Positions 1 to 64,000 of a DNA stretch of 64,000 nucleotides are shown piece by piece (the stretch's first letter is position 1; each line of letters opens with the position of its first letter). Made by a program: the position numbers and the translations under genes. The notes under the pieces were generated by a model. The model was not told where the DNA came from. It saw nothing but the letters and a program-made list of their open reading frames with translations, and did not search any database. This stretch comes from Flavobacterium sp. 5. Its GTDB lineage: Bacteria; Bacteroidota; Bacteroidia; Flavobacteriales; Flavobacteriaceae. The DNA lies in contig NZ_PHUE01000001.1 in NCBI RefSeq assembly GCF_002813295.1, positions 2,046,001 through 2,110,000 of the forward strand. The letters run 5' to 3'.

Positions 1-870
1 TGAATTTCTGTTAGCGTCTCTAGTCGAAGCAGTATTTCTATTGCTATTATTGTTTCTATTACCGTTATTTATATTATTTCTGTTACCACTATTTATATTG
101 TTATGGGACACTCGATTTGAAGTGTTTCTGCTGTTGTTATTATAGTTGTTAAAACTATTGTGATTCACATAAACATTCGTATTGTGGTATCCATAGCCTC
201 CTCCATGATAACCCCAATGATTACTTCTGTAAATACCAACTGCCATAACGGTCGCAAATCCAAACCAAGGCGGATAAAATCCATAATAATAAGGCGGATA
301 ATAAGGCACATAAGCTGGCGAATACACATATTGCACAATCGGAGCTTGCTCTACCACAATAGTTGTTGTAGATGCTGGAACATTTACAGTTACAGGATCA
401 GCCCCTGTATAAGCTGGATTAGATGTCACAGCTCCACTTCCTTTTGGAGCTGGCTCTACAATATAATCTTTACCATACAAATCTTTATCTCCTATAATCT
501 GAAGAGACACTTTTTTGTTCTTGTCTTTAGTTACCATGATCACAGCTATATCCTGAGTATCAGATTTACTAATCGGGTCTCTTAGAATGAATGTAAAATC
601 ATCTCCACTTTTTTTGGTCTCCACTTTGATAAAATCGACTTTTTTATCGTCGTTTAAATCTAAGTTATTGATTTTAGTTTTGTCATCATTCAATGATTTT
701 TCAAAGTCTTCGATAGTCTTTGATTTTTGGAAAAGATCCAAAACAGCATAAAGGTCTAAATTATCCCCAGGCAAACCTAATTCACCTTTAGAATCATCCT
801 TCTGAGCAAAAGATGTCAATCCAGTCAAACTCATTACTAGTACTAAAAGCGATAAAAATCTTATTTTCAT
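1..870 (-). CDS. Exported Asn/Tyr-rich hypothetical protein (3' end outside window)
   Basis: The reading frame starts with ATG at 870 and stays open for 290 codons to base 1, so the C-terminus is missing. Residues 1-22 look like a Sec signal peptide ending in TSFAQ. Residues 25-150 form an acidic/lysine-rich domain with a short DLNDDKKVDF stretch. It is followed by a Pro/Tyr-rich segment (YYPPYYYGFYPPW) and then a low-complexity Asn/Arg/Ser tail containing repeated NRNN and NNGN units. I do not recognise a family; the exported, Tyr- and Asn-rich character suggests a cell-surface or periplasmic protein. A TAnnTTTG-like box on the minus strand (960-953) lies about 85 bases upstream without a clear -33 partner. 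The existence of the gene is well supported; its function is unknown. Confidence 0.75.
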   Translation of the reverse strand, partial: MKIRFLSLLVLVMSLTGLTSFAQKDDSKGELGLPGDNLDLYAVLDLFQKSKTIEDFEKSLNDDKTKINNLDLNDDKKVDFIKVETKKSGDDFTFILRDPISKSDTQDIAVIMVTKDKNKKVSLQIIGDKDLYGKDYIVEPAPKGSGAVTSNPAYTGADPVTVNVPASTTTIVVEQAPIVQYVYSPAYVPYYPPYYYGFYPPWFGFATVMAVGIYRSNHWGYHGGGYGYHNTNVYVNHNSFNNYNNNSRNTSNRVSHNNINSGNRNNINNGNRNNNSNRNTASTRDANRNS

Positions 871-1138
871 ATCAGTTTAATTTTAAAATAAACAAATCAA
901 TAAACTCTTTTAAATCAGAAAAATATAAAATAGTTACTGTACAACTACTACACAAATATAGCAAAGAAAACCTAATAAAATAAACCCTACTAACATTTAT
1001 ATATAGCCAATAAATCAAAAACTGTGCCTAAAATATAAAAATAACATTATCTCATACAGAGCTAAAGAAAATTTAGAGATTAAAAAATTTTGTGGTTGAA
1101 ATAAAATTCAGTGAACAGTGAGCGTAAACATGCTCATT

Positions 1139-1792
1139 CTAAAGCACTTTCACAAATAAATTACTTGCAATTTTATTGGATATAGTCATTTCAAAACCAT
1201 TCACCTTTATTTTTAAAGATAAATCAAAAGCTTCTTTAGTTACCACATCAATATTAGTACCCAACCCAATTTGTTGTTTATCAAGGTATTTCAAGAACTC
1301 CGAAGAATTGTCTTTTACCCCTACACATATTCCCGATTGATTCGCTTGTAACTCAGATAACAATTGCTTTTCTATAGCAATAATTCTCCCTTGTGCATCG
1401 GGTATTGGATCTCCATGTGGGTCTTCGGTTGGATTTCCGAGAAAATCATCCAACTTGTTAATGAGTTTTTCAGATTTAATGTGTTCTAATTGTTCGGCAA
1501 TATCATGAACTTCGTCCCAAGAGAAATCTAATTTTTCAACCAAGAAAACCTCCCATAAACGGTGTTTTCTCACAATCATTTTTGCGCTTAATTTCCCTGT
1601 ATCAGTTAATGAAACTCCTTGATATTTTTTATAATTAACTAAATTTTTATCTGCTAATTTTTTGAGCATATCGGTTACAGAGGACGCTTTGGTCTCCATA
1701 ATTTCGGCAATAGCATTGGTACTTACTTCACTATCAAGACTAGTAGTAAGATGATATATAGATTTTAGATAGTTTTCTTCAGAGAAAGTCAT
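1139..1792 (-). CDS. mntR: DtxR/MntR-family metal-dependent transcriptional repressor
   Basis: A 217-residue protein with the full DtxR-family layout. Residues 4-60 are an N-terminal winged helix (SEENYLKSIYHL at the start). Residues 65-140 are the metal-binding and dimerisation domain, with RKHRLWEVFL, a His/Glu-rich helix around EVHDIAEQLEH, and the family signature NPTEDPHGDPIP. Residues 150-217 form a C-terminal FeoA/SH3-like domain. Family members bind Mn(II) or Fe(II) and repress uptake genes. It lies 88 bases downstream of mntH on the same strand, so Mn is the likeliest ligand. The divergent promoter region at 3753-3841 carries a candidate operator. Metal specificity (Mn versus Fe) is inferred from context. 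Confidence 0.88.
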   Translation of the reverse strand: MTFSEENYLKSIYHLTTSLDSEVSTNAIAEIMETKASSVTDMLKKLADKNLVNYKKYQGVSLTDTGKLSAKMIVRKHRLWEVFLVEKLDFSWDEVHDIAEQLEHIKSEKLINKLDDFLGNPTEDPHGDPIPDAQGRIIAIEKQLLSELQANQSGICVGVKDNSSEFLKYLDKQQIGLGTNIDVVTKEAFDLSLKIKVNGFEMTISNKIASNLFVKVL

Positions 1793-1813
1793 GTTCTTTA
1801 AGTTTCTGAGTTG

Positions 1814-1869
1814 CTAAGTGACTAAGTTACTAAGTCTAAAGAAAAAATCTTAGAATCTTAGTCACTTAG
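1814..1869. repeat. 13-bp inverted repeat between mntH and mntR
   Basis: CTAAGTGACTAAG at 1814-1826 is matched by its exact reverse complement CTTAGTCACTTAG at 1857-1869, with 30 bases between. The flanks contain further degenerate copies of the CTAAG/CTTAG unit. It sits in the 88-base gap downstream of mntH and upstream of mntR, so it could form an mRNA hairpin that tunes read-through. Degenerate units of this kind may also simply be intergenic filler. Confidence 0.5.
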
Positions 1870-1880
1870 AATCATACCAA

Positions 1881-3752
1881 CTATTTTTTTACAATCAGCA
1901 AAGGTATTGTTATTTTATGTCTCAAACGATCAACGGTAGTTCCAAAAAGCAAATCTTTCATTCCAGTATGTCCATGAGTACCCATAATAAGTATATCAAA
2001 ATCGCCTTTGTTAACTAATTTTGGAATCACTTTATTCGGTCTACCAAAACCCAATACTGTTTTTACATGAAAACCTTTTTCCTGAAACATTGATTTATAT
2101 TCAAGCAATAAAGTTTCATCCACTGTGGTTTCGTGATCATCAATTTGTTTGCCATACATCATAGCTCCAACTGATTCTACCACATGAATCAATGTATAAT
2201 TAGCTTCTTTACCGCCAATTTTGAATGCGTGATTAATCGCATTTTCATCTGCAAACGAAAAATCAACAGTTATTGCAATATTTTTATTGTCCTGAACAGC
2301 TATTTCTGTAAATTTTAAATTCATATCATGTGGCGAATGATTTTCAATATTCAGCCTGGACTTAGAAAAGAAAGGTTTAATAACTATATAAAGCAACAAA
2401 ATCAGAAAACTAATTGCTAAAGGCACAACAGTTAACCAAAGAACAATTGGATTGTCAGATGTTTCTAGCCAGCCTTGTATTTCTGAATAGACCAATTTAG
2501 CATTCAATGAAACTATAATAATGGCTATTAACCAAGCAGCAACTTGAGTTACTTTACCAATATGATGCCCTTTCATTTTAGATTTATCACTCACAAAATG
2601 AATTAATGGTATAATAGCAAAACCTAGCTGTAAACTCAAAATTACCTGACTTAATACCAAAAGTTTACCCGTTACACTTTCGCCATATATCAAAATCACT
2701 ACCACTGCAGGTACAATAGCTATTAAACGAGTAATAATACGACGAACCCAAGGCTGAATTCTTAAATTCAGATATCCTTCCATAACTATTTGACCTGCCA
2801 ATGTACCTGTTACAGTAGAGCTTTGCCCCGCAGCAATTAAGGCAACAGCAAATAAGATAGGCGCCCATTTGGTTCCAAGTAAAGGTTGTAGAAAACGATA
2901 AGCATCCTGAATTTCGGCTACCTCATGCATTCCATTCTTGAAAAATGTAGCTGCCGCCAAAATCAAAATAGCCGCATTTACAAAAAAAGCAAGATTTAAA
3001 GCAATAGTCGAATCAATTAAATTGTATTTCAACGCTTGCTTTATTCCTCTATCACTACGACTAAATTTTCGAGTTTGAACCAATGAAGAATGTAAATATA
3101 AATTGTGAGGCATAACGGTAGCTCCAATAATTCCTATCGCTATATAAAGTGCTGATTCATTTGGCAACGAAGGAATCAAACCATAAATAACTTTATCTAA
3201 TTCTGGCTGAGCAAATATCATTTCAAAAATAAAAGACAACCCAATAATCATTACTAATGCAATAATAAAAGCTTCCATTTTCCGAATGCCTTTATTAATT
3301 AGAAAAAGCAATAAAAAAGTATCCAAAACCGTAATCATAACCGCTTCTATCAATGGTATTCCAAATAATAGATTGATACCTATAGCCATTCCCAAAACTT
3401 CAGCAAGATCACAAGCTGCAATAGCAATTTCGGCAAGAAAATACAGAATATAATTAATCACTGGAGAATAGGTTTCTCGTGAGGCTTGTGCCAGATCACG
3501 CTGCGTAACGATTCCCAATCGGGCACTTAAACTCTGCAATAGTAAAGCCATTAAATTACTCATCAACAATACCCATAACAAAGCATATCCAAACTGACTT
3601 CCACCAGCTATATCGGTCGCCCAGTTTCCTGGATCCATATAACCAACACTTACTAAATATGCAGGGCCGAAAAAGGCTAATATTTTTTTGAAAACTGATT
3701 TTTTATTTTGTGTAGCAACTGATTGGTGTACTTCTTCAAGTGATTTACCCAT
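1881..3752 (-). CDS. mntH: Nramp Mn(II)/H+ symporter with C-terminal UspA domain
   Basis: Inner-membrane divalent metal transporter of 623 residues. I chose ATG at 3752 (MGKSLEE); the longer frame upstream begins only with TTG and adds seven unlikely residues. Roughly residues 30-430 are an Nramp core of about 11 helices. It has the metal-site motif DPGNW in TM1 and MPHNLYLHSS in TM6, both canonical for Mn/Fe transporters. Residues about 475-623 form a universal stress protein domain ending in the nucleotide-site pattern MGTHGHTGMKDLLFG. Bacillus and E. coli MntH lack this domain, so it is an added cytosolic module, possibly sensing ATP. It lies upstream of mntR and is divergent from the TonB receptor, with which it shares an 89-base promoter region. 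Confidence 0.9.
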   Translation of the reverse strand: MGKSLEEVHQSVATQNKKSVFKKILAFFGPAYLVSVGYMDPGNWATDIAGGSQFGYALLWVLLMSNLMALLLQSLSARLGIVTQRDLAQASRETYSPVINYILYFLAEIAIAACDLAEVLGMAIGINLLFGIPLIEAVMITVLDTFLLLFLINKGIRKMEAFIIALVMIIGLSFIFEMIFAQPELDKVIYGLIPSLPNESALYIAIGIIGATVMPHNLYLHSSLVQTRKFSRSDRGIKQALKYNLIDSTIALNLAFFVNAAILILAAATFFKNGMHEVAEIQDAYRFLQPLLGTKWAPILFAVALIAAGQSSTVTGTLAGQIVMEGYLNLRIQPWVRRIITRLIAIVPAVVVILIYGESVTGKLLVLSQVILSLQLGFAIIPLIHFVSDKSKMKGHHIGKVTQVAAWLIAIIIVSLNAKLVYSEIQGWLETSDNPIVLWLTVVPLAISFLILLLYIVIKPFFSKSRLNIENHSPHDMNLKFTEIAVQDNKNIAITVDFSFADENAINHAFKIGGKEANYTLIHVVESVGAMMYGKQIDDHETTVDETLLLEYKSMFQEKGFHVKTVLGFGRPNKVIPKLVNKGDFDILIMGTHGHTGMKDLLFGTTVDRLRHKITIPLLIVKK

Positions 3753-3770
3753 GGTTAAAATTTTGAAAAA

Positions 3771-3778
3771 CAAATATA
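3771..3778 (-). promoter_or_regulatory. -7 promoter box for mntH
   Basis: The minus strand reads TATATTTG from 3778 to 3771, an exact match to the Bacteroidota -7 consensus TAnnTTTG, 18 bases upstream of the mntH ATG. I see no TTG at the expected -33 distance, so the promoter may be weak or activator-dependent. Confidence 0.5.
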
Positions 3779-3809
3779 TAAAAATAACTTTATATTAATG
3801 AAATATTAT

Positions 3810-3827
3810 TTTTAGCTTTGTCTAAAA
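3810..3827. promoter_or_regulatory. Candidate MntR operator over the divergent mntH/TonB-receptor promoter
   Basis: TTTTAG-CTTTGT-CTAAAA is an inverted repeat with perfect 6-bp arms and a 6-base spacer; 18 bp in total is in the usual range for DtxR/MntR-family operators. It overlaps a perfect -7 box (TAGCTTTG, 3813-3820) for the rightward TonB-receptor gene and lies just upstream of the leftward mntH promoter. One bound dimer could therefore control both transcripts. Assignment to MntR is inference from position and symmetry. Confidence 0.5.
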
Positions 3828-3841
3828 TTTAATTTAAACAA

Positions 3842-6115
3842 ATGAAATATTTATTTTTGCTAATATCATTAATTATGAATGGCATTTTATTTTCGCAAAG
3901 CAGTTCAATTTCAGGTAAAATAACTTTCGAAAGTAAAGCAATTCAACTAACTACAATTGAATTACTTAAAAGCAGTTACAAAACACAAATCGATAGTCTG
4001 GGAAATTATAGAATAGAAAATGTTGCTGCTGGTAATTACAAAATTCAAGTTACGTCTCTTGGACTACAAGCCATAAATAAAAACATTTCTCTCAAAGAAA
4101 ATGAAACTCTAATTCTGGATTTTAAACTTAAAGAAAACGAAAATGAGCTCAACGAAGTTGTGGTTTCAGGAACTTTAAAACCGATAAAACGATTGGAAAG
4201 CGCCGTTCCTGTTGAAGTCTATAACCCTGTATTTTTCAAAAAAAATCCAACTGCCAGTATTTATGAAGCTTTACAAAATGTAAACGGAGTAAGACCACAA
4301 CTCAACTGCGGTGTTTGTAATACTGGGGATATCCACATTAATGGTCTTGAAGGCCCTTATACTTCGGTAATGATTGATGGAATGCCTATTGTGAGTAGTT
4401 TGTCGACTGTATATGGATTGTCTGGGATTCCAAATTCATTAGTAGAACGAATTGAAATCGTGAAAGGACCTGCTTCTTCATTGTACGGAAGCGAAGCTGT
4501 TGGCGGATTAATCAATATCATCACCAAAAATCCAACCAATGCTCCAGTCTTTTCCGCAGATGTTTTTACAACTTCCTGGTTGGAAACGAATGCTGATATA
4601 GGCGTAAAATTTAAAATAAAAGAAAAAGCAACTTCTTTATTAGGACTGAATTATTACAATTACAATCAAACTATTGATAACGATAATGATGGTTTTACAG
4701 ATGTAACTGCACAAAATAGAATTTCAGTTTTCAATAAATGGAATTTTAACAGAGAACAAAATCGCTTATTTACTATTGCAGTCCGAGGAATGTATGAAGA
4801 TCGTTGGGGTGGCGATGTCAATTGGGAAAAGAAATATCGTGGTGGCGACCAAATTTATGGCGAAAGCATTTATACCAAGCGAGGAGAACTTTTAGGAAGT
4901 TATCAATTGCCAACAACCGAAAAATTAATACTTTCTTTCTCAGGAACGATGCACTTTCAAGACAGTCGATATGGAACGACTTCTTATATTGCTAATCAAA
5001 AAATTGCTTTTGCACAATTGACTTGGGATAAAAAAATTAAAAATAATGATTTACTCACCGGAATCGCTTCCCGTTATACTTATTACGATGACAACACCGC
5101 TTCTACAGCCATTTTAAGCGAAAACAATCCAGAAAAGACCTGGCTTCCGGGGATTTTTCTACAAGATGAAATCACTTTTAGCGAGAAACACAAAATTCTT
5201 TTAGGAATTCGATATGATTACAACTCCATTCACGGAAATATTTTCACACCACGATTTGCTTATAAATGGAAAATCAACAACAATAATATTCTTAGATTTA
5301 ATACAGGTACAGGATTTAGAGTAGTAAATCTTTTTACCGAAGACCATGCCGCATTAACAGGTTCACGTGAAGTAGTCATTACCAACAATCTAGACCCGGA
5401 AAAATCAATAAACGCCAATTTGAATTATATTAAGAAAATCTATTTTGATAATGGCACATTCGTAGGTATAGAAACCACAGCTTTTTACACCCGATTCAGT
5501 AATAAAATTGTATCCGATTATGAAACTGATCCTAACAAAATCATTTATGACAACATTAATGGCTATGCTTTGAGTCAAGGAATCAGCTGTAATACTGACA
5601 TTAATTTTACAAACGGATTAAAATTCATTCTTGGTGCTACTTATATGGATGTTTCCAATGTTGAAAACGGAATCAAAACGAGACCTTTTTTAACCGAAAA
5701 TTTCACTGGAACTTGGAGCATTTCGTATAAAATAAACCCAATTAACGTTTCTATTGACTATACCGGAAATGTTTACAGCCCAATGAAATTACCTCTGTTA
5801 AGTGAAACCGATCCGAGAAATCCAAATTCCCCTTGGTACAGTTTGCAAAATATTCAGTTCACTTACACGGGATGGAAAAATTTCGAAATGTACGCTGGAA
5901 TTAAAAACCTGCTAAACTTTACGCCTAAACAAAATAACCAATTTCTGATTTCGAGAACCGAAGATCCATTTGACAAAAACGTTCAATATGACACCAATGG
6001 AAAAGTATTGGTAACACCTCAAAACCCATACGGATTAACTTTTGACACTACTTATGTTTATGGTCCGAATCAAGGGATTAGAGGCTTTTTTGGTCTCAGA
6101 TATAATTTTTATTAA
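3842..6115 (+). CDS. TonB-dependent outer-membrane receptor, probable metal or metallophore uptake
   Basis: A 757-residue outer-membrane receptor. Residues 1-18 are a signal peptide. Residues 20-100 are a carboxypeptidase-D-like regulatory domain (SGKITFESKAIQ). NEVVVSG near 104-110 resembles a TonB box. Residues 115-235 are the plug, ending in IEIVKGPASSLYGSEAVGG, and the rest is a 22-strand-type barrel ending in aromatic FGLRYNFY. The plug carries Cys156 and Cys159 in CGVCNTGDIHING, a Cys pair in the region that in heme and Cir-type receptors of this phylum lies near the ligand loop. It is divergent from mntH and directly abuts the next gene (TAA then ATG). Context argues for Mn or Fe; heme or a metallophore cannot be excluded. 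Confidence 0.88.
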   Translation: MKYLFLLISLIMNGILFSQSSSISGKITFESKAIQLTTIELLKSSYKTQIDSLGNYRIENVAAGNYKIQVTSLGLQAINKNISLKENETLILDFKLKENENELNEVVVSGTLKPIKRLESAVPVEVYNPVFFKKNPTASIYEALQNVNGVRPQLNCGVCNTGDIHINGLEGPYTSVMIDGMPIVSSLSTVYGLSGIPNSLVERIEIVKGPASSLYGSEAVGGLINIITKNPTNAPVFSADVFTTSWLETNADIGVKFKIKEKATSLLGLNYYNYNQTIDNDNDGFTDVTAQNRISVFNKWNFNREQNRLFTIAVRGMYEDRWGGDVNWEKKYRGGDQIYGESIYTKRGELLGSYQLPTTEKLILSFSGTMHFQDSRYGTTSYIANQKIAFAQLTWDKKIKNNDLLTGIASRYTYYDDNTASTAILSENNPEKTWLPGIFLQDEITFSEKHKILLGIRYDYNSIHGNIFTPRFAYKWKINNNNILRFNTGTGFRVVNLFTEDHAALTGSREVVITNNLDPEKSINANLNYIKKIYFDNGTFVGIETTAFYTRFSNKIVSDYETDPNKIIYDNINGYALSQGISCNTDINFTNGLKFILGATYMDVSNVENGIKTRPFLTENFTGTWSISYKINPINVSIDYTGNVYSPMKLPLLSETDPRNPNSPWYSLQNIQFTYTGWKNFEMYAGIKNLLNFTPKQNNQFLISRTEDPFDKNVQYDTNGKVLVTPQNPYGLTFDTTYVYGPNQGIRGFFGLRYNFY

Positions 6116-6583
6116 ATGAAAAAAAGGTTTTTCATATTGTTGATTTTCTTTTGTACAATTGCATCGGGTTTTGCCCAATTGAAAACCTATTCCTTTGAAG
6201 AAGCCGAAAAACTATCCAAAGAAAATCCAAAACCAATTGTAATTTTCATTCACACATCATGGTGCAAATATTGCAAAATGATGGAAAATTCAACTTTCAA
6301 AAATTCTGAAAACATAACTCTTTTAAACGATTATTTTTACTTTATTTCATTCAATGCCGAAAGCAAAGAAGACATTCATTTCAATAATCATACTTTCAAA
6401 TTCAAGCCAAATGGGCTAAACACAGGAATCCACGAATTGGCTACAGCCTTAGCAACGATTGATTCGCAAGTAGTCTATCCAACAATTACTATTTTACAGC
6501 CTGATTTTTCCATACTTTTCCAAAAGCATTCTTTTCTAAATGCCAAGGAGTTAGCCACTATTCTTCAAAAAATAAAAGAATAG
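6116..6583 (+). CDS. Exported thioredoxin-like protein (Thioredoxin_7/DUF255 type)
   Basis: A 155-residue protein with a signal peptide (about 1-20, ending GFAQ) and a thioredoxin fold. The redox motif WCKYC (Cys50, Cys53) sits in FIHTSWCKYCKMMENSTF, the typical N-terminus of the Thioredoxin_7 group, and VYPTITIL later supplies the cis-Pro. It should act in the periplasm as a thiol oxidoreductase. Its ATG follows the receptor stop codon with no gap, so it is translationally coupled to the TonB receptor. A plausible role is redox control of the receptor's CxxC pair or of the metal it imports; this is inference. Confidence 0.82.
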   Translation: MKKRFFILLIFFCTIASGFAQLKTYSFEEAEKLSKENPKPIVIFIHTSWCKYCKMMENSTFKNSENITLLNDYFYFISFNAESKEDIHFNNHTFKFKPNGLNTGIHELATALATIDSQVVYPTITILQPDFSILFQKHSFLNAKELATILQKIKE

Positions 6584-6668
6584 TTCTTTATTCAAAAAAC
6601 CAACAAACCATTTATCAAACTATAACAAAACTTTATACTACAAATTAAATTCTTGCAACTAAACTTTG

Positions 6669-6676
6669 TAACTTTG
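6669..6676 (+). promoter_or_regulatory. -7 promoter box for the bacilliredoxin gene
   Basis: TAACTTTG matches TAnnTTTG and lies 32 bases before the ATG at 6709. A TTG occurs at 6653-6655, but the 13-base spacing is shorter than the usual 17-21, so the -33 assignment is uncertain. Confidence 0.4.
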
Positions 6677-6708
6677 TAGTTCGAAAAGTTAAACTTAAAA
6701 TAAAGAAT

Positions 6709-7119
6709 ATGTATCCAGAAGAAATGGTAAAACCAATGCAGGCTGAATTAACCTCTGCTGGTTTTCAAGATTTACATAGTGCTGAAGCTGTAGATAATGC
6801 TATCAAAGCTGAAGGTACCACTTTTGTTGTTGTGAATTCAGTTTGTGGTTGTGCTGCTAGAAATGCACGTCCAGGAGCAAAAATGAGCTTAGAAGGTGGT
6901 AAAAACCCAAGTCGATTAATTACAGTTTTTGCTGGTGTTGACAAAGAAGCTGTTGATGCTGCAAGACAACATATGTTTCCTTTTCCTCCATCATCGCCAA
7001 GTATGGCTTTGTTCAAAAATGGGGAATTAGTTCATATGTTAGAGCGTCATCATATTGAAGGACGTCCTGCTGAAACAATTGCAGAAAACTTAAAAGATGC
7101 TTTTAACGAATTTTGTTAA
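6709..7119 (+). CDS. BrxA/BrxB-family bacilliredoxin
   Basis: A 136-residue cytosolic protein of the YphP/YqiW family. It begins MYPEEMVKPM and carries the diagnostic CGC motif (Cys46-Gly-Cys48) in NSVCGCAARNARPG. In Bacillus these proteins remove bacillithiol from S-bacillithiolated proteins; in Bacteroidota the same fold occurs and the thiol partner is less certain. The length is normal for the family. A single gene with its own promoter box, it is followed by a strong hairpin terminator at 7140. Confidence 0.88.
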   Translation: MYPEEMVKPMQAELTSAGFQDLHSAEAVDNAIKAEGTTFVVVNSVCGCAARNARPGAKMSLEGGKNPSRLITVFAGVDKEAVDAARQHMFPFPPSSPSMALFKNGELVHMLERHHIEGRPAETIAENLKDAFNEFC

Positions 7120-7139
7120 TTCAATCTAAAAATCAAATG

Positions 7140-7170
7140 AAACGTACTGCATTAGCGGTACGTTTTTGTT
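7140..7170 (+). terminator. Rho-independent terminator after the bacilliredoxin gene
   Basis: The arms AAACGTACTGC (7140-7150) and GCGGTACGTTT (7155-7165) pair over 11 positions with one G-T wobble around the tetraloop ATTA. They are followed by a T-rich run. Confidence 0.8.
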
Positions 7171-7196
7171 TATAATCCTTTCTAAAAATTGCTGTT

Positions 7197-7529
7197 TTGA
7201 ATAAAGAAGTTTCTTTTATTGAGTTTGTTGCCATTGATAATGAACAACGCTATCCTATCAAAGTTAAGCATGGCAGTTATCCTAATTTAATGTTTTTATT
7301 AAAAGAAGAACTAAGTTTAGATTCCTTTGGCGAATGTGGAGGTGTAGGCCGCTGCGCTACTTGTGTAGTGAAAGCCATTGGAATAAAAGGAAATTCGGCA
7401 ATAAAGGAACGGAATGAACCTGCTACTTTGCAAAAAATGGGACATTACGAAGAAGTTATTCGGCTTTCCTGTCAATTGTATGTCACTAAAGATTTAGAAG
7501 GGTCAGAAATCACTGTTTTAGAAAACTAA
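7197..7529 (+). CDS. [2Fe-2S] ferredoxin
   Basis: A 110-residue ferredoxin of the plant/vertebrate type. The cluster ligands are Cys47, Cys53 and Cys56 (ECGGVGRCATCVV) and Cys92 (RLSCQLYV), matching C-x5-C-x2-C...C. No ATG precedes the first conserved strand: the frame opens after a stop at 7173 and the best start is TTG at 7197 (NKEVSFIEF). The first internal ATG would delete the N-terminal strand. It acts as a soluble electron carrier; the partner is not evident. It is convergent with the efflux operon, and a 54-bp palindromic terminator separates them. Confidence 0.82.
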   Translation: MNKEVSFIEFVAIDNEQRYPIKVKHGSYPNLMFLLKEELSLDSFGECGGVGRCATCVVKAIGIKGNSAIKERNEPATLQKMGHYEEVIRLSCQLYVTKDLEGSEITVLEN

Positions 7530-7546
7530 TTATCAAGATAAAGAAC

Positions 7547-7600
7547 AATATTATAAAACCAAAACCACGCAAATTTGCGTGGTTTTGGTTTTATAATATT
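7547..7600. terminator. 54-bp perfect palindrome, bidirectional terminator
   Basis: The bases 7547-7573 and 7574-7600 are exact reverse complements (27-bp arms with no loop bases; centre AAA|TTT, core CCACGCAAATTTGCGTGG). Both sides are A/T-rich, so it can terminate the rightward ferredoxin transcript and the leftward efflux operon transcript. Confidence 0.85.
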
Positions 7601-7610
7601 AATTGAAAAT

Positions 7611-8975
7611 CTAATTCCAACCGCCTCCTAAAGCTCTATACAACTGTATAGTAGAACTTAATTGATTTTGTGTTAGCTCTGAAAGACTTAATTCAGCATC
7701 AAATAAAGAACGTTGAATTTCAAGAACTTCTAAATACGAAATATACCCATTGTCATATCGAGCTTCAGAAAGTTTCAAGTTTTGTCTAGCAGCAATAACT
7801 TGTCTATTTCTGGCAGCATATTCTTCTTTGTAAGTTCTAACGTCTTGTAAAGATTGCTCCACTTCTGCAACAGCTACGATACACGTTTTTTGATAGGTCA
7901 ACTTAGCTTCCTCGGCAATTTGACGGTAAATATCAACTCTACGTTTGTTCTTTCCAAAATTAAAAATAGGACCAGTAATAGACCCACTTGCGTTTTGTAG
8001 ATAAGAAGAACCATCAAATAAATGATTCAAATCACTATTTGCAAAACCCGCTAAGGCAGCAATATTAAACGAAGGAAAACGCATCGCTTGCGCCACACCA
8101 ATTCTTTCATTGGCTGCCATATACAACCTTTCTGCTTGATTTACATCAGGTCTATTTCTCAATAGAATAGACGGAATAGATACTGGAATTGCATTAGCTA
8201 CTTCAAGTTCCATATTGGTTTTACCACGAGGTATCAGTGCTGGTGTTTGACCAATCAATATCGAAATCGTGTTTTCAAGATAGGTAATTTGACGCTTAAC
8301 AGCTGGAATTGTAGCTTCGGCAATAGCTACTTGTTGTTCGATTTGAACTTTATCTACTTCCGAAACATATCCTGCTAAAAATCTTTTATTGATGATATCA
8401 TAACCATCTTGTCTCGATTTGAGTGTGTTTTGAGCAATTAGTAATCGATTATCATAATCTCGAAGCTGAAAATAAGCTACTGCAATATCGCTTACTAGAT
8501 TCGACAGAATAACTTTTCGACCTTCATCACTGGCGATTAATTCATCTTGAACCGCTCTGTTTTCGTGACGCACTTTACCCCAGAAATCCAATTCCCAAGA
8601 AAGATTAGCAGAAACATTTGAAGGGACAAAACTCTTTTTATTGCTATTTACAGTTCCACTATAACCAATTGCCGGTAATAAATCTGCTTTAGAATATCCT
8701 AATTCGGCTCTCGATTTTTCGATACGAGCCAAAGCAATTTTCATATCGTAGTTGTTTGCAAGTCCCTTAGTGATTAAGTCTTTTAAAACATCATCATTAA
8801 AAAGATCAAACCATTTCATATTTACTACAGTGGCCAAAGTATCTACATTTGCTGGACCATTATTGAAATCAGCAGCATTTTGATCTTTTGGTTTGGCATA
8901 TTTTGGCCCTACCAAACAACCCACAGGAAGTATGGCAAGGACAATTATAATCAGTATAATTTTAAATTTATTCAT
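7611..8975 (-). CDS. Outer-membrane efflux lipoprotein (NodT/OprM family, TolC-like)
   Basis: Outer-membrane channel of an RND tripartite pump, 454 residues from ATG at 8975. That start gives a proper lipoprotein signal (MNKFKIIL..., Cys20 in LPVGC) and overlaps the pump stop codon by 8 bases; an upstream ATG at 8999 would put extra residues before the signal. The body has the duplicated outer-membrane efflux repeats with long coiled helices, including GYSKADLLPAIGYSG and NRPDVNQAERLYMAANERIG, the typical NodT signature. It is the third gene of the adaptor-pump-channel operon and ends just before the palindromic terminator. Confidence 0.92.
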   Translation of the reverse strand: MNKFKIILIIIVLAILPVGCLVGPKYAKPKDQNAADFNNGPANVDTLATVVNMKWFDLFNDDVLKDLITKGLANNYDMKIALARIEKSRAELGYSKADLLPAIGYSGTVNSNKKSFVPSNVSANLSWELDFWGKVRHENRAVQDELIASDEGRKVILSNLVSDIAVAYFQLRDYDNRLLIAQNTLKSRQDGYDIINKRFLAGYVSEVDKVQIEQQVAIAEATIPAVKRQITYLENTISILIGQTPALIPRGKTNMELEVANAIPVSIPSILLRNRPDVNQAERLYMAANERIGVAQAMRFPSFNIAALAGFANSDLNHLFDGSSYLQNASGSITGPIFNFGKNKRRVDIYRQIAEEAKLTYQKTCIVAVAEVEQSLQDVRTYKEEYAARNRQVIAARQNLKLSEARYDNGYISYLEVLEIQRSLFDAELSLSELTQNQLSSTIQLYRALGGGWN

Positions 8976-11900
8976 GGTGATCTGTAGTTTTTGAATCATT
9001 AGTACTATCAGTTGCTACAACCTCATCTTTCTTTTTTCCTATATTTTCAATCATTACATACAAACCGGGAACAATTAATACTCCCAAAACTGTAGCGATT
9101 AACATCCCGCTGAATACTGCCATTCCCATTACGATACGTGCTTGAGAACCAGCTCCAGTTGCTGTAAGTAATGGAACAACTCCTAATATAAAGGCAAAAG
9201 CAGTCATCAAAATTGGACGAAAACGAAGTTTAGCCGCAATCATTGCCGATTCGTATAATGGTTTGCCTTTATCATATTCTTCTTTGGCAAATTCGACAAT
9301 CAAAATGGCGTTTTTAGCGACTAGTCCAATAAGTAATACTAATCCAATCTGTGCAAATACATTATTGACATAAGCATCACTACCCATACGAGCTAAAAAC
9401 AATCCTAAGAACGCTCCAAACACTGCAAAAGGAGCTCCAAGTAATACACTAAAAGGTAATTTCCAACTTTCGTACTGCGCCGCAAGAATTAAGAACACAA
9501 ACACCAACGCCATCAAGAATACAGTTCCTCCACCTGGCGAATGTTTTTCTTGATACGATAAGTTGATATAATCATAACTCATATCAGCAGGCAACGTTTC
9601 TTTGGCAACTTGCTCTAAAGCATCTAAAGCTTGTGCACTACTATAACCATCATTAGGACTTCCTCCTATTTCGGCAGCTCTAAATAAGTTCAAACGGTTT
9701 GTAAAATCAGGACCCGTAACTTTAGAAGCAGTAACAAGTGTTGATATAGGCAACATATCACCTTTATCATTTCTAATATAAATACTATTTAAATTTTCTG
9801 GTTTCAAACGGTCAACCGCTTCCCCTTGCAAATACACTTTATATTGACGTCCAAAACGGTTAAAATCATTGACATAACTTCCTCCCAAAAAGGCTCCTAA
9901 AGCTTCTGTAACCTTAGATACTGGAATACCTAATTTCATTGCTTTTTGATTATCAATATCCAGCTTTATCTGAGGTGTACCTGCATTAAAAGTGGTGTAG
10001 ATTCTTTTTATTTCAGGACGTTTTTGCGCTACTGCAATAAAAGCTTGCGTTTGCTGTGCTAAATATTGAGCTGAATTTCCACCTCTATCTTGCAACATTA
10101 AACTAAAACCTGCTGATGCTCCAAGACCTTGAATCGCTGGAGGACCAAAAGAGAAAGCGGTCGCGTTTGTAATTTGAGTGGATAATTTTTTATTCAAACG
10201 ATCTACAAATTGTTTGGCCGTTTCAGTTCTTTCTTCCCAAGGTTTTAACGAGATAAAGACAAAAGCATTATTCGGTTGGTACGAACTTGTAAGCATACTA
10301 AAACCAATAATGTCAGTAAAAGACAATATATCTTTTTCTTCTTTCAAAAAACCATCAATTTTCTTCGAAACTTCATCTGTACGCTGCAAAGAAGAGGCTG
10401 GAGGCAATTGAATGTTTACCATTACATACCCTTGATCTTCTTCGGGTATAAATCCTGGTGGAATTCCTTTTCCTAAAAATACTACCGCTACTAAAACCAC
10501 AACTAGTAGAATTATAATACGCATGGCTTTTTTAGCAAAAAAAGTAGCTCCAAATAAATATTTGTCGGTTACTTTTTCAAAAATTCGGTTGAACCCTGTA
10601 AAAAACTTCGCCAACCATCCTGTTTGTTCACTTACAGGTTTTGTAGGTTTTAATAACATCGCGCACAAAGCAGGACTCAGTGACAATGCACTAAATGCAG
10701 AGAATGCAACAGAAACGGCAATGGTTATGGCAAACTGTTGGTAAAAACGACCTGTAATTCCGGGTGTCATAGCAACGGGTACGAATACTGCAATTAAGAT
10801 AAGTGCAATGGCAATTACTGGTCCTGAAACTTCTTTCATCGCCTGAATGGTGGCATCTTTAGGAGATTTTCCGTGTTCAATATGATGGATAACGGCTTCA
10901 ACCACTACAATCGCATCATCGACGACAATACCAATCGCTAGTACCAAACCTAATAATGATAAAGTGTTTATCGAGAATCCTAACATTGGGAAAACCGCAA
11001 TAGTTCCAATTAACGAAACTGGTACTGTAATAAGTGGAATTAAAGTAGCTCTCCAATTTTGAAGAAATATAAATACAACTAAAATAACTAATATAATGGC
11101 TTCAATTAAAGTATGAACAATATCATCAACCCCAGCTGTAATCGCAAGTGTTGTATCCAATGATTCTTGGTAAACAAGGTCTTTAGGAAATTTTTCAGCC
11201 ATTTGTTTCATTGCTGCTTTAGCTAACTCAGAAACTTCAAGCGCATTACTTCCAGGCATTTGATACAAAGCAACCACAGCACTTGGCGAGCCATTTCGGC
11301 GTGCACTTGAACTGTAATTTTCAGTTCCTAATTCAATTCTTGCGATATCACTTAGTACTACTTCAGCACCATCTGATTTACTTTTAACTACAATTTTAGA
11401 AAATTCTTTTTCGGTAACTAAACGATCTTGTAATGTAACTCCATAAGTAAAATCGGTTCCCATTGGAGCTGGCTCCGCACCAAATTTTCCACCAGGGCTA
11501 ATCATGTTTTGAGCATTCAAAGCATTTTTGACATCATCAACAGTAACGCCTAATCTGCTCATTATATCTGCTTTTAACCAAATCCTCATAGAATAATCAC
11601 TTCCTCCAAAAAGAGAAACTTCTCCAACTCCTTTGATACGAGCTAATTGATCTACAACATTAATACTTGCATAGTTATTCAAAAACTTAGCATCGTATTT
11701 TGGGTTGGTAGATGTAATGGTAAACAACATCATCGGAAAAGACAGCGATTTTTTTACCACAACCCCTTGCTGTTTTACACTCGCAGGCATAAAAGGTGAA
11801 GATTGATTTTGCCTGTTTTGCGTAAGCATGTTGGCATTATCTAAATTGGTTCCTACGTCAAATGTTACCTCGATTGTACAAGCTCCATCTGATGTGTTTG

Positions 11901-12141
11901 TCGATTTTATGTAAAGCATTTGCTCTACTCCATTTACTTTTTGTTCAATTGGAGTAGCAACAGCTTGCTCAACATTCAAAGCATTTGCACCTGTAAAAGA
12001 AGTTGTGATTTTTACAACGGGCGGATTGATATCTGGATATTGCGATATTGGTGTCTTTTGTAATGCAAGCAATCCAAGTATCACTGTTATGATACTAATT
12101 ACAATTGCTACGATTGGTCTTCTAACAAAAAATTCTCCCAT
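8968..12141 (-). CDS. RND multidrug efflux pump, inner-membrane subunit (HAE1/AcrB family)
   Basis: Proton-driven inner-membrane exporter, 1057 residues, the usual AcrB length. It starts MGEFFVRRPIVAIVIS, as AcrB homologues do. It has two 6-helix halves with large periplasmic porter/docking loops. The proton relay is intact: the Asp pair in GIVVDDAIVVVEAV (TM4) and the Lys in LVAKNAILIVEFA (TM10). FIPEEDQGYVMVNIQLP follows the seventh helix. It lies 37 bases downstream of the adaptor gene. Likely substrates are hydrophobic drugs or detergents; the sequence does not tell which. Confidence 0.95.
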   Translation of the reverse strand: MGEFFVRRPIVAIVISIITVILGLLALQKTPISQYPDINPPVVKITTSFTGANALNVEQAVATPIEQKVNGVEQMLYIKSTNTSDGACTIEVTFDVGTNLDNANMLTQNRQNQSSPFMPASVKQQGVVVKKSLSFPMMLFTITSTNPKYDAKFLNNYASINVVDQLARIKGVGEVSLFGGSDYSMRIWLKADIMSRLGVTVDDVKNALNAQNMISPGGKFGAEPAPMGTDFTYGVTLQDRLVTEKEFSKIVVKSKSDGAEVVLSDIARIELGTENYSSSARRNGSPSAVVALYQMPGSNALEVSELAKAAMKQMAEKFPKDLVYQESLDTTLAITAGVDDIVHTLIEAIILVILVVFIFLQNWRATLIPLITVPVSLIGTIAVFPMLGFSINTLSLLGLVLAIGIVVDDAIVVVEAVIHHIEHGKSPKDATIQAMKEVSGPVIAIALILIAVFVPVAMTPGITGRFYQQFAITIAVSVAFSAFSALSLSPALCAMLLKPTKPVSEQTGWLAKFFTGFNRIFEKVTDKYLFGATFFAKKAMRIIILLVVVLVAVVFLGKGIPPGFIPEEDQGYVMVNIQLPPASSLQRTDEVSKKIDGFLKEEKDILSFTDIIGFSMLTSSYQPNNAFVFISLKPWEERTETAKQFVDRLNKKLSTQITNATAFSFGPPAIQGLGASAGFSLMLQDRGGNSAQYLAQQTQAFIAVAQKRPEIKRIYTTFNAGTPQIKLDIDNQKAMKLGIPVSKVTEALGAFLGGSYVNDFNRFGRQYKVYLQGEAVDRLKPENLNSIYIRNDKGDMLPISTLVTASKVTGPDFTNRLNLFRAAEIGGSPNDGYSSAQALDALEQVAKETLPADMSYDYINLSYQEKHSPGGGTVFLMALVFVFLILAAQYESWKLPFSVLLGAPFAVFGAFLGLFLARMGSDAYVNNVFAQIGLVLLIGLVAKNAILIVEFAKEEYDKGKPLYESAMIAAKLRFRPILMTAFAFILGVVPLLTATGAGSQARIVMGMAVFSGMLIATVLGVLIVPGLYVMIENIGKKKDEVVATDSTNDSKTTDHHE

Positions 12142-12178
12142 AAAAGTTATTTCTAAATTATTATTTAGTGTTTAGTGA

Positions 12179-13327
12179 CTAATTTTCTGTTTTACCTGGA
12201 GCCCATTCTACTAATTTTGGGGTGATAACACTTCCTGCTTTTAATAAAGAAGTACCTCCAAGAGCCACTTTATCTTTAGCTGTTAATCCGTCAGTGACTA
12301 TATAGGAATCTTTATAAGCTGGACCAACTTGAATTATTTTTAAATCCACTTTATTGGCATTGTCTATAACAAACACTTGAAAAACTCCTTGCATTTCAAT
12401 TACTGAACGTTGTGGGATAAGCAATGAGTTTTTACGAACATCTGTAACCACTTTAGCTTTTACATATTGACCTGGTCTTAGTAAACGATCTGGATTTGCA
12501 AATGAAGCTTCAAAAGTTACTGCTCCAGTAGCTGGATCAATTTGTCTATCGGCAAAACTAATTTTTCCCGTTTGTGGATATGTAGATCCATCTGATAATA
12601 ATAATGAAACTAATTTTCCTGCTCCTACTAAATCAGATTTCTCTTTTTTGATTTCTCTAAAAATACGAAGAAATTCTTGCTCACTCATTGTGAAACGAAC
12701 TCTTACGTCTCCCAAATCAGAAATGGTATTTAACACTGCATCTGGTCCTGGTTTAACATAATCTCCAACTCTAACTTTCGAAATTCCAATTAATCCCGAA
12801 ATTGGTGCAAGAATTCTGCAATACCCTAATTCAATTTGTGCATTTTCTAATGTAGCTTTTGCAGATTTTAATGAAGCTGTAGAAGCATTGTAAGAAGCCT
12901 TTGCTGAAATTAATTCTCTTTGGCTCACTGCATTCATTTTGGCCAACGGCACCATCATATCATAATCTGACTTGGTTTTTGCCATTCTTGCTTCTACTTC
13001 TGCTAAAGCACCTTCGGCATCATTCACTTTAGCTTTGAATGGTAACGGATCAATGGTGTATAATAATTGACCTTTAGAAACCACAGTCCCTTCTCTAAAA
13101 TTAAGACTTTCGATTACACCATCAACTCTAGGGTTTAACTGGATGTCTGACTGTCCAAAAGTTTGTCCAGTAAATGCAGACTCCAATCTTACGTCCTCTT
13201 GCAGCACTTTTGCCACTGAAATCTCTAAAGGTTTGGCCTCTGGGGCAACTTCCTTTTTACAGGAAATAAATAAAGTTGAAAAAGCTATACCAAAAAATAA
13301 TATCTTATACTTTTTAAATCCATTCAT
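12179..13327 (-). CDS. RND efflux periplasmic adaptor (membrane fusion protein)
   Basis: A 382-residue AcrA/MexA-type adaptor. The lipoprotein signal ends at Cys23 (TLFISCKKE). Then come the beta-barrel/lipoyl half (RVDGVIESLNFREGTVVSKGQLLYTIDP), an alpha-hairpin of about residues 100-165, the second lipoyl half (GYCRILAPISGLIGISKVRVGDYV) and the membrane-proximal domain. It links the inner-membrane pump to the outer-membrane channel. First gene of the leftward operon; the 327-base gap upstream separates it from a divergent TetR-like gene, a common arrangement for a local repressor. Confidence 0.93.
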   Translation of the reverse strand: MNGFKKYKILFFGIAFSTLFISCKKEVAPEAKPLEISVAKVLQEDVRLESAFTGQTFGQSDIQLNPRVDGVIESLNFREGTVVSKGQLLYTIDPLPFKAKVNDAEGALAEVEARMAKTKSDYDMMVPLAKMNAVSQRELISAKASYNASTASLKSAKATLENAQIELGYCRILAPISGLIGISKVRVGDYVKPGPDAVLNTISDLGDVRVRFTMSEQEFLRIFREIKKEKSDLVGAGKLVSLLLSDGSTYPQTGKISFADRQIDPATGAVTFEASFANPDRLLRPGQYVKAKVVTDVRKNSLLIPQRSVIEMQGVFQVFVIDNANKVDLKIIQVGPAYKDSYIVTDGLTAKDKVALGGTSLLKAGSVITPKLVEWAPGKTEN

Positions 13328-13654
13328 AAAATTATCGTTAAAATTAATAGAAACAAACTACAGTAAAACCTGAAAATTATTGACTAAATTACAAAAACAC
13401 TGTGAATAATTATTAAATAATTACTAAAATAGTGTGAATTTTTTTTTTAATGAACTGTATGTTAGAATTATATATCCATAGCAAAAAAAACAGTACTATT
13501 ATTGCGACTATTAAATTTTTCATAATGAACTACTTACACCAACCTTAAAGTACTTGTTAAATGTATTTTTAACTCTTGAATTGTTTGTTTAAATTTTAAC
13601 AAACAGAGCTAAACAATTGATTATCTTTATGCTTTAATTAGAAATATACACATT
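13328..13654. other. Divergent promoter region between the efflux operon and the TetR-like gene
   Basis: This 327-base AT-rich gap holds no credible coding frame. It contains two GTGTGAA words at about 13400 and 13433, the palindrome described at 13583-13604, and a near-match -7 box TATCTTTA at 13622-13629 for the rightward gene. I could not identify a convincing -7 box for the efflux operon. Confidence 0.6.
13583..13604. promoter_or_regulatory. Candidate TetR-type operator
   Basis: GTTTGTT-N8-AACAAAC is an inverted repeat with perfect 7-bp arms and an A/T-symmetric centre, 22 bp in total, the size of many TetR-family operators. It lies 51 bases before the TetR-like start codon. Binding by the adjacent protein is inference. 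Confidence 0.4.
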
Positions 13655-14314
13655 ATGGCGACTAAAAAAACAGTACTAACAAAAGACAAAATAGTTTCAA
13701 TGTATATGGATTATACCTTGGAACACAACGAAAAACCAAAATCAGTATATCAGTTTACTAAAATGAATGATTTTACTGAAAGTGAATTTTATTCCTTTTT
13801 TGGAAATCTAGAAAGCATCGAAAAAGAAATCTACAATATGTTTTTTGAAAAAACATTGGAATTATTGAACAAAGATGCTCAGTATGAGTCCTATGATATG
13901 AAAAGCAAGTTGCTGAGTTTTTATTTTACTTTTTTCGAATTGCTTACTGCAAACAGAAGTTATGTTAGTATGAGCCTTAACGCAAATAGAAATCAGTTAA
14001 AAAACGTATTACAGCTTTCGGATTTAAGAAAAAATTTTAAAAAATTTATTGGTGAAATAACTACTGATGAGTTTAAAATTCAATACGAAAAAATACAGGA
14101 TTTTCAAGAAAAAGCGCTTCAGGAAAGTGCTTGGATACAGTTCGTATTTACATTAAAATTTTGGCTTGAAGATGGATCGCCTGCTTTTGAGAAAACCGAC
14201 ATCTTCATCGAAAAATCGGTGAAACTAAGTTTCGAATTAATGAACATTGCACCAATCAACAGTTTAATCGATTTTGGAAAATTTTTATTCAAAGAAAAAA
14301 TGCAGACTAGCTAA
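13655..14314 (+). CDS. TetR-family-like transcriptional regulator
   Basis: A 219-residue all-helical protein. Residues 8-55 resemble a TetR helix-turn-helix (KDKIVSMYMDYTLEHN...MNDFTESEFYSFFGNLESIEKEIY); in place of a compact standard recognition helix it has a loose FTESEFYSFFGN segment. The rest is an aromatic-rich ligand/dimer domain. It overlaps the next gene by one base (TAATG), so it is coupled to the UbiB-like kinase. It is divergent from the efflux operon, but its coupling to the kinase means its main target may be its own operon. Confidence 0.7.
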   Translation: MATKKTVLTKDKIVSMYMDYTLEHNEKPKSVYQFTKMNDFTESEFYSFFGNLESIEKEIYNMFFEKTLELLNKDAQYESYDMKSKLLSFYFTFFELLTANRSYVSMSLNANRNQLKNVLQLSDLRKNFKKFIGEITTDEFKIQYEKIQDFQEKALQESAWIQFVFTLKFWLEDGSPAFEKTDIFIEKSVKLSFELMNIAPINSLIDFGKFLFKEKMQTS

Positions 14315-15621
14315 TGAAATCAATCGATTATATACCCACATCAAAAATAGAAAGAGCGACTAAACTAGTGCAGACAGGAGCCAAAGTAGGAGTGAATTAC
14401 CTGAAGTATTATGGAGAAAAAATGGTCAATTCTGATTTGACCAGAGACAAACTTAACGAAGATAATGCCGAAGACATTTATGACGGATTAAAAAATCTTA
14501 AAGGAAGTGCGTTGAAAGTTGCCCAAATGCTAAGTATGGACAAAAGTTTCTTACCGCAAGCTTACGTTGATAAATTTTCGCTATCACAGTTTTCGGTTCC
14601 GCCACTATCTGCTCCATTGGTTCTCAAAACTTTTAAAACAAATTTTGGAAAAACACCTTACGAGATTTTTGACGAGTTCAATGCTAATTCTGTCAATGCG
14701 GCGAGTATTGGTCAGGTGCATCTTGCGGTAAAAGACGGAAAAAAATTGGCTGTGAAAATTCAATATCCTGGAGTTGCCAATAGTATTTCGTCTGATTTGG
14801 CTTTGGTCAAACCAATAGCAATTAGAATGTTTAACCTTCAAGGAAAAGATTCGGATAAATATTTCAAAGAAGTTGAAGACAAATTAATAGAAGAAACAAA
14901 TTATTTATTGGAATTAAAGCAAAGTCAAGAGGTTGTTAATGCTTGTAGCAAAATCGAGAATTTAGTTTTCCCAAATTATTATCCTGAATTTTCATCAGAG
15001 AAAATCATCACAATGGATTGGATGACTGGGATCCATCTTTCGGAGTTTACAGCTAAAAATCCAGACAAAGAAACAGGTGCAAAAATAGGTCAGGCGCTTT
15101 GGGATTTCTACATGTATCAAGTGCATGTTTTAAAGAAAGTGCATGCCGATCCGCATCCAGGAAATTTTTTGGTAAACGAGAAAAATGAATTGGTAGCCTT
15201 AGATTTTGGCTGTATGAAGCAAATTCCAAATGAATTTTATATCCCTTACTTCGAATTGATTGACAGAAAAGTAATTGATAATAAACAACTCTTTAATGAA
15301 AAATTATTTGAATTGGAAATTTTAAGAACGGATGACTCTCCAGAAGAAATAGAATATTTTACCCAAATGTTTTATGATCTTTTGTCTTTGTTTACAAAGC
15401 CATTTCAAGGAGAAACTTTCGATTTTTCGGATGAGGAATTCTTTCAAAACATTGCACAATTGGGAGAACGATTTTCAAAAGACACTAATCTCAAAAAAAT
15501 GAATGGTAATCGTGGTTCCAAACATTTCATTTATATGAACAGAACTTTTTTCGGTCTGTACAATTTAATGTTCGATTTGAAAGCAACCATAATTGTAAAT
15601 CATTTTAAAAAATACCAATAA
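14314..15621 (+). CDS. ABC1/AarF/UbiB-family atypical kinase
   Basis: A 435-residue protein of the UbiB family. These proteins carry a protein-kinase-like fold with ATPase activity and support quinone or isoprenoid-lipid metabolism. Visible motifs: the N-terminal KxGQ region, here KVAQ (Lys68-Gln71) with Ala in place of Gly; the Ala-rich loop AASIGQVHLA near residues 125-135; LAVKIQYPG with the ATP-binding Lys; catalytic HADPHPGNF; and metal-binding LDFGCM. No C-terminal membrane helix is obvious. It is translationally coupled to the upstream TetR-like gene. Substrate unknown. Confidence 0.88.
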   Translation: MKSIDYIPTSKIERATKLVQTGAKVGVNYLKYYGEKMVNSDLTRDKLNEDNAEDIYDGLKNLKGSALKVAQMLSMDKSFLPQAYVDKFSLSQFSVPPLSAPLVLKTFKTNFGKTPYEIFDEFNANSVNAASIGQVHLAVKDGKKLAVKIQYPGVANSISSDLALVKPIAIRMFNLQGKDSDKYFKEVEDKLIEETNYLLELKQSQEVVNACSKIENLVFPNYYPEFSSEKIITMDWMTGIHLSEFTAKNPDKETGAKIGQALWDFYMYQVHVLKKVHADPHPGNFLVNEKNELVALDFGCMKQIPNEFYIPYFELIDRKVIDNKQLFNEKLFELEILRTDDSPEEIEYFTQMFYDLLSLFTKPFQGETFDFSDEEFFQNIAQLGERFSKDTNLKKMNGNRGSKHFIYMNRTFFGLYNLMFDLKATIIVNHFKKYQ

Positions 15622-15678
15622 GCTAAAAATTAAGAACAATACTTTCTAATTTAGATAAATATAAAATTGACTAAAAGC

Positions 15679-16362
15679 ATGAGGAACATTGTAATTATTG
15701 GAGGTAGTAAAGGAATTGGAAATGCAATATTGTTACAGCAATTAGAAAGCAATACCGTCCATAACATCAGCCGAAGTATGCCTACTATTTCCCATGCCAA
15801 TCTTATGCATTACTCTATTGATGTGCTACAAGATGTATTACCAGAAATAGAAAGTATTGACACCTTAATTTACTGCCCAGGTTCTATCAACCTCAAGCCT
15901 ATTGGCAGTTTGAGTATCGATGATTTCAGAAATGATTTTGAGATTAATGTCATCGGCGCTGTAAAAGCAATTCAGCATTACCTGCCTGCTTTAAAAAAAG
16001 GAATAAATCCTTCAGCCATTTTATTTAGCACTGTTGCAGTCAAACTCGGAATGCCTTATCATGCGAGTATTGCTACTGCAAAAGGTGCTGTGGAAGGATT
16101 AGTAAAATCATTGGGAGCAGAATTAGCTTCGAGCGTACGAATAAATGCTATCGCTCCTACTATAACCGAAACATCTCTTTCTGCAAACATTTTAAGAAAT
16201 GACCGTCTCAAAGAAAACATGATCGAACGCCACCCAATGAAAGGCTATTTAAAACCAGAGGAAGTGGCTGAAATGGCCAATTTCTTAATTTCGGAAAATG
16301 CTAAATCCATTTCGGGACAAATATTTGAAATGGATTATGGAATAGTAACCTTTAAAATGTAA
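15679..16362 (+). CDS. Short-chain dehydrogenase/reductase-like protein lacking the catalytic Tyr
   Basis: A 227-residue SDR. I start it at ATG 15679 (MRNIVIIGGSKG); the frame can extend back only to TTG at 15667. The Rossmann motif GGSKGIG (8-14) and the APTITET loop are present. In the active-site segment, MPYHASIATAKGAVEGL, the Lys is present but the position four residues before it is Ile rather than Tyr, so the YxxxK pair is incomplete. It may bind a nucleotide without being a normal reductase. It lies 57 bases after the kinase gene, in the same direction. Confidence 0.8.
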   Translation: MRNIVIIGGSKGIGNAILLQQLESNTVHNISRSMPTISHANLMHYSIDVLQDVLPEIESIDTLIYCPGSINLKPIGSLSIDDFRNDFEINVIGAVKAIQHYLPALKKGINPSAILFSTVAVKLGMPYHASIATAKGAVEGLVKSLGAELASSVRINAIAPTITETSLSANILRNDRLKENMIERHPMKGYLKPEEVAEMANFLISENAKSISGQIFEMDYGIVTFKM

Positions 16363-16410
16363 TAGATGCATTAGTGTAGTTTCAAATAAATTGAGTTAAA
16401 TAACTTAAAA

Positions 16411-17829
16411 ATGAAAATTCTCTTAACAGGCGCAACAGGATATATCGGAAAACGACTCTTGCCTTTTTTAATTAATCAAGGGCATCAGGTTGTTTGTTGT
16501 GTAAGAGATAAAAACAGATTTCATTCTCCTCTTGAATTTCAAAAAAACATAACTTTAATTGAAGTTGATTTACTAAAACAAGAAACACTATCAGTAATAC
16601 CAGACGATATAGATGTGGCTTATTATTTGGTGCATTCTATGTCCGGTTCTGCTGATAATTACGATGAATTGGAAAGTATTTCGGCTGAGAACTTTGTAAA
16701 AAAAGTTAATCAAACAAACGCCAAACAAGTTATTTACTTAAGCGGAATTGTAAATGACAAATCACTTTCCAAACATTTGTCTTCCAGGAAAAAAGTAGAA
16801 GATGTTTTAAATAAAGGATCATTTGCTACAACAACACTAAGAGCCGGAATTATTGTGGGTTCTGGAAGTGCCTCGTTTGAAATTATTCGGGATTTAGTCA
16901 ACAAACTTCCTGTTATGATTACTCCAAAATGGCTAAACACCAAATGTCAACCTATTGCTATCAATGATGTTCTTGAAATTTTATCGAGATCATTATTAAA
17001 TCCCTTAACTTATAATCAAAGTTTTGATATTGGCGGACCAGATATTCTTACCTATAAAGAAATGTTATTGGCTTTCGCCAAAGCAAAAAATCTAAAGAGA
17101 TACATTATTACTGTTCCGGTAATGACTCCTAAACTATCATCGTATTGGCTGTATTTTGTAACCTCAACTTCTTATAAATTGGCAACTGCATTGGTAAGCA
17201 GTATGAAAGTTGAAGTTATTTGCAGAGATAATAAAATCAATGGCATTTTGAATATAAACCCAATGTCATATGAAAATGCATTATCCAAAGCTTTGATAAA
17301 AATTAATGAAGAAAAAATTGTTTCGAGTTGGAAAGATTCACTGATAAGCGGAAGGTTTAGCGCGAATATTTCTGAATATTTGAAAGTACCCAAAAAAGAT
17401 TGTTTTATCGATCGCCGAAAAAAAGAAATTGAAAACCGAGAATTTACAATCGAAAGAATTTGGTCTATTGGCGGAGAAACAGGATGGTATTATGGAGATT
17501 GGCTTTGGGATTTAAGAGGTTTTATTGATAAATTATTTGGAGGAGTGGGATCTCGACGCGGAAGAACCAATAAACACGAAATTCATTCTGGTGATGCTTT
17601 AGATTTCTGGCGGGTTTTGTATGCCAATAAAGAGCAAGGCAAATTAATTTTATTTGCCGAAATGAAATTACCCGGAGAAGCTTGGCTTGAATTCAAAATT
17701 ATCAACAACACCTTGTATCAATCAGCTACATTTAGACCCAAAGGAATCTTGGGAAAATTATATTGGTACGCTGTACTGCCTTTCCACGGATTCATTTTCG
17801 AAGGAATGTTAAACAAACTCATTAAATAA
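16411..17829 (+). CDS. NAD(P)-binding SDR with C-terminal DUF2867 domain
   Basis: A 472-residue two-domain protein. Residues 1-290 are an extended-SDR/NmrA-like Rossmann domain (LLTGATGYIGKRLLPF at the start, YYLVHSM, TTLRAGIIVGSGS). Residues about 320-472 match the DUF2867 pattern (WSIGGETGWYYGDWLWDLRG, VGSRRGR, GDALDFWRV, PGEAWLEFKI, FHGFIFEGML). The combined architecture is common in Bacteroidota and Proteobacteria, but its reaction is not known to me. In related genomes, as I recall, such genes sit near a cryptochrome/photolyase cluster with SDR and UbiB-like genes; no photolyase is present here. Confidence 0.85.
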   Translation: MKILLTGATGYIGKRLLPFLINQGHQVVCCVRDKNRFHSPLEFQKNITLIEVDLLKQETLSVIPDDIDVAYYLVHSMSGSADNYDELESISAENFVKKVNQTNAKQVIYLSGIVNDKSLSKHLSSRKKVEDVLNKGSFATTTLRAGIIVGSGSASFEIIRDLVNKLPVMITPKWLNTKCQPIAINDVLEILSRSLLNPLTYNQSFDIGGPDILTYKEMLLAFAKAKNLKRYIITVPVMTPKLSSYWLYFVTSTSYKLATALVSSMKVEVICRDNKINGILNINPMSYENALSKALIKINEEKIVSSWKDSLISGRFSANISEYLKVPKKDCFIDRRKKEIENREFTIERIWSIGGETGWYYGDWLWDLRGFIDKLFGGVGSRRGRTNKHEIHSGDALDFWRVLYANKEQGKLILFAEMKLPGEAWLEFKIINNTLYQSATFRPKGILGKLYWYAVLPFHGFIFEGMLNKLIK

Positions 17830-18028
17830 TTGTCAACCGAAGTAAGAACAGACAATTTTGTTTTATCAATTTCAAAAAAGCAAGTCTCTCCGCATTTTTT
17901 CTTCAAAATCAAATAATTATAGAAATCATTTACTAAATTAGTAGTTCATATTCTGAAAATCAGCACCCTATAAATCTCATTTGTCATTTAAAACTACATA
18001 CACATTTAGTAATATTAAATTTTAAATT

Positions 18029-19000
18029 ATGTCAAAATCTAATAAAAAAGAATCAGAAGAATTGGAAGAAAAACTAATAGATATGAGCACTTTAAGCAGA
18101 AAAGAATTAGTTCAAAGAGCTAAAAAATTTTCTAAGCAATATTGCGTTGGAGATGGAGACGGTTTTAAGCTTAAGGATTATGAAACCAAAGCCGATTTTA
18201 AATTAGGCGATGAAGGAAAGCCATTAGTAAAGCAAACGTTAGAAATAGGTGTTGAAGCTCTGGCAAAACTGCAAGATATATTGTATGCACAAGACAAATG
18301 GTCAGTATTGCTCATTTTTCAAGCAATGGATGCTGCAGGAAAAGACGGAGCCATCAAACACGTTATGTCGGGTATCAATCCACAAGGATGCCAGGTTTTT
18401 TCTTTTAAAGCTCCAAGTTCTGAGGATTTAGATCATGATTTTTTATGGCGTTGCCAAAAGCATCTGCCTGAACGTGGGCGTATTGGTATTTTTAACCGCT
18501 CTTATTATGAAGAACTATTAGTCGTTCGTGTGCATGAACAAATTTTAAAAAGCCAAAAACTCCCGGAAAAATTATTTACCAAAGACATTTGGGAAAATCG
18601 TTTTGAAGACATTCGCAACTTCGAAAAATACCTGAACAGAAATGGAACTATCGTTATCAAATTTTTCCTTAACGTCTCCAAGAAAGAACAGAAAAAACGT
18701 TTTATAGAGCGCGTAGACGACCCAGACAAAAACTGGAAATTCAGCGCTGCAGATGCTAAGGAACGCGGATATTGGGATGACTATATGAATGCTTACGAAG
18801 ATTTAATCAAAGAAACCTCTACCAAAAAATCACCTTGGTATGTTATACCTGCCGATAATAAATCCTATGCCCGTATTGCAGTTGCATCAGCAATCATAAC
18901 AGCGCTGGAAGAACTGGATTTAGAATATCCAAAAGTAAGCGAAGCAAAAATAGCTGAATTACAAGAGGTCAAAAGAGCATTGCTAAACGAAAAAGACTAA
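18029..19000 (+). CDS. PPK2-family polyphosphate kinase / polyphosphate:nucleotide phosphotransferase
   Basis: A 323-residue cytosolic P-loop enzyme that moves phosphate between polyphosphate and nucleotides. Walker A is AMDAAGKDGA (99-108), the lid and Walker B region includes RIGIFNRSYYEELLVVRVH, and RFIERVDDPDKNWKFS and YWDDYMNAYED are typical of PPK2. It is a single-domain form. The N-terminal KYCVGDGDGFKL-like segment resembles the group annotated as polyphosphate:nucleotide phosphotransferase (PPK2_rel_1). NDP versus NMP preference cannot be read from the sequence. It lies 22 bases before the SulP gene and is probably co-transcribed with it. Confidence 0.92.
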   Translation: MSKSNKKESEELEEKLIDMSTLSRKELVQRAKKFSKQYCVGDGDGFKLKDYETKADFKLGDEGKPLVKQTLEIGVEALAKLQDILYAQDKWSVLLIFQAMDAAGKDGAIKHVMSGINPQGCQVFSFKAPSSEDLDHDFLWRCQKHLPERGRIGIFNRSYYEELLVVRVHEQILKSQKLPEKLFTKDIWENRFEDIRNFEKYLNRNGTIVIKFFLNVSKKEQKKRFIERVDDPDKNWKFSAADAKERGYWDDYMNAYEDLIKETSTKKSPWYVIPADNKSYARIAVASAIITALEELDLEYPKVSEAKIAELQEVKRALLNEKD

Positions 19001-19022
19001 ATCCCCTCTAGAATCTTAAATT

Positions 19023-20723
19023 ATGATCTCTAAATTATTTCCAGCCACAGCTTGGATTAAAGATTACAAAACCCCAGACCTAAAAAAAGACTTTACAGCT
19101 GGAATAACACTAGCCGCCTATGGAATTCCAGTATCAATGGCGTATGCTACTCTTGCGGGTCTGCCTCCGCAATATGGAATTTATGGCTATCTCATTGGCG
19201 GATTATTTTATTCTATTTTGGGTACAAGTAAGCAGCTTGCTATTGGTCCAACATCTGCAATTTCATTATTGATAGGCACTACAATTGCTACAATGGCCAA
19301 TGGTGATATACAACGATGGGCAGATATAGCCTCACTCACAGCTCTGGTATTTTCAGTCCTAGCCATACTCGCTTATCTATTGCGATTAAGTGGCATTATC
19401 AATTTTATTAGCGAAACCGTTTTGGTTGGATTCAAAGCGGGCGCTGCCATAACTATTGGATTGACTCAATTACCCAAACTTTTTGGTGTAAAAGGTGGCG
19501 GTGAAAATTTCTTAGATCGTATTTTTACACTTTTTCAACAGCTTCCAGATACCAATCTTTCGGTTTTTATTTTTGGTATTACTGCGATTATCATTCTAAT
19601 TGTTGGCGAAAAAATTCTCCCAGGTAAACCCATCGCGATATTAATTGTAACACTATCGATTATACTCATTTCGACAACATCCTTAGCACATCATGGATTC
19701 TCAACTGTTGGAGTAATTCCAACAGGATTACCCGAATTTCATTTGCCTACTTTACGCATTAAGGATGTCGATGGCGTTCTGCCTTTAGCCTTGGCTTGTT
19801 TTTTATTATCGTATATCGAAAGTGTTTCGGCAGGCAGAACATTAGCCCAAAAAAATGGTTATATCATCGATGCTCGTCAAGAATTATTGGCACTCGGAAT
19901 AGCCAATGCAGCTGTAGCACTTGGACAAGGATATCCCGTTGCTGGAGGATTATCACAATCTGCTGTAAACGACAGCGCAGGAGCAAAAACACCATTATCC
20001 TTAGTATTTGCCTCAGTTGCTATTGCTTTTTGTCTACTGTTTTTAACTGGGTTTCTTCAAAATTTGCCTACTGTGATTTTAGCATCCATTGTTTTGGTTG
20101 CCATCCGAGGATTATTTGACCTCGAAGAAATCAAACATCTCTACAAAATAAACAAACAGGAATTTTATGTTGCTATGATTGCGTTGGTAGGAGTACTCAT
20201 TTGGGGAATCCTGACTGGTGTTTTACTCGCCGCGATCGTAACTTTATTGCTGTTAATAAAAGCAACTTCAAAACCAAATGTTGCCTTTTTGGGCAGAATA
20301 CCAAATACCAAACGCTATACAGATATAGTTCGTCATCCAGACAACGAAAGCATTGCAGGAATATTGATTGTGAGAATAGAATCTTCTATTTTTTATTTCA
20401 ATGTCGAACACATCAAAGAACGAATTTGGGAGAAAATTAATAGCGAATCCGATTCGGTTAAAGCTGTGATACTAGACCTCAATTCCTCTCCACGTATTGA
20501 TATTGCTGGATCTCGGTTTTTAAAACAGCTTTTTATAGATTTAAAATCAAAGAATATTTCTCTCAAAGTTGCCGAAGCCCGTTCCGAAGTTCGCGATTCT
20601 TTACGCTCCGAAAATCTGGAGACACTTTTGGGTCACATCAGCCGAAGTGTTTCTGTCGATGATTTAGTAGTTAGTGCGATTAATTCTAATTTGGAAGTGC
20701 CACCTACTAGAGAAAACGGCTAG
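19023..20723 (+). CDS. SulP-family anion transporter with STAS domain
   Basis: A 566-residue inner-membrane transporter. The SulP signature AYATLAGLPPQYGIYGYLIGG lies near residues 38-60, there are about 12-14 helices with a transport core (SYIESVSAGRTLAQKNGY), and the C-terminal STAS domain spans about 430-555 (IFYFNVEHIKERIW, AVILDLNSSPRIDIAGSRFL). Substrates in the family include sulfate, bicarbonate and dicarboxylates; the substrate here is open. The stop codon lies inside the hairpin 20707-20753, which starts the repeat element described separately. Confidence 0.92.
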   Translation: MISKLFPATAWIKDYKTPDLKKDFTAGITLAAYGIPVSMAYATLAGLPPQYGIYGYLIGGLFYSILGTSKQLAIGPTSAISLLIGTTIATMANGDIQRWADIASLTALVFSVLAILAYLLRLSGIINFISETVLVGFKAGAAITIGLTQLPKLFGVKGGGENFLDRIFTLFQQLPDTNLSVFIFGITAIIILIVGEKILPGKPIAILIVTLSIILISTTSLAHHGFSTVGVIPTGLPEFHLPTLRIKDVDGVLPLALACFLLSYIESVSAGRTLAQKNGYIIDARQELLALGIANAAVALGQGYPVAGGLSQSAVNDSAGAKTPLSLVFASVAIAFCLLFLTGFLQNLPTVILASIVLVAIRGLFDLEEIKHLYKINKQEFYVAMIALVGVLIWGILTGVLLAAIVTLLLLIKATSKPNVAFLGRIPNTKRYTDIVRHPDNESIAGILIVRIESSIFYFNVEHIKERIWEKINSESDSVKAVILDLNSSPRIDIAGSRFLKQLFIDLKSKNISLKVAEARSEVRDSLRSENLETLLGHISRSVSVDDLVVSAINSNLEVPPTRENG

Positions 20724-20808
20724 TTTCTTTGTCGTCATTGCCGTTTCCTCTAGCAGCTGTCGGGCTATCCATGCTACTTTGGTAGCTTATTTCTATCCCT
20801 CACCCAAC
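20707..20808 (+). repeat. Extragenic repeat element, copy 1 (hairpin plus conserved tail)
   Basis: A 14-bp imperfect inverted repeat (CTAGAGAAAACGGC at 20707-20720 with GCCGTTTCCTCTAG at 20740-20753) spans the SulP stop codon. It is followed at once by GCTGTCGGGCTATCC, the small hairpin GCTAC-TTTG-GTAGC (20773-20786) and CTATCCCTCAC. The same layout recurs at 28316-28434 with a different first hairpin. Confidence 0.7.
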
Positions 20809-21041
20809 ATTCGCGATTAAATTAAACTTTATCAGTAAAATAATTTCATACAAATTTGCAGATCATTACCAAAAAATCTGCCAAATCTGCGTGAAAAACA
20901 AATCTACATCAACAAGAACAAATCATAATATTCCGCCAAAGACCGTTCAAAAACCGTAAAAGTTCCTTATTTTTGCGCCCGATTTCAAATACATTTTATT
21001 TCAAATCAACTTATATTTCTCAACTTAAATTAGTTTATAGC
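20724..21041. other. Gap between SulP and trhO: repeat tail, degenerate repeats and promoter
   Basis: These 318 bases contain the tail of repeat copy 1, an AT-rich stretch with AATCTGCCAAATCTGCGTG, a motif of the kind often seen between Flavobacterium genes, and a -7 box TATTTTTG at 20968-20975 upstream of trhO. No coding frame is credible. Confidence 0.55.
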
Positions 21042-22409
21042 ATGCAACTGTACAACACTTTAAGCGCAGAAGAAAGAGCCATCATGATTGATGATGCCGG
21101 AAAACAACGATTAACGTTGTCTTTCTATGCTTATGCGCAAATTTCAAATCCAACTCAATTTCGTAACGATTTATTCTTAGCTTGGGATCCACTTGGGGTT
21201 TTAGGCCGAATTTATGTAGCCCACGAAGGAATCAACGCTCAATTGTCTTTACCTGCGGATAATTTCTACGCATTCAAAGATACTGTTGAAGCGTATGATT
21301 TTATGAAAGATATGCGATTGAATATTGCCGTAGAACATGACGACCATTCGTTTTTGAAATTAACTGTAAAAGTCCGCGATAAAATTGTTGCCGACGGTTT
21401 GAACGACGATACTTTTGATGTAACCAATATCGGAATTCATTTAAAAGCAAAGGAATTTAATGAAATTTTAGAAAACCCAAACACAATTGTAGTTGATTTT
21501 AGAAATCATTATGAAAGTGAAATTGGTTATTTTAAAGGTGCCATTACACCTGATGTAGATACATTTCGTGAATCTTTGCCTATCATCAATGAGCAATTAC
21601 AAGATTTTAAAGAAGATAAAAATTTAGTTATGTATTGCACTGGAGGAATCCGTTGCGAGAAAGCCTCTGCTTACTTTAAACATCAAGGTTTTAAAAATGT
21701 ATTTCAACTAGAAGGGGGAATTATTAATTATGCAAAGCAAATTAAGGAAGAAGGATTAGAAAGTAAATTCATTGGTAAAAACTTCGTATTTGATCATCGC
21801 TTAGGCGAGAGAATTACAGACGATATCGTTTCACAATGCCATCAATGTGGCGAACCTTGCGATGTTCATACGAATTGTGTTAATGAAGGCTGTCACTTAC
21901 TTTTCATTCAATGTGATTCCTGTAAAGAAAAAATGCACGGTTGTTGTTCTCCAGAATGTGTAGAAATAATCCATTTGCCAGAAGAAGAACAAAAAGCCAT
22001 TCGAAGAGGAATTAAAAACGGAAATAAAATCTTCAAAAAAGGAAAATCGGATGTATTGACTTTCAAAAACAATCACGACCCTTTGGCTAATGTTCCAAAT
22101 CTTAGCGAATTAATAAAGTCAAAACCTCTCGTAAAAAAAGAGCCTAAAATTAAAAAACAATACATCGGTCAAGGAACTCACTTTTTTCCAAAGCCATCAA
22201 TTGCCCAATTTTTAATTGAAGAAAACGAAATTAATATTGGAGATACTATTTTAATCAAAGGTTCAACAACTGGAGAGCAAAAATTAGTAATCGACAAGAT
22301 GTTTGTTAATGATATTGAATCAGAAAAAGCTGTTTCTGGTGATGTAGTTACTTTCAAAGTTCCTTTTAGAATTAGATTGTCTGATAAAATTTATAAGATT
22401 TTAGAATAA
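21042..22409 (+). CDS. trhO: Oxygen-dependent tRNA uridine-34 hydroxylase TrhO with extra C-terminal domain
   Basis: A 455-residue protein from ATG 21042 (MQLYNTL); an upstream TTG frame start at 20973 is unlikely. TrhO (YceA) makes 5-hydroxyuridine at tRNA position 34 using O2. Order: N-terminal acylphosphatase-like domain (1-120, [12 protein letters not shown]), rhodanese domain (140-230) with catalytic Cys199 in [12 protein letters not shown], and the Cys-rich [15 protein letters not shown]...[12 protein letters not shown] segment (about 267-310). Bacterial TrhO normally ends soon after that. Here residues 371-455 add a domain 60% identical, by hand alignment without gaps, to the end of the neighbouring TrhP. 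It lies 6 bases before trhP. Confidence 0.92.
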
Positions 22410-22415
22410 CTTATC

Positions 22416-23657
22416 ATGACAACGAACAAAAAAATTGAACTTATGGCTCCCGCTGGGAACTTTGAGTCGCTTCAGGCTGGATTAGATAATGGTGCCGATT
22501 CTGTATATTTTGGAGTAGAACAATTGAACATGCGTGCTCGTGCAACAGTCAATTTCACGATGGATGATTTACCAGAAATAGCACGTCGTTGCGAAGCCAA
22601 AAATGTTAGAAGTTATTTGACTTTGAACACGATTATTTACGATCACGATTTATCGGTTGTAAAAACATTATTAAACAAAGCCAAAAAAGCCAATATCACC
22701 GCTGTAATAGCTTCCGACCAGGCCGTTATTGCTATGGCAAGAGGCATCGGGATGGAAGTACATATTTCAACGCAATTGAATATTACCAATATAGAAACCA
22801 TCAAGTTTTACAGTTTGTTTGCTGATACGATGGTTTTGAGTCGTGAATTAAGTTTACGCCAAGTAAAAAAAATCACCGAACAAATCGAGAAAGAACAAAT
22901 CAAAGGACCAAATGGCAAATTGGTAGAAATTGAAATCTTCGGTCACGGAGCTTTATGTATGGCGGTTTCTGGAAAATGTTATTTGAGTTTACACTCTCAT
23001 AATTCTTCTGCAAATCGTGGTGCCTGTAAACAAAACTGTCGCAAGAAATATACCGTTATCGATCAGGAAAGTGGTTTTGAAATCGAATTGGATAACGAAT
23101 ACATGATGTCACCAAAAGATTTATGTACTCTTGATTTTCTAGATCAGGTAATAGATTCGGGCATTCAGGTATTGAAAATCGAAGGCAGAGGTCGCGCTCC
23201 AGAATATGTGGCAACTGTTATTAAAACCTACCGAGAAGCTATCGATAGTTATTATGAAAGAACCTTTACCAAAGAGAAAATCGCGCTTTGGATGGAAGAT
23301 TTAAACACCGTTTACAATCGTGGTTTTTGGTCAGGTTATTATCTTGGACAAGAATTGGGAGAATGGAGCGATGTTTCGGGATCTGTTGCGACTCAAAAGA
23401 AAGTCTATGTTGGAAAAGGAACTCATTTTTTTCCAAAAGCCGAAATTGGTCAATTTAAAATTGAAGCATACGATATAAAAATTGGCGATAAAATATTAGT
23501 TACTGGTCCAAGCACAGGAGCTCAGGAAATGATTATCAACGAAATGTATGTCAATGATGTTGTTTCTGAAAAAGCAACAAAAGGAGACGATTGTACTTTG
23601 AAAATGCCTTTCAGAATCCGAATGTCTGATAAATTATACAAAATAGTCGAAGCCTAA
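22416..23657 (+). CDS. trhP: U32-family tRNA hydroxylation protein TrhP
   Basis: A 413-residue protein of the peptidase-U32 group (YegQ/TrhP), which forms 5-hydroxyuridine at wobble U34 with prephenate as hydroxyl source. The N-terminal TIM-barrel part opens with ELMAPAGNFESLQAGLDNGADSVYFG-type sequence. The cluster-binding signature is intact, with four Cys in HGALCMAVSGKCYLS and RGACKQNCRKKY. Residues 328-413 are the C-terminal U32_C-type beta domain (KKVYVGKGTHFFPK). It starts 6 bases after trhO and overlaps the ferredoxin gene by one base, so the three form a tight operon. Confidence 0.92.
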   Translation: MTTNKKIELMAPAGNFESLQAGLDNGADSVYFGVEQLNMRARATVNFTMDDLPEIARRCEAKNVRSYLTLNTIIYDHDLSVVKTLLNKAKKANITAVIASDQAVIAMARGIGMEVHISTQLNITNIETIKFYSLFADTMVLSRELSLRQVKKITEQIEKEQIKGPNGKLVEIEIFGHGALCMAVSGKCYLSLHSHNSSANRGACKQNCRKKYTVIDQESGFEIELDNEYMMSPKDLCTLDFLDQVIDSGIQVLKIEGRGRAPEYVATVIKTYREAIDSYYERTFTKEKIALWMEDLNTVYNRGFWSGYYLGQELGEWSDVSGSVATQKKVYVGKGTHFFPKAEIGQFKIEAYDIKIGDKILVTGPSTGAQEMIINEMYVNDVVSEKATKGDDCTLKMPFRIRMSDKLYKIVEA

Positions 23658-23887
23658 TGGTTATTGTAACGCTTCAAAGAGACAAATGTATTGGGTGTAA
23701 TTACTGCGTAGAAATGGCGCCGGTGCAATTTCAAATGTCCAAAAAAGACGGAAAATCAGTGTTGATTAAAAGTGTAAATGCCAAAGGTTTTTACACTTTA
23801 AAATCAGCTGACCACGCTATAACCGAAAGTTGTGAACTCGCTGCCAAAGCCTGTCCCGTGAAAATCATTTCTATAAAAGAAACCTAA
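23657..23887 (+). CDS. Small [4Fe-4S] ferredoxin in the trhO-trhP operon
   Basis: A 76-residue ferredoxin with one [4Fe-4S] site: Cys11, Cys14 and Cys17 in KCIGCNYC, and a later Cys in the AKACPVKI motif. The second half lacks another CxxCxxC. It overlaps the trhP stop by one base (TAATG), which makes it a strong candidate electron donor for the TrhP cluster. Single-cluster ferredoxins of this size are common; the pairing with TrhP is inferred from the overlap. Confidence 0.88.
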   Translation: MVIVTLQRDKCIGCNYCVEMAPVQFQMSKKDGKSVLIKSVNAKGFYTLKSADHAITESCELAAKACPVKIISIKET

Positions 23888-23998
23888 AAATATTTTCTTT
23901 AACAATCCTTTATATTTATCGCTATATTTCGATAAAGCAATATGATATCAGTAGTTTTTCTTTAGTATAAATTTATGATTTTTTGAAGATTACAGTTC

Positions 23999-24030
23999 TT
24001 GTAACATAAACCAAAAAAGTACTATCTTTA
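23999..24030 (+). promoter_or_regulatory. Promoter of the ricT-gldH operon
   Basis: TTG (23999-24001), 21 bases, then TATCTTTA (24023-24030), a 7-of-8 match to TAnnTTTG at Bacteroidota spacing. The start codon of the following gene is 57 bases downstream. Confidence 0.5.
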
Positions 24031-24087
24031 CCCATTAAATCTTTTAAGAACTTAAATTGCTTTTATAGCAATACTACATATATTATT

Positions 24088-25482
24088 ATGGCATGTACAA
24101 GTTGTTCAACTTCAGATGGTGGTGCACCAAAGGGTTGTAAAAATAATGGGACTTGCGGCACCGATAGCTGCAATAAATTAACGGTTTTTGACTGGCTTTC
24201 GAACATGAATTTGCCTAATGGAGAAGCTCCTTTTGATTGTGTGGAAGTCCGTTTTAAAAACGGGAGAAAAGAATTTTACCGTAATACCGAGAATTTAACT
24301 TTAAGCATAGGAGATATTGTAGCAACTGTTGCATCCCCTGGGCACGATATAGGAATTGTAACTCTTACAGGAGAATTGGTAAAAATTCAAATGAAGAAAA
24401 AAGGAGTAAATCATACTAGCAATGAGGTTCCTAAAATCTATCGAAAAGCTTCTCAAAAAGACATTGATATCTGGACAACAGCCCGAAACAAAGAAGAGCC
24501 TATGAAAGTACGAGCTCGTGAATTGGCTATTGCCCAAAAGCTGGAAATGAAAATTTCGGATATCGAATTTCAAGGAGACGGATCAAAAGCTACTTTCTAC
24601 TATACTGCCAATGACAGAGTCGATTTTAGACTTTTAATCAAAGACTTTGCTAAGGAATTCAGTACTAGAGTAGAGATGAAACAAGTAGGTTTCCGTCAGG
24701 AAGCTGCTCGTTTAGGCGGAATCGGTTCTTGCGGTAGAGAATTATGTTGTTCGACTTGGTTAACTGATTTCAGAAGCGTAAATACATCTGCTGCACGTTA
24801 CCAGCAATTATCTCTAAACCCACAAAAACTTGCTGGTCAATGTGGAAAATTGAAATGCTGCCTGAATTACGAACTAGATACTTACATGGATGCCTTAAAG
24901 GATTTTCCAGAGTTTGAAACCAAATTAGTTACCGAAAAAGGAGATGCCGTTTGTCAAAAACAAGATATCTTCAAAGGACTTATGTGGTTTGCCTACGTTG
25001 GCAATTATGCTAACTGGCATATCTTGAAAATTGATCAGGTTAAAGAAATTATTGCAGAGAACAAACTCAAAAACAAAGTTTCATCATTAGAGGATTATGC
25101 TATTGAAGTTGTTGTCGAACCAGAACAAAATTTCAATAATGCGATGGGTCAGGAAAGTTTAACGCGTTTTGATCAGCCAAAAAGGAAGAAAAAACCAAAC
25201 AACAAAAAACCGAGACCTGCAGGAGAAAAAGCTATTGTTCCTAACAATGCAAACAAGCAGCCTGCTATACAAAAAAGCGCAGCGCCAAATGCCCCGAATG
25301 CAAATACTGCCGACAAAGAAGTTCCGGTTAAAGAAAACCCGAATCCAAACAGCGCTAACAAGAATCGCAATAAAAACAAGAATCGCAATAAAAATAATAA
25401 CAATCGCCCTCCTTCCGCAGAGAATAAAACAGAAGAGCCTAGAAAACCAATAATTATTAAAAAAAATGAGAATAAAGAATAG
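24088..25482 (+). CDS. PSP1/RicT-like protein
   Basis: A 464-residue protein with a Cys-rich N-terminus (ACTSCST, then three more Cys by residue 28), a PSP1 C-terminal-type core (about 110-290), and a Lys/Asn/Pro-rich disordered tail (about 360-464) that repeats NRNKNKN. The core keeps GSCGRELCCSTW and QCGKLKCCLNYE, the Cys clusters that bind [4Fe-4S] in Bacillus RicT (YaaT). In Bacillus, RicT works with RicA and RicF in RNA maturation. Its job in Bacteroidota is not established. The last 17 bases overlap the start of gldH, so the two are co-expressed; this pairing matches what I know of gldH loci. Confidence 0.85.
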   Translation: MACTSCSTSDGGAPKGCKNNGTCGTDSCNKLTVFDWLSNMNLPNGEAPFDCVEVRFKNGRKEFYRNTENLTLSIGDIVATVASPGHDIGIVTLTGELVKIQMKKKGVNHTSNEVPKIYRKASQKDIDIWTTARNKEEPMKVRARELAIAQKLEMKISDIEFQGDGSKATFYYTANDRVDFRLLIKDFAKEFSTRVEMKQVGFRQEAARLGGIGSCGRELCCSTWLTDFRSVNTSAARYQQLSLNPQKLAGQCGKLKCCLNYELDTYMDALKDFPEFETKLVTEKGDAVCQKQDIFKGLMWFAYVGNYANWHILKIDQVKEIIAENKLKNKVSSLEDYAIEVVVEPEQNFNNAMGQESLTRFDQPKRKKKPNNKKPRPAGEKAIVPNNANKQPAIQKSAAPNAPNANTADKEVPVKENPNPNSANKNRNKNKNRNKNNNNRPPSAENKTEEPRKPIIIKKNENKE

Positions 25483-25945
25483 TCTTTTACTGTTTTTTGT
25501 AGCAGTACTCCTTTTTTCGTGTGATAAAAAAAGAGTTTTTGATGAGTATAAATCTGTAGGAAGCGCCTGGAACAAAGATAGTATTGTTACTTTTGACTTA
25601 CCTGTTTTAGATTCAACAAAGAGATATGATTTGTATGTGAATTTAAGAGATAACAACAATTACAAATACAGCAATCTCTTTCTGATTGTGTCTTTAGAAA
25701 GTCCAAATGGTTATACCAAAGTAGACACCTTAGAATACCAAATGGCTGAACCTGACGGAACATTATTAGGTGATGGTTTTACAGATATCAAAGAGAGTAA
25801 ACTCTACTATAAAGAGAATGTTCGCTTTAGAGGAAATTACAAAGTACATATTAAACAAGCGGTGAGAGAAAATGGAAAAGTACCTGGTGTAGCTTTTTTA
25901 GACGGAATTACCGAAGTAGGTTTTAGAATAGAAAAAAAAGATTAG
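25466..25945 (+). CDS. gldH: Gliding motility lipoprotein GldH
   Basis: A 159-residue lipoprotein: signal peptide with lipid-modified Cys19 (LLFSCDKKRVFDEYKS), then a beta-rich domain with YDLYVNLRDNNNYKYSNLF and EVGFRIEKKD, the recognisable GldH pattern. GldH is one of the lipoproteins needed for gliding and the type IX secretion system in Flavobacterium johnsoniae. The start overlaps the upstream PSP1-like gene by 17 bases, and a penicillin-binding protein gene follows 9 bases later. This is good evidence that the organism belongs to the gliding/T9SS Bacteroidota. Confidence 0.92.
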   Translation: MRIKNSLLLFFVAVLLFSCDKKRVFDEYKSVGSAWNKDSIVTFDLPVLDSTKRYDLYVNLRDNNNYKYSNLFLIVSLESPNGYTKVDTLEYQMAEPDGTLLGDGFTDIKESKLYYKENVRFRGNYKVHIKQAVRENGKVPGVAFLDGITEVGFRIEKKD

Positions 25946-25954
25946 AACGCGATT

Positions 25955-28273
25955 ATGGCTATCAAAAAAAATAACCCTCAGACAAAAAGCATCAATAAAG
26001 ATGTGAAATATTATTCCAGAAAATTTTGGAAAATTTACTTCTCCGGACTGGGAATTATTGCTTTATTCTTCCTGCTTGCCTCATGGGGTATCTTTGGATC
26101 TATGCCTTCATTTGAAGATTTAGAAAATCCAGATTCTAATTTAGCTACTGAAATCATCTCTTCAGACGGAGTTGTTTTAGGTAAATATTTCAAACAAAAC
26201 CGTTCTCAATTAAAATATTCTGATCTACCAAAAAACCTTGTACAAGCCTTAGTTGCTACCGAAGATGCCCGTTTTTATGAGCATTCTGGTATTGACGGAA
26301 GAGGAACACTAAGAGCAATCGCAAGTTTAGGAAGAAGCGGTGGAGCGAGTACCTTGACCCAACAATTGGCTAAACAATTATTTCACGGTGAAGGTTCAAA
26401 ATTTTTACCTTTCCGTATTGTTCAAAAAATGAAAGAATGGATTATTGCCATTCGATTGGAAAGACAATATACCAAAAACGAAATCATTGCGATGTATTGC
26501 AATGTGTATGACTTTGGTAATTATTCAGTAGGAGTTAGTTCTGCAGCGCAAACTTATTTTTCTAAAGCTCCAAAAGATCTGACCATAGATGAATCAGCTA
26601 TTTTAGTAGGGATGTTCAAAAACTCTGGACTATACAATCCTGTTAAAAATCCTGTTGGTGTAAAAAACAGAAGAAATGTAGTGCTTCATCAAATGGAAAA
26701 AGCACACATCATTTCTGAAGATCAAAAAATCCAATTACAGAGCTTGCCTATCACTTTACATTTCAAATTAGAAAGTCACAGAGAAGGGACTGCTACTTAC
26801 TTTAGAGAATACCTTCGTGAGTATATGAAAAAATGGGTAGAAGAAAATAAAAAGCCCGATGGATCTGACTACGATATTTACAAAGACGGTTTAAAAATCT
26901 ACACTACAATTGATTCAAGAATGCAGGCTTACGCTGAAGAAGCTGTTTCTGCACACATGGCCAATATGCAGGAAGAATTTTTCATACAATCCAAAGGCAA
27001 TAAAAATGCTCCTTTTGTAAACATTTCTGAAGCAGAGACCGAACGCATTATTAATCAGGCGATGAAATCATCTCACAGATGGGATGTTTTGAAAGAGCAA
27101 GACAAAAGCGATGATGAGATTATCAAAACCTTTAGTGAGAAAACAAAAATGACTGTTTTCACTTGGAAAGGTGAAAGAGATACTATTATGACTCCGTTGG
27201 ATTCCATCCGTTATTACAAACACTTTTTACAAGCTGGTGTAATGTCAATGGAACCACAAACGGGTAATATCAAAGTTTGGGTTGGAGGTATCAACTACAA
27301 ATATTTCCAATATGATCACGTAGGTCAAGGAGCCAGACAAGTAGGTTCAACATTCAAACCATTTGTGTATGCAACTGCTATAGAACAATTAAACATGTCT
27401 CCTTGCGATTCGATTCTTGATGGACCATTTATTATTCGTAAAGGACGTCATCACGTAACCGAAGATTGGGAACCAAGAAACTCCGATAATAACTACCGCG
27501 GAATGGTAACCCTAAAACAAGCATTGGCATACTCTATAAATACCGTTTCAGCGAAATTAATTGACAAAGTTAGCCCAGAGGCCGTAATAGAACTGACTCA
27601 TAAATTAGGAGTGAAATCCGAAATTGTAACCCAACCTTCGATCGCTTTAGGAGCTGTAGAAATAACTGTTGAAGATATGGTTGCGGCATTCAGCACATTT
27701 GCTAATCAAGGTGTTTATACTAAACCACAGTTCTTATCCAAAATTGAGAATAAAAGTGGCGAAGTAATCTATGAACCAATTCCTGAATCTCATGATGTTT
27801 TAAATAAAGACATTGCTTTTGCCATCATTAAATTGCTGGAAGGTGTAACCGAAAGTGGTTCTGGAGCTAGATTGAGAACACAAGGCGGAGGAAATGGAGA
27901 CAAACGCTGGACAGGTTACCCGTATATGTTTAAAAACCCAATTGCAGGTAAAACAGGAACTTCACAAAACCAATCCGATGGTTGGTTTATGGGAATAGTA
28001 CCTAACCTTGTAACAGGTGTTTGGGTAGGTTGCGAAGACCGTTCGGCACATTTCAAAAGTCTTACTTATGGACAGGGAGCAGCAATGGCCTTACCAATTT
28101 GGGGATATTTTATGGACAAATGCTATAAAGACGAAAACTTAAAAATATCCAAAGAATCTTTTGAAAGACCTGCCAATCTTTCTATCAAAGTAGATTGTTA
28201 CACCCCGAGACCTGCAGTAGTTAAAGATTCAACTGCAACTCCAGAACAAGACACCGAAGAATTCTCTTTGTAA
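25955..28273 (+). CDS. Class A penicillin-binding protein (PBP1A-type glycosyltransferase/transpeptidase)
   Basis: A 772-residue bifunctional murein synthase. One N-terminal transmembrane helix (about 30-50) is followed by a GT51 domain (75-250) with catalytic EDARFYEHSGID and GASTLTQQLAKQLF. The transpeptidase domain (about 430-740) has serine motif GSTFKPF, SINTVSA, and KTGTSQNQSDGW. All catalytic motifs are intact. The last gene of the ricT-gldH operon, it is followed by hairpin repeat copy 2. Confidence 0.95.
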   Translation: MAIKKNNPQTKSINKDVKYYSRKFWKIYFSGLGIIALFFLLASWGIFGSMPSFEDLENPDSNLATEIISSDGVVLGKYFKQNRSQLKYSDLPKNLVQALVATEDARFYEHSGIDGRGTLRAIASLGRSGGASTLTQQLAKQLFHGEGSKFLPFRIVQKMKEWIIAIRLERQYTKNEIIAMYCNVYDFGNYSVGVSSAAQTYFSKAPKDLTIDESAILVGMFKNSGLYNPVKNPVGVKNRRNVVLHQMEKAHIISEDQKIQLQSLPITLHFKLESHREGTATYFREYLREYMKKWVEENKKPDGSDYDIYKDGLKIYTTIDSRMQAYAEEAVSAHMANMQEEFFIQSKGNKNAPFVNISEAETERIINQAMKSSHRWDVLKEQDKSDDEIIKTFSEKTKMTVFTWKGERDTIMTPLDSIRYYKHFLQAGVMSMEPQTGNIKVWVGGINYKYFQYDHVGQGARQVGSTFKPFVYATAIEQLNMSPCDSILDGPFIIRKGRHHVTEDWEPRNSDNNYRGMVTLKQALAYSINTVSAKLIDKVSPEAVIELTHKLGVKSEIVTQPSIALGAVEITVEDMVAAFSTFANQGVYTKPQFLSKIENKSGEVIYEPIPESHDVLNKDIAFAIIKLLEGVTESGSGARLRTQGGGNGDKRWTGYPYMFKNPIAGKTGTSQNQSDGWFMGIVPNLVTGVWVGCEDRSAHFKSLTYGQGAAMALPIWGYFMDKCYKDENLKISKESFERPANLSIKVDCYTPRPAVVKDSTATPEQDTEEFSL

Positions 28274-28315
28274 AATAAATACAGTTCTAGCTCAACATAG
28301 ATATAAAAACTATTT

Positions 28316-28434
28316 GGGCGTGACAGCAATAGAAAAAGGAGCCCAATATAGCATACGCTTATTCGGCTCCTTTTTCTATTGCTGTCGGGCTATCCGCACT
28401 ACTTTGGTAGTTTGCTTCTATCCCTCACGCAACT
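28316..28434 (+). repeat. Extragenic repeat element, copy 2
   Basis: A perfect 22-bp stem (28322-28343 with 28365-28386, loop of 21) begins within GGGCGTGA and ends in GCTGTC. It is followed by GGGCTATCCGC, hairpin ACTAC-TTTG-GTAGT (28399-28412), GCTTCTATCCC and TCACGC. GCGTGA at 28318 and TCACGC at 28425 are mutual inverted ends. The first stem may double as a terminator for the PBP gene. It shares layout and conserved words with 20707-20808. Confidence 0.75.
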
Positions 28435-28516
28435 TCAAGTTTCAAATGACAAAAAGTAGTTTTCAAACTAAAAGCAAACTCATGAGCAAAACAACTTGAA
28501 TAGACATACTAAATGT

Positions 28517-28540
28517 GATTGCTTCGTCCCTCGCAAAGAC
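28517..28540. repeat. Short extragenic repeat (TTGC...GCAA hairpin)
   Basis: The words GATTGCTTCG and CCTCGCAAAGAC form a TTGC/GCAA hairpin. The pattern belongs to a short repeat (TTGCGAGGnACGAAGCAATC on the other strand) that I know from intergenic regions of many bacteria. Only one copy was seen here. Confidence 0.5.
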
Positions 28541-28582
28541 AGTCAAACAAAAAAATTACAGAGATAAATTATTACGATTATT

Positions 28583-28602
28583 TTATTAAATTTGTTTAAT
28601 AA
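28583..28602. promoter_or_regulatory. Palindrome with embedded TAAATTTG upstream of scoA
   Basis: TTATTAAA-TTTG-TTTAATAA has perfect 8-bp arms and includes a -7-like TAAATTTG (28587-28594). It lies 122 bases before scoA. It could be an operator/promoter overlap or a small terminator; no -33 element is visible. Confidence 0.3.
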
Positions 28603-28724
28603 ATTCATTTATTTCAATTGATGTTAGTTATTTGATACTTAAAATAATAATACTTCATTGAAAATAAAGAAATGTTATTTATTTAAAATCACAAAGAAAT
28701 CGATATCGTAATACATAAATTAGT

Positions 28725-29426
28725 ATGATTAACAAAAAAGTAAATACTGTTCAGGAAGCACTTCAAGGAATTGAAAACGGAATGACCCTTATGCTTGGTG
28801 GTTTTGGATTATGTGGCATACCCGAAAACTCCATCGCTGAATTAGTTCAAAAAGAAACCAACAATTTAACGTGTATTTCCAATAATGCAGGTGTAGATGA
28901 TTTCGGATTAGGTTTGCTTTTGCAAAAAAAACAAATCAAAAAAATGATTTCTTCCTATGTAGGTGAAAATGCCGAGTTCGAACGCCAAATGCTTTCTGGT
29001 GAACTTGAAGTAGACCTTATCCCACAAGGAACGTTGGCAGAAAGATGCAGAGCTGCTCAAGCAGGAATACCTGCCTTTTTTACCCCAGCTGGCTATGGTA
29101 CCGAAGTCGCCAAAGGTAAAGAAGTACGTGAATTTAATGGAAAAATGCACATTATGGAGCACGCGTTCAAAGCCGACTTTGCCATCATAAAAGCATGGAA
29201 AGGCGATACAGCTGGAAACCTCATCTTCAAAGGAACTGCAAGAAATTTTAATCCTGCAATGGCTGGTGCTGCCAAAATCACTATAGCCGAAGTTGAAGAA
29301 CTTGTCGAAGCAGGTACATTAGATCCCAATCAAATTCATACTCCTGGAATTTTAGTACAACGTATTTTTCAAGGAGAAATTTACGAAAAGAGAATTGAGC
29401 AACGCACCGTTCGTTCCAAGAACTAA
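28725..29426 (+). CDS. scoA: Succinyl-CoA:3-ketoacid CoA-transferase subunit A
   Basis: A 233-residue alpha subunit of a family I CoA-transferase. It carries the N-terminal [15 protein letters not shown] motif and [13 protein letters not shown], and ends with [14 protein letters not shown], as ScoA/PcaI/AtoD proteins do. With subunit B it transfers CoA from succinyl-CoA to acetoacetate, linking ketoacid or branched amino-acid breakdown to the TCA cycle. Subunit B follows 23 bases later. Confidence 0.93.
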
Positions 29427-29449
29427 TTAACAATTGATACTGCAAAAAC

Positions 29450-30106
29450 ATGTTAGATAAAATAGGAATTGCAAAACGAATTGCACAAGAATTAAAAGAC
29501 CGATATTTCGTGAATCTAGGCATCGGAATACCAACTTTGGTGGCTAACTATATCCCAAAAGGAATTGATGTCGAATTTCAAAGCGAAAATGGCGTCCTAG
29601 GTATGGGCCCGTTCCCTTTTGAAGGAGATGAAGATGCCGATATCATCAACGCAGGAAAACAAACAATAACAACATTACCAGGAGCATCTTTTTTTGACTC
29701 AGCCACTAGTTTTGGAATGATTCGAGGACAACATGTTGATTTAACAATCCTTGGAGCTATGGAAGTCTCCGAAAACGGAGATATAGCCAACTGGAAAATC
29801 CCTGGAAAAATGGTTAAAGGAATGGGAGGAGCAATGGACTTAGTAGCTTCTGCAGAGAATATTATTGTTGCTATGATGCACGTTAACAAAGCTGGAGAGT
29901 CCAAAATATTAAAAAAATGTACCTTACCATTAACAGGTGTCGGCTGTGTAAAAAAAGTAGTAACCGAATTAGCTGTTTTGGAAATCACACCACAAGGTTT
30001 TAAACTACTGGAACGTGCTTCAGGTGTAACAGTAGAACATATTATTGCCTCTACAGAAGCCAATTTGATTATAGAAGGAGATATTCCAGAAATGATAATT
30101 GATTAA
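29450..30106 (+). CDS. scoB: Succinyl-CoA:3-ketoacid CoA-transferase subunit B
   Basis: A 218-residue beta subunit. The catalytic Glu lies in FQSENGVLGMG (about residue 46), the position that forms the enzyme-CoA thioester in this family, and GIGIPTLVANYIP and GAMEVSENGDIANWKIPGK are family signatures. Length and order after scoA are standard. No transcription terminator is obvious after it; a separate promoter serves the next gene. Confidence 0.94.
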   Translation: MLDKIGIAKRIAQELKDRYFVNLGIGIPTLVANYIPKGIDVEFQSENGVLGMGPFPFEGDEDADIINAGKQTITTLPGASFFDSATSFGMIRGQHVDLTILGAMEVSENGDIANWKIPGKMVKGMGGAMDLVASAENIIVAMMHVNKAGESKILKKCTLPLTGVGCVKKVVTELAVLEITPQGFKLLERASGVTVEHIIASTEANLIIEGDIPEMIID

Positions 30107-30231
30107 CAAAATTTAAAAAAATAATTCGTAGGAATTGTTTTTTTTGAGATAAACTTTAAAACAAAAAACATAGTTAACTCCCTAATAAGTAACATCATTT
30201 AATCACACATCCCAGCATATTTAACACATTA

Positions 30232-30264
30232 TTTGTAATATTTTTAATTTTTTTTTTATATTTG
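30232..30264 (+). promoter_or_regulatory. Strong Bacteroidota promoter for the beta-barrel protein
   Basis: TTTG at 30232-30235, 21 bases, then TATATTTG at 30257-30264: both boxes are exact matches at canonical spacing. The ATG is 27 bases after the -7 box. It is the best promoter match in the window and fits an abundant outer-membrane protein. Confidence 0.75.
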
Positions 30265-30291
30265 TTATAAACAAACACAAACAAAAAAATT

Positions 30292-30906
30292 ATGAAAAAT
30301 TTCAAATTAGTATTAATAGCATTCTTATTTTCTGCTGGTATGATGGCACAAGATAGAGGATCTGTAGTTCTTGATGTTTATGGCAGTTATACGTTCTCAA
30401 ACAACGTTAACTTTGATTATGGACACATTAAAATTGGAGATGGTTTTACGTACGGAGCTGGATTTGAATTTTTCCCTCAAAAATCTTCTTCTGTAGAACT
30501 AAAATATTTAAGACTTGACACTTCCTTTAGTGCTAATGTTCCAGCAGCTATTGGTAGTAAAAATGTTAATGGTAATGGAGCGTTCAATTACATCTTAATT
30601 GGAGGAAATCACTACTTTGATAATGGTGGTAATGCAGTTCCTTATTTAGGAGGAGGAATAGGTATGGCAATTGTTGATGGTCCGCAAGGCGGAAGTGACA
30701 CTAACTTTGCTTGGGAAATTAAAGGCGGGGTTAAAATAAAAACAGCTTCTATTGTTTCTGTAAGTCTTCAAGCTAACCTTATATCAACTATTGCTCCTGC
30801 TGGTACTGATACATACTGGGGTTATTATGGTCCTATAGCCGTTCAGGATTACGCTTATTCTTACCAATTTGGTTTAGGAGCTATCATCGGTTTCAACTTT
30901 AAATAA
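30292..30906 (+). CDS. Outer-membrane beta-barrel protein
   Basis: A 204-residue exported protein. The signal peptide (1-20) ends in GMMAQ. It continues with alternating amphipathic strands (VVLDVYGSYTF, GAGFEFFPQKSSSVELKYL, VPYLGGGIGMAIVDG) and ends in the C-terminal aromatic signature FGLGAIIGFNFK of outer-membrane barrels, about eight strands. It resembles the OmpW/opacity-type families by shape, with no function assignable. It has its own strong promoter and terminator. Confidence 0.8.
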   Translation: MKNFKLVLIAFLFSAGMMAQDRGSVVLDVYGSYTFSNNVNFDYGHIKIGDGFTYGAGFEFFPQKSSSVELKYLRLDTSFSANVPAAIGSKNVNGNGAFNYILIGGNHYFDNGGNAVPYLGGGIGMAIVDGPQGGSDTNFAWEIKGGVKIKTASIVSVSLQANLISTIAPAGTDTYWGYYGPIAVQDYAYSYQFGLGAIIGFNFK

Positions 30907-30923
30907 GAAAAAAACATATTTAT

Positions 30924-30957
30924 AAAAAAGCAACTCATCTTGAGTTGCTTTTTTTGT
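30924..30957 (+). terminator. Rho-independent terminator after the barrel gene
   Basis: AAAAAAGCAACTCA (30924-30937) pairs with TGAGTTGCTTTTTT (30941-30954) around loop TCT and is followed by more T. Confidence 0.85.
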
Positions 30958-31089
30958 TTAATCAAGTTTATCTATTTAACAAAACATACCGAGTTAGGAT
31001 GTTTAATTTGTAAAACAACTACTCCTTTTATACTATTCTTAATTATAAAACTTACATACAACTATAATAAAAATTGTAATCTAACTATT

Positions 31090-31848
31090 TTAGTTACTTG
31101 TCACTGAATAACTATTACATGTATAATTTAAACCTCCAGCATTTGTCCCATACGATGATGTGATTTCAAACCCATATTGTATATTACCAACGGTAACATC
31201 CCCTATCCAACCTTTAGTTTTTATCCAATTAAAAATAGCTTTCGCATCTATTGTACCACTGTTAGTTTTTGTTGTACGCAAAAATGAATATACATTATTA
31301 GAACCATTATTTCCCCTAAAGACATTCCATGTATGCCCTCCAATACTTTGATTTGTATAAACTGGAACAGCTGCTCCAGTGGCAGACCAATTATACGAAA
31401 TTGGCTTTACGTTCCCGCTACCATCTGCATTACCAGTATAATTCATCCAAAGCATAATTTCATTAGCATTTGTACTGTCCCAAAGATCATAACAAGACTC
31501 CCATGCACCTCCTGCCGGAGTAGTTGCATTGAAACTAGTACTAAGCGTATTTATAGCACTAAGTTTTTTTCCAATATATTTAGTAGAATTTGGGTACGAT
31601 TTGATTCCTCCTGTATTAGGATGATTAGCCCAAACACCCCATTGACTGTAAGTGTTAGCCCAAATAGACTGACTACCTGCTCCCGAACCCCAAATGTTGT
31701 TGTAAACTGTATATCCCCCATTTGCCCAACTGGCATATTGAGCAGATGATGACCAAGAAGCCTTTACCTCTGATTCATTGTTTATACTAGGAGTCTCACA
31801 TCCAACAAATACTAGTACTAATACTGCAAATAAAACTGTTTTTTTCAT
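31090..31848 (-). CDS. GH12-family glycoside hydrolase lipoprotein (endoglucanase/xyloglucanase type)
   Basis: A 252-residue lipoprotein with lipid-acceptor Cys17 (FVFVGCETP). The mature part has GH12 hallmarks in order: YNNIWG (49-54), the Trp-rich SIWANTYSQWGVWAN, GGIKSYPN (80-87), the nucleophile Glu130 in NEIMLWMNY, and the acid/base Glu228 in IQYGFEITSSYG. GH12 enzymes cleave beta-1,4-glucans or xyloglucan with retention. A lipid anchor suggests display on the outer membrane. There are no susCD genes nearby, so it is an isolated plant- or algal-glucan gene, perhaps acquired. Confidence 0.85.
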   Translation of the reverse strand: MKKTVLFAVLVLVFVGCETPSINNESEVKASWSSSAQYASWANGGYTVYNNIWGSGAGSQSIWANTYSQWGVWANHPNTGGIKSYPNSTKYIGKKLSAINTLSTSFNATTPAGGAWESCYDLWDSTNANEIMLWMNYTGNADGSGNVKPISYNWSATGAAVPVYTNQSIGGHTWNVFRGNNGSNNVYSFLRTTKTNSGTIDAKAIFNWIKTKGWIGDVTVGNIQYGFEITSSYGTNAGGLNYTCNSYSVTSN

Positions 31849-31883
31849 AAAAATATAATTTTAAAAGTTTAATTAATAATTGT

Positions 31884-31913
31884 CAAATGTAAATATTATT
31901 TTTATATATTCAA
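31884..31913 (-). promoter_or_regulatory. Promoter of the GH12 gene
   Basis: On the minus strand: TTG (31913-31911), 19 bases, TACATTTG (31891-31884), both exact to the Bacteroidota consensus, 35 bases upstream of the ATG. Confidence 0.65.
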
Positions 31914-32118
31914 TTTATTAGTAAAAAAATAATGATATTGACAATATTAATCAAAAAAATATAAACATAATTTAATTATTATGAAAAAACAGAATTAATT
32001 ATGGTATAATTGACTATAAGTAATTAAAAACGTTACGAATAATATAATCTATGCTAAAAAACACAAAATTTGTACTTTAATTATTACAAAAAAGTAAATC
32101 AGCAATAATCAAAACTAA

Positions 32119-32589
32119 TTATTTTCCAAAATTAGCTACCCAAATACTACCAGATTTTCCCGCACCCATTTCAATATAAATTCCATCCATCATAGCTTTA
32201 CAATGATCTGGACTATTTTTCCAACCAGCAACAACTTCAACAGAATTAGTATAGTTTTTTGCAATTACCTCTCCAACATAAGTTCCTGTATAGCCAAAAT
32301 ACACAGCTCTTTGAATTGGACTTATTCCCTCTGGTGAAATATGATCAAAGTAATTTCGAACATTCATATCATGTGCCTGATTAATAGCCGTTTTACTCAA
32401 TATAGAATTACTAACTAAAGGAGAAACTGGAGGCATATATTCCTCTCCACATTGACAACCTGTTACTCTTAATTTATTTATTTCAACCAAAACAGTAGAG
32501 GTAACATCACTATCTACTATAACATCATCAATGTCATTTTGACAAGAAACTATAAGAAAAAACAAGAAAAAGGCTTTATATAACTTCAT
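32119..32589 (-). CDS. CAP-domain (SCP/PR-1-like) lipoprotein
   Basis: A 156-residue lipoprotein (lipobox Cys16, LIVSCQND) with a CAP domain: SILSKTAINQAHDMNVRNYFDHISPEGISPIQRAVYFGY is the bacterial CAP signature with its His, followed by VGEVIAKN with the conserved Glu, and WKNSPDHCKAMMDG. CxC Cys pairs near residues 45-47 and at HCKAMM may form disulfides. Bacterial CAP proteins are surface or exported, and their activity is generally unknown. Monocistronic; no clean promoter seen. Confidence 0.85.
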   Translation of the reverse strand: MKLYKAFFLFFLIVSCQNDIDDVIVDSDVTSTVLVEINKLRVTGCQCGEEYMPPVSPLVSNSILSKTAINQAHDMNVRNYFDHISPEGISPIQRAVYFGYTGTYVGEVIAKNYTNSVEVVAGWKNSPDHCKAMMDGIYIEMGAGKSGSIWVANFGK

Positions 32590-32734
32590 ATTGCTACTAT
32601 TTTGAAAACGAATATAATTAAAATGTTTGTTTGTTTATTTGGGCATAATTGATTTCCCAAAATACTCCAATCAACTTTTTGATTATAGGAATTGAACAAA
32701 AAAACCATTAAACCTTCTCCATTACATCCAAAAC

Positions 32735-32763
32735 TACCGCAACAATACTCAATTTTACCGCAA
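32735..32763 (+). promoter_or_regulatory. Paired direct repeats, candidate LytTR binding site
   Basis: TACCGCAA occurs at 32735-32742 and again at 32756-32763, exactly 21 bp apart, about two helical turns, with the match extending to TACCGCAAyAAT. LytTR-domain regulators bind two direct repeats separated this way, often with an ACCG core. They lie 28 bases upstream of the -7 box TACTTTTG (32791-32798), which has no -33 partner, as expected for an activated promoter. The downstream genes encode a LytTR regulator, so this suggests autoregulation. Confidence 0.55.
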
Positions 32764-32814
32764 TAATTTTATTAGAAGCCTTAATAATCATACTTTTGAA
32801 GAATTAACTTCATT

Positions 32815-33930
32815 ATGAAAAAAAATATTTCATTTTATGTAATGCACTTTTGTTTGTGTTTTATATTTCTATTTTTACCATATGCTTTTACTACTAATGG
32901 AAGTATTTTTAGTTTACCAAACTTAGCAAACAATCCACACGATAGGATTTACTTTTTCATCTATTTTTTACTGCTGATTTTCTTCTATTTCAATTATTAC
33001 ATTTTAATTCCCAGGATTTATTTTAAAGAAAAACAAATTCGTTATATCACCATTTTGCTATTCTTTTTATTATTTTTTCTTTGGGTCTCTAATATTTTTG
33101 ATACTCCAGATCTCAATTTTTTAGATTTCAGAAATCAGAGACAACTACCATTTGGCCAAATGCCTCCACCTCCTTCTAAGGGCTTTAATCACCAAAACAT
33201 TCCTTTTTCACATAAAATACCTACTGCTGAATTTAATGATTTAACTCACTTTGGAGGGCCGCCTACACAATACAGCCATACTATTTTAGTATATCTTATT
33301 GGTGTTGTTTCAAGTTTATTTATTGCTATAAAAATTCGTCTTTCAAAGGTAGAAGAAGATAGAATGAAATCTGAATTGTCTTTTTTAAAAGCTCAAATCA
33401 ATCCACATTTTTTATTCAATACCTTGAACAGCATTTATTCATTAGCCATAAAAAAAGATGACAAAACCGCCGATGCTGTCGTACAGCTATCTGAATTGAT
33501 GCGCTATATTATTACAAATGCCAATGATGATGTTATTGCTTTAGACAAAGAAATCAATTATATCAACAATTACATACTATTACAAAAAACCCGATTAGGA
33601 AATACTGTAACTGTTGATTATATATTGGAAGGAAATTCATCTGGTAAAGCCATTACACCGCTTATTTTAATTTCTTTTATCGAAAATGCTTTCAAACACG
33701 GAGTAAATCCAAACGAAAACTCCGAAATTTGCATCAAGATTACCATTATTGAAGATTATCTGACATTATTTGTTTCTAATAATAAGGTGCAATCCATAAA
33801 ATCCGACAGTGGTATTGGTTTACAAAACACTATCGAAAGACTCACGCTTTTGTATCCCAACAATCATGTTTTATCCATTGATGACACTCCAAAAATGTAT
33901 CTGGTAAACTTAACAATTAAAGTAGGATGA
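32815..33930 (+). CDS. LytS/YehU-type sensor histidine kinase
   Basis: A 371-residue inner-membrane kinase. Four hydrophobic helices (about 7-25, 43-62, 70-88 and 158-176) surround a Pro/Phe/Gln-rich extracytoplasmic segment (about 95-155). A coiled linker leads to the His_kinase domain with phospho-acceptor His in AQINPHFLFNTLNS and the ATP-lid N-box ENAFKHGVNP. There is no recognisable periplasmic sensor fold. It overlaps its response-regulator gene by 4 bases (ATGA). Confidence 0.92.
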   Translation: MKKNISFYVMHFCLCFIFLFLPYAFTTNGSIFSLPNLANNPHDRIYFFIYFLLLIFFYFNYYILIPRIYFKEKQIRYITILLFFLLFFLWVSNIFDTPDLNFLDFRNQRQLPFGQMPPPPSKGFNHQNIPFSHKIPTAEFNDLTHFGGPPTQYSHTILVYLIGVVSSLFIAIKIRLSKVEEDRMKSELSFLKAQINPHFLFNTLNSIYSLAIKKDDKTADAVVQLSELMRYIITNANDDVIALDKEINYINNYILLQKTRLGNTVTVDYILEGNSSGKAITPLILISFIENAFKHGVNPNENSEICIKITIIEDYLTLFVSNNKVQSIKSDSGIGLQNTIERLTLLYPNNHVLSIDDTPKMYLVNLTIKVG

Positions 33931-34616
33931 TAAAAGCAATTGCACTTGATGATGAACCGCCAGCTCTTGAAATTCTGCAAAGTTTTTGCAATAGAATTGA
34001 CTGTGTTGATTTGCAGAAAACATTTACAAAATCGGAAGATGCGCTCAAATATTTGAAAAAATATCCTGTCGATTTGTTGTTTCTTGACATTAACATGCCA
34101 GCTATATCAGGAATTGATTTCTGCAAAAACTTACCTCATAAAATCATGGTGATATTCACAACGGCTTACTCCGAATATGCTGTAGAAGGATTCACCCTGA
34201 GTGCAACAGATTATCTATTAAAACCTATTTCTTTTATACGGTTTGAACAAGCCGTAGAAAGAGCATTTGCACAATGGAAATCCCAAAATCAAAATCAAGA
34301 ACAGCAATATCTTTTTATCCGAGCTGATTACAGCTTAATAAAAATTCTGATTTCTGATATTTTATATATTGAAGGACTTGATGATTACCTGAAAATTCAC
34401 ATTCAAAATCAAAAAACAATTGTAGCCAGAATGACCATGAAATCCTTACTGGAAAAACTGCCAGAAACTGAATTCATAAGAGTACATCGTTCTTTTATTG
34501 TTTCTATATCTAAAATAGAGAAGGTACGCAATAAAACAATCTACATTAACCAACAAGAAATTCCTGTAAGTGCGAGTTATGAAACTACATTTTTCGCACT
34601 ACTAAACAAAGAATAA
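33927..34616 (+). CDS. LytTR-family response regulator
   Basis: A 229-residue regulator. The receiver domain (1-120) carries the phospho-acceptor Asp in LLFLDINMPAISG, the acidic patch ALDDEP and the Lys in YLLKPIS. The C-terminal LytTR DNA-binding domain (about 130-229) includes ILYIEGLDDYLKIH and FIRVHRSFIVSISKIEKV. Partner of the upstream kinase. Targets may include its own promoter (paired repeats at 32735-32763). Confidence 0.94.
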   Translation: MIKAIALDDEPPALEILQSFCNRIDCVDLQKTFTKSEDALKYLKKYPVDLLFLDINMPAISGIDFCKNLPHKIMVIFTTAYSEYAVEGFTLSATDYLLKPISFIRFEQAVERAFAQWKSQNQNQEQQYLFIRADYSLIKILISDILYIEGLDDYLKIHIQNQKTIVARMTMKSLLEKLPETEFIRVHRSFIVSISKIEKVRNKTIYINQQEIPVSASYETTFFALLNKE

Positions 34617-34758
34617 TACGCTTAAAACAGATTGAGAATATGAATATTCAACGTTTTTAGCATATTCACCTCTTAAAATCATCGCATTACCTCATAAATT
34701 ATAATCCGCACAAGAGTTTAAATACTTTTACAACCATAACCTTAAAATTGCATTTATT

Positions 34759-35493
34759 ATGGAAAGAAAAGATTTTTTAAGAGGGTTGGGCTTAGTTGGA
34801 TTGGGTTCTTTGTCCATAATTCCCATGATTAACGCATGTAGTAAAGACGATGATACCACAACTGATTCTGCAGTAGGATCTACAACTGAATCAGGAGAGT
34901 GTTCAGTAACAACATCAGAAACGGCGGGGCCATTTCCAACAAAAAATCCAACATCATTAGTTACTTCAAATATTACCAGTAATAGAACAGGTGTAGAATT
35001 TGCTGTCAATATTAATATAAAAAACACTAATGCAAGCTGTGCAGCACTAGAAGGAGCGATTGTAGATATTTGGCATTGTGACAAGGATGGCTATTACTCT
35101 GAGTATGGTGGAACAGCGATGCAATCAGCTGATTTTACTTCCGTGCATTTTTTGAGAGGAAGGCAAACTACAGATGCTAATGGTCTAGTACATTTTACTT
35201 CCATTTTTCCTGGATGGTATAGTGGCAGAGCGACTCATATACACGTACATGTTTACAACGCATCAGGAACTTCATTACTGGTAACTCAAATTGCATTTCC
35301 AGAAGGTTCAGATAGTGCAGTAGCACTAGTAAACGCATCAAGTGTAAATGGATATACTAAAGGGCTAACTGGATATACTTATAACGCATCAGACAATGTT
35401 TTTTCAGACTCTACTACTAATGAAATGTCAACTATTACTGGAAATGTTTCAGATGGTTTTATTTTGACACACACAATAAATGTAGCTGGCTAA
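34759..35493 (+). CDS. Exported intradiol ring-cleavage dioxygenase
   Basis: A 244-residue protein with an N-terminal segment of twin-arginine-like character (ERKDFLRGLGLVG) and a lipobox-like NACSK near residue 28. It probably exports folded as a lipoprotein. The Fe(III) site of protocatechuate/catechol-type dioxygenases is visible: one Tyr in WHCDKDGYYSEYGG, the other in FPGWYSGRATHIHVHVY, which also gives the two His ligands (HIH). The family cleaves catechols between the hydroxyls. Secreted members act on aromatic compounds outside the cytosol; substrate unknown. A pirin-like gene follows 30 bases later. Confidence 0.88.
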   Translation: MERKDFLRGLGLVGLGSLSIIPMINACSKDDDTTTDSAVGSTTESGECSVTTSETAGPFPTKNPTSLVTSNITSNRTGVEFAVNINIKNTNASCAALEGAIVDIWHCDKDGYYSEYGGTAMQSADFTSVHFLRGRQTTDANGLVHFTSIFPGWYSGRATHIHVHVYNASGTSLLVTQIAFPEGSDSAVALVNASSVNGYTKGLTGYTYNASDNVFSDSTTNEMSTITGNVSDGFILTHTINVAG

Positions 35494-35523
35494 ACGATTG
35501 TATAATTCTTTTAGTTATTCAAA

Positions 35524-36222
35524 ATGATAAAACAAACTCCTGCTCAAATTTTTAAATCCAATTTAAGAACTGTCATTAAAACAGATGTTTTTCTGAATTT
35601 AGCAACTTTTAACTTTGGAATTTATCAAGATTCGTCTCGAAAACCATTTGGCACTTTGAAGGTTTTTAATGAAATAACACTGGCTCCTTTACAAAAAGTA
35701 CTGACCTTAATTGACACCGACACCGAAATAGTATTCCTTCCTCTTTTTGGAGGAATTACCTATAAAGACGATACAGATAATGAAGATTTCATTAGAATTG
35801 AACAAATAAAACACATATCAGCACGAAAAGGGATATCGCTTGAAGTTTCTAACCCCTATGAAAAAGAAAACGTAAGCTATTTAGAAATTTGGTTCTCAAC
35901 AAAAACTGCCAATTTTAAACCAGCTACAAATCGATTTGATTTTGGATTTTCTGAAAGAAATAGATTAAATCCACTTTTTGACTTCTCGAATACAATGGGT
36001 TTCATAGGCATTTATGATGGTAGAAAAGAAGGTTATTATGCTTTAAAAGACAATTTTAATGGTCTTTTCATTTTTGTAATTAAGGGCGCATTTGAAGTAG
36101 AAAACAGATTATTACAAGAAAAAGATGGTTTGAGTTTAAAGAAAACAGAAACAGTAGAATGGGAAGCACTCTCAGAAAATGCCATTTTATTAGTGTTTGA
36201 AGTTCCAACAGAAAATTTATAA
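35524..36222 (+). CDS. Pirin-like bicupin protein
   Basis: A 232-residue cytosolic protein resembling the pirin/YhhW family: the first cupin includes VFLPLFGGITYKD-like sequence (residues 73-83), then SARKGISLEVSNPYEKENVSYLEIWF, and a C-terminal cupin with GIYDGRKEGYYAL and LFIFVIKGAFEVENRLL. The metal-binding His residues of true pirins are poorly conserved here. YhhW-type pirins degrade quercetin, but without those His I would not claim activity. It is between the dioxygenase and a hypothetical gene (6-base gap), likely one transcript. Confidence 0.65.
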   Translation: MIKQTPAQIFKSNLRTVIKTDVFLNLATFNFGIYQDSSRKPFGTLKVFNEITLAPLQKVLTLIDTDTEIVFLPLFGGITYKDDTDNEDFIRIEQIKHISARKGISLEVSNPYEKENVSYLEIWFSTKTANFKPATNRFDFGFSERNRLNPLFDFSNTMGFIGIYDGRKEGYYALKDNFNGLFIFVIKGAFEVENRLLQEKDGLSLKKTETVEWEALSENAILLVFEVPTENL

Positions 36223-36228
36223 TCCACT

Positions 36229-36744
36229 ATGTACAAAGCCAAAATAAGACTCGCTTACAGAATAATTATTGATAGCACTTCTTCCTACTTATGGAACCAA
36301 TACGTTTGGGAAGACACGTACAAAGAATATGTAATGCAACATCAGCAATTTAACTCAAAAGAAAATCCAAAAAAACAATTTAGAGAATTATTGGCTGAAA
36401 ATGAAAAGGCTATTCAATTGCATTATTTGGTGGGAATTGCTGCTAATAGCTATATTGATCAATTAAAAGGGAATTTGTATCGTGTAACCGATGTACTTGG
36501 CAATAACTACTTCCAGTTCACAAATTATCAGTTAGATATCATCAATACAGATATGACTGACCGGTCAATTCATAAAATAGGCATCACATTTTATTCGCCA
36601 TTGCTGACATTGGTTGATATTGTCGAAAGCAATTATTTGGTTTCTAAAAATAATGAAAATACCAACAGTTGGGAGACTGTAATGTATCCAATACAACCCA
36701 ATTTATCTATTTGTTATTACCAAAAAAATGATTTTGTTCCATGA
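36229..36744 (+). CDS. Hypothetical protein
   Basis: A 171-residue protein with no signal peptide or membrane segment. It is rich in Tyr and Asn, with no motif I recognise. It starts 6 bases after the pirin-like gene and is followed by a good terminator, so it is the last gene of that transcript. Codon use and base composition match the neighbours. Function unknown. Confidence 0.7.
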   Translation: MYKAKIRLAYRIIIDSTSSYLWNQYVWEDTYKEYVMQHQQFNSKENPKKQFRELLAENEKAIQLHYLVGIAANSYIDQLKGNLYRVTDVLGNNYFQFTNYQLDIINTDMTDRSIHKIGITFYSPLLTLVDIVESNYLVSKNNENTNSWETVMYPIQPNLSICYYQKNDFVP

Positions 36745-36750
36745 TTCAAA

Positions 36751-36788
36751 AAAACAAAAAAACGCTTTAATAAGCGGTTTTTTGTTTT
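36751..36788 (+). terminator. Terminator after the hypothetical gene
   Basis: An A-run and CGCTT pair with AAGCG and a T-run (stem CGCTT/AAGCG extended by A/T pairs, loop TAAT). It also lies just past the end of the leftward delta-60 gene and can serve both directions. Confidence 0.65.
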
Positions 36789-36811
36789 AAAATTGGGTTA
36801 AATAATGTTAT

Positions 36812-39256
36812 CTATTTTTTAACAACTTTTTTAATTGTTTCCCCAGAAGTAGTATATAATTTTACGATATAAGTGCCCGAAGAAAACTTAGACATATCGA
36901 CTTCAGTTCTATCTGCACTTTGTATTTTAGCTGAGTATAATTCAGCTCCATTCATTGAATAAATTGAAATTTTAGTTGGCGAAATTAAATTTGAAAAAGA
37001 TAAATTCATTTGGCTACTTACTGGAACTGGATACAACTGAATACTTGAAGATAATTGTTCCAGAGTTGGACCAACAGATAAAGAACCCGATGGTTTACCA
37101 ACATTAATTTTCACAATAAATGACTGCGAGTTACTTGGTGTACCAATTGCAAAAATATAATTATCTAAATCACCTACTGATTTTGCTTTAGATTTACTTG
37201 TAACTAATGCAGTTTCTTCATCTAATGCAATAATATCCGTGACTTGATCTATTCCAGCTGGCATTTCGAAATTATTTACAAAAGTACCATCAAGATTTAA
37301 TGCAGTTACTTTTCCATCCACTTCTGTAATATATAAAACTGCCCCACCTTGCTCTAATTTCACATAACCATGGTCTGTACTATAGCCAATTGGCGATGCT
37401 TTTTGATTTTCATTAAATGGTAAATCCATTTCACCATCTTTCGAAAGTTTAACGACCTGATTAGCATCAGAAATCCCATTAAAAATTTTAAAACCACCTG
37501 CAACAATAATTTCACCAGTATCAAGAACTTTAATTTTCTCTATTGAATAATCCGGACCTGAACCGTTTATATTAAAAGTTTCATCAATTGAACCATCTAA
37601 ATTAAATCTCAACAATTTATAAAGATGATCCGAATTAAAAGTAGTATACATAACTCCACAAATAATTTTATCATCTTGTAATTCAAACTTAACTGCTGTA
37701 GTCCAAAAATTTTCAATTGGATTAAAATTAAAAGTTAGCTCTACAGTTCCGTCTGCATTCAATTTACAGAATGTCCCTGAATCGCTAGCAAGTATTTTAC
37801 CATCATTTAAAACTTTAAACTGATACATGTTAATCAATTGAGTATCTGTTTTAAAATCAAAATCTTTTAAAACTTCACCTTTACTATTTAATTTTAATAA
37901 TTTATTTATAGTACTAACAAAAATAGTATTATCATCTACAATTTGGAACTGTCTGATTTCTCCTAAATATTTTGGCAAAACAAAAGATTTATCAACTGTG
38001 CCACTTTCATCCATCAAAGCAATGCCAAAAGTCTCAACATCATTAACTTTTATAAAATCACCTGAAACAACTAATTTACCATCTAAATAATCACCAATTT
38101 GAAAACTACCAAATCTGCTTGCTTTTAATTCAGAAGATTCCAATAGACTACCTGATAAATCGCACACGGATACACCATATTTATTTCCTGTATTTTCAGA
38201 ATTATTATATAAAATTTTATCACCTACTATACCCATAGTAAAATCATAACTGGTTTCATTTAATTTTCCAGGGGAAAAACTAGCATCCAACGATCCATCA
38301 GAATTAAGTCGGATAATATAAAAAGTAAATTCTACACCATTATTAATTCCGGCACTAATGTATATGTAAGTATCTTTTATTATAACAGTTGAGTTCTCAT
38401 AACTATAATACTCACAAGAGAAACTATTATCAATTGAACCGTCTGTATTTAATCTAATCATATTTGCGTTAGATACTAAATCAGTACTAGGCTTAAAATT
38501 TCCTCCAATTACTAATTTATCATTATTCTGAAGTGTCATAGAAAATGTGCGGCCTTTTGCACCTATACCCACATCAAATGTATCATCAATTGTTCCGTCA
38601 AATTTCAACTTTACGATACTATTTTTAGAAATTCCATCAACAGAACTAAATAAACCACTGACAAATATACCATCATTCGAAACCACAACAGTATTTGTTG
38701 AAGCATTAAAAGCTAAATCATTATTAAAAGTTTCATCTAATGAAAAATCACTATTATATCTATGAAGATAACAACTTGTAAAGCTATAATAACCTATTTC
38801 TCCACCAGTAACCAATATTTTATCATCACCCTGAACCGCAATAGAAGTAGCGTTAAAAATTGTACTAACTTCCTTTATAATTCCACCATTCGAATCAAGT
38901 TGATATAACATAAAATAATCAGCATATCCACTATTCCCACTAGTTGTTAAAACTATAATATTACCATTACTCTGAAATTTAACATCCTTTATTTTAAATT
39001 TAAGATCTCCATTGAAAACAAAAGTTTCATCAAGAGAATAATCAGCATTCAATCGGATAAGATTTTTTACAGTTTTGTCTTTATAAAATCCAATATCTCC
39101 ACCCAATAAAATTTTTCCATCGGGAAGTTCTTTTATTACAGCAACTTTTGCTGATTTATAAGGAATAGGTTTTACAAAAGTTTCATCAACGGTTTGAGCA
39201 TAAGATGATAAAATTCCGAAAAGAGTAAGCAATAACAATGAGTAAAATTTCTTCAT
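36812..39256 (-). CDS. Delta-60-repeat protein with T9SS type A sorting domain
   Basis: An 814-residue secreted protein. Signal peptide 1-20 (LSSYAQ). The body is a series of roughly 50-60-residue repeats of the delta-60 type, each containing LDETF- or SIDDTF-like turns followed by a D-G/K-I-L-GG-strand (e.g. DGSLDASFSPGKLNET, LDGSIDETFNINGSG), likely a beta-propeller. The last 80 residues match the type IX secretion C-terminal domain (LYPVPVSSQMNLSF ... GTYIVKLYTTSGETIKKVVKK). Expected on the cell surface or released. Ligand unknown. Confidence 0.9.
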   Translation of the reverse strand: MKKFYSLLLLTLFGILSSYAQTVDETFVKPIPYKSAKVAVIKELPDGKILLGGDIGFYKDKTVKNLIRLNADYSLDETFVFNGDLKFKIKDVKFQSNGNIIVLTTSGNSGYADYFMLYQLDSNGGIIKEVSTIFNATSIAVQGDDKILVTGGEIGYYSFTSCYLHRYNSDFSLDETFNNDLAFNASTNTVVVSNDGIFVSGLFSSVDGISKNSIVKLKFDGTIDDTFDVGIGAKGRTFSMTLQNNDKLVIGGNFKPSTDLVSNANMIRLNTDGSIDNSFSCEYYSYENSTVIIKDTYIYISAGINNGVEFTFYIIRLNSDGSLDASFSPGKLNETSYDFTMGIVGDKILYNNSENTGNKYGVSVCDLSGSLLESSELKASRFGSFQIGDYLDGKLVVSGDFIKVNDVETFGIALMDESGTVDKSFVLPKYLGEIRQFQIVDDNTIFVSTINKLLKLNSKGEVLKDFDFKTDTQLINMYQFKVLNDGKILASDSGTFCKLNADGTVELTFNFNPIENFWTTAVKFELQDDKIICGVMYTTFNSDHLYKLLRFNLDGSIDETFNINGSGPDYSIEKIKVLDTGEIIVAGGFKIFNGISDANQVVKLSKDGEMDLPFNENQKASPIGYSTDHGYVKLEQGGAVLYITEVDGKVTALNLDGTFVNNFEMPAGIDQVTDIIALDEETALVTSKSKAKSVGDLDNYIFAIGTPSNSQSFIVKINVGKPSGSLSVGPTLEQLSSSIQLYPVPVSSQMNLSFSNLISPTKISIYSMNGAELYSAKIQSADRTEVDMSKFSSGTYIVKLYTTSGETIKKVVKK

Positions 39257-39679
39257 ACGCAGTATTTGAAAGATTAATTTATTTGGTTCCTTAAACTAAA
39301 AGATTATTAGTTTAAGTGGTAAATGTAGTTTTTATATTGATGTATATTATGAAATACCACGAAAAAACAAGAATAATCATAGCTTTTTTTAATCTAGTCA
39401 AAATATCTCTCTCCCAGATAAAACAGCTCTTTATCTTCAAAAAGGAAATTAAACCAAAAAAAATGAAGTAACCTTTTACCATCAGCAATACTAAAAGCAG
39501 AAAAAATAATTTATGGTAATTTCATAAACGGCTTCTACCTTCATTTTTATTTGTTCTCTATTTTTTATTAAACAAACTCATTCACAAACATTTGAGTTAA
39601 ACACAAAAAAATACTTCTTTATAGGTATTTTAAGTCGTGCAATAAAATTATAATTTTACAAAAAATTAAATCAAATTTT
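39257..39679. other. 423-base intergenic region with an operator-like inverted repeat
   Basis: The only structure I see is CTTAAACTAA (39290-39299) and TTAGTTTAAG (39307-39316), a perfect 10-bp inverted repeat with a 7-base spacer, 34-60 bases upstream of the delta-60 gene. The rest is AT-rich with no gene, no clear -7 box for either flanking gene and no repeat family. Confidence 0.55.
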
Positions 39680-41311
39680 ATGAAACAGCTTTACTCAAAA
39701 CTTTATTTATTATTGACCATTAGTGTACTACTACTTGTGTCATGTTCAAAGGAAGATACTACAGAAGAACCCATTAAAGAAGTAGGTGGTGAAATTTCAC
39801 GATCACAACTAGTAACCATAAATTTACCAGACGCCAATTTATCTAATAATGAATACCAAGGTGATTTTGATGGAGTTACTATAACTTTAATAAAATCAGG
39901 GAATGATAAATTAGTTTTTTTATTGCCTTATTCAACAACTCTCGGGGTACATACTTTAACCATTCCCGCCTTAAACAGTGCGACTTTCACTTATGATGTT
40001 AAAGATACTTTGCTTACTGGCACACCCGATGCTGCAATGTCTGATTTGTTTGTAAACCTAAACACCTTTGAGCAAAATTTAGATGATTCTCAAGAAGCTA
40101 CAGTATTAAAAAATGCTATAAATACTTTTAATACTCAATATGAAAGTGCTTCTATTCAGGAGAAAACACAAATAGCTATATTATACAGTGCAAATAAGGC
40201 AAATTTTGACAAAATCTTTTCATTTGATGCCGCTACTACCAAAGGGTTTTCTTTTTCATTACCAGCTTCCGTTGGTAAACATATAGCTGCTGTTGGTCTA
40301 ATGGGAGCTGCAGTTTTACTAATTCCTACCTCTCCGATTTTAGGCGGAGTGGCAGCTTTGGCTGGTGCTTATAAAGCTTATAAAGCTAATGAAGAAATAA
40401 TAGATAATACGGTATTAACAATAGCAACTCATTTTGGATACAATTCTGGCAAGAGAGAGGATGCTATATTTATGCTAACAGATGGTGTAGAAACTACTAT
40501 TAAGGCTGATTTTATTCAAAGAGGAATAATTACTGGTGATAGAGCGAACACGAATCCGTCACTTCAACAATATTTTGAATCATATGACCAATATAACTAT
40601 TATGCTGAAAAAGAAAATATTGAAATTCAAAAAGCAAATGCAAGCAAAGGGCTTGATTATGGTTCAGTTACTTTAGAAACTTTAAAATCATCTGATACTG
40701 AAACAGCTATATTAGCCAATTCTGAAAATTTTAAAAACATTCAATTTTCAATAAGCGATTCAAATTTAGAATTAGTTTCATCAAACCTAGAAAAAGATGG
40801 ACAATTAAATTTTGAAGTAAAAATAAAAGAAAATTCTAGTCAATCAGTTGTTGAATCTTTTATTGATTACAAATACACTGATGAAATAAGTTCTTTTTCT
40901 GGTAAATTACCAATCAAAGTGGTTCGTTCAATTGTAGGTACTTGGGAAATGGAATCATTCAATAATGGTTTATTACTTGGTCAGTATGACGATGTTTATT
41001 TTAATTGCAACATAGTAGGTGGTGCTTATACTTATACAAGTGAAGTTTTAGTATTTACTGAGAACACTTATACTACAAATGGCACATCAAACCATATTTA
41101 CTACAATTTTCAAACTGATAAAAATTGTGTAGTTACTGAAGACGGAAAAGATACTCAGGAAACAATTAATGACTCATCCAATGGTACCTATATTCTTAAG
41201 GGAAATAGTTTAGAGGTAACAGATGCTGGTGAAGTTAGTTCGATTCCATTAATTTTTATTTCTAACAATAAATTAAAGGTTGGTGAAAATGTTTATGTTC
41301 GAAAAAATTAG
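39680..41311 (+). CDS. Large lipoprotein with C-terminal lipocalin-like domain
   Basis: A 543-residue lipoprotein; lipobox Cys22 in LLLVSCSKE. Residues about 55-180 are a mixed domain. Residues about 185-225 are a Gly/Ala-rich hydrophobic stretch (GKHIAAVGLMGAAVLLIPTSP), which could span or insert into a membrane. Residues about 420-543 resemble a lipocalin-like domain (VGTWEMESFNNG... EDGKDTQETI... KVGENVYVRKN). I do not recognise the full architecture. It is a single gene followed by a bidirectional terminator. Confidence 0.75.
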   Translation: MKQLYSKLYLLLTISVLLLVSCSKEDTTEEPIKEVGGEISRSQLVTINLPDANLSNNEYQGDFDGVTITLIKSGNDKLVFLLPYSTTLGVHTLTIPALNSATFTYDVKDTLLTGTPDAAMSDLFVNLNTFEQNLDDSQEATVLKNAINTFNTQYESASIQEKTQIAILYSANKANFDKIFSFDAATTKGFSFSLPASVGKHIAAVGLMGAAVLLIPTSPILGGVAALAGAYKAYKANEEIIDNTVLTIATHFGYNSGKREDAIFMLTDGVETTIKADFIQRGIITGDRANTNPSLQQYFESYDQYNYYAEKENIEIQKANASKGLDYGSVTLETLKSSDTETAILANSENFKNIQFSISDSNLELVSSNLEKDGQLNFEVKIKENSSQSVVESFIDYKYTDEISSFSGKLPIKVVRSIVGTWEMESFNNGLLLGQYDDVYFNCNIVGGAYTYTSEVLVFTENTYTTNGTSNHIYYNFQTDKNCVVTEDGKDTQETINDSSNGTYILKGNSLEVTDAGEVSSIPLIFISNNKLKVGENVYVRKN

Positions 41312-41366
41312 AACCATAGATATTCTAAAATGGGACTTCCTTAAATATTTCTGAATTAAAATAACT

Positions 41367-41397
41367 AAAAAGACCGCTAAAGTATAGCGGTCTTTTT
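41367..41397. terminator. Bidirectional terminator
   Basis: AAAAGACCGCTA (41367-41379) pairs with TAGCGGTCTTTTT (41385-41397) around loop AAGTA; it lies between convergent genes. Confidence 0.85.
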
Positions 41398-41420
41398 GAT
41401 ATAAATATTTTCTGCTTTAT

Positions 41421-43022
41421 CTAAAGATTCTCAAAGAAATCATTTCCTTTATCATCAGTAATAATAAAAGCAGGGAAATCTTTGATAGTAATTTTACGAA
41501 CAGCTTCCATACCTAATTCCTCAAAATCAACTACCTCAACCGAAAGGATATTTTCTTTAGCCAAAATAGCTGCAGGACCTCCAATAGACCCTAAATAGAA
41601 TCCACCGTAAGTTTTACAAGCATTCATAACATCTTTGGTTCTGTTTCCTTTGGCAAGCATTACCATACTTCCACCATTTTTTTGGAATTCCTCAACATAC
41701 ACATCCATACGACCCGCAGTTGTAGGACCAAAACTTCCCGAAGCCATTCCTTCTGGAGTTTTTGCAGGACCTGCATAATAGATTGGGTGATTTTTAAAGT
41801 ATTCTGGCATTGGTTTACCAGCATCCAATAATTCTTTGATTTTTGCGTGTGCGATATCACGAGCAACAATCAAAGTTCCGTTTAGCTTTAAACGGGTTTT
41901 AATTGGATATTGTGAAAGCTTTTTAAGAATATCAGTCATCGGTTGGTTCAAATCAACCTCAACTGCTGGTTCCAAATGTGGAGCTGTTTCTGGCAATAAT
42001 CGTTTTGGATTTACTTCTAATTGTTCTACAAAAATACCATCTTTGGTAATTTTTCCTTTGATATTTCTATCAGCAGAACAAGAAACTCCTAACCCAACTG
42101 GACAAGAAGCAGCGTGACGTGGCAAACGAATTACACGAACGTCATGTGTAAAATATTTTCCTCCAAACTGTGCTCCAATAGCACTTTGCTGGCAAATTAA
42201 CTGTACTCTTTTTTCCCACTCCAAATCACGAAATGCCTGACCAGACATGTTTCCAGTTGTCGGTAAATGATCAAAATAACCTGCAGAGGCTTTTTTTACA
42301 GCAGCTAAATTTGCTTCAGCAGATGTTCCTCCAATTACTAAAGCCAAATGATAAGGCGGACAAGCCGAAGTTCCTAAATCCATTATTTTGGCACGAATGA
42401 AAGCATCCAATGATTTTTCATTCAATAACGATTTTGTTTGCTGGTACAAATATGTTTTGTTGGCAGAACCTCCACCTTTTGCTAAAAACAAAAACTCATA
42501 CGAAGCTCCTTTTTTAGCATAAATATCAATTTGCGCCGGAAGATTAGATCCAGAATTCTTTTCCTCAAACATGCTTATCGGTACAATTTGAGAATAACGA
42601 AGATTACGCTCCTGATAGGTGTTAAAAATCCCCCTAGAAAGCCATTCTGCATCATCGGCTCCCGTATATACATTTTCACCTTTTTTGGCCATTACAATCG
42701 CTGTTCCGGTATCCTGACAAGAAGGCAACTCGCCATCGATAGCCACAACTGCGTTTTGCAATAAATTATACGCCACAAAACGGTCGTTGTCTGTCGCTTC
42801 TGGATCGTCAAGAATTGCTTTTAGTTTTTCCAAATGTGAAGTTCGCAACATAAACGAAACATCTTTCAATGCTTCCTGAGCCAACAATTCCAATCCTTTT
42901 GGATCGACAGTAAGAATTTCGCGTTCTCCAAATTGTTCCACTTTTACAAAATCAGAACTAATTTTGCGGTATTGCGTATCATCTCTTAAAATAGGATAAG
43001 GATCCTGATATATAAAGTCCAT
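41421..43022 (-). CDS. Class I fumarate hydratase ([4Fe-4S], FumA/FumB type)
   Basis: A 533-residue single-chain class I fumarase interconverting fumarate and malate in the TCA cycle. The cluster Cys ligands appear in [11 protein letters not shown] (Cys102), [11 protein letters not shown] and [10 protein letters not shown]. The C-terminal beta half includes [20 protein letters not shown]. Full length and intact. A -7 box TATATTTG on the minus strand (43053-43046) lies about 24 bases upstream, with no clear -33. It is convergent with the 543-residue lipoprotein. Confidence 0.95.
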
Positions 43023-43159
43023 AGTTTGTTTTTTTTAAAGAAAGCCAAATATAAGAATTGTTCAAAGAAACATAACTGATTTATATCACGTTCCGTAAAG
43101 AAATTATTAAAATATTAACTCAAATATTTATTTTAGAAACTGTAACATCAGCCATTTTG

Positions 43160-43238
43160 GGTTGGATGTGTCCTGCTCTCCGCTTTATCTTTATAGTTTT
43201 AAATAAAAACCACAAAGGATATCACTTCGATCAGGGCT
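43160..43238. repeat. Extragenic repeat element, diverged copy 3
   Basis: GGGTTGG, CCTGCTCTCCGC, an A/T-rich hairpin (ATCTTT...GTTTT / AAAAC...AAAGGAT, 43188-43220) and CACTTCGATCAGGGCT. The layout CTmTCCGC-hairpin-CTTCgATC-GGG resembles copies 1 and 2, but the hairpin differs and the ends differ in detail, so membership is likely but not certain. Confidence 0.45.
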
Positions 43239-43303
43239 AAGAGGAAAGATTTTACTTCTTTGCTATGATTTACAATTACCATCAAATCGGCTTTATAAAA
43301 AAG

Positions 43304-43511
43304 AAAAACCTCACATAATGCTACCGTGTGGACATAAGTATAAAATCAACCACAAATTTCACAAATTAGCACAAATTAGCACAAATTTGAATATGCTAAA
43401 TCAACCCAATAACTATTTTCACTATACCGATTTGCGCTAATTTGTGAAATTTGTGGTTAAAAAGTAATATTTACTATTTGTGTCCACACGGTAGCATTAT
43501 GTGAGGCTTTT
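43304..43511. repeat. 208-base nested inverted repeat (MITE-like or structured element)
   Basis: The outer arms CCTCACATAATGCTACCG... (43304-43334) and the complementary segment 43482-43511 match over about 30 bases with 2 mismatches. Inner arms at 43348-43377 (CCACAAATTTCACAAATTAG) and 43433-43459 match over about 27 bases. Between them is an AT-rich loop. The left inner arm has an extra 10-base unit (ACAAATTAGC) relative to the right. It could be a non-autonomous mobile element or a long RNA hairpin. Confidence 0.6.
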
Positions 43512-43554
43512 ATATTATACATAGATTTTGAATCAAAAAATTAATTAACCCAAA

Positions 43555-44349
43555 TTATGACTTTTGATTTTTACGAATGAATTTGGCAACATCTACCATA
43601 GGAGCATTCCAAATTTCCTTTTCATGTAATTTCATAAATTGCAGTAATTCTTTATGGGCTTTTGCAGAAACATTGATAGCATGTTCTCCACCAACACCAT
43701 GAAATAAAAACACTAATAAAGTATGAGACTCAATTGCTTTTTTAACCAAATCAATCATATAATCACCAGAATGACCATCGATATAAAAACAATTGATATT
43801 ATTTAAATCAACCTCTTTTATATGTTGAAAACCAGACTGAACACCTCTAGCACCAACAAAATCATTTTTTAAATCATCATAAAAATTAACTGAACCAATT
43901 TTAGTATCTCCACATGGAAACGCAAAAGTTCGTTCTGTTTTACCGTCTATTGCCTGCAAAAGAGTATTTGTAACTCTAATTTCGTTGACTGCTCTTGTCA
44001 CTGTATAATTATTAAGCGCTCTATCAGGACTTACCCAAGACCTACCTTGAAAAGTAGCATCACATGGATGCATTAAAGAATGATTACCCAATTCATGGCC
44101 TTTTTGCACAGCCAATCTCCACTCGGGAATTCGTTTGCTTACAGCAGAAGACTCTCCAATCAAATAAAATGTTCCTTTGAGACCAAGCGAATCAAGAGCT
44201 GGAATTACAATATCCAAATCTATATTAAGAGCGTCATCATAAGTAAGTACAACGGCACATTTTTTATTGTTCCATAATTCAGTTTGCTGTGATTGAGCCT
44301 GTTGTCCAAACATTAACAGTAATAAGATAATGATGCCTTGTATTTTCAT
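43555..44349 (-). CDS. Exported polysaccharide deacetylase (NodB-type)
   Basis: A 264-residue protein with a signal peptide (about 1-20, QQAQSQ). NodB motifs: metal-binding Asp pair in VVLTYDDALNID, HELGNHSLMHP with HxxxH, and FAFPCGDTK. The C-terminal part includes LVFLFHGVGGEHA. It deacetylates or otherwise modifies N- or O-acetylated glycans. Position 22 bases after the double-FKBP gene suggests co-transcription. Substrate unknown. Confidence 0.85.
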   Translation of the reverse strand: MKIQGIIILLLLMFGQQAQSQQTELWNNKKCAVVLTYDDALNIDLDIVIPALDSLGLKGTFYLIGESSAVSKRIPEWRLAVQKGHELGNHSLMHPCDATFQGRSWVSPDRALNNYTVTRAVNEIRVTNTLLQAIDGKTERTFAFPCGDTKIGSVNFYDDLKNDFVGARGVQSGFQHIKEVDLNNINCFYIDGHSGDYMIDLVKKAIESHTLLVFLFHGVGGEHAINVSAKAHKELLQFMKLHEKEIWNAPMVDVAKFIRKNQKS

Positions 44350-44371
44350 AGTTATAAAATTTACTAAACGT

Positions 44372-45208
44372 TTAATTAACTGAAATTAGCTTAACATCGA
44401 AAATCAAAACAGATCCCCCAGGAATACCCCTATAATCGTAACTACCGTAACCCAAACTAGCTGGTATTAAAAGTTTACCACTTCCCCCTTCTTTAAAATA
44501 TGGAATTCCTTCCATCCATCCTTTTATTACACCTTGCAGGTTAAATGAAATGCCAGTACTACTTCCTTGATCGAAAACAGTTTTATCAGTATAATAGCCT
44601 TTATAAGCAACCGTAACATTTGAAGTAGCTGTAGGTTGTTTACCTGTCCCCGCTTCGTCAATTACATAATACAAACCAGATTCTGTTTTTACGGCATTTA
44701 GTTGATTGTCTGCAATATATTTCACAATTTTGGCGTCATTTGCAGCACTGAATTCAACCGAAATCAATTTAATCTCAAAAATTAATACAGAGCCTGCTGG
44801 AACACCTTTATAATCATTACTGCCATAAGCCAAATGCGCTGGTATCAACAGAATGCCACTTCCACCTTCTTTAAAAAAAGGAATACCCTCAATCCAACCT
44901 TTTATCATTCCCTGCAAATTAAAAGTATAACCAGCGTCTGTACTTTGATCAAGTATCTTTTTGTTAGTATAATACCCTTTGTAAGAAACAGTCAAATTTG
45001 AAATTGCTGTAGGTCGCTTGCCTGTTCCTTCTTCGTTAATTACATAGTACAAACCTGAATCTGTTCTTTTTGCATCTAGATTGTTCTCTGTTACATAAGC
45101 CTTTATTTCAGCTTCATTTTGAGCGCTATAATCTACTTCTTCTTTAGAGTCACTGTTACTGCAAGACATAAAAAGTACAGCAATAATAGCAAGGAATGAA
45201 TATTTCAT
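44372..45208 (-). CDS. Tandem-FKBP peptidyl-prolyl isomerase lipoprotein
   Basis: A 278-residue lipoprotein (lipobox Cys16, LFMSCSNSD) with two FKBP domains, about 35-155 and 160-278. Both have the FKBP-type VSYKGYYTNK/VAYKGYYTDK entry, FNLQGMIKGWIEG/GVIKGWMEG, PAHLAYGS/PASLGYGS, and end PAGSVLIFEIKLISV/PGGSVLIFDVKLISV. It assists folding of exported proteins, probably in the periplasm. Domain 2 is closer to the separate single-domain FKBP gene (45447-45923) than to domain 1, which suggests local duplication and fusion. It has its own promoter (45235-45263). Confidence 0.9.
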   Translation of the reverse strand: MKYSFLAIIAVLFMSCSNSDSKEEVDYSAQNEAEIKAYVTENNLDAKRTDSGLYYVINEEGTGKRPTAISNLTVSYKGYYTNKKILDQSTDAGYTFNLQGMIKGWIEGIPFFKEGGSGILLIPAHLAYGSNDYKGVPAGSVLIFEIKLISVEFSAANDAKIVKYIADNQLNAVKTESGLYYVIDEAGTGKQPTATSNVTVAYKGYYTDKTVFDQGSSTGISFNLQGVIKGWMEGIPYFKEGGSGKLLIPASLGYGSYDYRGIPGGSVLIFDVKLISVN

Positions 45209-45234
45209 AAATAAATTTTAATAGTTGTTGGTAG

Positions 45235-45263
45235 CAAATATAACTTTTTTGGCATAGCACCAA
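45235..45263 (-). promoter_or_regulatory. Promoter of the tandem-FKBP/deacetylase operon
   Basis: On the minus strand: TTG (45263-45261), 18 bases, TATATTTG (45242-45235), exact to the consensus, 27 bases upstream of the ATG. Confidence 0.65.
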
Positions 45264-45387
45264 TTACTAATATTTTCTTAAAAAAAATAACTTTTAAAAT
45301 TAATAAACTGTTCAGTAGCTAATGCTTAATAACATTTGGTTTAATTAAACTGTAATTAACAGCGGCATACAATAACAGCTTACCAAA

Positions 45388-45427
45388 ACTAAAAAAGCTA
45401 CAGTTATTGATCTGTAGCTTTTTTAGT
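45388..45427. terminator. Terminator after the single-FKBP gene
   Basis: ACTAAAAAAGCTACAG pairs exactly with CTGTAGCTTTTTTAGT around loop TTATTGAT. On the minus strand the hairpin is followed by a T-rich run. Confidence 0.85.
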
Positions 45428-45446
45428 TTTTTGTGAATAGAGAGTT

Positions 45447-45923
45447 CTATTTAACTGAGTTTAATTTAATATCAAAAACCAGTACTGATCCTCCAGGAAT
45501 TGGACCTTGTCCTCCAGGACCGTATCCCAAATCAGAAGGAATTAAAAGAATTCCTTTACCACCTTCTTTAAAATACTGAATTCCTTCTGTCCAACCAGCA
45601 ATTACACCACGTAAAGGAAAAGAAATCCCTTTTTTATCACTCTGGTCAAAAACTTCTTTATTGGTAAAATATCCTTTGTATGCAACTGTAACTTCAGAAT
45701 CAACAGTTGGCTGTTTTCCTGTTCCCGCTTCTTCAATTACATAATACAAACCCGACTCAGTACGTGTTGCTTTTAAATGATTATCTGCAATATATTTTAC
45801 GATTTCGGCCTCATTGTTTGGGACAGCCTCAGTATTAGCAGCAGGAGTTATATTTTCTTCTTTTTTCTTGTCATTACAAGACATAAAAAGCACAGCTACA
45901 AGAGCTAAAAAAGAGTATTTCAT
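45447..45923 (-). CDS. Single-domain FKBP peptidyl-prolyl isomerase lipoprotein
   Basis: A 158-residue lipoprotein (lipobox Cys16, LFMSCNDK) with one FKBP domain (about 40-158). It has VAYKGYFTNKEVFDQ, GVIAGWTEGIQYFKEGGKG, PSDLGYGPGG and PGGSVLVFDIKLNSVK. Signal peptide and domain are closely similar to those of the tandem-FKBP gene 239 bases away, so the two are paralogues. Exported folding helper; GldI in gliding bacteria is a relative, but I see nothing that makes this GldI. Confidence 0.9.
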   Translation of the reverse strand: MKYSFLALVAVLFMSCNDKKKEENITPAANTEAVPNNEAEIVKYIADNHLKATRTESGLYYVIEEAGTGKQPTVDSEVTVAYKGYFTNKEVFDQSDKKGISFPLRGVIAGWTEGIQYFKEGGKGILLIPSDLGYGPGGQGPIPGGSVLVFDIKLNSVK

Positions 45924-45951
45924 TTGTTGAGATTTATTGTTTGAGTAAAAT

Positions 45952-46023
45952 TTAAGCTAATAAACTAGTAACTAAGAATAAGATAAGTAAACCTATCGCA
46001 ATGTATTTAGTATATTTTGACAT
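45952..46023 (-). CDS. Possible 23-residue single-helix membrane peptide
   Basis: ATG at 46023 opens a 23-codon frame ending TAA at 45954-45952: MSKYTKYIAIGLLILFLVTS then LLA. The composition is a lysine-bearing N-terminus plus one hydrophobic helix, typical of small membrane proteins. It sits 28 bases before the single-FKBP start and 102 bases after the SpmAB-type gene, on the same strand. It is too short for confident coding evidence. Confidence 0.4.
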   Translation of the reverse strand: MSKYTKYIAIGLLILFLVTSLLA

Positions 46024-46125
46024 TTTTTTCTGTTTAATTGGTTAATAATAGATTGTGAGCATCCAAAAGAATGAAAAATAAATTAAAACACCTAATCTTC
46101 TAAAATTAATTTGCAGTTCTTTTTT

Positions 46126-47565
46126 TTAAAAAAACCAACTAGCCACAAATATAGCTGTAATTACACAAATCAAATCGACCAAAAGCATCGTTCCTAAAGC
46201 GTAACGGGTATTTTTGATATTTACCGAACCAAAATAAACGGCAATTACATAGAAAGTACTTTCGGCACTGCATTGAAAAATACTACTTAACCTTCCCGTC
46301 ATAGAATCGGCACCAAAAGTATTCATCGAATCAATCAAAAAACCTCGTGAACCAGCAGAACTAAACGGTCTAAGCAATGCTACTGGTAAAGCATCAGTAA
46401 TTTCTTTATTGACACCCATATTAGAGAAAGCAAATGCAATCCAGTTGCTAATAATTTCAAATAAACCACTGTTTCTGAATAAAGAAATAGCCACCAACAT
46501 TCCCAAAACATAAGGAAAAATGGTAACTCCTGTTTTGACTCCATTATTGGCACCTGACACAAAGGCTTCAAAAACTGTGGTTTTAGCATCTGTAAATTCC
46601 TTCTCTTTTATAAATGAAAATAGCAAAGTAAAAGCAATAATTCCAACCAATATCAAAGCAGAAAGATTAGATGTAAAATAGTTTTTTCCAATTAAATCTA
46701 AGTGGTTTACGTACATCAACAAACCAACTATGGCGGCAATTAATGTTATCAGAGCCACAACCAATGAAGCGCTTTTGAAATTAATTTTTTGCTTGATTCC
46801 AACAATTAAAAAAGCAGCAATAGTACCAATAAAAGAAGTTATAATACAAGGTAACATTACATCGGCTGGGTTAGTAGCATTCGCAGCAGCGCGATAGCCA
46901 ATAATAGATGTTGCAATTAATGTCAGCCCCGAAGCATGCAGACACATAAACATAATCTGAGCGTCGCTGGCTTTGTCTTTTTCGGGATTTATTTCTTGCA
47001 AACTTTCCATGGCTTTAAGCCCAAATGGTGTCGCAGCAGAATCTAATCCTAGGAAATTAGCAGCAAAGTTTAACGTCATGTAGGATATAGATGGGTGATC
47101 CTTAGGAATACTAGGAAACACTTTTACAAATACAGGACTCAATAGTTTAGCTAATTTTCCAGAGGCTCCAGAAATGATTAAAAGTTCCATCAATCCGCAG
47201 AAAAAGGCCAGATAAGCCATAAGTGGCAAAATCAAATCAAGCAAAGTACTTTTACAAGTTGGTAATAAACCATCCGATTTTTGAACTCCGCTGAAAATCT
47301 TTACTGTTTTATTTTTATAAACATAAGTTGTGTCTGCATTTAGCGTATCACGATTGATAATCATGGTTTGATCTGTTGCTTTCTTAATACTGTCTTTGAT
47401 AAAAGCAGGAACTTGTTCAATATATTTTTCAGAAATTAAAACAGGATCGTCTTTTTTTCCATTCAAAACATAATCAATGGTATAGGTATTGGCAGTAAAC
47501 AAACTGACAACAATAAAAACAATCGAGGAAATAAAAATAACCAACCAGAATCTACTTAATACCAT
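46126..47565 (-). CDS. SpmA-SpmB fusion, nucleoside-recognition (Gate) domain membrane protein
   Basis: A 479-residue inner-membrane protein. Helix 1 (5-25) is followed by a charged extracytoplasmic segment (about 28-105). An SpmA-like half (about 108-275) contains LNFAANFLGLDSAATPFG and MFMCLHASGLTLIATS. An SpmB-like half (about 300-479) contains NGVKTGVTIFPYVLGML and ALLRPFSSAGSRGF. In Bacillus, SpmA and SpmB are separate proteins needed for spore-core dehydration. In non-sporulating Bacteroidota a fused form is common, with an unknown transport role. Upstream gap 47566-47871. Confidence 0.85.
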   Translation of the reverse strand: MVLSRFWLVIFISSIVFIVVSLFTANTYTIDYVLNGKKDDPVLISEKYIEQVPAFIKDSIKKATDQTMIINRDTLNADTTYVYKNKTVKIFSGVQKSDGLLPTCKSTLLDLILPLMAYLAFFCGLMELLIISGASGKLAKLLSPVFVKVFPSIPKDHPSISYMTLNFAANFLGLDSAATPFGLKAMESLQEINPEKDKASDAQIMFMCLHASGLTLIATSIIGYRAAANATNPADVMLPCIITSFIGTIAAFLIVGIKQKINFKSASLVVALITLIAAIVGLLMYVNHLDLIGKNYFTSNLSALILVGIIAFTLLFSFIKEKEFTDAKTTVFEAFVSGANNGVKTGVTIFPYVLGMLVAISLFRNSGLFEIISNWIAFAFSNMGVNKEITDALPVALLRPFSSAGSRGFLIDSMNTFGADSMTGRLSSIFQCSAESTFYVIAVYFGSVNIKNTRYALGTMLLVDLICVITAIFVASWFF

Positions 47566-47871
47566 AATTTATATTTTTTGTAAATGTAATAAATCAATAA
47601 CAATTTCAATATAAAGGGCAAACTGCAATTTACATTTTAAAATTACTATCAAAATTAATTTTTTAAACATCACTAACCTCTAACAAAATCATTAAGTCTT
47701 CTCATCGTGAATAAAACAAAATTTAAATCATACCATTTTAATCTTTTTCATAGTGATTGACTATTCAGTCAGTATTTTTTTATATCAAAAATACACTTAA
47801 AATTATTATCACGATTAATCTATTGATTGGTTTTAAATGTTTTGCCTATTTATCTTAGAAAATAAAGAAAC
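47566..47871. other. 306-base intergenic region with a TetR-like palindrome
   Basis: TGACT-ATTC-AGTCA (47758-47771) is a short perfect inverted repeat of the type bound by some TetR-family regulators, about 190 bases upstream of the SpmAB gene. No gene, terminator or clear -7 box seen otherwise. Confidence 0.35.
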
Positions 47872-48945
47872 CTACTCAATTATAACTTTGGTTTCCAGAT
47901 AATTTTCAAAATGTTTAATCTCTTCAAAAACAATACTCTTTTTAGCTTCATCTGTAACAGTAAAAAACTGCGTTTCTACTTTCATGTGATCTTTTTTGAT
48001 GGTTCGTTTCCAGGTTCCAATGACTTTGCCGTTTTCGAGAATGACGGGTTTAAAAATGCCATTATTTGTAAATGCTTTAGGTTGATGCTCTAATAAAATG
48101 GATGCTTCTCGAGTTTTATAGGAGATTAAAATCTCATCAAAAGCAGGTAAAAAATGCACACTTTCGTGAAAGTTATCAATATCAATTACATCAAGTCTAA
48201 ACCAATACTTCTGATTATTAATTTCAATCGAATCCAATTCAGACTCTATTAAATTAATTACTGATTTAATTATTGCTATTGAAAAACCAGACCACCACGA
48301 AAAGTCGAGCAAAGTTGCTGGACCATGGCTTTCAAAATACCGTTTGGCTAATTTAGCTAGCGCTTCTTCTGTAGTAAGCTTCATTTCGGATTTCAAAACT
48401 CGTTCATCGAGCAAAGCATAAGTAATTTGCTTCCCTTTCATTCTTCCATTACAGACCAAACCATCCAGTTCCGCATTCATCATTATTACAGCACTAAGAA
48501 AATCCTGACTAGAAGTTTTTTTAATATCTAGTTCTTGCATGATTTCATCGCGTGTCAGATGATTATTTCCTGCTAATAACTTTTCAATCGATGAATTAGT
48601 TTGATCCAATTTTTTGTCATCAAAACCATACTTTTTTGCGGCCGAGGCTGTAAATTTTTTTACTTGTGGTGCAGAAAGAGCTAACATCCAACGAATATCT
48701 TCGGCAGCTACAAAATGCCACGTTGGTCTTAAAATATGTGTTCTAATAATTTCACCCGAATTAATAGCTTCTTCAATACTTTTTTCAGAAGCATCACATC
48801 TCGAGCCAATCGCCCATTTAGCCATAGCATAATCCTGCGCTTGCATAGCTCCAAGATGCCGTACGATTTCTTGTGGTGTTTGCTGAGTCATTTTAAAAAT
48901 CTTTTGCGAAGCAAGTCGATAGTTTGCAATTTCCTGATGTGTCAT
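47872..48945 (-). CDS. AlkZ-like DNA glycosylase (HTH_42 winged-helix family)
   Basis: A 357-residue protein from ATG 48945 (MTHQEIANYR); the frame could start at 48975, but the extra ten residues (MNLYNLYGLK) look non-conserved. It belongs to the winged-helix PF06224-type family that includes AlkZ/AlkX interstrand-crosslink glycosylases. The active-site motif is GAMQAQDYAMA, i.e. Q35-A-Q37, the QxQ form that characterises AlkZ-type rather than the QxD of YcaQ/AlkX. The family repairs bulky or crosslinking alkylation damage. The nearby ogt-type gene fits an alkylation-repair neighbourhood. Substrate unknown. Confidence 0.8.
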   Translation of the reverse strand: MTHQEIANYRLASQKIFKMTQQTPQEIVRHLGAMQAQDYAMAKWAIGSRCDASEKSIEEAINSGEIIRTHILRPTWHFVAAEDIRWMLALSAPQVKKFTASAAKKYGFDDKKLDQTNSSIEKLLAGNNHLTRDEIMQELDIKKTSSQDFLSAVIMMNAELDGLVCNGRMKGKQITYALLDERVLKSEMKLTTEEALAKLAKRYFESHGPATLLDFSWWSGFSIAIIKSVINLIESELDSIEINNQKYWFRLDVIDIDNFHESVHFLPAFDEILISYKTREASILLEHQPKAFTNNGIFKPVILENGKVIGTWKRTIKKDHMKVETQFFTVTDEAKKSIVFEEIKHFENYLETKVIIE

Positions 48946-49035
48946 TTTTAAACCATATAAGTTATATAAGTTCATTTAAGTGTGGTTCTAAAACTCAGCC
49001 ACTTTGCATATTAGAAACTTAGCTACTTAAAAAAA

Positions 49036-49749
49036 CTATACATGAATAATCTCTTCTTCAATCAATAAATCCTCTCTTCGTAAGCGAAGAAATATTTGCG
49101 CTACAGCAATTGTATCTTTTTCACAATAAGTGACTATTCGGTCAATGTCTTTTTCTACATAAAAAACGTACCCAACCTGGCTACCGTCGATATCGCCTTT
49201 TGGAGAAGGAATACCAAGGACTTTACACATCAATTTTAAAGAAGTATAATGTTTGTAATCACCAAATTTCCATAATTCTAAAGTGTCCAAGTGCGCAATT
49301 TCCCAAGGTTTTTTACCAAATAAATTCAGCTTGTCGGGAATTGGAATCTGATTGATAATCATCCTACGGGCAAGAAACGGAATATCAAATTCCTTAGCAT
49401 TGTGTCCACACAAAACATGTTGAGGCCCGTTGAAATGATTATTCAACAAATTATTGAAATCTTTTAAAAGTTTCGGCTCTTCGCCAAAGAAAGAAGTCAC
49501 TCTAAAGTTTCGAATATCACCTTTAATGACAAAATATCCCACAGAAATACAGACAATTTTCCCAAATTCAGCCCAAATTCCAGCACGGTCATAAAATTCT
49601 TCAGCTGTAAAATCATCTTTGCGTTGGTATTGTGTTTTTTGCTCGTACAACACTTGCATTTCAGAGTCCAAAGCATTGTAATCTTCAGATTCAGGAACAG
49701 TTTCTATGTCTAGGAAAAGGATATTGTTGAGATTTATTTTCTCTATCAT
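49036..49749 (-). CDS. DEDD-type 3'-5' exonuclease (PolB exonuclease-like)
   Basis: A 237-residue protein from ATG 49749 (MIEKINLNN); the frame extends to 49782, adding an unlikely N-terminus. The DEDD signature begins at Asp14/Glu16 in LFLDIETVP, continues with CGHNAKEFDIPFLARRM (central Asp) and ends with VTYCEKDTIAVAQIF (last Asp). The pattern matches the predicted 3'-5' exonucleases related to PolB exonuclease domains. It acts on nucleic-acid 3' ends; role probably in repair, inferred from its neighbours. Confidence 0.85.
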   Translation of the reverse strand: MIEKINLNNILFLDIETVPESEDYNALDSEMQVLYEQKTQYQRKDDFTAEEFYDRAGIWAEFGKIVCISVGYFVIKGDIRNFRVTSFFGEEPKLLKDFNNLLNNHFNGPQHVLCGHNAKEFDIPFLARRMIINQIPIPDKLNLFGKKPWEIAHLDTLELWKFGDYKHYTSLKLMCKVLGIPSPKGDIDGSQVGYVFYVEKDIDRIVTYCEKDTIAVAQIFLRLRREDLLIEEEIIHV

Positions 49750-49835
49750 AATAATTAATTTAAATCTGAATTTCAATAACAAATCAAATCTAATAATTTA
49801 ATTGATGAAAATTCGTTCAATTCTTCTTTATTTAA

Positions 49836-50321
49836 CTAGAATAAGCTTTGCTGAGTCGTTGGATTTTCAAGTTCTAGTAGCCATTTCTTTCGCCATAATC
49901 CACCTGCGTAACCCGTTAGCGATCCATCGCTTCCTATAACACGGTGACAAGGAACAACAATCCAAAGTGGGTTTTTCCCATTAGCAGAAGCTACAGCACG
50001 AATTGCTTTTATATCACCTAATTTTTTTGATAAATCCATATAGCTTAATGTTTTACCATAGGGTATCTCTAGTAGTGCTTTCCATACTTTTTGCTGAAAA
50101 TCTGTTCCTTTAGGATTCAGTTTAAAATCAAAATTTGTTCTTTTACTGTCAAAATAATCCGTAAGTTGAGAAACAGCTTCTTTTAGAATAACCGGGATTT
50201 CATTTGATATTTCACCTTCAGCTAATATTGAAATTACCGAAATTCCCTTTTGGTCACCTATGATTTTTGCAATTCCCAATGGAGTCTTGAAATACGCCGT
50301 AGATTGATCGTTATTCTTCAT
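49836..50321 (-). CDS. ogt: Methylated-DNA-protein-cysteine methyltransferase
   Basis: A 161-residue O6-methylguanine-DNA methyltransferase. N-terminal ribonuclease-H-like domain (1-75), then the active site with acceptor Cys in VVPCHRVIGSDGSLTGYAGGL and preceding FQQKVWKALLEIPYGKT. It repairs O6-alkylguanine by suicide transfer. Its start codon overlaps the LysR gene's end by 11 bases, so the two are co-transcribed. Confidence 0.94.
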   Translation of the reverse strand: MKNNDQSTAYFKTPLGIAKIIGDQKGISVISILAEGEISNEIPVILKEAVSQLTDYFDSKRTNFDFKLNPKGTDFQQKVWKALLEIPYGKTLSYMDLSKKLGDIKAIRAVASANGKNPLWIVVPCHRVIGSDGSLTGYAGGLWRKKWLLELENPTTQQSLF

Positions 50322-51204
50322 TTTTCACATTTTGTTGCATTAAAAATTGTATGGCTGCTTTGGATATTTCTGATTGGCTTCCTTTTGGAGTAGCCAATAG
50401 AATATGGGTAAAAAGAAACCTTCTTTTGATTTCTACGAATTCCAATTCTGGATAATTATAATTTTTCATAATCGCAGTTGGAACAATCGAAATACCCAAT
50501 CCGCTCTTTACCAGCTGGATAATCGACGAAATGTTATTGGATTCATGAACAACTTTTGGTTCAAAACCATATTGAGCACAAATTTGCAATAAAACATCGT
50601 AAAAGTAAGGAGCATAATCTTTATTAAAAAATACAAAAGTTGCATCTTGTAATTTTTTCAGTTCCTCTTCTGTAGTAATATTATATTTATTTCTGTTAAA
50701 TACAATGGAGAAACTGTCTTTGAACCATAATTGAGAATCTATTTTTGAAGAATACAAAGGCGCACGAATAATTCCAAAGTCTATTTTTCCTTCTTCCAAA
50801 GCAGCAATTTGTTTGACTGTTGGTACTTCGTAAAGCCGAAAATTTACAAAAGGATATTTCTCAGAAAGAAATTGCAACAGCTTTGAAATATCTCCCGAAA
50901 AAGTAGAACTGACATAGGCAATGCGAAACTCACCACTTTGATTTTCAGCAATTTTTTTGGTAGTCAAATTGATGCGTTCCAAGTTTTGAACCAATTCCTG
51001 AATTTCCTTTTGGTAATATTTTCCAGCCTCAGTAAGAATTACGCGTTTATTGTTACGCTCAAAAAGCTGAGCTCCAATTTCAGTTTCCAATTCTTTAATC
51101 TGACGACTCAAAGGCGGTTGAGAAATGAATAATTTATCCGCAGCACGAACAAAGCTCAATTCCTCAGCTAATTTTAAGAAATATTTTAAGTGACGTAATT
51201 CCAT
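50311..51204 (-). CDS. LysR-family transcriptional regulator
   Basis: A 297-residue LysR regulator: an HTH at residues 1-60 (LRHLKYFLKLAEELSFVRAADKLFISQPPLSRQIKELE) and a periplasmic-binding-like effector domain (about 90-297). It overlaps the downstream ogt gene and is divergent from the methyltransferase gene at 51382. Ligand unknown. Confidence 0.94.
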   Translation of the reverse strand: MELRHLKYFLKLAEELSFVRAADKLFISQPPLSRQIKELETEIGAQLFERNNKRVILTEAGKYYQKEIQELVQNLERINLTTKKIAENQSGEFRIAYVSSTFSGDISKLLQFLSEKYPFVNFRLYEVPTVKQIAALEEGKIDFGIIRAPLYSSKIDSQLWFKDSFSIVFNRNKYNITTEEELKKLQDATFVFFNKDYAPYFYDVLLQICAQYGFEPKVVHESNNISSIIQLVKSGLGISIVPTAIMKNYNYPELEFVEIKRRFLFTHILLATPKGSQSEISKAAIQFLMQQNVKNEE

Positions 51205-51342
51205 AAATACTTATTAGGTATTAATAATTGACAAATTAAGCATTTTTAAGTCATATATAAAAATTTTAAGTTTGTAATGTGAAAATTAAAAATTTAGTCA
51301 TTAAAACTAATAATGAGTTCGTTACAACCAAATATCGATAAT

Positions 51343-51350
51343 TAATTTTG
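51343..51350 (+). promoter_or_regulatory. -7 promoter box for the first methyltransferase gene
   Basis: TAATTTTG is an exact TAnnTTTG match 31 bases before the ATG at 51382. I see no -33 TTG at canonical spacing. Confidence 0.4.
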
Positions 51351-51381
51351 ACACTAATACTAAATATAAAAACAAAATAGT

Positions 51382-52005
51382 ATGGAACAGATTTGGAAAG
51401 ACAGATGGGACAAAAGATACAGCAACAAAGAATTTGCTTATGGAGAAGAGCCTAACAAATACCTAAAAGAACAACTAGACAAATTAAAAGTGGGAACTAT
51501 TCTTTTTCCTGCAGAAGGAGAAGGCCGTAATGCCATTTATGCTGCCAAATTGGGTTGGAAGGTTTTTGCTTTTGATATAAGTCTGAAAGGAAAAAAGAAA
51601 GCACTACAACTTGCAGAATCAAATAATGTGACGATTGACTATCAAGTTGGCGAACTGGAAACAATAGATTATGAACATGATCAATTTGATGCTATTGGGC
51701 TTATTTACGCTCATTTTCCAGCTACAATCAAATCCCAATATCATAAAATTTTGGATCGTTATTTACGAAAGGGAGGAGTCGTTATTTTTGAAGCTTTCAG
51801 TAAAAAACATCTTCATTATGTTCTAAAGGATGAAAAAATTGGAGGTCCAAAAGACATAGAATCTTTATTCTCGATAGAAGAAATAAAGGCTGATTTTCCA
51901 GATTACGATTTTGAAGAATTGGCAGAAAAGGAAATTGAACTTAACGAAGGAATATTTCATAACGGAAAAGGTTCAGTAATACGATTTGTGGGAAGAAAAA
52001 AATAA
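51382..52005 (+). CDS. Class I SAM-dependent methyltransferase (TPMT/TehB-like)
   Basis: A 207-residue Rossmann methyltransferase. It opens [21 protein letters not shown]. The SAM motif I is [18 protein letters not shown], followed by [22 protein letters not shown] and [11 protein letters not shown]. The N-terminus resembles thiopurine/tellurite methyltransferases. Substrate unknown. It is 11 bases before the next methyltransferase gene. Confidence 0.85.
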
Positions 52006-52016
52006 AATTAGAAACT

Positions 52017-52724
52017 ATGAAAAAATCAACAGTAAACGAAATCAAAGAACGTTTTGACAATGATGTCGAACGATTCGCCAATTTAGAAACAGGACAAGTA
52101 GCAACAATGGATGCGCAAATTTCATTAGACCTTTTGACAGCTTCTGCTAAAGCGATAAAACCAAATGCAACCACCGTTTTGGATCTAGGTTGTGGAGCAG
52201 GAAATTATACGTTGAAAATGCTTTCTAAAGTTCCTGATTTGAACTGTACTTTGATTGATTTGAGCCAAAATATGTTAGATAAAGCTCAAGAGCGAGTTTC
52301 GGAAGGGACAGCCGGAACTGTAGAAACGATTCAAGGGGATATCCGAGATATAGATTTACCTAAAAATCATTTTGACATTATCTTAGCTGGAGCGGTTTTG
52401 CATCATTTAAGAGAAGATTCGGACTGGGAATTTGTTTTTAAGAAATTGTATGATAGTTTAACAGACGGTGGTTGTTTGTTGATTTCGGATTTATTGACTC
52501 AAGATAACGAAGCGATAAATCAATTGATTTGGGGCAGATATGGTGATTATTTGAAGCTACACGGTGGCGAGGAATACCAACAAAAGGTTTTTGATTATAT
52601 CGAAAAAGAAGATACTCCGAGATCGATGGTGTATCAATTGGATTTGATGAAAAAAGTAGGTTTTTCGAGTGTTGAAATTTTACACAAAAATGCTTGTTTT
52701 GGAGCTTTTGGTGGAATCAAATAA
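52017..52724 (+). CDS. Class I SAM-dependent methyltransferase
   Basis: A 235-residue methyltransferase. Motif I is VLDLGCGAGNYTLKML, then LIDLSQNMLDKAQ, GDIRDIDL, and LAGAVLHHLREDSDW. The C-terminal segment, about residues 195-235 (YIEKEDTPRSMVYQLDLMKKVG onward), is repeated as a fragment at 53769-53906. It lies 11 bases after the previous methyltransferase and is followed by a terminator. Small-molecule substrate unknown. Confidence 0.87.
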   Translation: MKKSTVNEIKERFDNDVERFANLETGQVATMDAQISLDLLTASAKAIKPNATTVLDLGCGAGNYTLKMLSKVPDLNCTLIDLSQNMLDKAQERVSEGTAGTVETIQGDIRDIDLPKNHFDIILAGAVLHHLREDSDWEFVFKKLYDSLTDGGCLLISDLLTQDNEAINQLIWGRYGDYLKLHGGEEYQQKVFDYIEKEDTPRSMVYQLDLMKKVGFSSVEILHKNACFGAFGGIK

Positions 52725-52731
52725 TTATAAA

Positions 52732-52765
52732 AAAACAAAAACCATCTCTAAATTGAGATGGTTTT
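52732..52765 (+). terminator. Terminator after the second methyltransferase gene
   Basis: AAAACCATCTC pairs with GAGATGGTTTT around loop TAAATT and is followed by a T run. Confidence 0.85.
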
Positions 52766-52890
52766 GTGTGTTTTTTTTTACTACCAAATAACCTTGTCAT
52801 TTTTCGACAGAGTTGAAAGAATTTTGAAATGATACTTTCAAATATTTTCTATAATCAAATTTGGAAATTAATGAGCCTTTGGAATAGTGT

Positions 52891-53745
52891 TTATAAGTTT
52901 TCAGTTTTTGCTTTATACCAAAAGTAAATTGCAAAAATTGTTGTGATAATTGGGAGCATTATTCCAAATTCATCTATCCAAAATTTACTTATCTCATTTG
53001 TTGATGTTAATGGAGTAAATATTTTCTGTATATAAATATTATGAACTGAATGATAAAGAGCTGCAGGCCATAGACTATTTGATTTATAAGTATAGTAAGT
53101 CAAAATAACAGACATTCCTATTATCATTACTGTAAATGAAACTATATGAATTAAAATATCGTTACTTCCTTTATAGATTAAGAAAATAAGAGGCCAATGC
53201 CAGAGTGACCAAATTAGACCACTAATTATTGATACGCCTCCAAAAGAGAATATTTTTCTAAGTTCAAAAATAAAAAATCCCCGCCATCCTATTTCTTCAC
53301 CTAAAGTAGAACCTATGTTTTTTACAACACCTACTGTTGCTAAAAGTAAAACCATCAATAGTATTACAAAAAAACTATTGAATTCTTTTATTCCTAATTC
53401 ATTAGACCATTCGACAACTGTATTTTGATTAAATAAGCTTCCAAAACCAAATATCCATATTAAAATATATGCTATTGATATATAAATAGTTGGAACTAAA
53501 TATGATAATCGTAAATATTTAATTTTTTTCAATTCCCAAGGTAAACTTGAAATAGGTCTTTTTATGATTTTTAATGTAATGAATGCAGATAATGCAGGAC
53601 ACATCATTAATGCTCCAACATAAATACTTGTAGGATTTAATTTTATTATAGCATAATAGCAAATTGCACTAAGTATAATTAAAATACTTAAAAATAATAT
53701 CAAAGTTTTCCAAACTTGTTTTCGAGAAATTAAAAGTGTATCCAT
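52891..53745 (-). CDS. CPBP-family intramembrane protease
   Basis: A 284-residue membrane protein with about 8 helices and the CPBP/CAAX-protease motifs: GEEIGWRGFF (catalytic Glu pair and Arg), SLWHWPLIF, and YHSVHNIYI. Family members cleave prenylated or other membrane proteins, or act as bacteriocin immunity proteins. It is on the opposite strand to its neighbours and sits between the methyltransferase gene and a duplicated piece of it, which implies a recombination or insertion event. Confidence 0.88.
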   Translation of the reverse strand: MDTLLISRKQVWKTLILFLSILIILSAICYYAIIKLNPTSIYVGALMMCPALSAFITLKIIKRPISSLPWELKKIKYLRLSYLVPTIYISIAYILIWIFGFGSLFNQNTVVEWSNELGIKEFNSFFVILLMVLLLATVGVVKNIGSTLGEEIGWRGFFIFELRKIFSFGGVSIISGLIWSLWHWPLIFLIYKGSNDILIHIVSFTVMIIGMSVILTYYTYKSNSLWPAALYHSVHNIYIQKIFTPLTSTNEISKFWIDEFGIMLPIITTIFAIYFWYKAKTENL

Positions 53746-53768
53746 ATTGTAAGTAGACGTTTTAGTTT

Positions 53769-53906
53769 ATTTTTTGTTACATTGAAATAGATAATAGTCC
53801 GAGATCAATGGTATATCAATTGGATTTGATGAAAAAAGTAGGTTTCTCTAGTGTTGAAACTTTACACAAAAATGCATGTTTTGGAGCTTTTGGTGGGATT
53901 AAATAA
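53769..53906 (+). pseudogene. 3' remnant of the second methyltransferase gene
   Basis: The frame, read without an initiation codon, gives FCYIEIDNSPRSMVYQLDLM, then KKVGFSSVETL and ACFGAFGGIK, with stop TAA at 53904. The last 108 bases differ from 52617-52724 at only 8 positions, 7 of them synonymous. It is a truncated duplicate, not a functional gene, as an in-frame TAG (53763) precedes it. Confidence 0.85.
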
Positions 53907-53918
53907 GTGTTCAAACGA

Positions 53919-53953
53919 AAACCCTTTCAGAGTTTAAAACTCTGAAAGGGTTT
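53919..53953. terminator. Palindromic terminator after the remnant
   Basis: AAACCCTTTCAGAGTTT and AAACTCTGAAAGGGTTT are exact reverse complements with one base between them. Confidence 0.75.
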
Positions 53954-53996
53954 CACGGAAAGGATTTTAATATTAAGATTTGTTCTTTTAGAAGTA

Positions 53997-54380
53997 TTAT
54001 TTCAGATTGGAATCGATATAAGCTTCTAAACCTTTCAATTCTTCGTCTGAAAAGGTTCTGGTAATTTCTATATTGGCTCTCATTACTTCAAACTGACTTG
54101 GGTCAACAATAGCTTCGCCTTCGCCCTTGAAGAAATTAACTAGATTGCCATTTTTATCTTTATAGATTTTGGCAATTTCCTGAAGACTTGGTCCAATCAA
54201 TTTTTTATCTACTTGATGACAAGCAACGCAATTTCCTTTACCTTCAAAAATTTCTTTTCCTAAAGCTTCTGGTGTTTGAGCTTCTGTTGTAATTTCAGTA
54301 GGTTTTCCAAAAGATTCCTGACTTTCTTTTTTACAGGATACTAATACAAAAAGAGTAACGGCTATAATTATTTTCTTCAT
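53997..54380 (-). CDS. Class I c-type cytochrome, lipoprotein
   Basis: A 127-residue cytochrome c: lipobox Cys16 (FVLVSCKKE), heme attachment motif CVACH (51-55), followed by VDKKLIGPSLQEIAKIY. A distal Met is probably in SQFEVMRANIEITR. It is a periplasmic membrane-anchored electron carrier. It is the last gene of the leftward heme cluster, 4 bases after hemB, so heme synthesis and one of its users are linked. Confidence 0.92.
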   Translation of the reverse strand: MKKIIIAVTLFVLVSCKKESQESFGKPTEITTEAQTPEALGKEIFEGKGNCVACHQVDKKLIGPSLQEIAKIYKDKNGNLVNFFKGEGEAIVDPSQFEVMRANIEITRTFSDEELKGLEAYIDSNLK

Positions 54381-54384
54381 GATT

Positions 54385-55380
54385 TTATTTGTTTAAAAGT
54401 ATCGCAGCTTCTTTGGCGAAATAAGTAGAAATCAGACTTGCTCCTGCCCTTTTGATACACATCAATTGTTCCATCATAATTTTGTCGTTATCCAACCAAC
54501 CTCTTTCGGCAGCAGCTTTAATCATTGCATATTCGCCTGATACATGAAAAACAGTCACAGGAACATTAACTGCATTTTTAACTTCACGAACGATATCTAA
54601 ATAAGCGATTCCAGGTTTTACCATGACCATATCGGCACCTTCTTCGACGTCCCAAAGTGCTTCTTTGATGGCTTCGATGCGGTTAGCATAATCCATTTGG
54701 TAGGTTTTTTTGTCTTTTGGAACTACAACATTAGCTTCTCTTGGTGCGCTGTCTAAAGCATCACGGAAAGGTCCGTAAAACGCCGAAGCATATTTTGCCG
54801 AATAACTCATGATTCCCACATTGTGAAAACCTGCGACATCCAATCCTTGGCGTAAACGCAATACACGACCGTCCATCATATCCGAAGGCGCTACAAAATC
54901 GGCACCAGCTTCGGCGTGAGAAACTGCCATTTTTACTAACGCATCGTTAGTTGAATCATTTTCAACATCGCCATTGGCAATAATTCCGTCGTGACCATAA
55001 ATCGAATAGGGATCTAAAGCCACATCGGGCATTACAATCATTTCTGGACAAGCGGTTTTGATAGCCCGGATAGCTTGTTGCATCAATCCGTTTGGATTCC
55101 AAGCTTCTTTTCCAGTATTGTCTTTTAAATCTTCACTAACTTTTACATAGATATTTACGGCACGAATTCCCAATGCGAATAATTCTTTGACTTCTTCAAC
55201 AGTTAAATCAATAGAACGACGGAAAATACCTGGCATCGATGGAATTGCAACATTTACGTTTTCGCCTTCAGCAATAAACATTGGAAACATAAAATCGGAT
55301 GGACTTAAAGTCGTTTCACGTACTAAAGAACGAATGGATTCGTTGGTTCTTAATCTTCTACCTCTTTGTAATGGGAACAT
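54385..55380 (-). CDS. hemB: Porphobilinogen synthase (delta-aminolevulinate dehydratase)
   Basis: A 331-residue enzyme that joins two 5-aminolevulinate molecules. Schiff-base Lys residues are visible in SYSAKYASAFYGPFRDA and in MVMVKPGIAYLD. It has the VPSDMMDGRV-type loop (here APSDMMDGRVLRLR), without an obvious Cys-rich zinc site; that segment (about 120-135) reads ALDPYSIYGHDG, as in Mg-type members. Length is normal. Directly precedes the cytochrome c gene. Confidence 0.96.
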   Translation of the reverse strand: MFPLQRGRRLRTNESIRSLVRETTLSPSDFMFPMFIAEGENVNVAIPSMPGIFRRSIDLTVEEVKELFALGIRAVNIYVKVSEDLKDNTGKEAWNPNGLMQQAIRAIKTACPEMIVMPDVALDPYSIYGHDGIIANGDVENDSTNDALVKMAVSHAEAGADFVAPSDMMDGRVLRLRQGLDVAGFHNVGIMSYSAKYASAFYGPFRDALDSAPREANVVVPKDKKTYQMDYANRIEAIKEALWDVEEGADMVMVKPGIAYLDIVREVKNAVNVPVTVFHVSGEYAMIKAAAERGWLDNDKIMMEQLMCIKRAGASLISTYFAKEAAILLNK

Positions 55381-55397
55381 AATTATTTGTGATTTTT

Positions 55398-55469
55398 AGC
55401 TCCATTGGAGCGATATGTTTATAGAAATATTAGTGTTGTTTTCTTGAGCTCCAGAGGAGCGACATTTTA
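55398..55469 (+). repeat. Two REP-like hairpins downstream of the RAYT
   Basis: REP a is AGCTCC-ATT-GGAGCG followed by ATATGTTTATAG (55398-55424). REP b is GAGCTCC-AGA-GGAGCG followed by ACATTTTA (55446-55469). Both have the same orientation, opposite to the pair upstream of the transposase gene. Confidence 0.75.
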
Positions 55470-55480
55470 ATCGCAATGTA

Positions 55481-55942
55481 TTATTCTAATTCTTCAAAAA
55501 TATATTCGTCTTTGTATTCAATTTCAAATGCTTTTAAAAAATCGATGTATTCTTCTTTAAATGTTTTCGTTTTATGATGTTCTTCCTGATTTTGGATATA
55601 ATTGATAACATTTGTCAATTGTGATTGACTATAACTGAATGCTCCAAATCCTGTTTGCCATTCGAATTTACCATTTATCCATCTTTTTTCATTGATAAAT
55701 CGAGAAGAATTAGCTTTTATATCTCTAACCAAATCTGATAATGCTCTATTAGGTTTTAATCCAATTAGAATATGAATATGATCAGACATTCCGTTAATAG
55801 CTATCAATTTTTGATTTTCATTTGTAACAATTCCTGTTATATATTTATACAATTCGTCTTTCCATTTGTTGGAAATCAAATTTTGTCTGCCTTTGACAGC
55901 AAAAACAATTTGAATATATAATTGGGAATATGTGTTTGCCAT
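55481..55942 (-). mobile_element. REP-associated tyrosine transposase-like protein (IS200/Y1 family)
   Basis: A 153-residue Y1 transposase. The HUH motif is His55/His57 in SDHIHILIG, and the catalytic Tyr is likely Tyr115 in NVINYIQNQEEHH. It begins MANTYSQLYIQIVFAVKGR, typical of the IS200-like TnpA group. Unlike an IS it is single-copy here and is flanked by four short REP hairpins in inverted orientation. It interrupts the hem cluster between hemF and hemB. Active cleavage and joining of single-stranded DNA at REP hairpins is the known behaviour of RAYTs; activity here is inference. Confidence 0.85.
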
Positions 55943-55967
55943 TATAAATTTATCTATAAATATTCAG

Positions 55968-56045
55968 CTATAAATATAACGCTCCTATGGAGCTCAGTTG
56001 AATACGTAAATTTTTTTTCTATAATTATAGCGCTTCTACGAAGCT
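55968..56045 (-). repeat. Two REP-like hairpins upstream of the RAYT, one over the hemF stop
   Basis: REP c is CTATAAATATAA-CGCTCC-TAT-GGAGCTC (55968-55995). REP d is CTATAATTATAG-CGCTTC-TAC-GAAGCT (56019-56045). Both are inverted relative to a and b. In d the stem changes GCTCC/GGAGC to GCTTC/GAAGC with pairing kept. It contains the hemF stop codon (56036-56038). Confidence 0.75.
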
Positions 56046-56944
56046 ATCCAATCAATCGGATTTTCTAATACTTTTATCAATTTCTCTTCTTCACTTCCAA
56101 CTTCAGGATGATGATCATAAACCCACTGAACATGTGGTGGTAAACTCATCAAAATACTTTCTATTCTTCCGTTGGTTTTTAATCCAAACAATGTGCCTTT
56201 GTCGTGAACCAAATTAAATTCAACATAACGACCACGTCGGATTTCCTGCCATGTTTTTTGTTCTGGTGTATAGGGCAAGTCTTTTCTTCTTTCTACAATT
56301 GGCACATATGCTTGAAGAAAGCTATTACCGACTTCAGCTACAAAGTTAAACCAATTTTCCATACTCATCTCTTCGTTTGCTTTGCAATAATCGAAGAATA
56401 AACCACCGATTCCTCTGCCTTCGTTCCGATGTGCATTCCAAAAATAAGTATCACATTGTTTTTTATATTTTGGGTAAAACTCTGAATTGTGTTTGTCACA
56501 AGCTGTTTTGCAGGTTTGATGAAAGTATTTTGCATCTTCTTCAAACAAATAATAAGGCGTTAAATCTTGTCCACCACCAAACCATTGTTGAATCACATTA
56601 CCGTTATCATCGTACATTTCGAAATAGCGCCAATTAGCGTGAACGGTTGGCACCATTGGATTTTTTGGATGCAAAACCAAACTCAATCCACAGGCAAAAA
56701 AATCGGCTTCGCCAACGTTGAATAATTTCTGCATGCTCTCTGGTAATTTACCATGAACAGCTGAGATATTTACACCGCCTTTTTCAAAAACAACTCCATT
56801 TTCGATAACGCGGGTTCTTCCGCCACCGCCTTCTGGACGATCCCAAAGATCTTCTTTGAATTTCGCTTGACCATCAACAGCTTCTAATCCTGCTACGATT
56901 TGGTCTTGTAGGTTTTGTATGTAGGCGTAAAATTTATTTTTCAT
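56036..56944 (-). CDS. hemF: Oxygen-dependent coproporphyrinogen III oxidase
   Basis: A 302-residue HemF. Characteristic sequences are EGGGGRTRVIENG, GVNISAVHG, VHANWRYFEM, GGGQDLTPYY, YVEFNLVHDKGTLFGLKTNGR and SLPPHVQW. It converts coproporphyrinogen III to protoporphyrinogen IX using O2. It overlaps the GNAT gene by 11 bases. The final codons and stop lie inside a REP hairpin. Confidence 0.96.
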   Translation of the reverse strand: MKNKFYAYIQNLQDQIVAGLEAVDGQAKFKEDLWDRPEGGGGRTRVIENGVVFEKGGVNISAVHGKLPESMQKLFNVGEADFFACGLSLVLHPKNPMVPTVHANWRYFEMYDDNGNVIQQWFGGGQDLTPYYLFEEDAKYFHQTCKTACDKHNSEFYPKYKKQCDTYFWNAHRNEGRGIGGLFFDYCKANEEMSMENWFNFVAEVGNSFLQAYVPIVERRKDLPYTPEQKTWQEIRRGRYVEFNLVHDKGTLFGLKTNGRIESILMSLPPHVQWVYDHHPEVGSEEEKLIKVLENPIDWIAS

Positions 56945-57485
56945 TTTTTAAATATTCAGATTTAAGCAAACCGTAATAAACAGTGTTTTCTAATGTTCCA
57001 TCACCGTTTCTAAATTCGTCTCGTAAAATTCCTTCTTGTTGGAAATTATGTTTTAATGCAATTCTTTGGCTTGCAAAATTAACATCTGAAGTGCAGATAA
57101 AAACCTTATTCATCATCAATTCGTTGAAACAAAAATTGAGAGCTTCAGCAACCATCTTTGATGTAATTCCTTTTCCTTGAAAATCTTCTGCGATAAAATA
57201 TCCCAATTCGCACTTAGAAATGCGATAATCTATGGTTTTTATACACAAATAACCAATTAAAGTATTTGTTTTAATATCTCTTGCGAAAAAATAAAAACCT
57301 TCTTTGTTCTTCTCTTTGTCAAGATTGACAGCGATGAAATTCTCTGCCTTTTTAAAAGAATCAGAATTGGTAAGAGTTACAGGGAAAGTTTTTGCAATAT
57401 GATTTTTATTCTTATCAATAAGTTGATGGAACTCTTCGGGAAGAATATTTTCAATTCGGTCTATTTTCCAATCTGTAAAACTCAT
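56934..57485 (-). CDS. GNAT-family N-acetyltransferase (RimJ/RimL-like)
   Basis: A 183-residue acetyltransferase with the acetyl-CoA loop region ELGYFIAEDFQGKGITSKMVAEAL (about 110-133), LIGYLCIKTIDYR before it and SQRIALKHNFQQEG after it. The RimJ/RimL shape suggests protein or small-molecule N-acetylation. It overlaps hemF by 11 bases and lies 2 bases downstream of the hypothetical gene, so it belongs to the hem transcript. Substrate unknown. Confidence 0.87.
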   Translation of the reverse strand: MSFTDWKIDRIENILPEEFHQLIDKNKNHIAKTFPVTLTNSDSFKKAENFIAVNLDKEKNKEGFYFFARDIKTNTLIGYLCIKTIDYRISKCELGYFIAEDFQGKGITSKMVAEALNFCFNELMMNKVFICTSDVNFASQRIALKHNFQQEGILRDEFRNGDGTLENTVYYGLLKSEYLKNEK

Positions 57486-57487
57486 TT

Positions 57488-57865
57488 TTATTTGTTTTTA
57501 GCGGAAGCGATTTTAGCATTTATTCCAAAAGAAAACATCTTACTTTCCGATTGAATATGATTGTAAATAGCAATTATTTTTTCATTTAAATCAAAGTTGT
57601 TTTCTTTAGAAAGCGCCACTAAAAAATCAGCAAATTGTTCTTTTTGATTCCAATCAAAATGCAATCTATCCAAAAGTACAACTAAATCATTTGCTTCTAT
57701 TTCGACCAAACTTTCAACATTCAATCCAAAATCTTTGAGCTGTTCTTCAACTTGATTTAAATCCTCAAAAGTCCAAACCTTTGGAACAAAAACAATAGAC
57801 ATCAACCTTTTGAGGATGTTGTCTATTCGCTGACTTTCCTGATCTTTTAAGCCTTTGTTTAGCAT
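57488..57865 (-). CDS. Hypothetical helical protein in the heme operon
   Basis: A 125-residue acidic, mostly helical protein with no membrane segment or Cys. It contains DNILKRLMSIVFVPKVWTFEDLNQVEE and LLDRLHFDWNQKEQFADFLVAL. I do not recognise it. It lies between hemE and the GNAT gene in the same direction (2-base gap), so a role in or beside heme synthesis is possible. The 78-base gap on its hemE side carries AACTATCAACTA repeats. Confidence 0.7.
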   Translation of the reverse strand: MLNKGLKDQESQRIDNILKRLMSIVFVPKVWTFEDLNQVEEQLKDFGLNVESLVEIEANDLVVLLDRLHFDWNQKEQFADFLVALSKENNFDLNEKIIAIYNHIQSESKMFSFGINAKIASAKNK

Positions 57866-57890
57866 TTTATAAGTTGATTGTTAATGATTT

Positions 57891-57943
57891 ATAGTTGATA
57901 GTAATTGCAAACCCAACAACTATCAACTACAAACTATCAACTA
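57891..57943. repeat. Short ACTATCAACTA repeat cluster
   Basis: ACTATCAACTA occurs twice (57920-57930 and 57935-57945), and its inverted form TAGTTGATAGT occurs at 57892-57902. The pieces can form a hairpin between hemE and the hypothetical gene. Confidence 0.55.
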
Positions 57944-58969
57944 TTACTGTCCGTATTCTTTCACCGCTTCCACAAAAGCTTTCGCGTGGTCAACAGGAAT
58001 ATTTGGTAAAATTCCGTGACCTAAGTTTACGATGTATTTATCTTTTCCGAATTCGTCAATCATTTCGTGTACCATTTTTTTGATGACAGGAATTGGCGAC
58101 AATAATCTTGATGGGTCGAAATTACCTTGTAAAGTAATCTTTCCTCCTGATAAATAACGAGCATTTCTAGGCGAGCAAGTCCAATCTACTCCAAGAGCAG
58201 AAGCTTTACTTTTACCCATATCGTTCAAAGCAAACCAACATCCTTTTCCGAAAACAATAACTGGAGTAACCTCAGCCAATGCTTCAACGATTTGGTTAAT
58301 GTATTTCCATGAGAATTCTTGATAATCTACAGGAGAAAGCATTCCTCCCCAAGAATCAAAAATCTGAATAGCATTACAGCCTGCTTTTACTTTTTCTAAT
58401 AAATATAAAATAGTAGTATCGGTGATTTTTTGCAATAAAGTGTGCGCTGCTATTGGGTTTGAAAAACAAAATCCTTTAGCTGTATCAAAACTTTTTGACC
58501 CTTTTCCTTCAACAGCATAACAGAAAATTGTCCAAGGTGAACCTGCAAAACCAATCAAAGGCACCTCATCATCAAGCATTTCTTTGGTCAATCTGATTGC
58601 ATCAAAAACATAACCTAAAGTTTCATTTACATCCGGAACATATACCTGATTCACTTGCTCCATCGTACGAATTGGATCTGGAATAATTGGTCCCAAATTA
58701 TCTTTCAATTCTACATGAATTCCCATCGCTCTTGGCACTACCAAAATATCCGAAAACAAAATAGCCGCATCTGGTTTTACAATACGAATCGGTTGAACGG
58801 TAATTTCTGCCGCTAATTCTGGAGTTTCACAACGGGTGAAAAAATCATATTTATCACGCAAAGCTCTAAATTCTGGCAAATATCTTCCTGCCTGACGCAT
58901 CATCCAAACTGGTGGACGTTGTACTGTTTCTCCTTTTAGTGCTTTTAAAAATAGGTCGTTCTTTAACAT
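57944..58969 (-). CDS. hemE: Uroporphyrinogen decarboxylase
   Basis: A 341-residue enzyme that removes four acetate carboxyls from uroporphyrinogen III. N-terminal [18 protein letters not shown] and [12 protein letters not shown] are signature segments; the internal [18 protein letters not shown] and [11 protein letters not shown] are conserved. Length is normal. Upstream neighbour is hemD, 39 bases away. Confidence 0.96.
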
Positions 58970-59008
58970 AATTGTATAGATATTGGCTCTAGTGCTGAGC
59001 TATTTATT

Positions 59009-59662
59009 TTATTTATATTCTTCTAGTACTGCTTCAATTACATCTTCAACAGAAGGTTGGTCAGCGATGATGATGTTTTTTGCTATATTTTCTAATGCAG
59101 ATGCCGTGGTATCGCCAATGCAAAAGCATACTTCTTTTTTGATTGTGTTTTCTTTTAAATAACTTTCCACTCCCGAAGGGCTGAAAAAAAGAATAGCATC
59201 TACAGCATTCTTTATTTTATGAGGTGTTAACGAAGTTTCGTAAACTTGAATTTCGTTCCATTTTATCCCAGCTTCTGTCAATGCAGTTGGCAATGTATCT
59301 CTTCTAAGATTACCACTGAAAAAAGTGAAACTTTCGGAATTGTAAATCAAAGTAATTATTTCTGCTAAATCAGAAGCATATCCTGTATAAGCGATTACTT
59401 CAAAACCACTTTCGGAAAGTAATATTTTGGTTTTCAAACCAACACAATATATCTTTTTAGTTTTTAATATTTCTAAATCAGGATGTTGTAGAATGGTTTC
59501 AACAGCATTTTGACTGCTAAAAATCAAACTTTCGTTGATGTTCTTTAAATCAAAAGGTTTAATTTTGCTAGTAATAAAATCATTTTCAGCGAACTCTAAA
59601 CCCGCTTCAATCAGTGGTTGTTTTTGATATTCAGCAAGTATTTTTGTAGAGAGTATTTTCAT
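59009..59662 (-). CDS. hemD: Uroporphyrinogen-III synthase
   Basis: A 217-residue, poorly conserved enzyme that closes and inverts ring D of hydroxymethylbilane. Typical segments are LIFSSQNAVETI, IYCVGLKTKILL, TFFSGNLRRDTLP, LFFSPSGVESYL and CFCIGDTTASAL. It lies between hemC and hemE, the conserved position in this group. Called by context plus these motifs. Confidence 0.88.
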   Translation of the reverse strand: MKILSTKILAEYQKQPLIEAGLEFAENDFITSKIKPFDLKNINESLIFSSQNAVETILQHPDLEILKTKKIYCVGLKTKILLSESGFEVIAYTGYASDLAEIITLIYNSESFTFFSGNLRRDTLPTALTEAGIKWNEIQVYETSLTPHKIKNAVDAILFFSPSGVESYLKENTIKKEVCFCIGDTTASALENIAKNIIIADQPSVEDVIEAVLEEYK

Positions 59663-59685
59663 GATTTTATATTGAGGAAATCGAA

Positions 59686-60612
59686 TTATTTTTTCAAAGT
59701 TGCTTTTATCGTCGCCATCAATTCAGCTCCGCCATTATCTAATATTTCTTTAGCACAGCTAAAACCTAATTTTTTCCACTCTTCAACGGGAACAATTTTT
59801 TCGATTTCTAATTTTTGTTTTCCATCAATAGACAATAAAATTCCTTTAAAAGTAAAAGTATCTTCTATTTCACAATAAGTTGCTAATGCACCTATAGGCG
59901 CTGTACAACCTCCTTCAAGGATTTTCAGGAATTGTCTTTCTATATGAGTACAGATTTCTGTTTCGACGTCATTAAGTTGAGAAACAGCATCAAGTATATA
60001 ATCATCGTTTGCCATAGCCACAACAACCATCGCGCCTTGCGCTGGAGCAGGAATCATCCAATCCAAATCGATAAAATCTGTTGGTTTTAAGTTGATTCTT
60101 TCCAAACCTGCTGCTGCGAAAACAGCGCCATTCCATTCGTTATCTTGTAGCTTTTGCATTCTTGTATTCACGTTTCCACGTAAATCGACTACGGTATGAG
60201 TTGGGTATTTGTTCAGCCACATCGCCTGACGACGCAAACTTCCTGTTGCAATCGTTCCAGTACTTTCAAGAAAATCCAGATTTCCTTTGTGAACCAAGAT
60301 ATCCAAAGTATTGGCTCTTTCCAAAACTGCTGCTTGAACAATTCCAATTGGCAAAGCAGTAGGAACATCTTTCATCGAATGCACGGCAATATCGACTTGC
60401 CCATTTATCATCGCAATGTCCAATGTTTTTGTAAATATTCCAGTGATTCCGAGTTCGTATAGAGGTTTATCAAGGATAATATCACCCTCCGATTTTACGG
60501 CAATAATTTCAGTTTTATACCCTAAATCGTTTAATTTTTTTTCAACGGTATGCGCTTGCCAAAGTGCTAATTCACTATCGCGTGTTCCTATTCTAATAAC
60601 TTTTTCAGCCAT
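59686..60612 (-). CDS. hemC: Porphobilinogen deaminase (hydroxymethylbilane synthase)
   Basis: A 308-residue enzyme. It opens IRIGTRDSELALWQAHTVEKKL, contains HSMKDVPT, the Arg-rich GSLRRQAMWLNKYPTHTVVDLRGNVNTRM, and the dipyrromethane-cofactor Cys in LEGGCTAPIGAL. It links four porphobilinogens into hydroxymethylbilane. It follows the GxxExxY insert, 24 bases before hemD. Confidence 0.96.
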   Translation of the reverse strand: MAEKVIRIGTRDSELALWQAHTVEKKLNDLGYKTEIIAVKSEGDIILDKPLYELGITGIFTKTLDIAMINGQVDIAVHSMKDVPTALPIGIVQAAVLERANTLDILVHKGNLDFLESTGTIATGSLRRQAMWLNKYPTHTVVDLRGNVNTRMQKLQDNEWNGAVFAAAGLERINLKPTDFIDLDWMIPAPAQGAMVVVAMANDDYILDAVSQLNDVETEICTHIERQFLKILEGGCTAPIGALATYCEIEDTFTFKGILLSIDGKQKLEIEKIVPVEEWKKLGFSCAKEILDNGGAELMATIKATLKK

Positions 60613-60638
60613 ATTATTTTAAAAACATTGTTTTATTT

Positions 60639-61230
60639 TTAACCATTAAGAAATTAAGGTTCATTTAAGGTTTTTTTTGAAAGAGTTTATAAGCAATCTT
60701 AATTTTCTAAATCTCTAATGCTTAAAAAATTATATTTTATTTTAACCACTAAAAATTACTTAATCTTCTAATTTAGAAAAAAATTCGTTTACTAATGGTT
60801 TCATTGACTTTGTTATGTTTGTTGTATTGAAATTAATCAATAGCCCTTGCGGCCTTTGTAATAATTTCATATATGTTAATAATTGAGCTTCATGAATTGG
60901 TAATAGATTTTCTATTGCTTTTAATTCAACCACAACACAATCATTTACAAGTAAATCAATTCTTAAATTTGATTCTAATTTGAGCTCATAATAATCAATT
61001 TTAACACTCAATTGTTGTTTTACATCATATCCGCTTCTTTCTAATTCATATTTTAGACATTGCTCATAAACACTTTCTAGAAGTCCTGGCCCAAGCTCTT
61101 TATGAACCTTTATGGCAAACCCAGTAATCTCATAAGACAATTTCGTAACATCTTTTTTTGTCATAGAATTTTTTCAACCATTTTTCAGTAATTAACTAAA
61201 CCTTAATTTTCTTAATATCTTAATGGTTAA
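60639..61230. mobile_element. Cassette with near-perfect 20-bp terminal inverted repeats carrying GxxExxY
   Basis: Left end TTAACCATTAAGAAATTAAG (60639-60658); right end 61211-61230 reads as TTAACCATTAAGATATTAAG on the other strand, 19 of 20 bases equal. The interval of 592 bp contains only the GxxExxY gene. It ends 4 bases from the hemA stop and 26 bases from the hemC start. I see no transposase. Target-site duplications were not resolved. Confidence 0.65.
60760..61164 (-). CDS. GxxExxY protein (PD-(D/E)XK-like small protein)
   Basis: A 134-residue protein with the family signature GLLESVYEQC (the GxxExxY motif, 27-36) in HKELGPGLLESVYEQ. Further matches are LRIDLLVNDCVVVELKAI and LLQRPQGLLINFN. 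The fold is probably nuclease-like (an IDLLV...VELK core of the PD-(D/E)XK type). Function unknown. It sits alone in the inverted-repeat cassette between hemA and hemC. Confidence 0.88.
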   Translation of the reverse strand: MTKKDVTKLSYEITGFAIKVHKELGPGLLESVYEQCLKYELERSGYDVKQQLSVKIDYYELKLESNLRIDLLVNDCVVVELKAIENLLPIHEAQLLTYMKLLQRPQGLLINFNTTNITKSMKPLVNEFFSKLED

Positions 61231-61233
61231 CAT

Positions 61234-62538
61234 TTATGACAAATTGATTTTGTATTTTTCTTCGATTTCAGAAGGAATATTTTTTGGTACTAATTGTCCA
61301 ATTTGAAATATTTTTTCAATAAACTCAATACTGTCATCTACCGAAGTATTTTCATCTTTCAAATGAGTAGCAAATTGATTCGTAATTTTTTGAATAATTC
61401 TAGCACTGATTAAATCAGCCTGTTCCTCATTAAAATTAGATGTTTTTTTTCTTTGAAAAGCCAATTCACTTGCTACTATATCGTTCAATTTAGCTTTTAA
61501 TGCGTGGATGGTTGGTGCATATTTACGACCATTCATCCAAATATTAAATTCTAATTTTATATCCTCGATAATTGCTTCGGCAGCAGGAATATGTTGTTTT
61601 CTTCTTTCTAGAGTATCATCTGTTATTTGAGACAAATAATCCAAATGTATTAAAGTTACACCCTCGATTTGTTCTACATCAGGATTCACATTTCTAGGAA
61701 TGGATAAATCCAAAATTAATAACGGTTTTTTTAAATTCAACAATGCTTTGTCTATTGTTGGATTTTTAGCACCTGTAGCTACAACCAAAACATCTGTTTG
61801 TTGAAGTTCTTCTTGTAAATTGGCATAATCTTTTACGATTACATTTAATTTACCAGCTAAAATTTCGGCTTTATTTTTGGTTCTGTTTACCAAAGTAATA
61901 TGACCGTTTTTAGTATGCTTTACAAGGTTTTCACAAGTATTTCTACCTATTTTTCCTGTTCCGAAAAGTAGAATATTTTTGTCTCCAATGTTTTCTACAT
62001 TTCTAATAATATATTGTACAGATGCAAACGAAACGGATGTTGCACCAGATGATATTTCAGTATCTGTTTTGATTTTTTTGCTCGCCTGAATCACCGAGTT
62101 TACCAAACGATCTAGAAAAGTATTCACTAAATCTAGAGCCTTACTTTGATTAAAAGCATTTTTAATTTGACTGATAATTTCAAAATCACCTAAAATTTGA
62201 CTGTCTAAACCAGTTCCTACACGAAACATATGGTTAACTGCTTCTTGATTTTTGTAGATAAAAGCAACTTCTCTAAATTCCTCTACAGAGCCATTACTAT
62301 TATCACAAAGTAATTTGATTAACTCATATGGATGATTGGCAAAACCATAAATCTCTGTTCTATTACAAGTAGAAGTTACAAGTAATGATTCGATTCCTTC
62401 GACTTTGGCTTGTTCTAATAAGGCAGATTGTGCATTAGCATCTAAACTAAATTTTCCTCTAATTGTAGCATCTGCTTTTTTATAACTTAAACCTAAAGCG
62501 TAAAATGTGGTAGTTTTGGACATATTGAAATTTTCCAT
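61234..62538 (-). CDS. hemA: Glutamyl-tRNA reductase
   Basis: A 434-residue enzyme that reduces glutamyl-tRNA to glutamate-1-semialdehyde, first step of the C5 heme path. Catalytic Cys is in TSTCNRTEIYG, and the NADPH-binding segment is ILLFGTGKIGRNTCENLVKH. Start: ATG 62538 gives MENFNMSK; ATG 62523 (MSKTTTFYALG) is an equally plausible start. It is the first gene of the leftward hem cluster; hemL is not in the window. Promoter at 62562-62593. Confidence 0.95.
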   Translation of the reverse strand: MENFNMSKTTTFYALGLSYKKADATIRGKFSLDANAQSALLEQAKVEGIESLLVTSTCNRTEIYGFANHPYELIKLLCDNSNGSVEEFREVAFIYKNQEAVNHMFRVGTGLDSQILGDFEIISQIKNAFNQSKALDLVNTFLDRLVNSVIQASKKIKTDTEISSGATSVSFASVQYIIRNVENIGDKNILLFGTGKIGRNTCENLVKHTKNGHITLVNRTKNKAEILAGKLNVIVKDYANLQEELQQTDVLVVATGAKNPTIDKALLNLKKPLLILDLSIPRNVNPDVEQIEGVTLIHLDYLSQITDDTLERRKQHIPAAEAIIEDIKLEFNIWMNGRKYAPTIHALKAKLNDIVASELAFQRKKTSNFNEEQADLISARIIQKITNQFATHLKDENTSVDDSIEFIEKIFQIGQLVPKNIPSEIEEKYKINLS

Positions 62539-62561
62539 ATTATACTTCCTTAAAAGTTTGA

Positions 62562-62593
62562 CAAAATTATTACTAACTAATTTATAAAAACAA
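62562..62593 (-). promoter_or_regulatory. Promoter of the hem operon
   Basis: On the minus strand: TTG (62593-62591), 21 bases, TAATTTTG (62569-62562), both exact to the Bacteroidota consensus. The first gene's ATG is 24-39 bases further on, depending on the start used. Confidence 0.65.
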
Positions 62594-62846
62594 CGCTAGA
62601 GGAACTTTTTATATCGCTATGGAATAAATTGATTCAAAATAGCAATTCTAAATAGTATTTATTGCCTTTTATAATGAAATCAAGCCTTCGTTAGTGAGTT
62701 ATGTAGATTTATTCTAAATAATATTTTCCTTATTGCTTTGAATTTTAAACGAAAAAATATCGCTGTGAGTTCTGAGATGGGTTTTTTAAATTTGATAAAT
62801 CATTCACTTTCATAATACTAATGAAGTTTATAAAACAGCTTTATTA

Positions 62847-62880
62847 AATAAAACCCTACCTGTCCAGGCAGGGTTTTATT
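62847..62880 (-). terminator. Terminator of the truncated-haemoglobin gene
   Basis: AATAAAACCCT pairs with AGGGTTTTATT around a loop that itself contains CTG/CAG. It lies 14 bases past the stop codon. Confidence 0.8.
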
Positions 62881-62893
62881 AAGAACTAACAAA

Positions 62894-63490
62894 TTATTTT
62901 TGAACAATAGGTGTTCTCAATGATTCTAAAACAGCAACAACATCTGTATAAAGTTCTGTATTTGAAGCAACTCCATTAGCATTAGCAGCTGCACCAACAT
63001 AACCTTCAAATTTAGTATAATCAGCATTACTAGCTTTAGTACCCATACGAGCATTTGTCGCTGGGTTGTGAGCCGCTACCATACTCAAACCAGAATACGT
63101 ATTTACAGCGTTAGTTCCTCCTGTGTTAAATGAGAAGAAGTCAGTCAAATTATCTGATAATTTAGCAATATTAGTAGCTTGAGTATCTCCAGTTTCTGCT
63201 AATAGAGGAGCAAAATGAGCCTGTAAATTTCCTGCTGCATTTGATTGAATATCTGCTACAATTAATCCAATAGTTGAATTTACTACTTTACGGTAACTCA
63301 AACGACCTTGTTCGATCATCATTCCTGGATTGTCTGGATCTGTCACCATTTTTGTTCCTCCTAGGCGCTCATAAATTGTAGCTTTTGCTACTGGCATTGG
63401 TGTTGCTTCATCATCATTATTACTGCAAGAAGTTAAAGTTGCCGATGCAACGATCAATACACTTAGTGTAATTTTTGAAAAATTTTTCAT
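62894..63490 (-). CDS. Exported group-1 truncated-haemoglobin-like lipoprotein
   Basis: A 198-residue lipoprotein, lipid-acceptor Cys22 (TLTSCSNN), followed by a low-complexity linker and a domain resembling group 1 truncated haemoglobin. It has TIYERLGG (38-45), LSDNLTDFFSFNTGG (111-125), YSGLSMVAAHNP with probable proximal His141, and SNADYTKFEGYVGAAANANGV. The B-helix Tyr usual in the family is not evident. Most truncated haemoglobins are cytosolic; this one should be on the outer membrane or in the periplasm. Ligand (O2, NO or other) unknown. Confidence 0.65.
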   Translation of the reverse strand: MKNFSKITLSVLIVASATLTSCSNNDDEATPMPVAKATIYERLGGTKMVTDPDNPGMMIEQGRLSYRKVVNSTIGLIVADIQSNAAGNLQAHFAPLLAETGDTQATNIAKLSDNLTDFFSFNTGGTNAVNTYSGLSMVAAHNPATNARMGTKASNADYTKFEGYVGAAANANGVASNTELYTDVVAVLESLRTPIVQK

Positions 63491-63507
63491 AATAAAAATA
63501 TTAAAGG

Positions 63508-63942
63508 TTAATTAAAAATTTGATTTATTGATTTAGCCATTTTATAGCTAAAACTGTTTTGATCTATTGGACAGACTTCTTTGTTTGCCAAATTTGCTGG
63601 TAAAATGTATCGCTGAGCGTCATAATGTCCTTTGGCCATTAATTGATCATACACTTTTTTAGAATTCGTAATTTTATTGTTGTGGAAATAAACCACAACA
63701 TTTCTTTTTACGATTATAGAATCGGAGGTTAAGCCATTTATAGACCTTAAATCCGAACATATTTTTTTTGCTTCAACAGAATCTATGTTCGATTTGAAAT
63801 CGATTCGACTGATTTGCAAATTTGGGCTTTCATACACAGCTGGTTTTGCTGTAACAATGTGGAAAATGAGAATTCCGAAGAATAGCACCATAAGAACTAA
63901 TGCTGCCAAAAGACCTCTTTTTATTGTTTTGTTAATTTTCAT
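63508..63942 (-). CDS. Small membrane-anchored protein with HMA-like C-terminal region
   Basis: A 144-residue protein: one N-terminal transmembrane helix (about 10-31), then an alpha/beta domain with ISRIDFKSNIDSVEAKKICSDLRSINGL and VVVYFHNNKITNSKKVYDQL. The pattern resembles a metal-binding ferredoxin-like (HMA) fold but lacks CxxC. It is 17 bases upstream of the truncated-haemoglobin gene. The frame stays open upstream to the window edge with no start codon before this ATG, so the N-terminus could be longer. Function unknown. Confidence 0.65.
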   Translation of the reverse strand: MKINKTIKRGLLAALVLMVLFFGILIFHIVTAKPAVYESPNLQISRIDFKSNIDSVEAKKICSDLRSINGLTSDSIIVKRNVVVYFHNNKITNSKKVYDQLMAKGHYDAQRYILPANLANKEVCPIDQNSFSYKMAKSINQIFN

Positions 63943-64000
63943 ACCGATGCATTTTAAAATTGATTTGATTTTAAAAGCATATACGAGAGCTTTTTTAAGT

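Follow-up and report, generated by a model that had tools for sequence, protein, structure and literature searches.

TrhO (YceA, UPF0176) is the oxygen-dependent hydroxylase of tRNA U34, and the B. subtilis enzyme has been solved together with tRNA(Ala) (9j5o). C-terminal domains of U32 proteins have a named Pfam family, PF16325 (Peptidase_U32_C). E. coli TrhO ends at 350 amino acids without a domain of this type. TrhP (YegQ), the prephenate-dependent U34 hydroxylase, combines a U32 domain with a U32_C-type tail. The accessible text of Sakai et al. (PMC6599085) reports that orthologues of trhP are found chiefly among gamma- and beta-proteobacteria, and trhP1/trhP2 in Firmicutes and some other lineages; it also suggests that other U32 groups possibly do the same job as TrhP. 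A four-cysteine motif is described for the U32 family, which also includes the ubiquinone hydroxylases UbiU-UbiV; these hold [4Fe-4S] clusters and are oxygen-independent counterparts of oxygen-dependent hydroxylases (available sections of PMC6747719). In E. coli no ferredoxin gene is found among the genes adjoining trhP, and none adjoins ubiU-ubiV.

We analysed a locus of Flavobacterium sp. 5 in which a TrhO and a TrhP-like protein are encoded next to each other and end in the same domain. In the window, i.e. the whole stretch of 64,000 nucleotides that was analysed, trhO, a U32 gene and a ferredoxin gene are arranged head to tail, all on the + strand, with the following features:

21042..22409, + strand: trhO, 455 amino acids; core of UPF0176_N, rhodanese and rhodanese_C (Pfam), then a linker and a C-terminal U32_C-type domain
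21636..21653, + strand: rhodanese active-site loop CTGGIR of TrhO, residues 199-204, aligned with E. coli TrhO
22065..22151, + strand: TrhO linker, about residues 342-370, lysine-rich here; pLDDT below 50 at 357-368
22152..22406, + strand: TrhO C-terminal domain, residues 371-455, predicted U32_C fold
22416..23657, + strand: trhP-like U32 gene, 413 amino acids, U32 family
22956..23039, + strand: four cysteines of the U32 protein (C181, C188, C204, C208) in a CX6CX15CX3C arrangement, expected [4Fe-4S] site
23397..23651, + strand: U32 protein C-terminal domain, residues 328-412, predicted U32_C fold
23657..23887, + strand: ferredoxin gene, 76 amino acids, CxxCxxC ... CP, single-cluster type by Pfam (Fer4_13, Fer4_15)

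Re-analysis confirmed what the original prediction had observed, namely a tail common to both proteins and a three-gene cluster with a ferredoxin. Its description as one tight operon holds at this locus but not throughout the genus: of 14 Flavobacterium loci that contain trhO as well as trhP, 8 have 142-1682 bases between the two. Among relatives with an untailed TrhO, trhO lies directly 5' of trhP with 3-11 bases between them in G107, G118, G408, G233, G213, G363 and G344, and four others (G134, G295, G312, G333) show the order trhP-ferredoxin-trhO.

The two tails can be aligned by BLASTP without gaps and are identical at 51 of 85 positions (E 3e-32); 20,000 shuffles of this comparison yielded at most 15 identities. 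Pfam assigned UPF0176_N, rhodanese and rhodanese_C to TrhO and the U32 domain only to its neighbor, and gave no match in either tail at E <= 1. PF16325 showed no match at trhO or the U32 gene up to E 10 when searched against the whole genome, where it produced two weak matches, both located elsewhere, and scores at the two genes did not reach its gathering cut-off. We therefore rejected a U32_C label based on the Pfam profile and used fold evidence instead. Since the profile misses the tail, it is easily overlooked. Predicted structures give both tails the fold of the solved C-terminal domain of the Geobacillus U32 peptidase (4he5, 4he6) at a sequence identity of 14-21%, in agreement with the earlier claim that both C-termini are one U32_C-type domain. 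Within the tails, pLDDT by block was 71-92, except for a value of 56 in the final block of the U32 protein. In contrast to the Geobacillus protein, the domain is found here on a rhodanese-type enzyme as well. The resemblance in fold by itself shows no function. The motifs GKxxH, GDxxL, GxxTG and RxSDKxYK are kept in both kinds of tail (53 U32 tails after exclusion of two divergent ones, and 72 tailed TrhO rows in which some genomes occur twice). In the same 72 rows the linker comprises 26-41 amino acids with a net charge of +1 to +8, whereas the tail is almost neutral overall (median net charge +1; the TrhO of the window has 0).

Within the scans, a tailed TrhO is restricted to few groups. Across the phylum it was detected in 12 of 198 Bacteroidota genomes, comprising all 10 Flavobacterium and 2 Weeksellaceae. 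In the order scan TrhO was present in 176 of 246 Flavobacteriales genomes (E <= 1e-30) and tailed in 56 of these: 23/23 Flavobacterium, 32/32 TrhO-bearing Weeksellaceae, and G237, which belongs to another genus of the family of the window. The family scan, with about one genome per genus, found TrhO in 215 of 249 Flavobacteriaceae, and among the matches listed only the genome of the window, G021 and G237 had the tail; the remaining matches had E-values no better than 8.2e-163, compared to 1.1e-210 or better for every tailed protein seen. For the VIA rows, only listed matches were counted and a missing family was not taken as absence. The Weeksellaceae group of the scans contains Chryseobacterium, and TrhO of Myroides pelagicus is tailed too. 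With the tail as query, the best 120 of 402 protein matches were all of the rhodanese type, and those with an organism name were from Flavobacterium. Twenty further loci across the phylum, picked from tail matches, all encode U32 proteins, and a fusion to TrhO is not among them. The expectation that TrhO usually lacks a U32_C domain is thus borne out outside these groups among the matches listed, and within the Bacteroidota, which the survey covers, the tail is not a feature of most TrhO proteins.

TrhO scores 261 bits against the NCBIfam TrhO equivalog NF001133 (cut-off 170), and the CXGGXR loop is present with its essential cysteine. The C, T, second G and R of CTGGIR are essential in E. coli TrhO according to the accessible part of PMC6599085. 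The neighbor had been called a prephenate-dependent TrhP, which is an assumption. The U32 domain PF01136 is detected at 233.7 bits and the CX6CX15CX3/4C motif is present, placing the protein in the U32 family; the four cysteines are invariant in 15 proteins, and the model of this region (residues 178-236) has a pLDDT under 50. The U32_C-type domain expected of TrhP is found at the C-terminus, and a profile of the protein can be aligned with E. coli TrhP along 366 columns (E 1.1e-37). Against the TrhP equivalog NF011996, however, it reaches 191 bits with a cut-off of 534, identity to E. coli TrhP is only 26% (115 bits by BLAST), the protein falls into a Bacteroidota clade of its own, and its constant ferredoxin neighbor distinguishes it from the E. 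coli gene. BLAST scores are slightly higher for E. coli RlhA (28%, 142 bits). Together with the missed cut-off and the separate clade this would fit a U32 protein that acts on another RNA or molecule instead of U34, the C-terminal domain then being a general RNA- or ribosome-binding piece. We consider this unlikely, as the genome encodes a separate RlhA-like U32 protein (42% to E. coli RlhA) and the U32 gene not only adjoins trhO and shares its tail, but is also distributed in a complementary manner.

This complementarity is pronounced in the family scan: 52 Flavobacteriaceae have both genes, 163 TrhO only, 31 the U32 protein only and 3 neither (Fisher 4.9e-14, shared ancestry ignored), so that the U32 protein occurs in 31/34 TrhO-less genomes vs 52/215 with TrhO. 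It is weaker in the order scan, which includes genomes under 1 Mb, with 26 both, 150 TrhO only, 20 U32 only and 50 neither (p 0.018, shared ancestry ignored), or 20/70 vs 26/176. The pattern supports the view that this U32 group does the job of TrhP here. If so, it would predict which Flavobacteriaceae make 5-hydroxyuridine (ho5U) at position 34 without oxygen. The genome contains 55 tRNA genes (Rfam), and an anticodon was assigned to 54 of them (ARAGORN, stretches read). Among these 54, Val and Pro are served by the anticodons UAC and UGG only, and the anticodons CGC (Ala), CGU (Thr), CGA (Ser) and CAG (Leu) did not appear. With respect to further modification, the genome yielded no CmoB homologue for a cmo5U route, the best match having an E of 0.06. 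For an mo5U route there is a single PF01596 O-methyltransferase (G000:C1:1353997-1354590, L221). It resembles many O-methyltransferases, the TrmR/YrrM structures among them at lower rank, and is possibly a TrmR-like ho5U methyltransferase.

The ferredoxin had been proposed to belong with the U32 enzyme, and both its location and its occurrence agree with this. It was found at 55/55 U32 loci of a first set, 37 times with a 1-base overlap and 54 times within 210 bases, and at 78/80 named loci (the best 80 of 589, overlapping with the first set), where 51 overlap by one base and 75 lie within 210 bases. It was not found at L160 and L194, and is 0.9-3.3 kb away in L159, L167, L197 and L082. The fetched trhO loci without trhP contain no such gene. 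A genome-wide search (E <= 1e-5) detected the ferredoxin in 9/9 genomes with the U32 protein and in 0/40 without it. Among the 20 further phylum-wide U32 loci, 7 are adjoined by a ferredoxin; in a tree, the U32 proteins of these 7 group with 14 from the first set in one clade (99/99), where G160 alone lacks the ferredoxin, and the 12 other ferredoxin-less U32 proteins fall outside. The ferredoxin partner thus marks one U32 subclade. Most simply, the ferredoxin is the redox partner of the U32 cluster and would deliver electrons to, or take them from, the predicted [4Fe-4S] center, which makes it a candidate redox partner for an oxygen-independent RNA hydroxylase. In the Capnocytophaga loci L159, L160 and L162 a U32 gene is present and no trhO in the stretch examined.

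We also asked what the tail contributes to TrhO. The adjacency of trhO, trhP and the ferredoxin gene, here and in many relatives, and the presence of the tail on both enzymes had led to the proposal that the shared domain docks a common protein partner, either the ferredoxin or the other hydroxylase, and so lets the cell switch between the oxygen-dependent and the oxygen-independent route. This is quite improbable, because the U32 protein (E <= 1e-70) is absent from 35 of the 56 genomes with a tailed TrhO (9/23 Flavobacterium, 25/32 tailed Weeksellaceae and G237), and the tail is conserved there nonetheless. The ferredoxin as common partner fares no better: 27 of these 35 genomes were among the 40 searched above, and none of them contains it. 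Since the tail is conserved in genomes without the U32 enzyme or the ferredoxin, it probably needs neither. We likewise rejected the idea that the tail allows genomes to drop the U32 enzyme, which is commoner along with a tailed TrhO (21/56, order scan) than with an untailed one (51/212, family scan; Fisher 0.06).

In 18 genome pairs, median omega was 0.081 for the TrhO tail (16 usable values), 0.031 for the core (18) and 0.051 for the U32 tail (7). In two pairs with both genomes lacking the U32 protein, tail omega was 0.091 and 0.110. Faster evolution of the tail than of the core, and the many relatives whose TrhO has none, might point to a functionless relic of a fusion. We regard this as very unlikely given that the tail is under purifying selection, keeps the motifs it has in common with the U32 tail, and is found on TrhO of every Flavobacterium and every TrhO-bearing Weeksellaceae scanned. 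The near-neutral charge of the tail and the partly structural nature of its conserved residues (G, D, F) would also suit a role in the oligomerization or stable folding of TrhO and of the U32 enzyme, without contact to RNA. Against this improbable reading, untailed E. coli TrhO hydroxylates tRNA in vitro (accessible part of PMC6599085), and the two enzymes both retain RxSDKxYK as a basic terminus. The reading we prefer, and regard as possible, is that the shared domain binds a common tRNA, although the near-zero net charge of the tail speaks against it. U32_C would form a small barrel comparable to domain 2 of EF-Tu and clasp the body of the tRNA during the action of the catalytic domain on U34, and the tail would provide TrhO with an additional, tethered hold. 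E. coli TrhO was reported to bind tRNA(Ala1) but not tRNA(Leu3) (PMC6599085, accessible part), so a holding domain taken over from the U32 enzyme might extend the range of tRNAs that TrhO accepts.

In a tree of 78 TrhO cores the 46 tailed proteins form one clade (99/88). Within it, the 22 Weeksellaceae proteins fetched (of 32) have 16 Flavobacterium proteins as their sister group, and 7 more from Flavobacterium, including that of the window, branch outside. Forcing Flavobacterium and G237 together without Weeksellaceae, a grouping named after the tree had been seen, was rejected (p-AU 0.0019). Mean core identity between Flavobacterium and Weeksellaceae is 83% for TrhO, compared to 66% between Flavobacterium and untailed proteins. 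For the U32 core the values are similar (79.5% to Weeksellaceae, 78.4% to others), and Weeksellaceae U32 proteins do not fall inside Flavobacterium in the U32 tree, in which many forks are weak. Taken together, the tailed trhO seems to have passed between Flavobacterium and Weeksellaceae without trhP, as judged from these sequence comparisons. In addition, the U32 proteins of the genome of the window and of G558 (L045) are 96% identical (core dN 0.020), whereas the TrhO cores have a dN of 0.133; trhO may therefore also have been exchanged within Flavobacterium.

The tails themselves were analyzed in two trees. In the reduced one (77 rows, eight long-branch U32 rows left out) the TrhO tails are monophyletic (99/91). 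In the larger one (101 rows) they are not strictly one clade, as the long-branch U32 tail of G150 falls among them; holding them together was not rejected (p-AU 0.40). Tests on the donor gave p-AU 0.30 for Weeksellaceae and 0.35 for the Flavobacterium U32 tails as one clade. Nesting of the TrhO tail within the Flavobacterium U32 tails, as seen in a first domain tree, was dismissed since the AU tests do not uphold it. Ongoing gene conversion was dismissed as well: identity between TrhO and U32 tails is nearly the same within and between genomes (54.2% vs 53.4% for 14 Flavobacterium, 50.5% vs 50.4% for 7 Weeksellaceae). Because trhO adjoins trhP in several untailed relatives, the neighboring gene could have supplied the tail. 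We infer a single copying event in a Flavobacterium-like ancestor, which attached the C-terminal portion of a neighboring trhP-like gene to trhO, and a subsequent horizontal spread of the tailed gene between Flavobacterium and Weeksellaceae; the number and direction of copyings and the direction of the transfer are conjectural.

Overall, we give even chances to a scheme in which ho5U34 can be made either by TrhO or by the ferredoxin-linked U32 enzyme, U32_C is a tRNA-holding barrel that was copied onto trhO and later transferred, and the ferredoxin serves the U32 enzyme. A bolder version is tentative, and we would sooner doubt than accept it: U32_C as a transplantable tRNA-recognition module that moved once from a U32 hydroxylase to the rhodanese-type TrhO, adding tRNA contacts, and the ferredoxin-linked Bacteroidota clade as a distinct, ferredoxin-fed, oxygen-independent ho5U34 synthase. 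A literature search of limited reach returned no paper on the TrhO-tail fusion or the ferredoxin link and no RNA-binding test of a U32_C domain. One small domain is found here on two enzymes that apparently have the target base in common, but neither chemistry nor fold, and the shared tail lends itself to a clean dissection of U32_C function.

Near the three genes, a scan for sigma-70-type promoters remained at chance level (12 found vs 13.6 in shuffles), and a terminator scan yielded 4 candidates vs 2.5 in shuffles. About 66 bases 5' of trhO, TATTTTTG at 20968-20975 (+) resembles the Bacteroidota -7 box, TAnnTTTG. Just 5' of trhO (18029-20723, +) a polyphosphate kinase 2 gene is followed after 22 bases by a gene for a SulP-type sulfate permease with STAS domain. 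On the 3' side of the cluster (24088-28273, +) a PSP1-domain protein, a GldH lipoprotein and a transglycosylase/transpeptidase penicillin-binding protein are encoded consecutively. The sole Rfam match of the window at gathering threshold is the Flavo-1 RNA (RF01705, an sRNA family) at 43165-43242 (-) with 67.9 bits.
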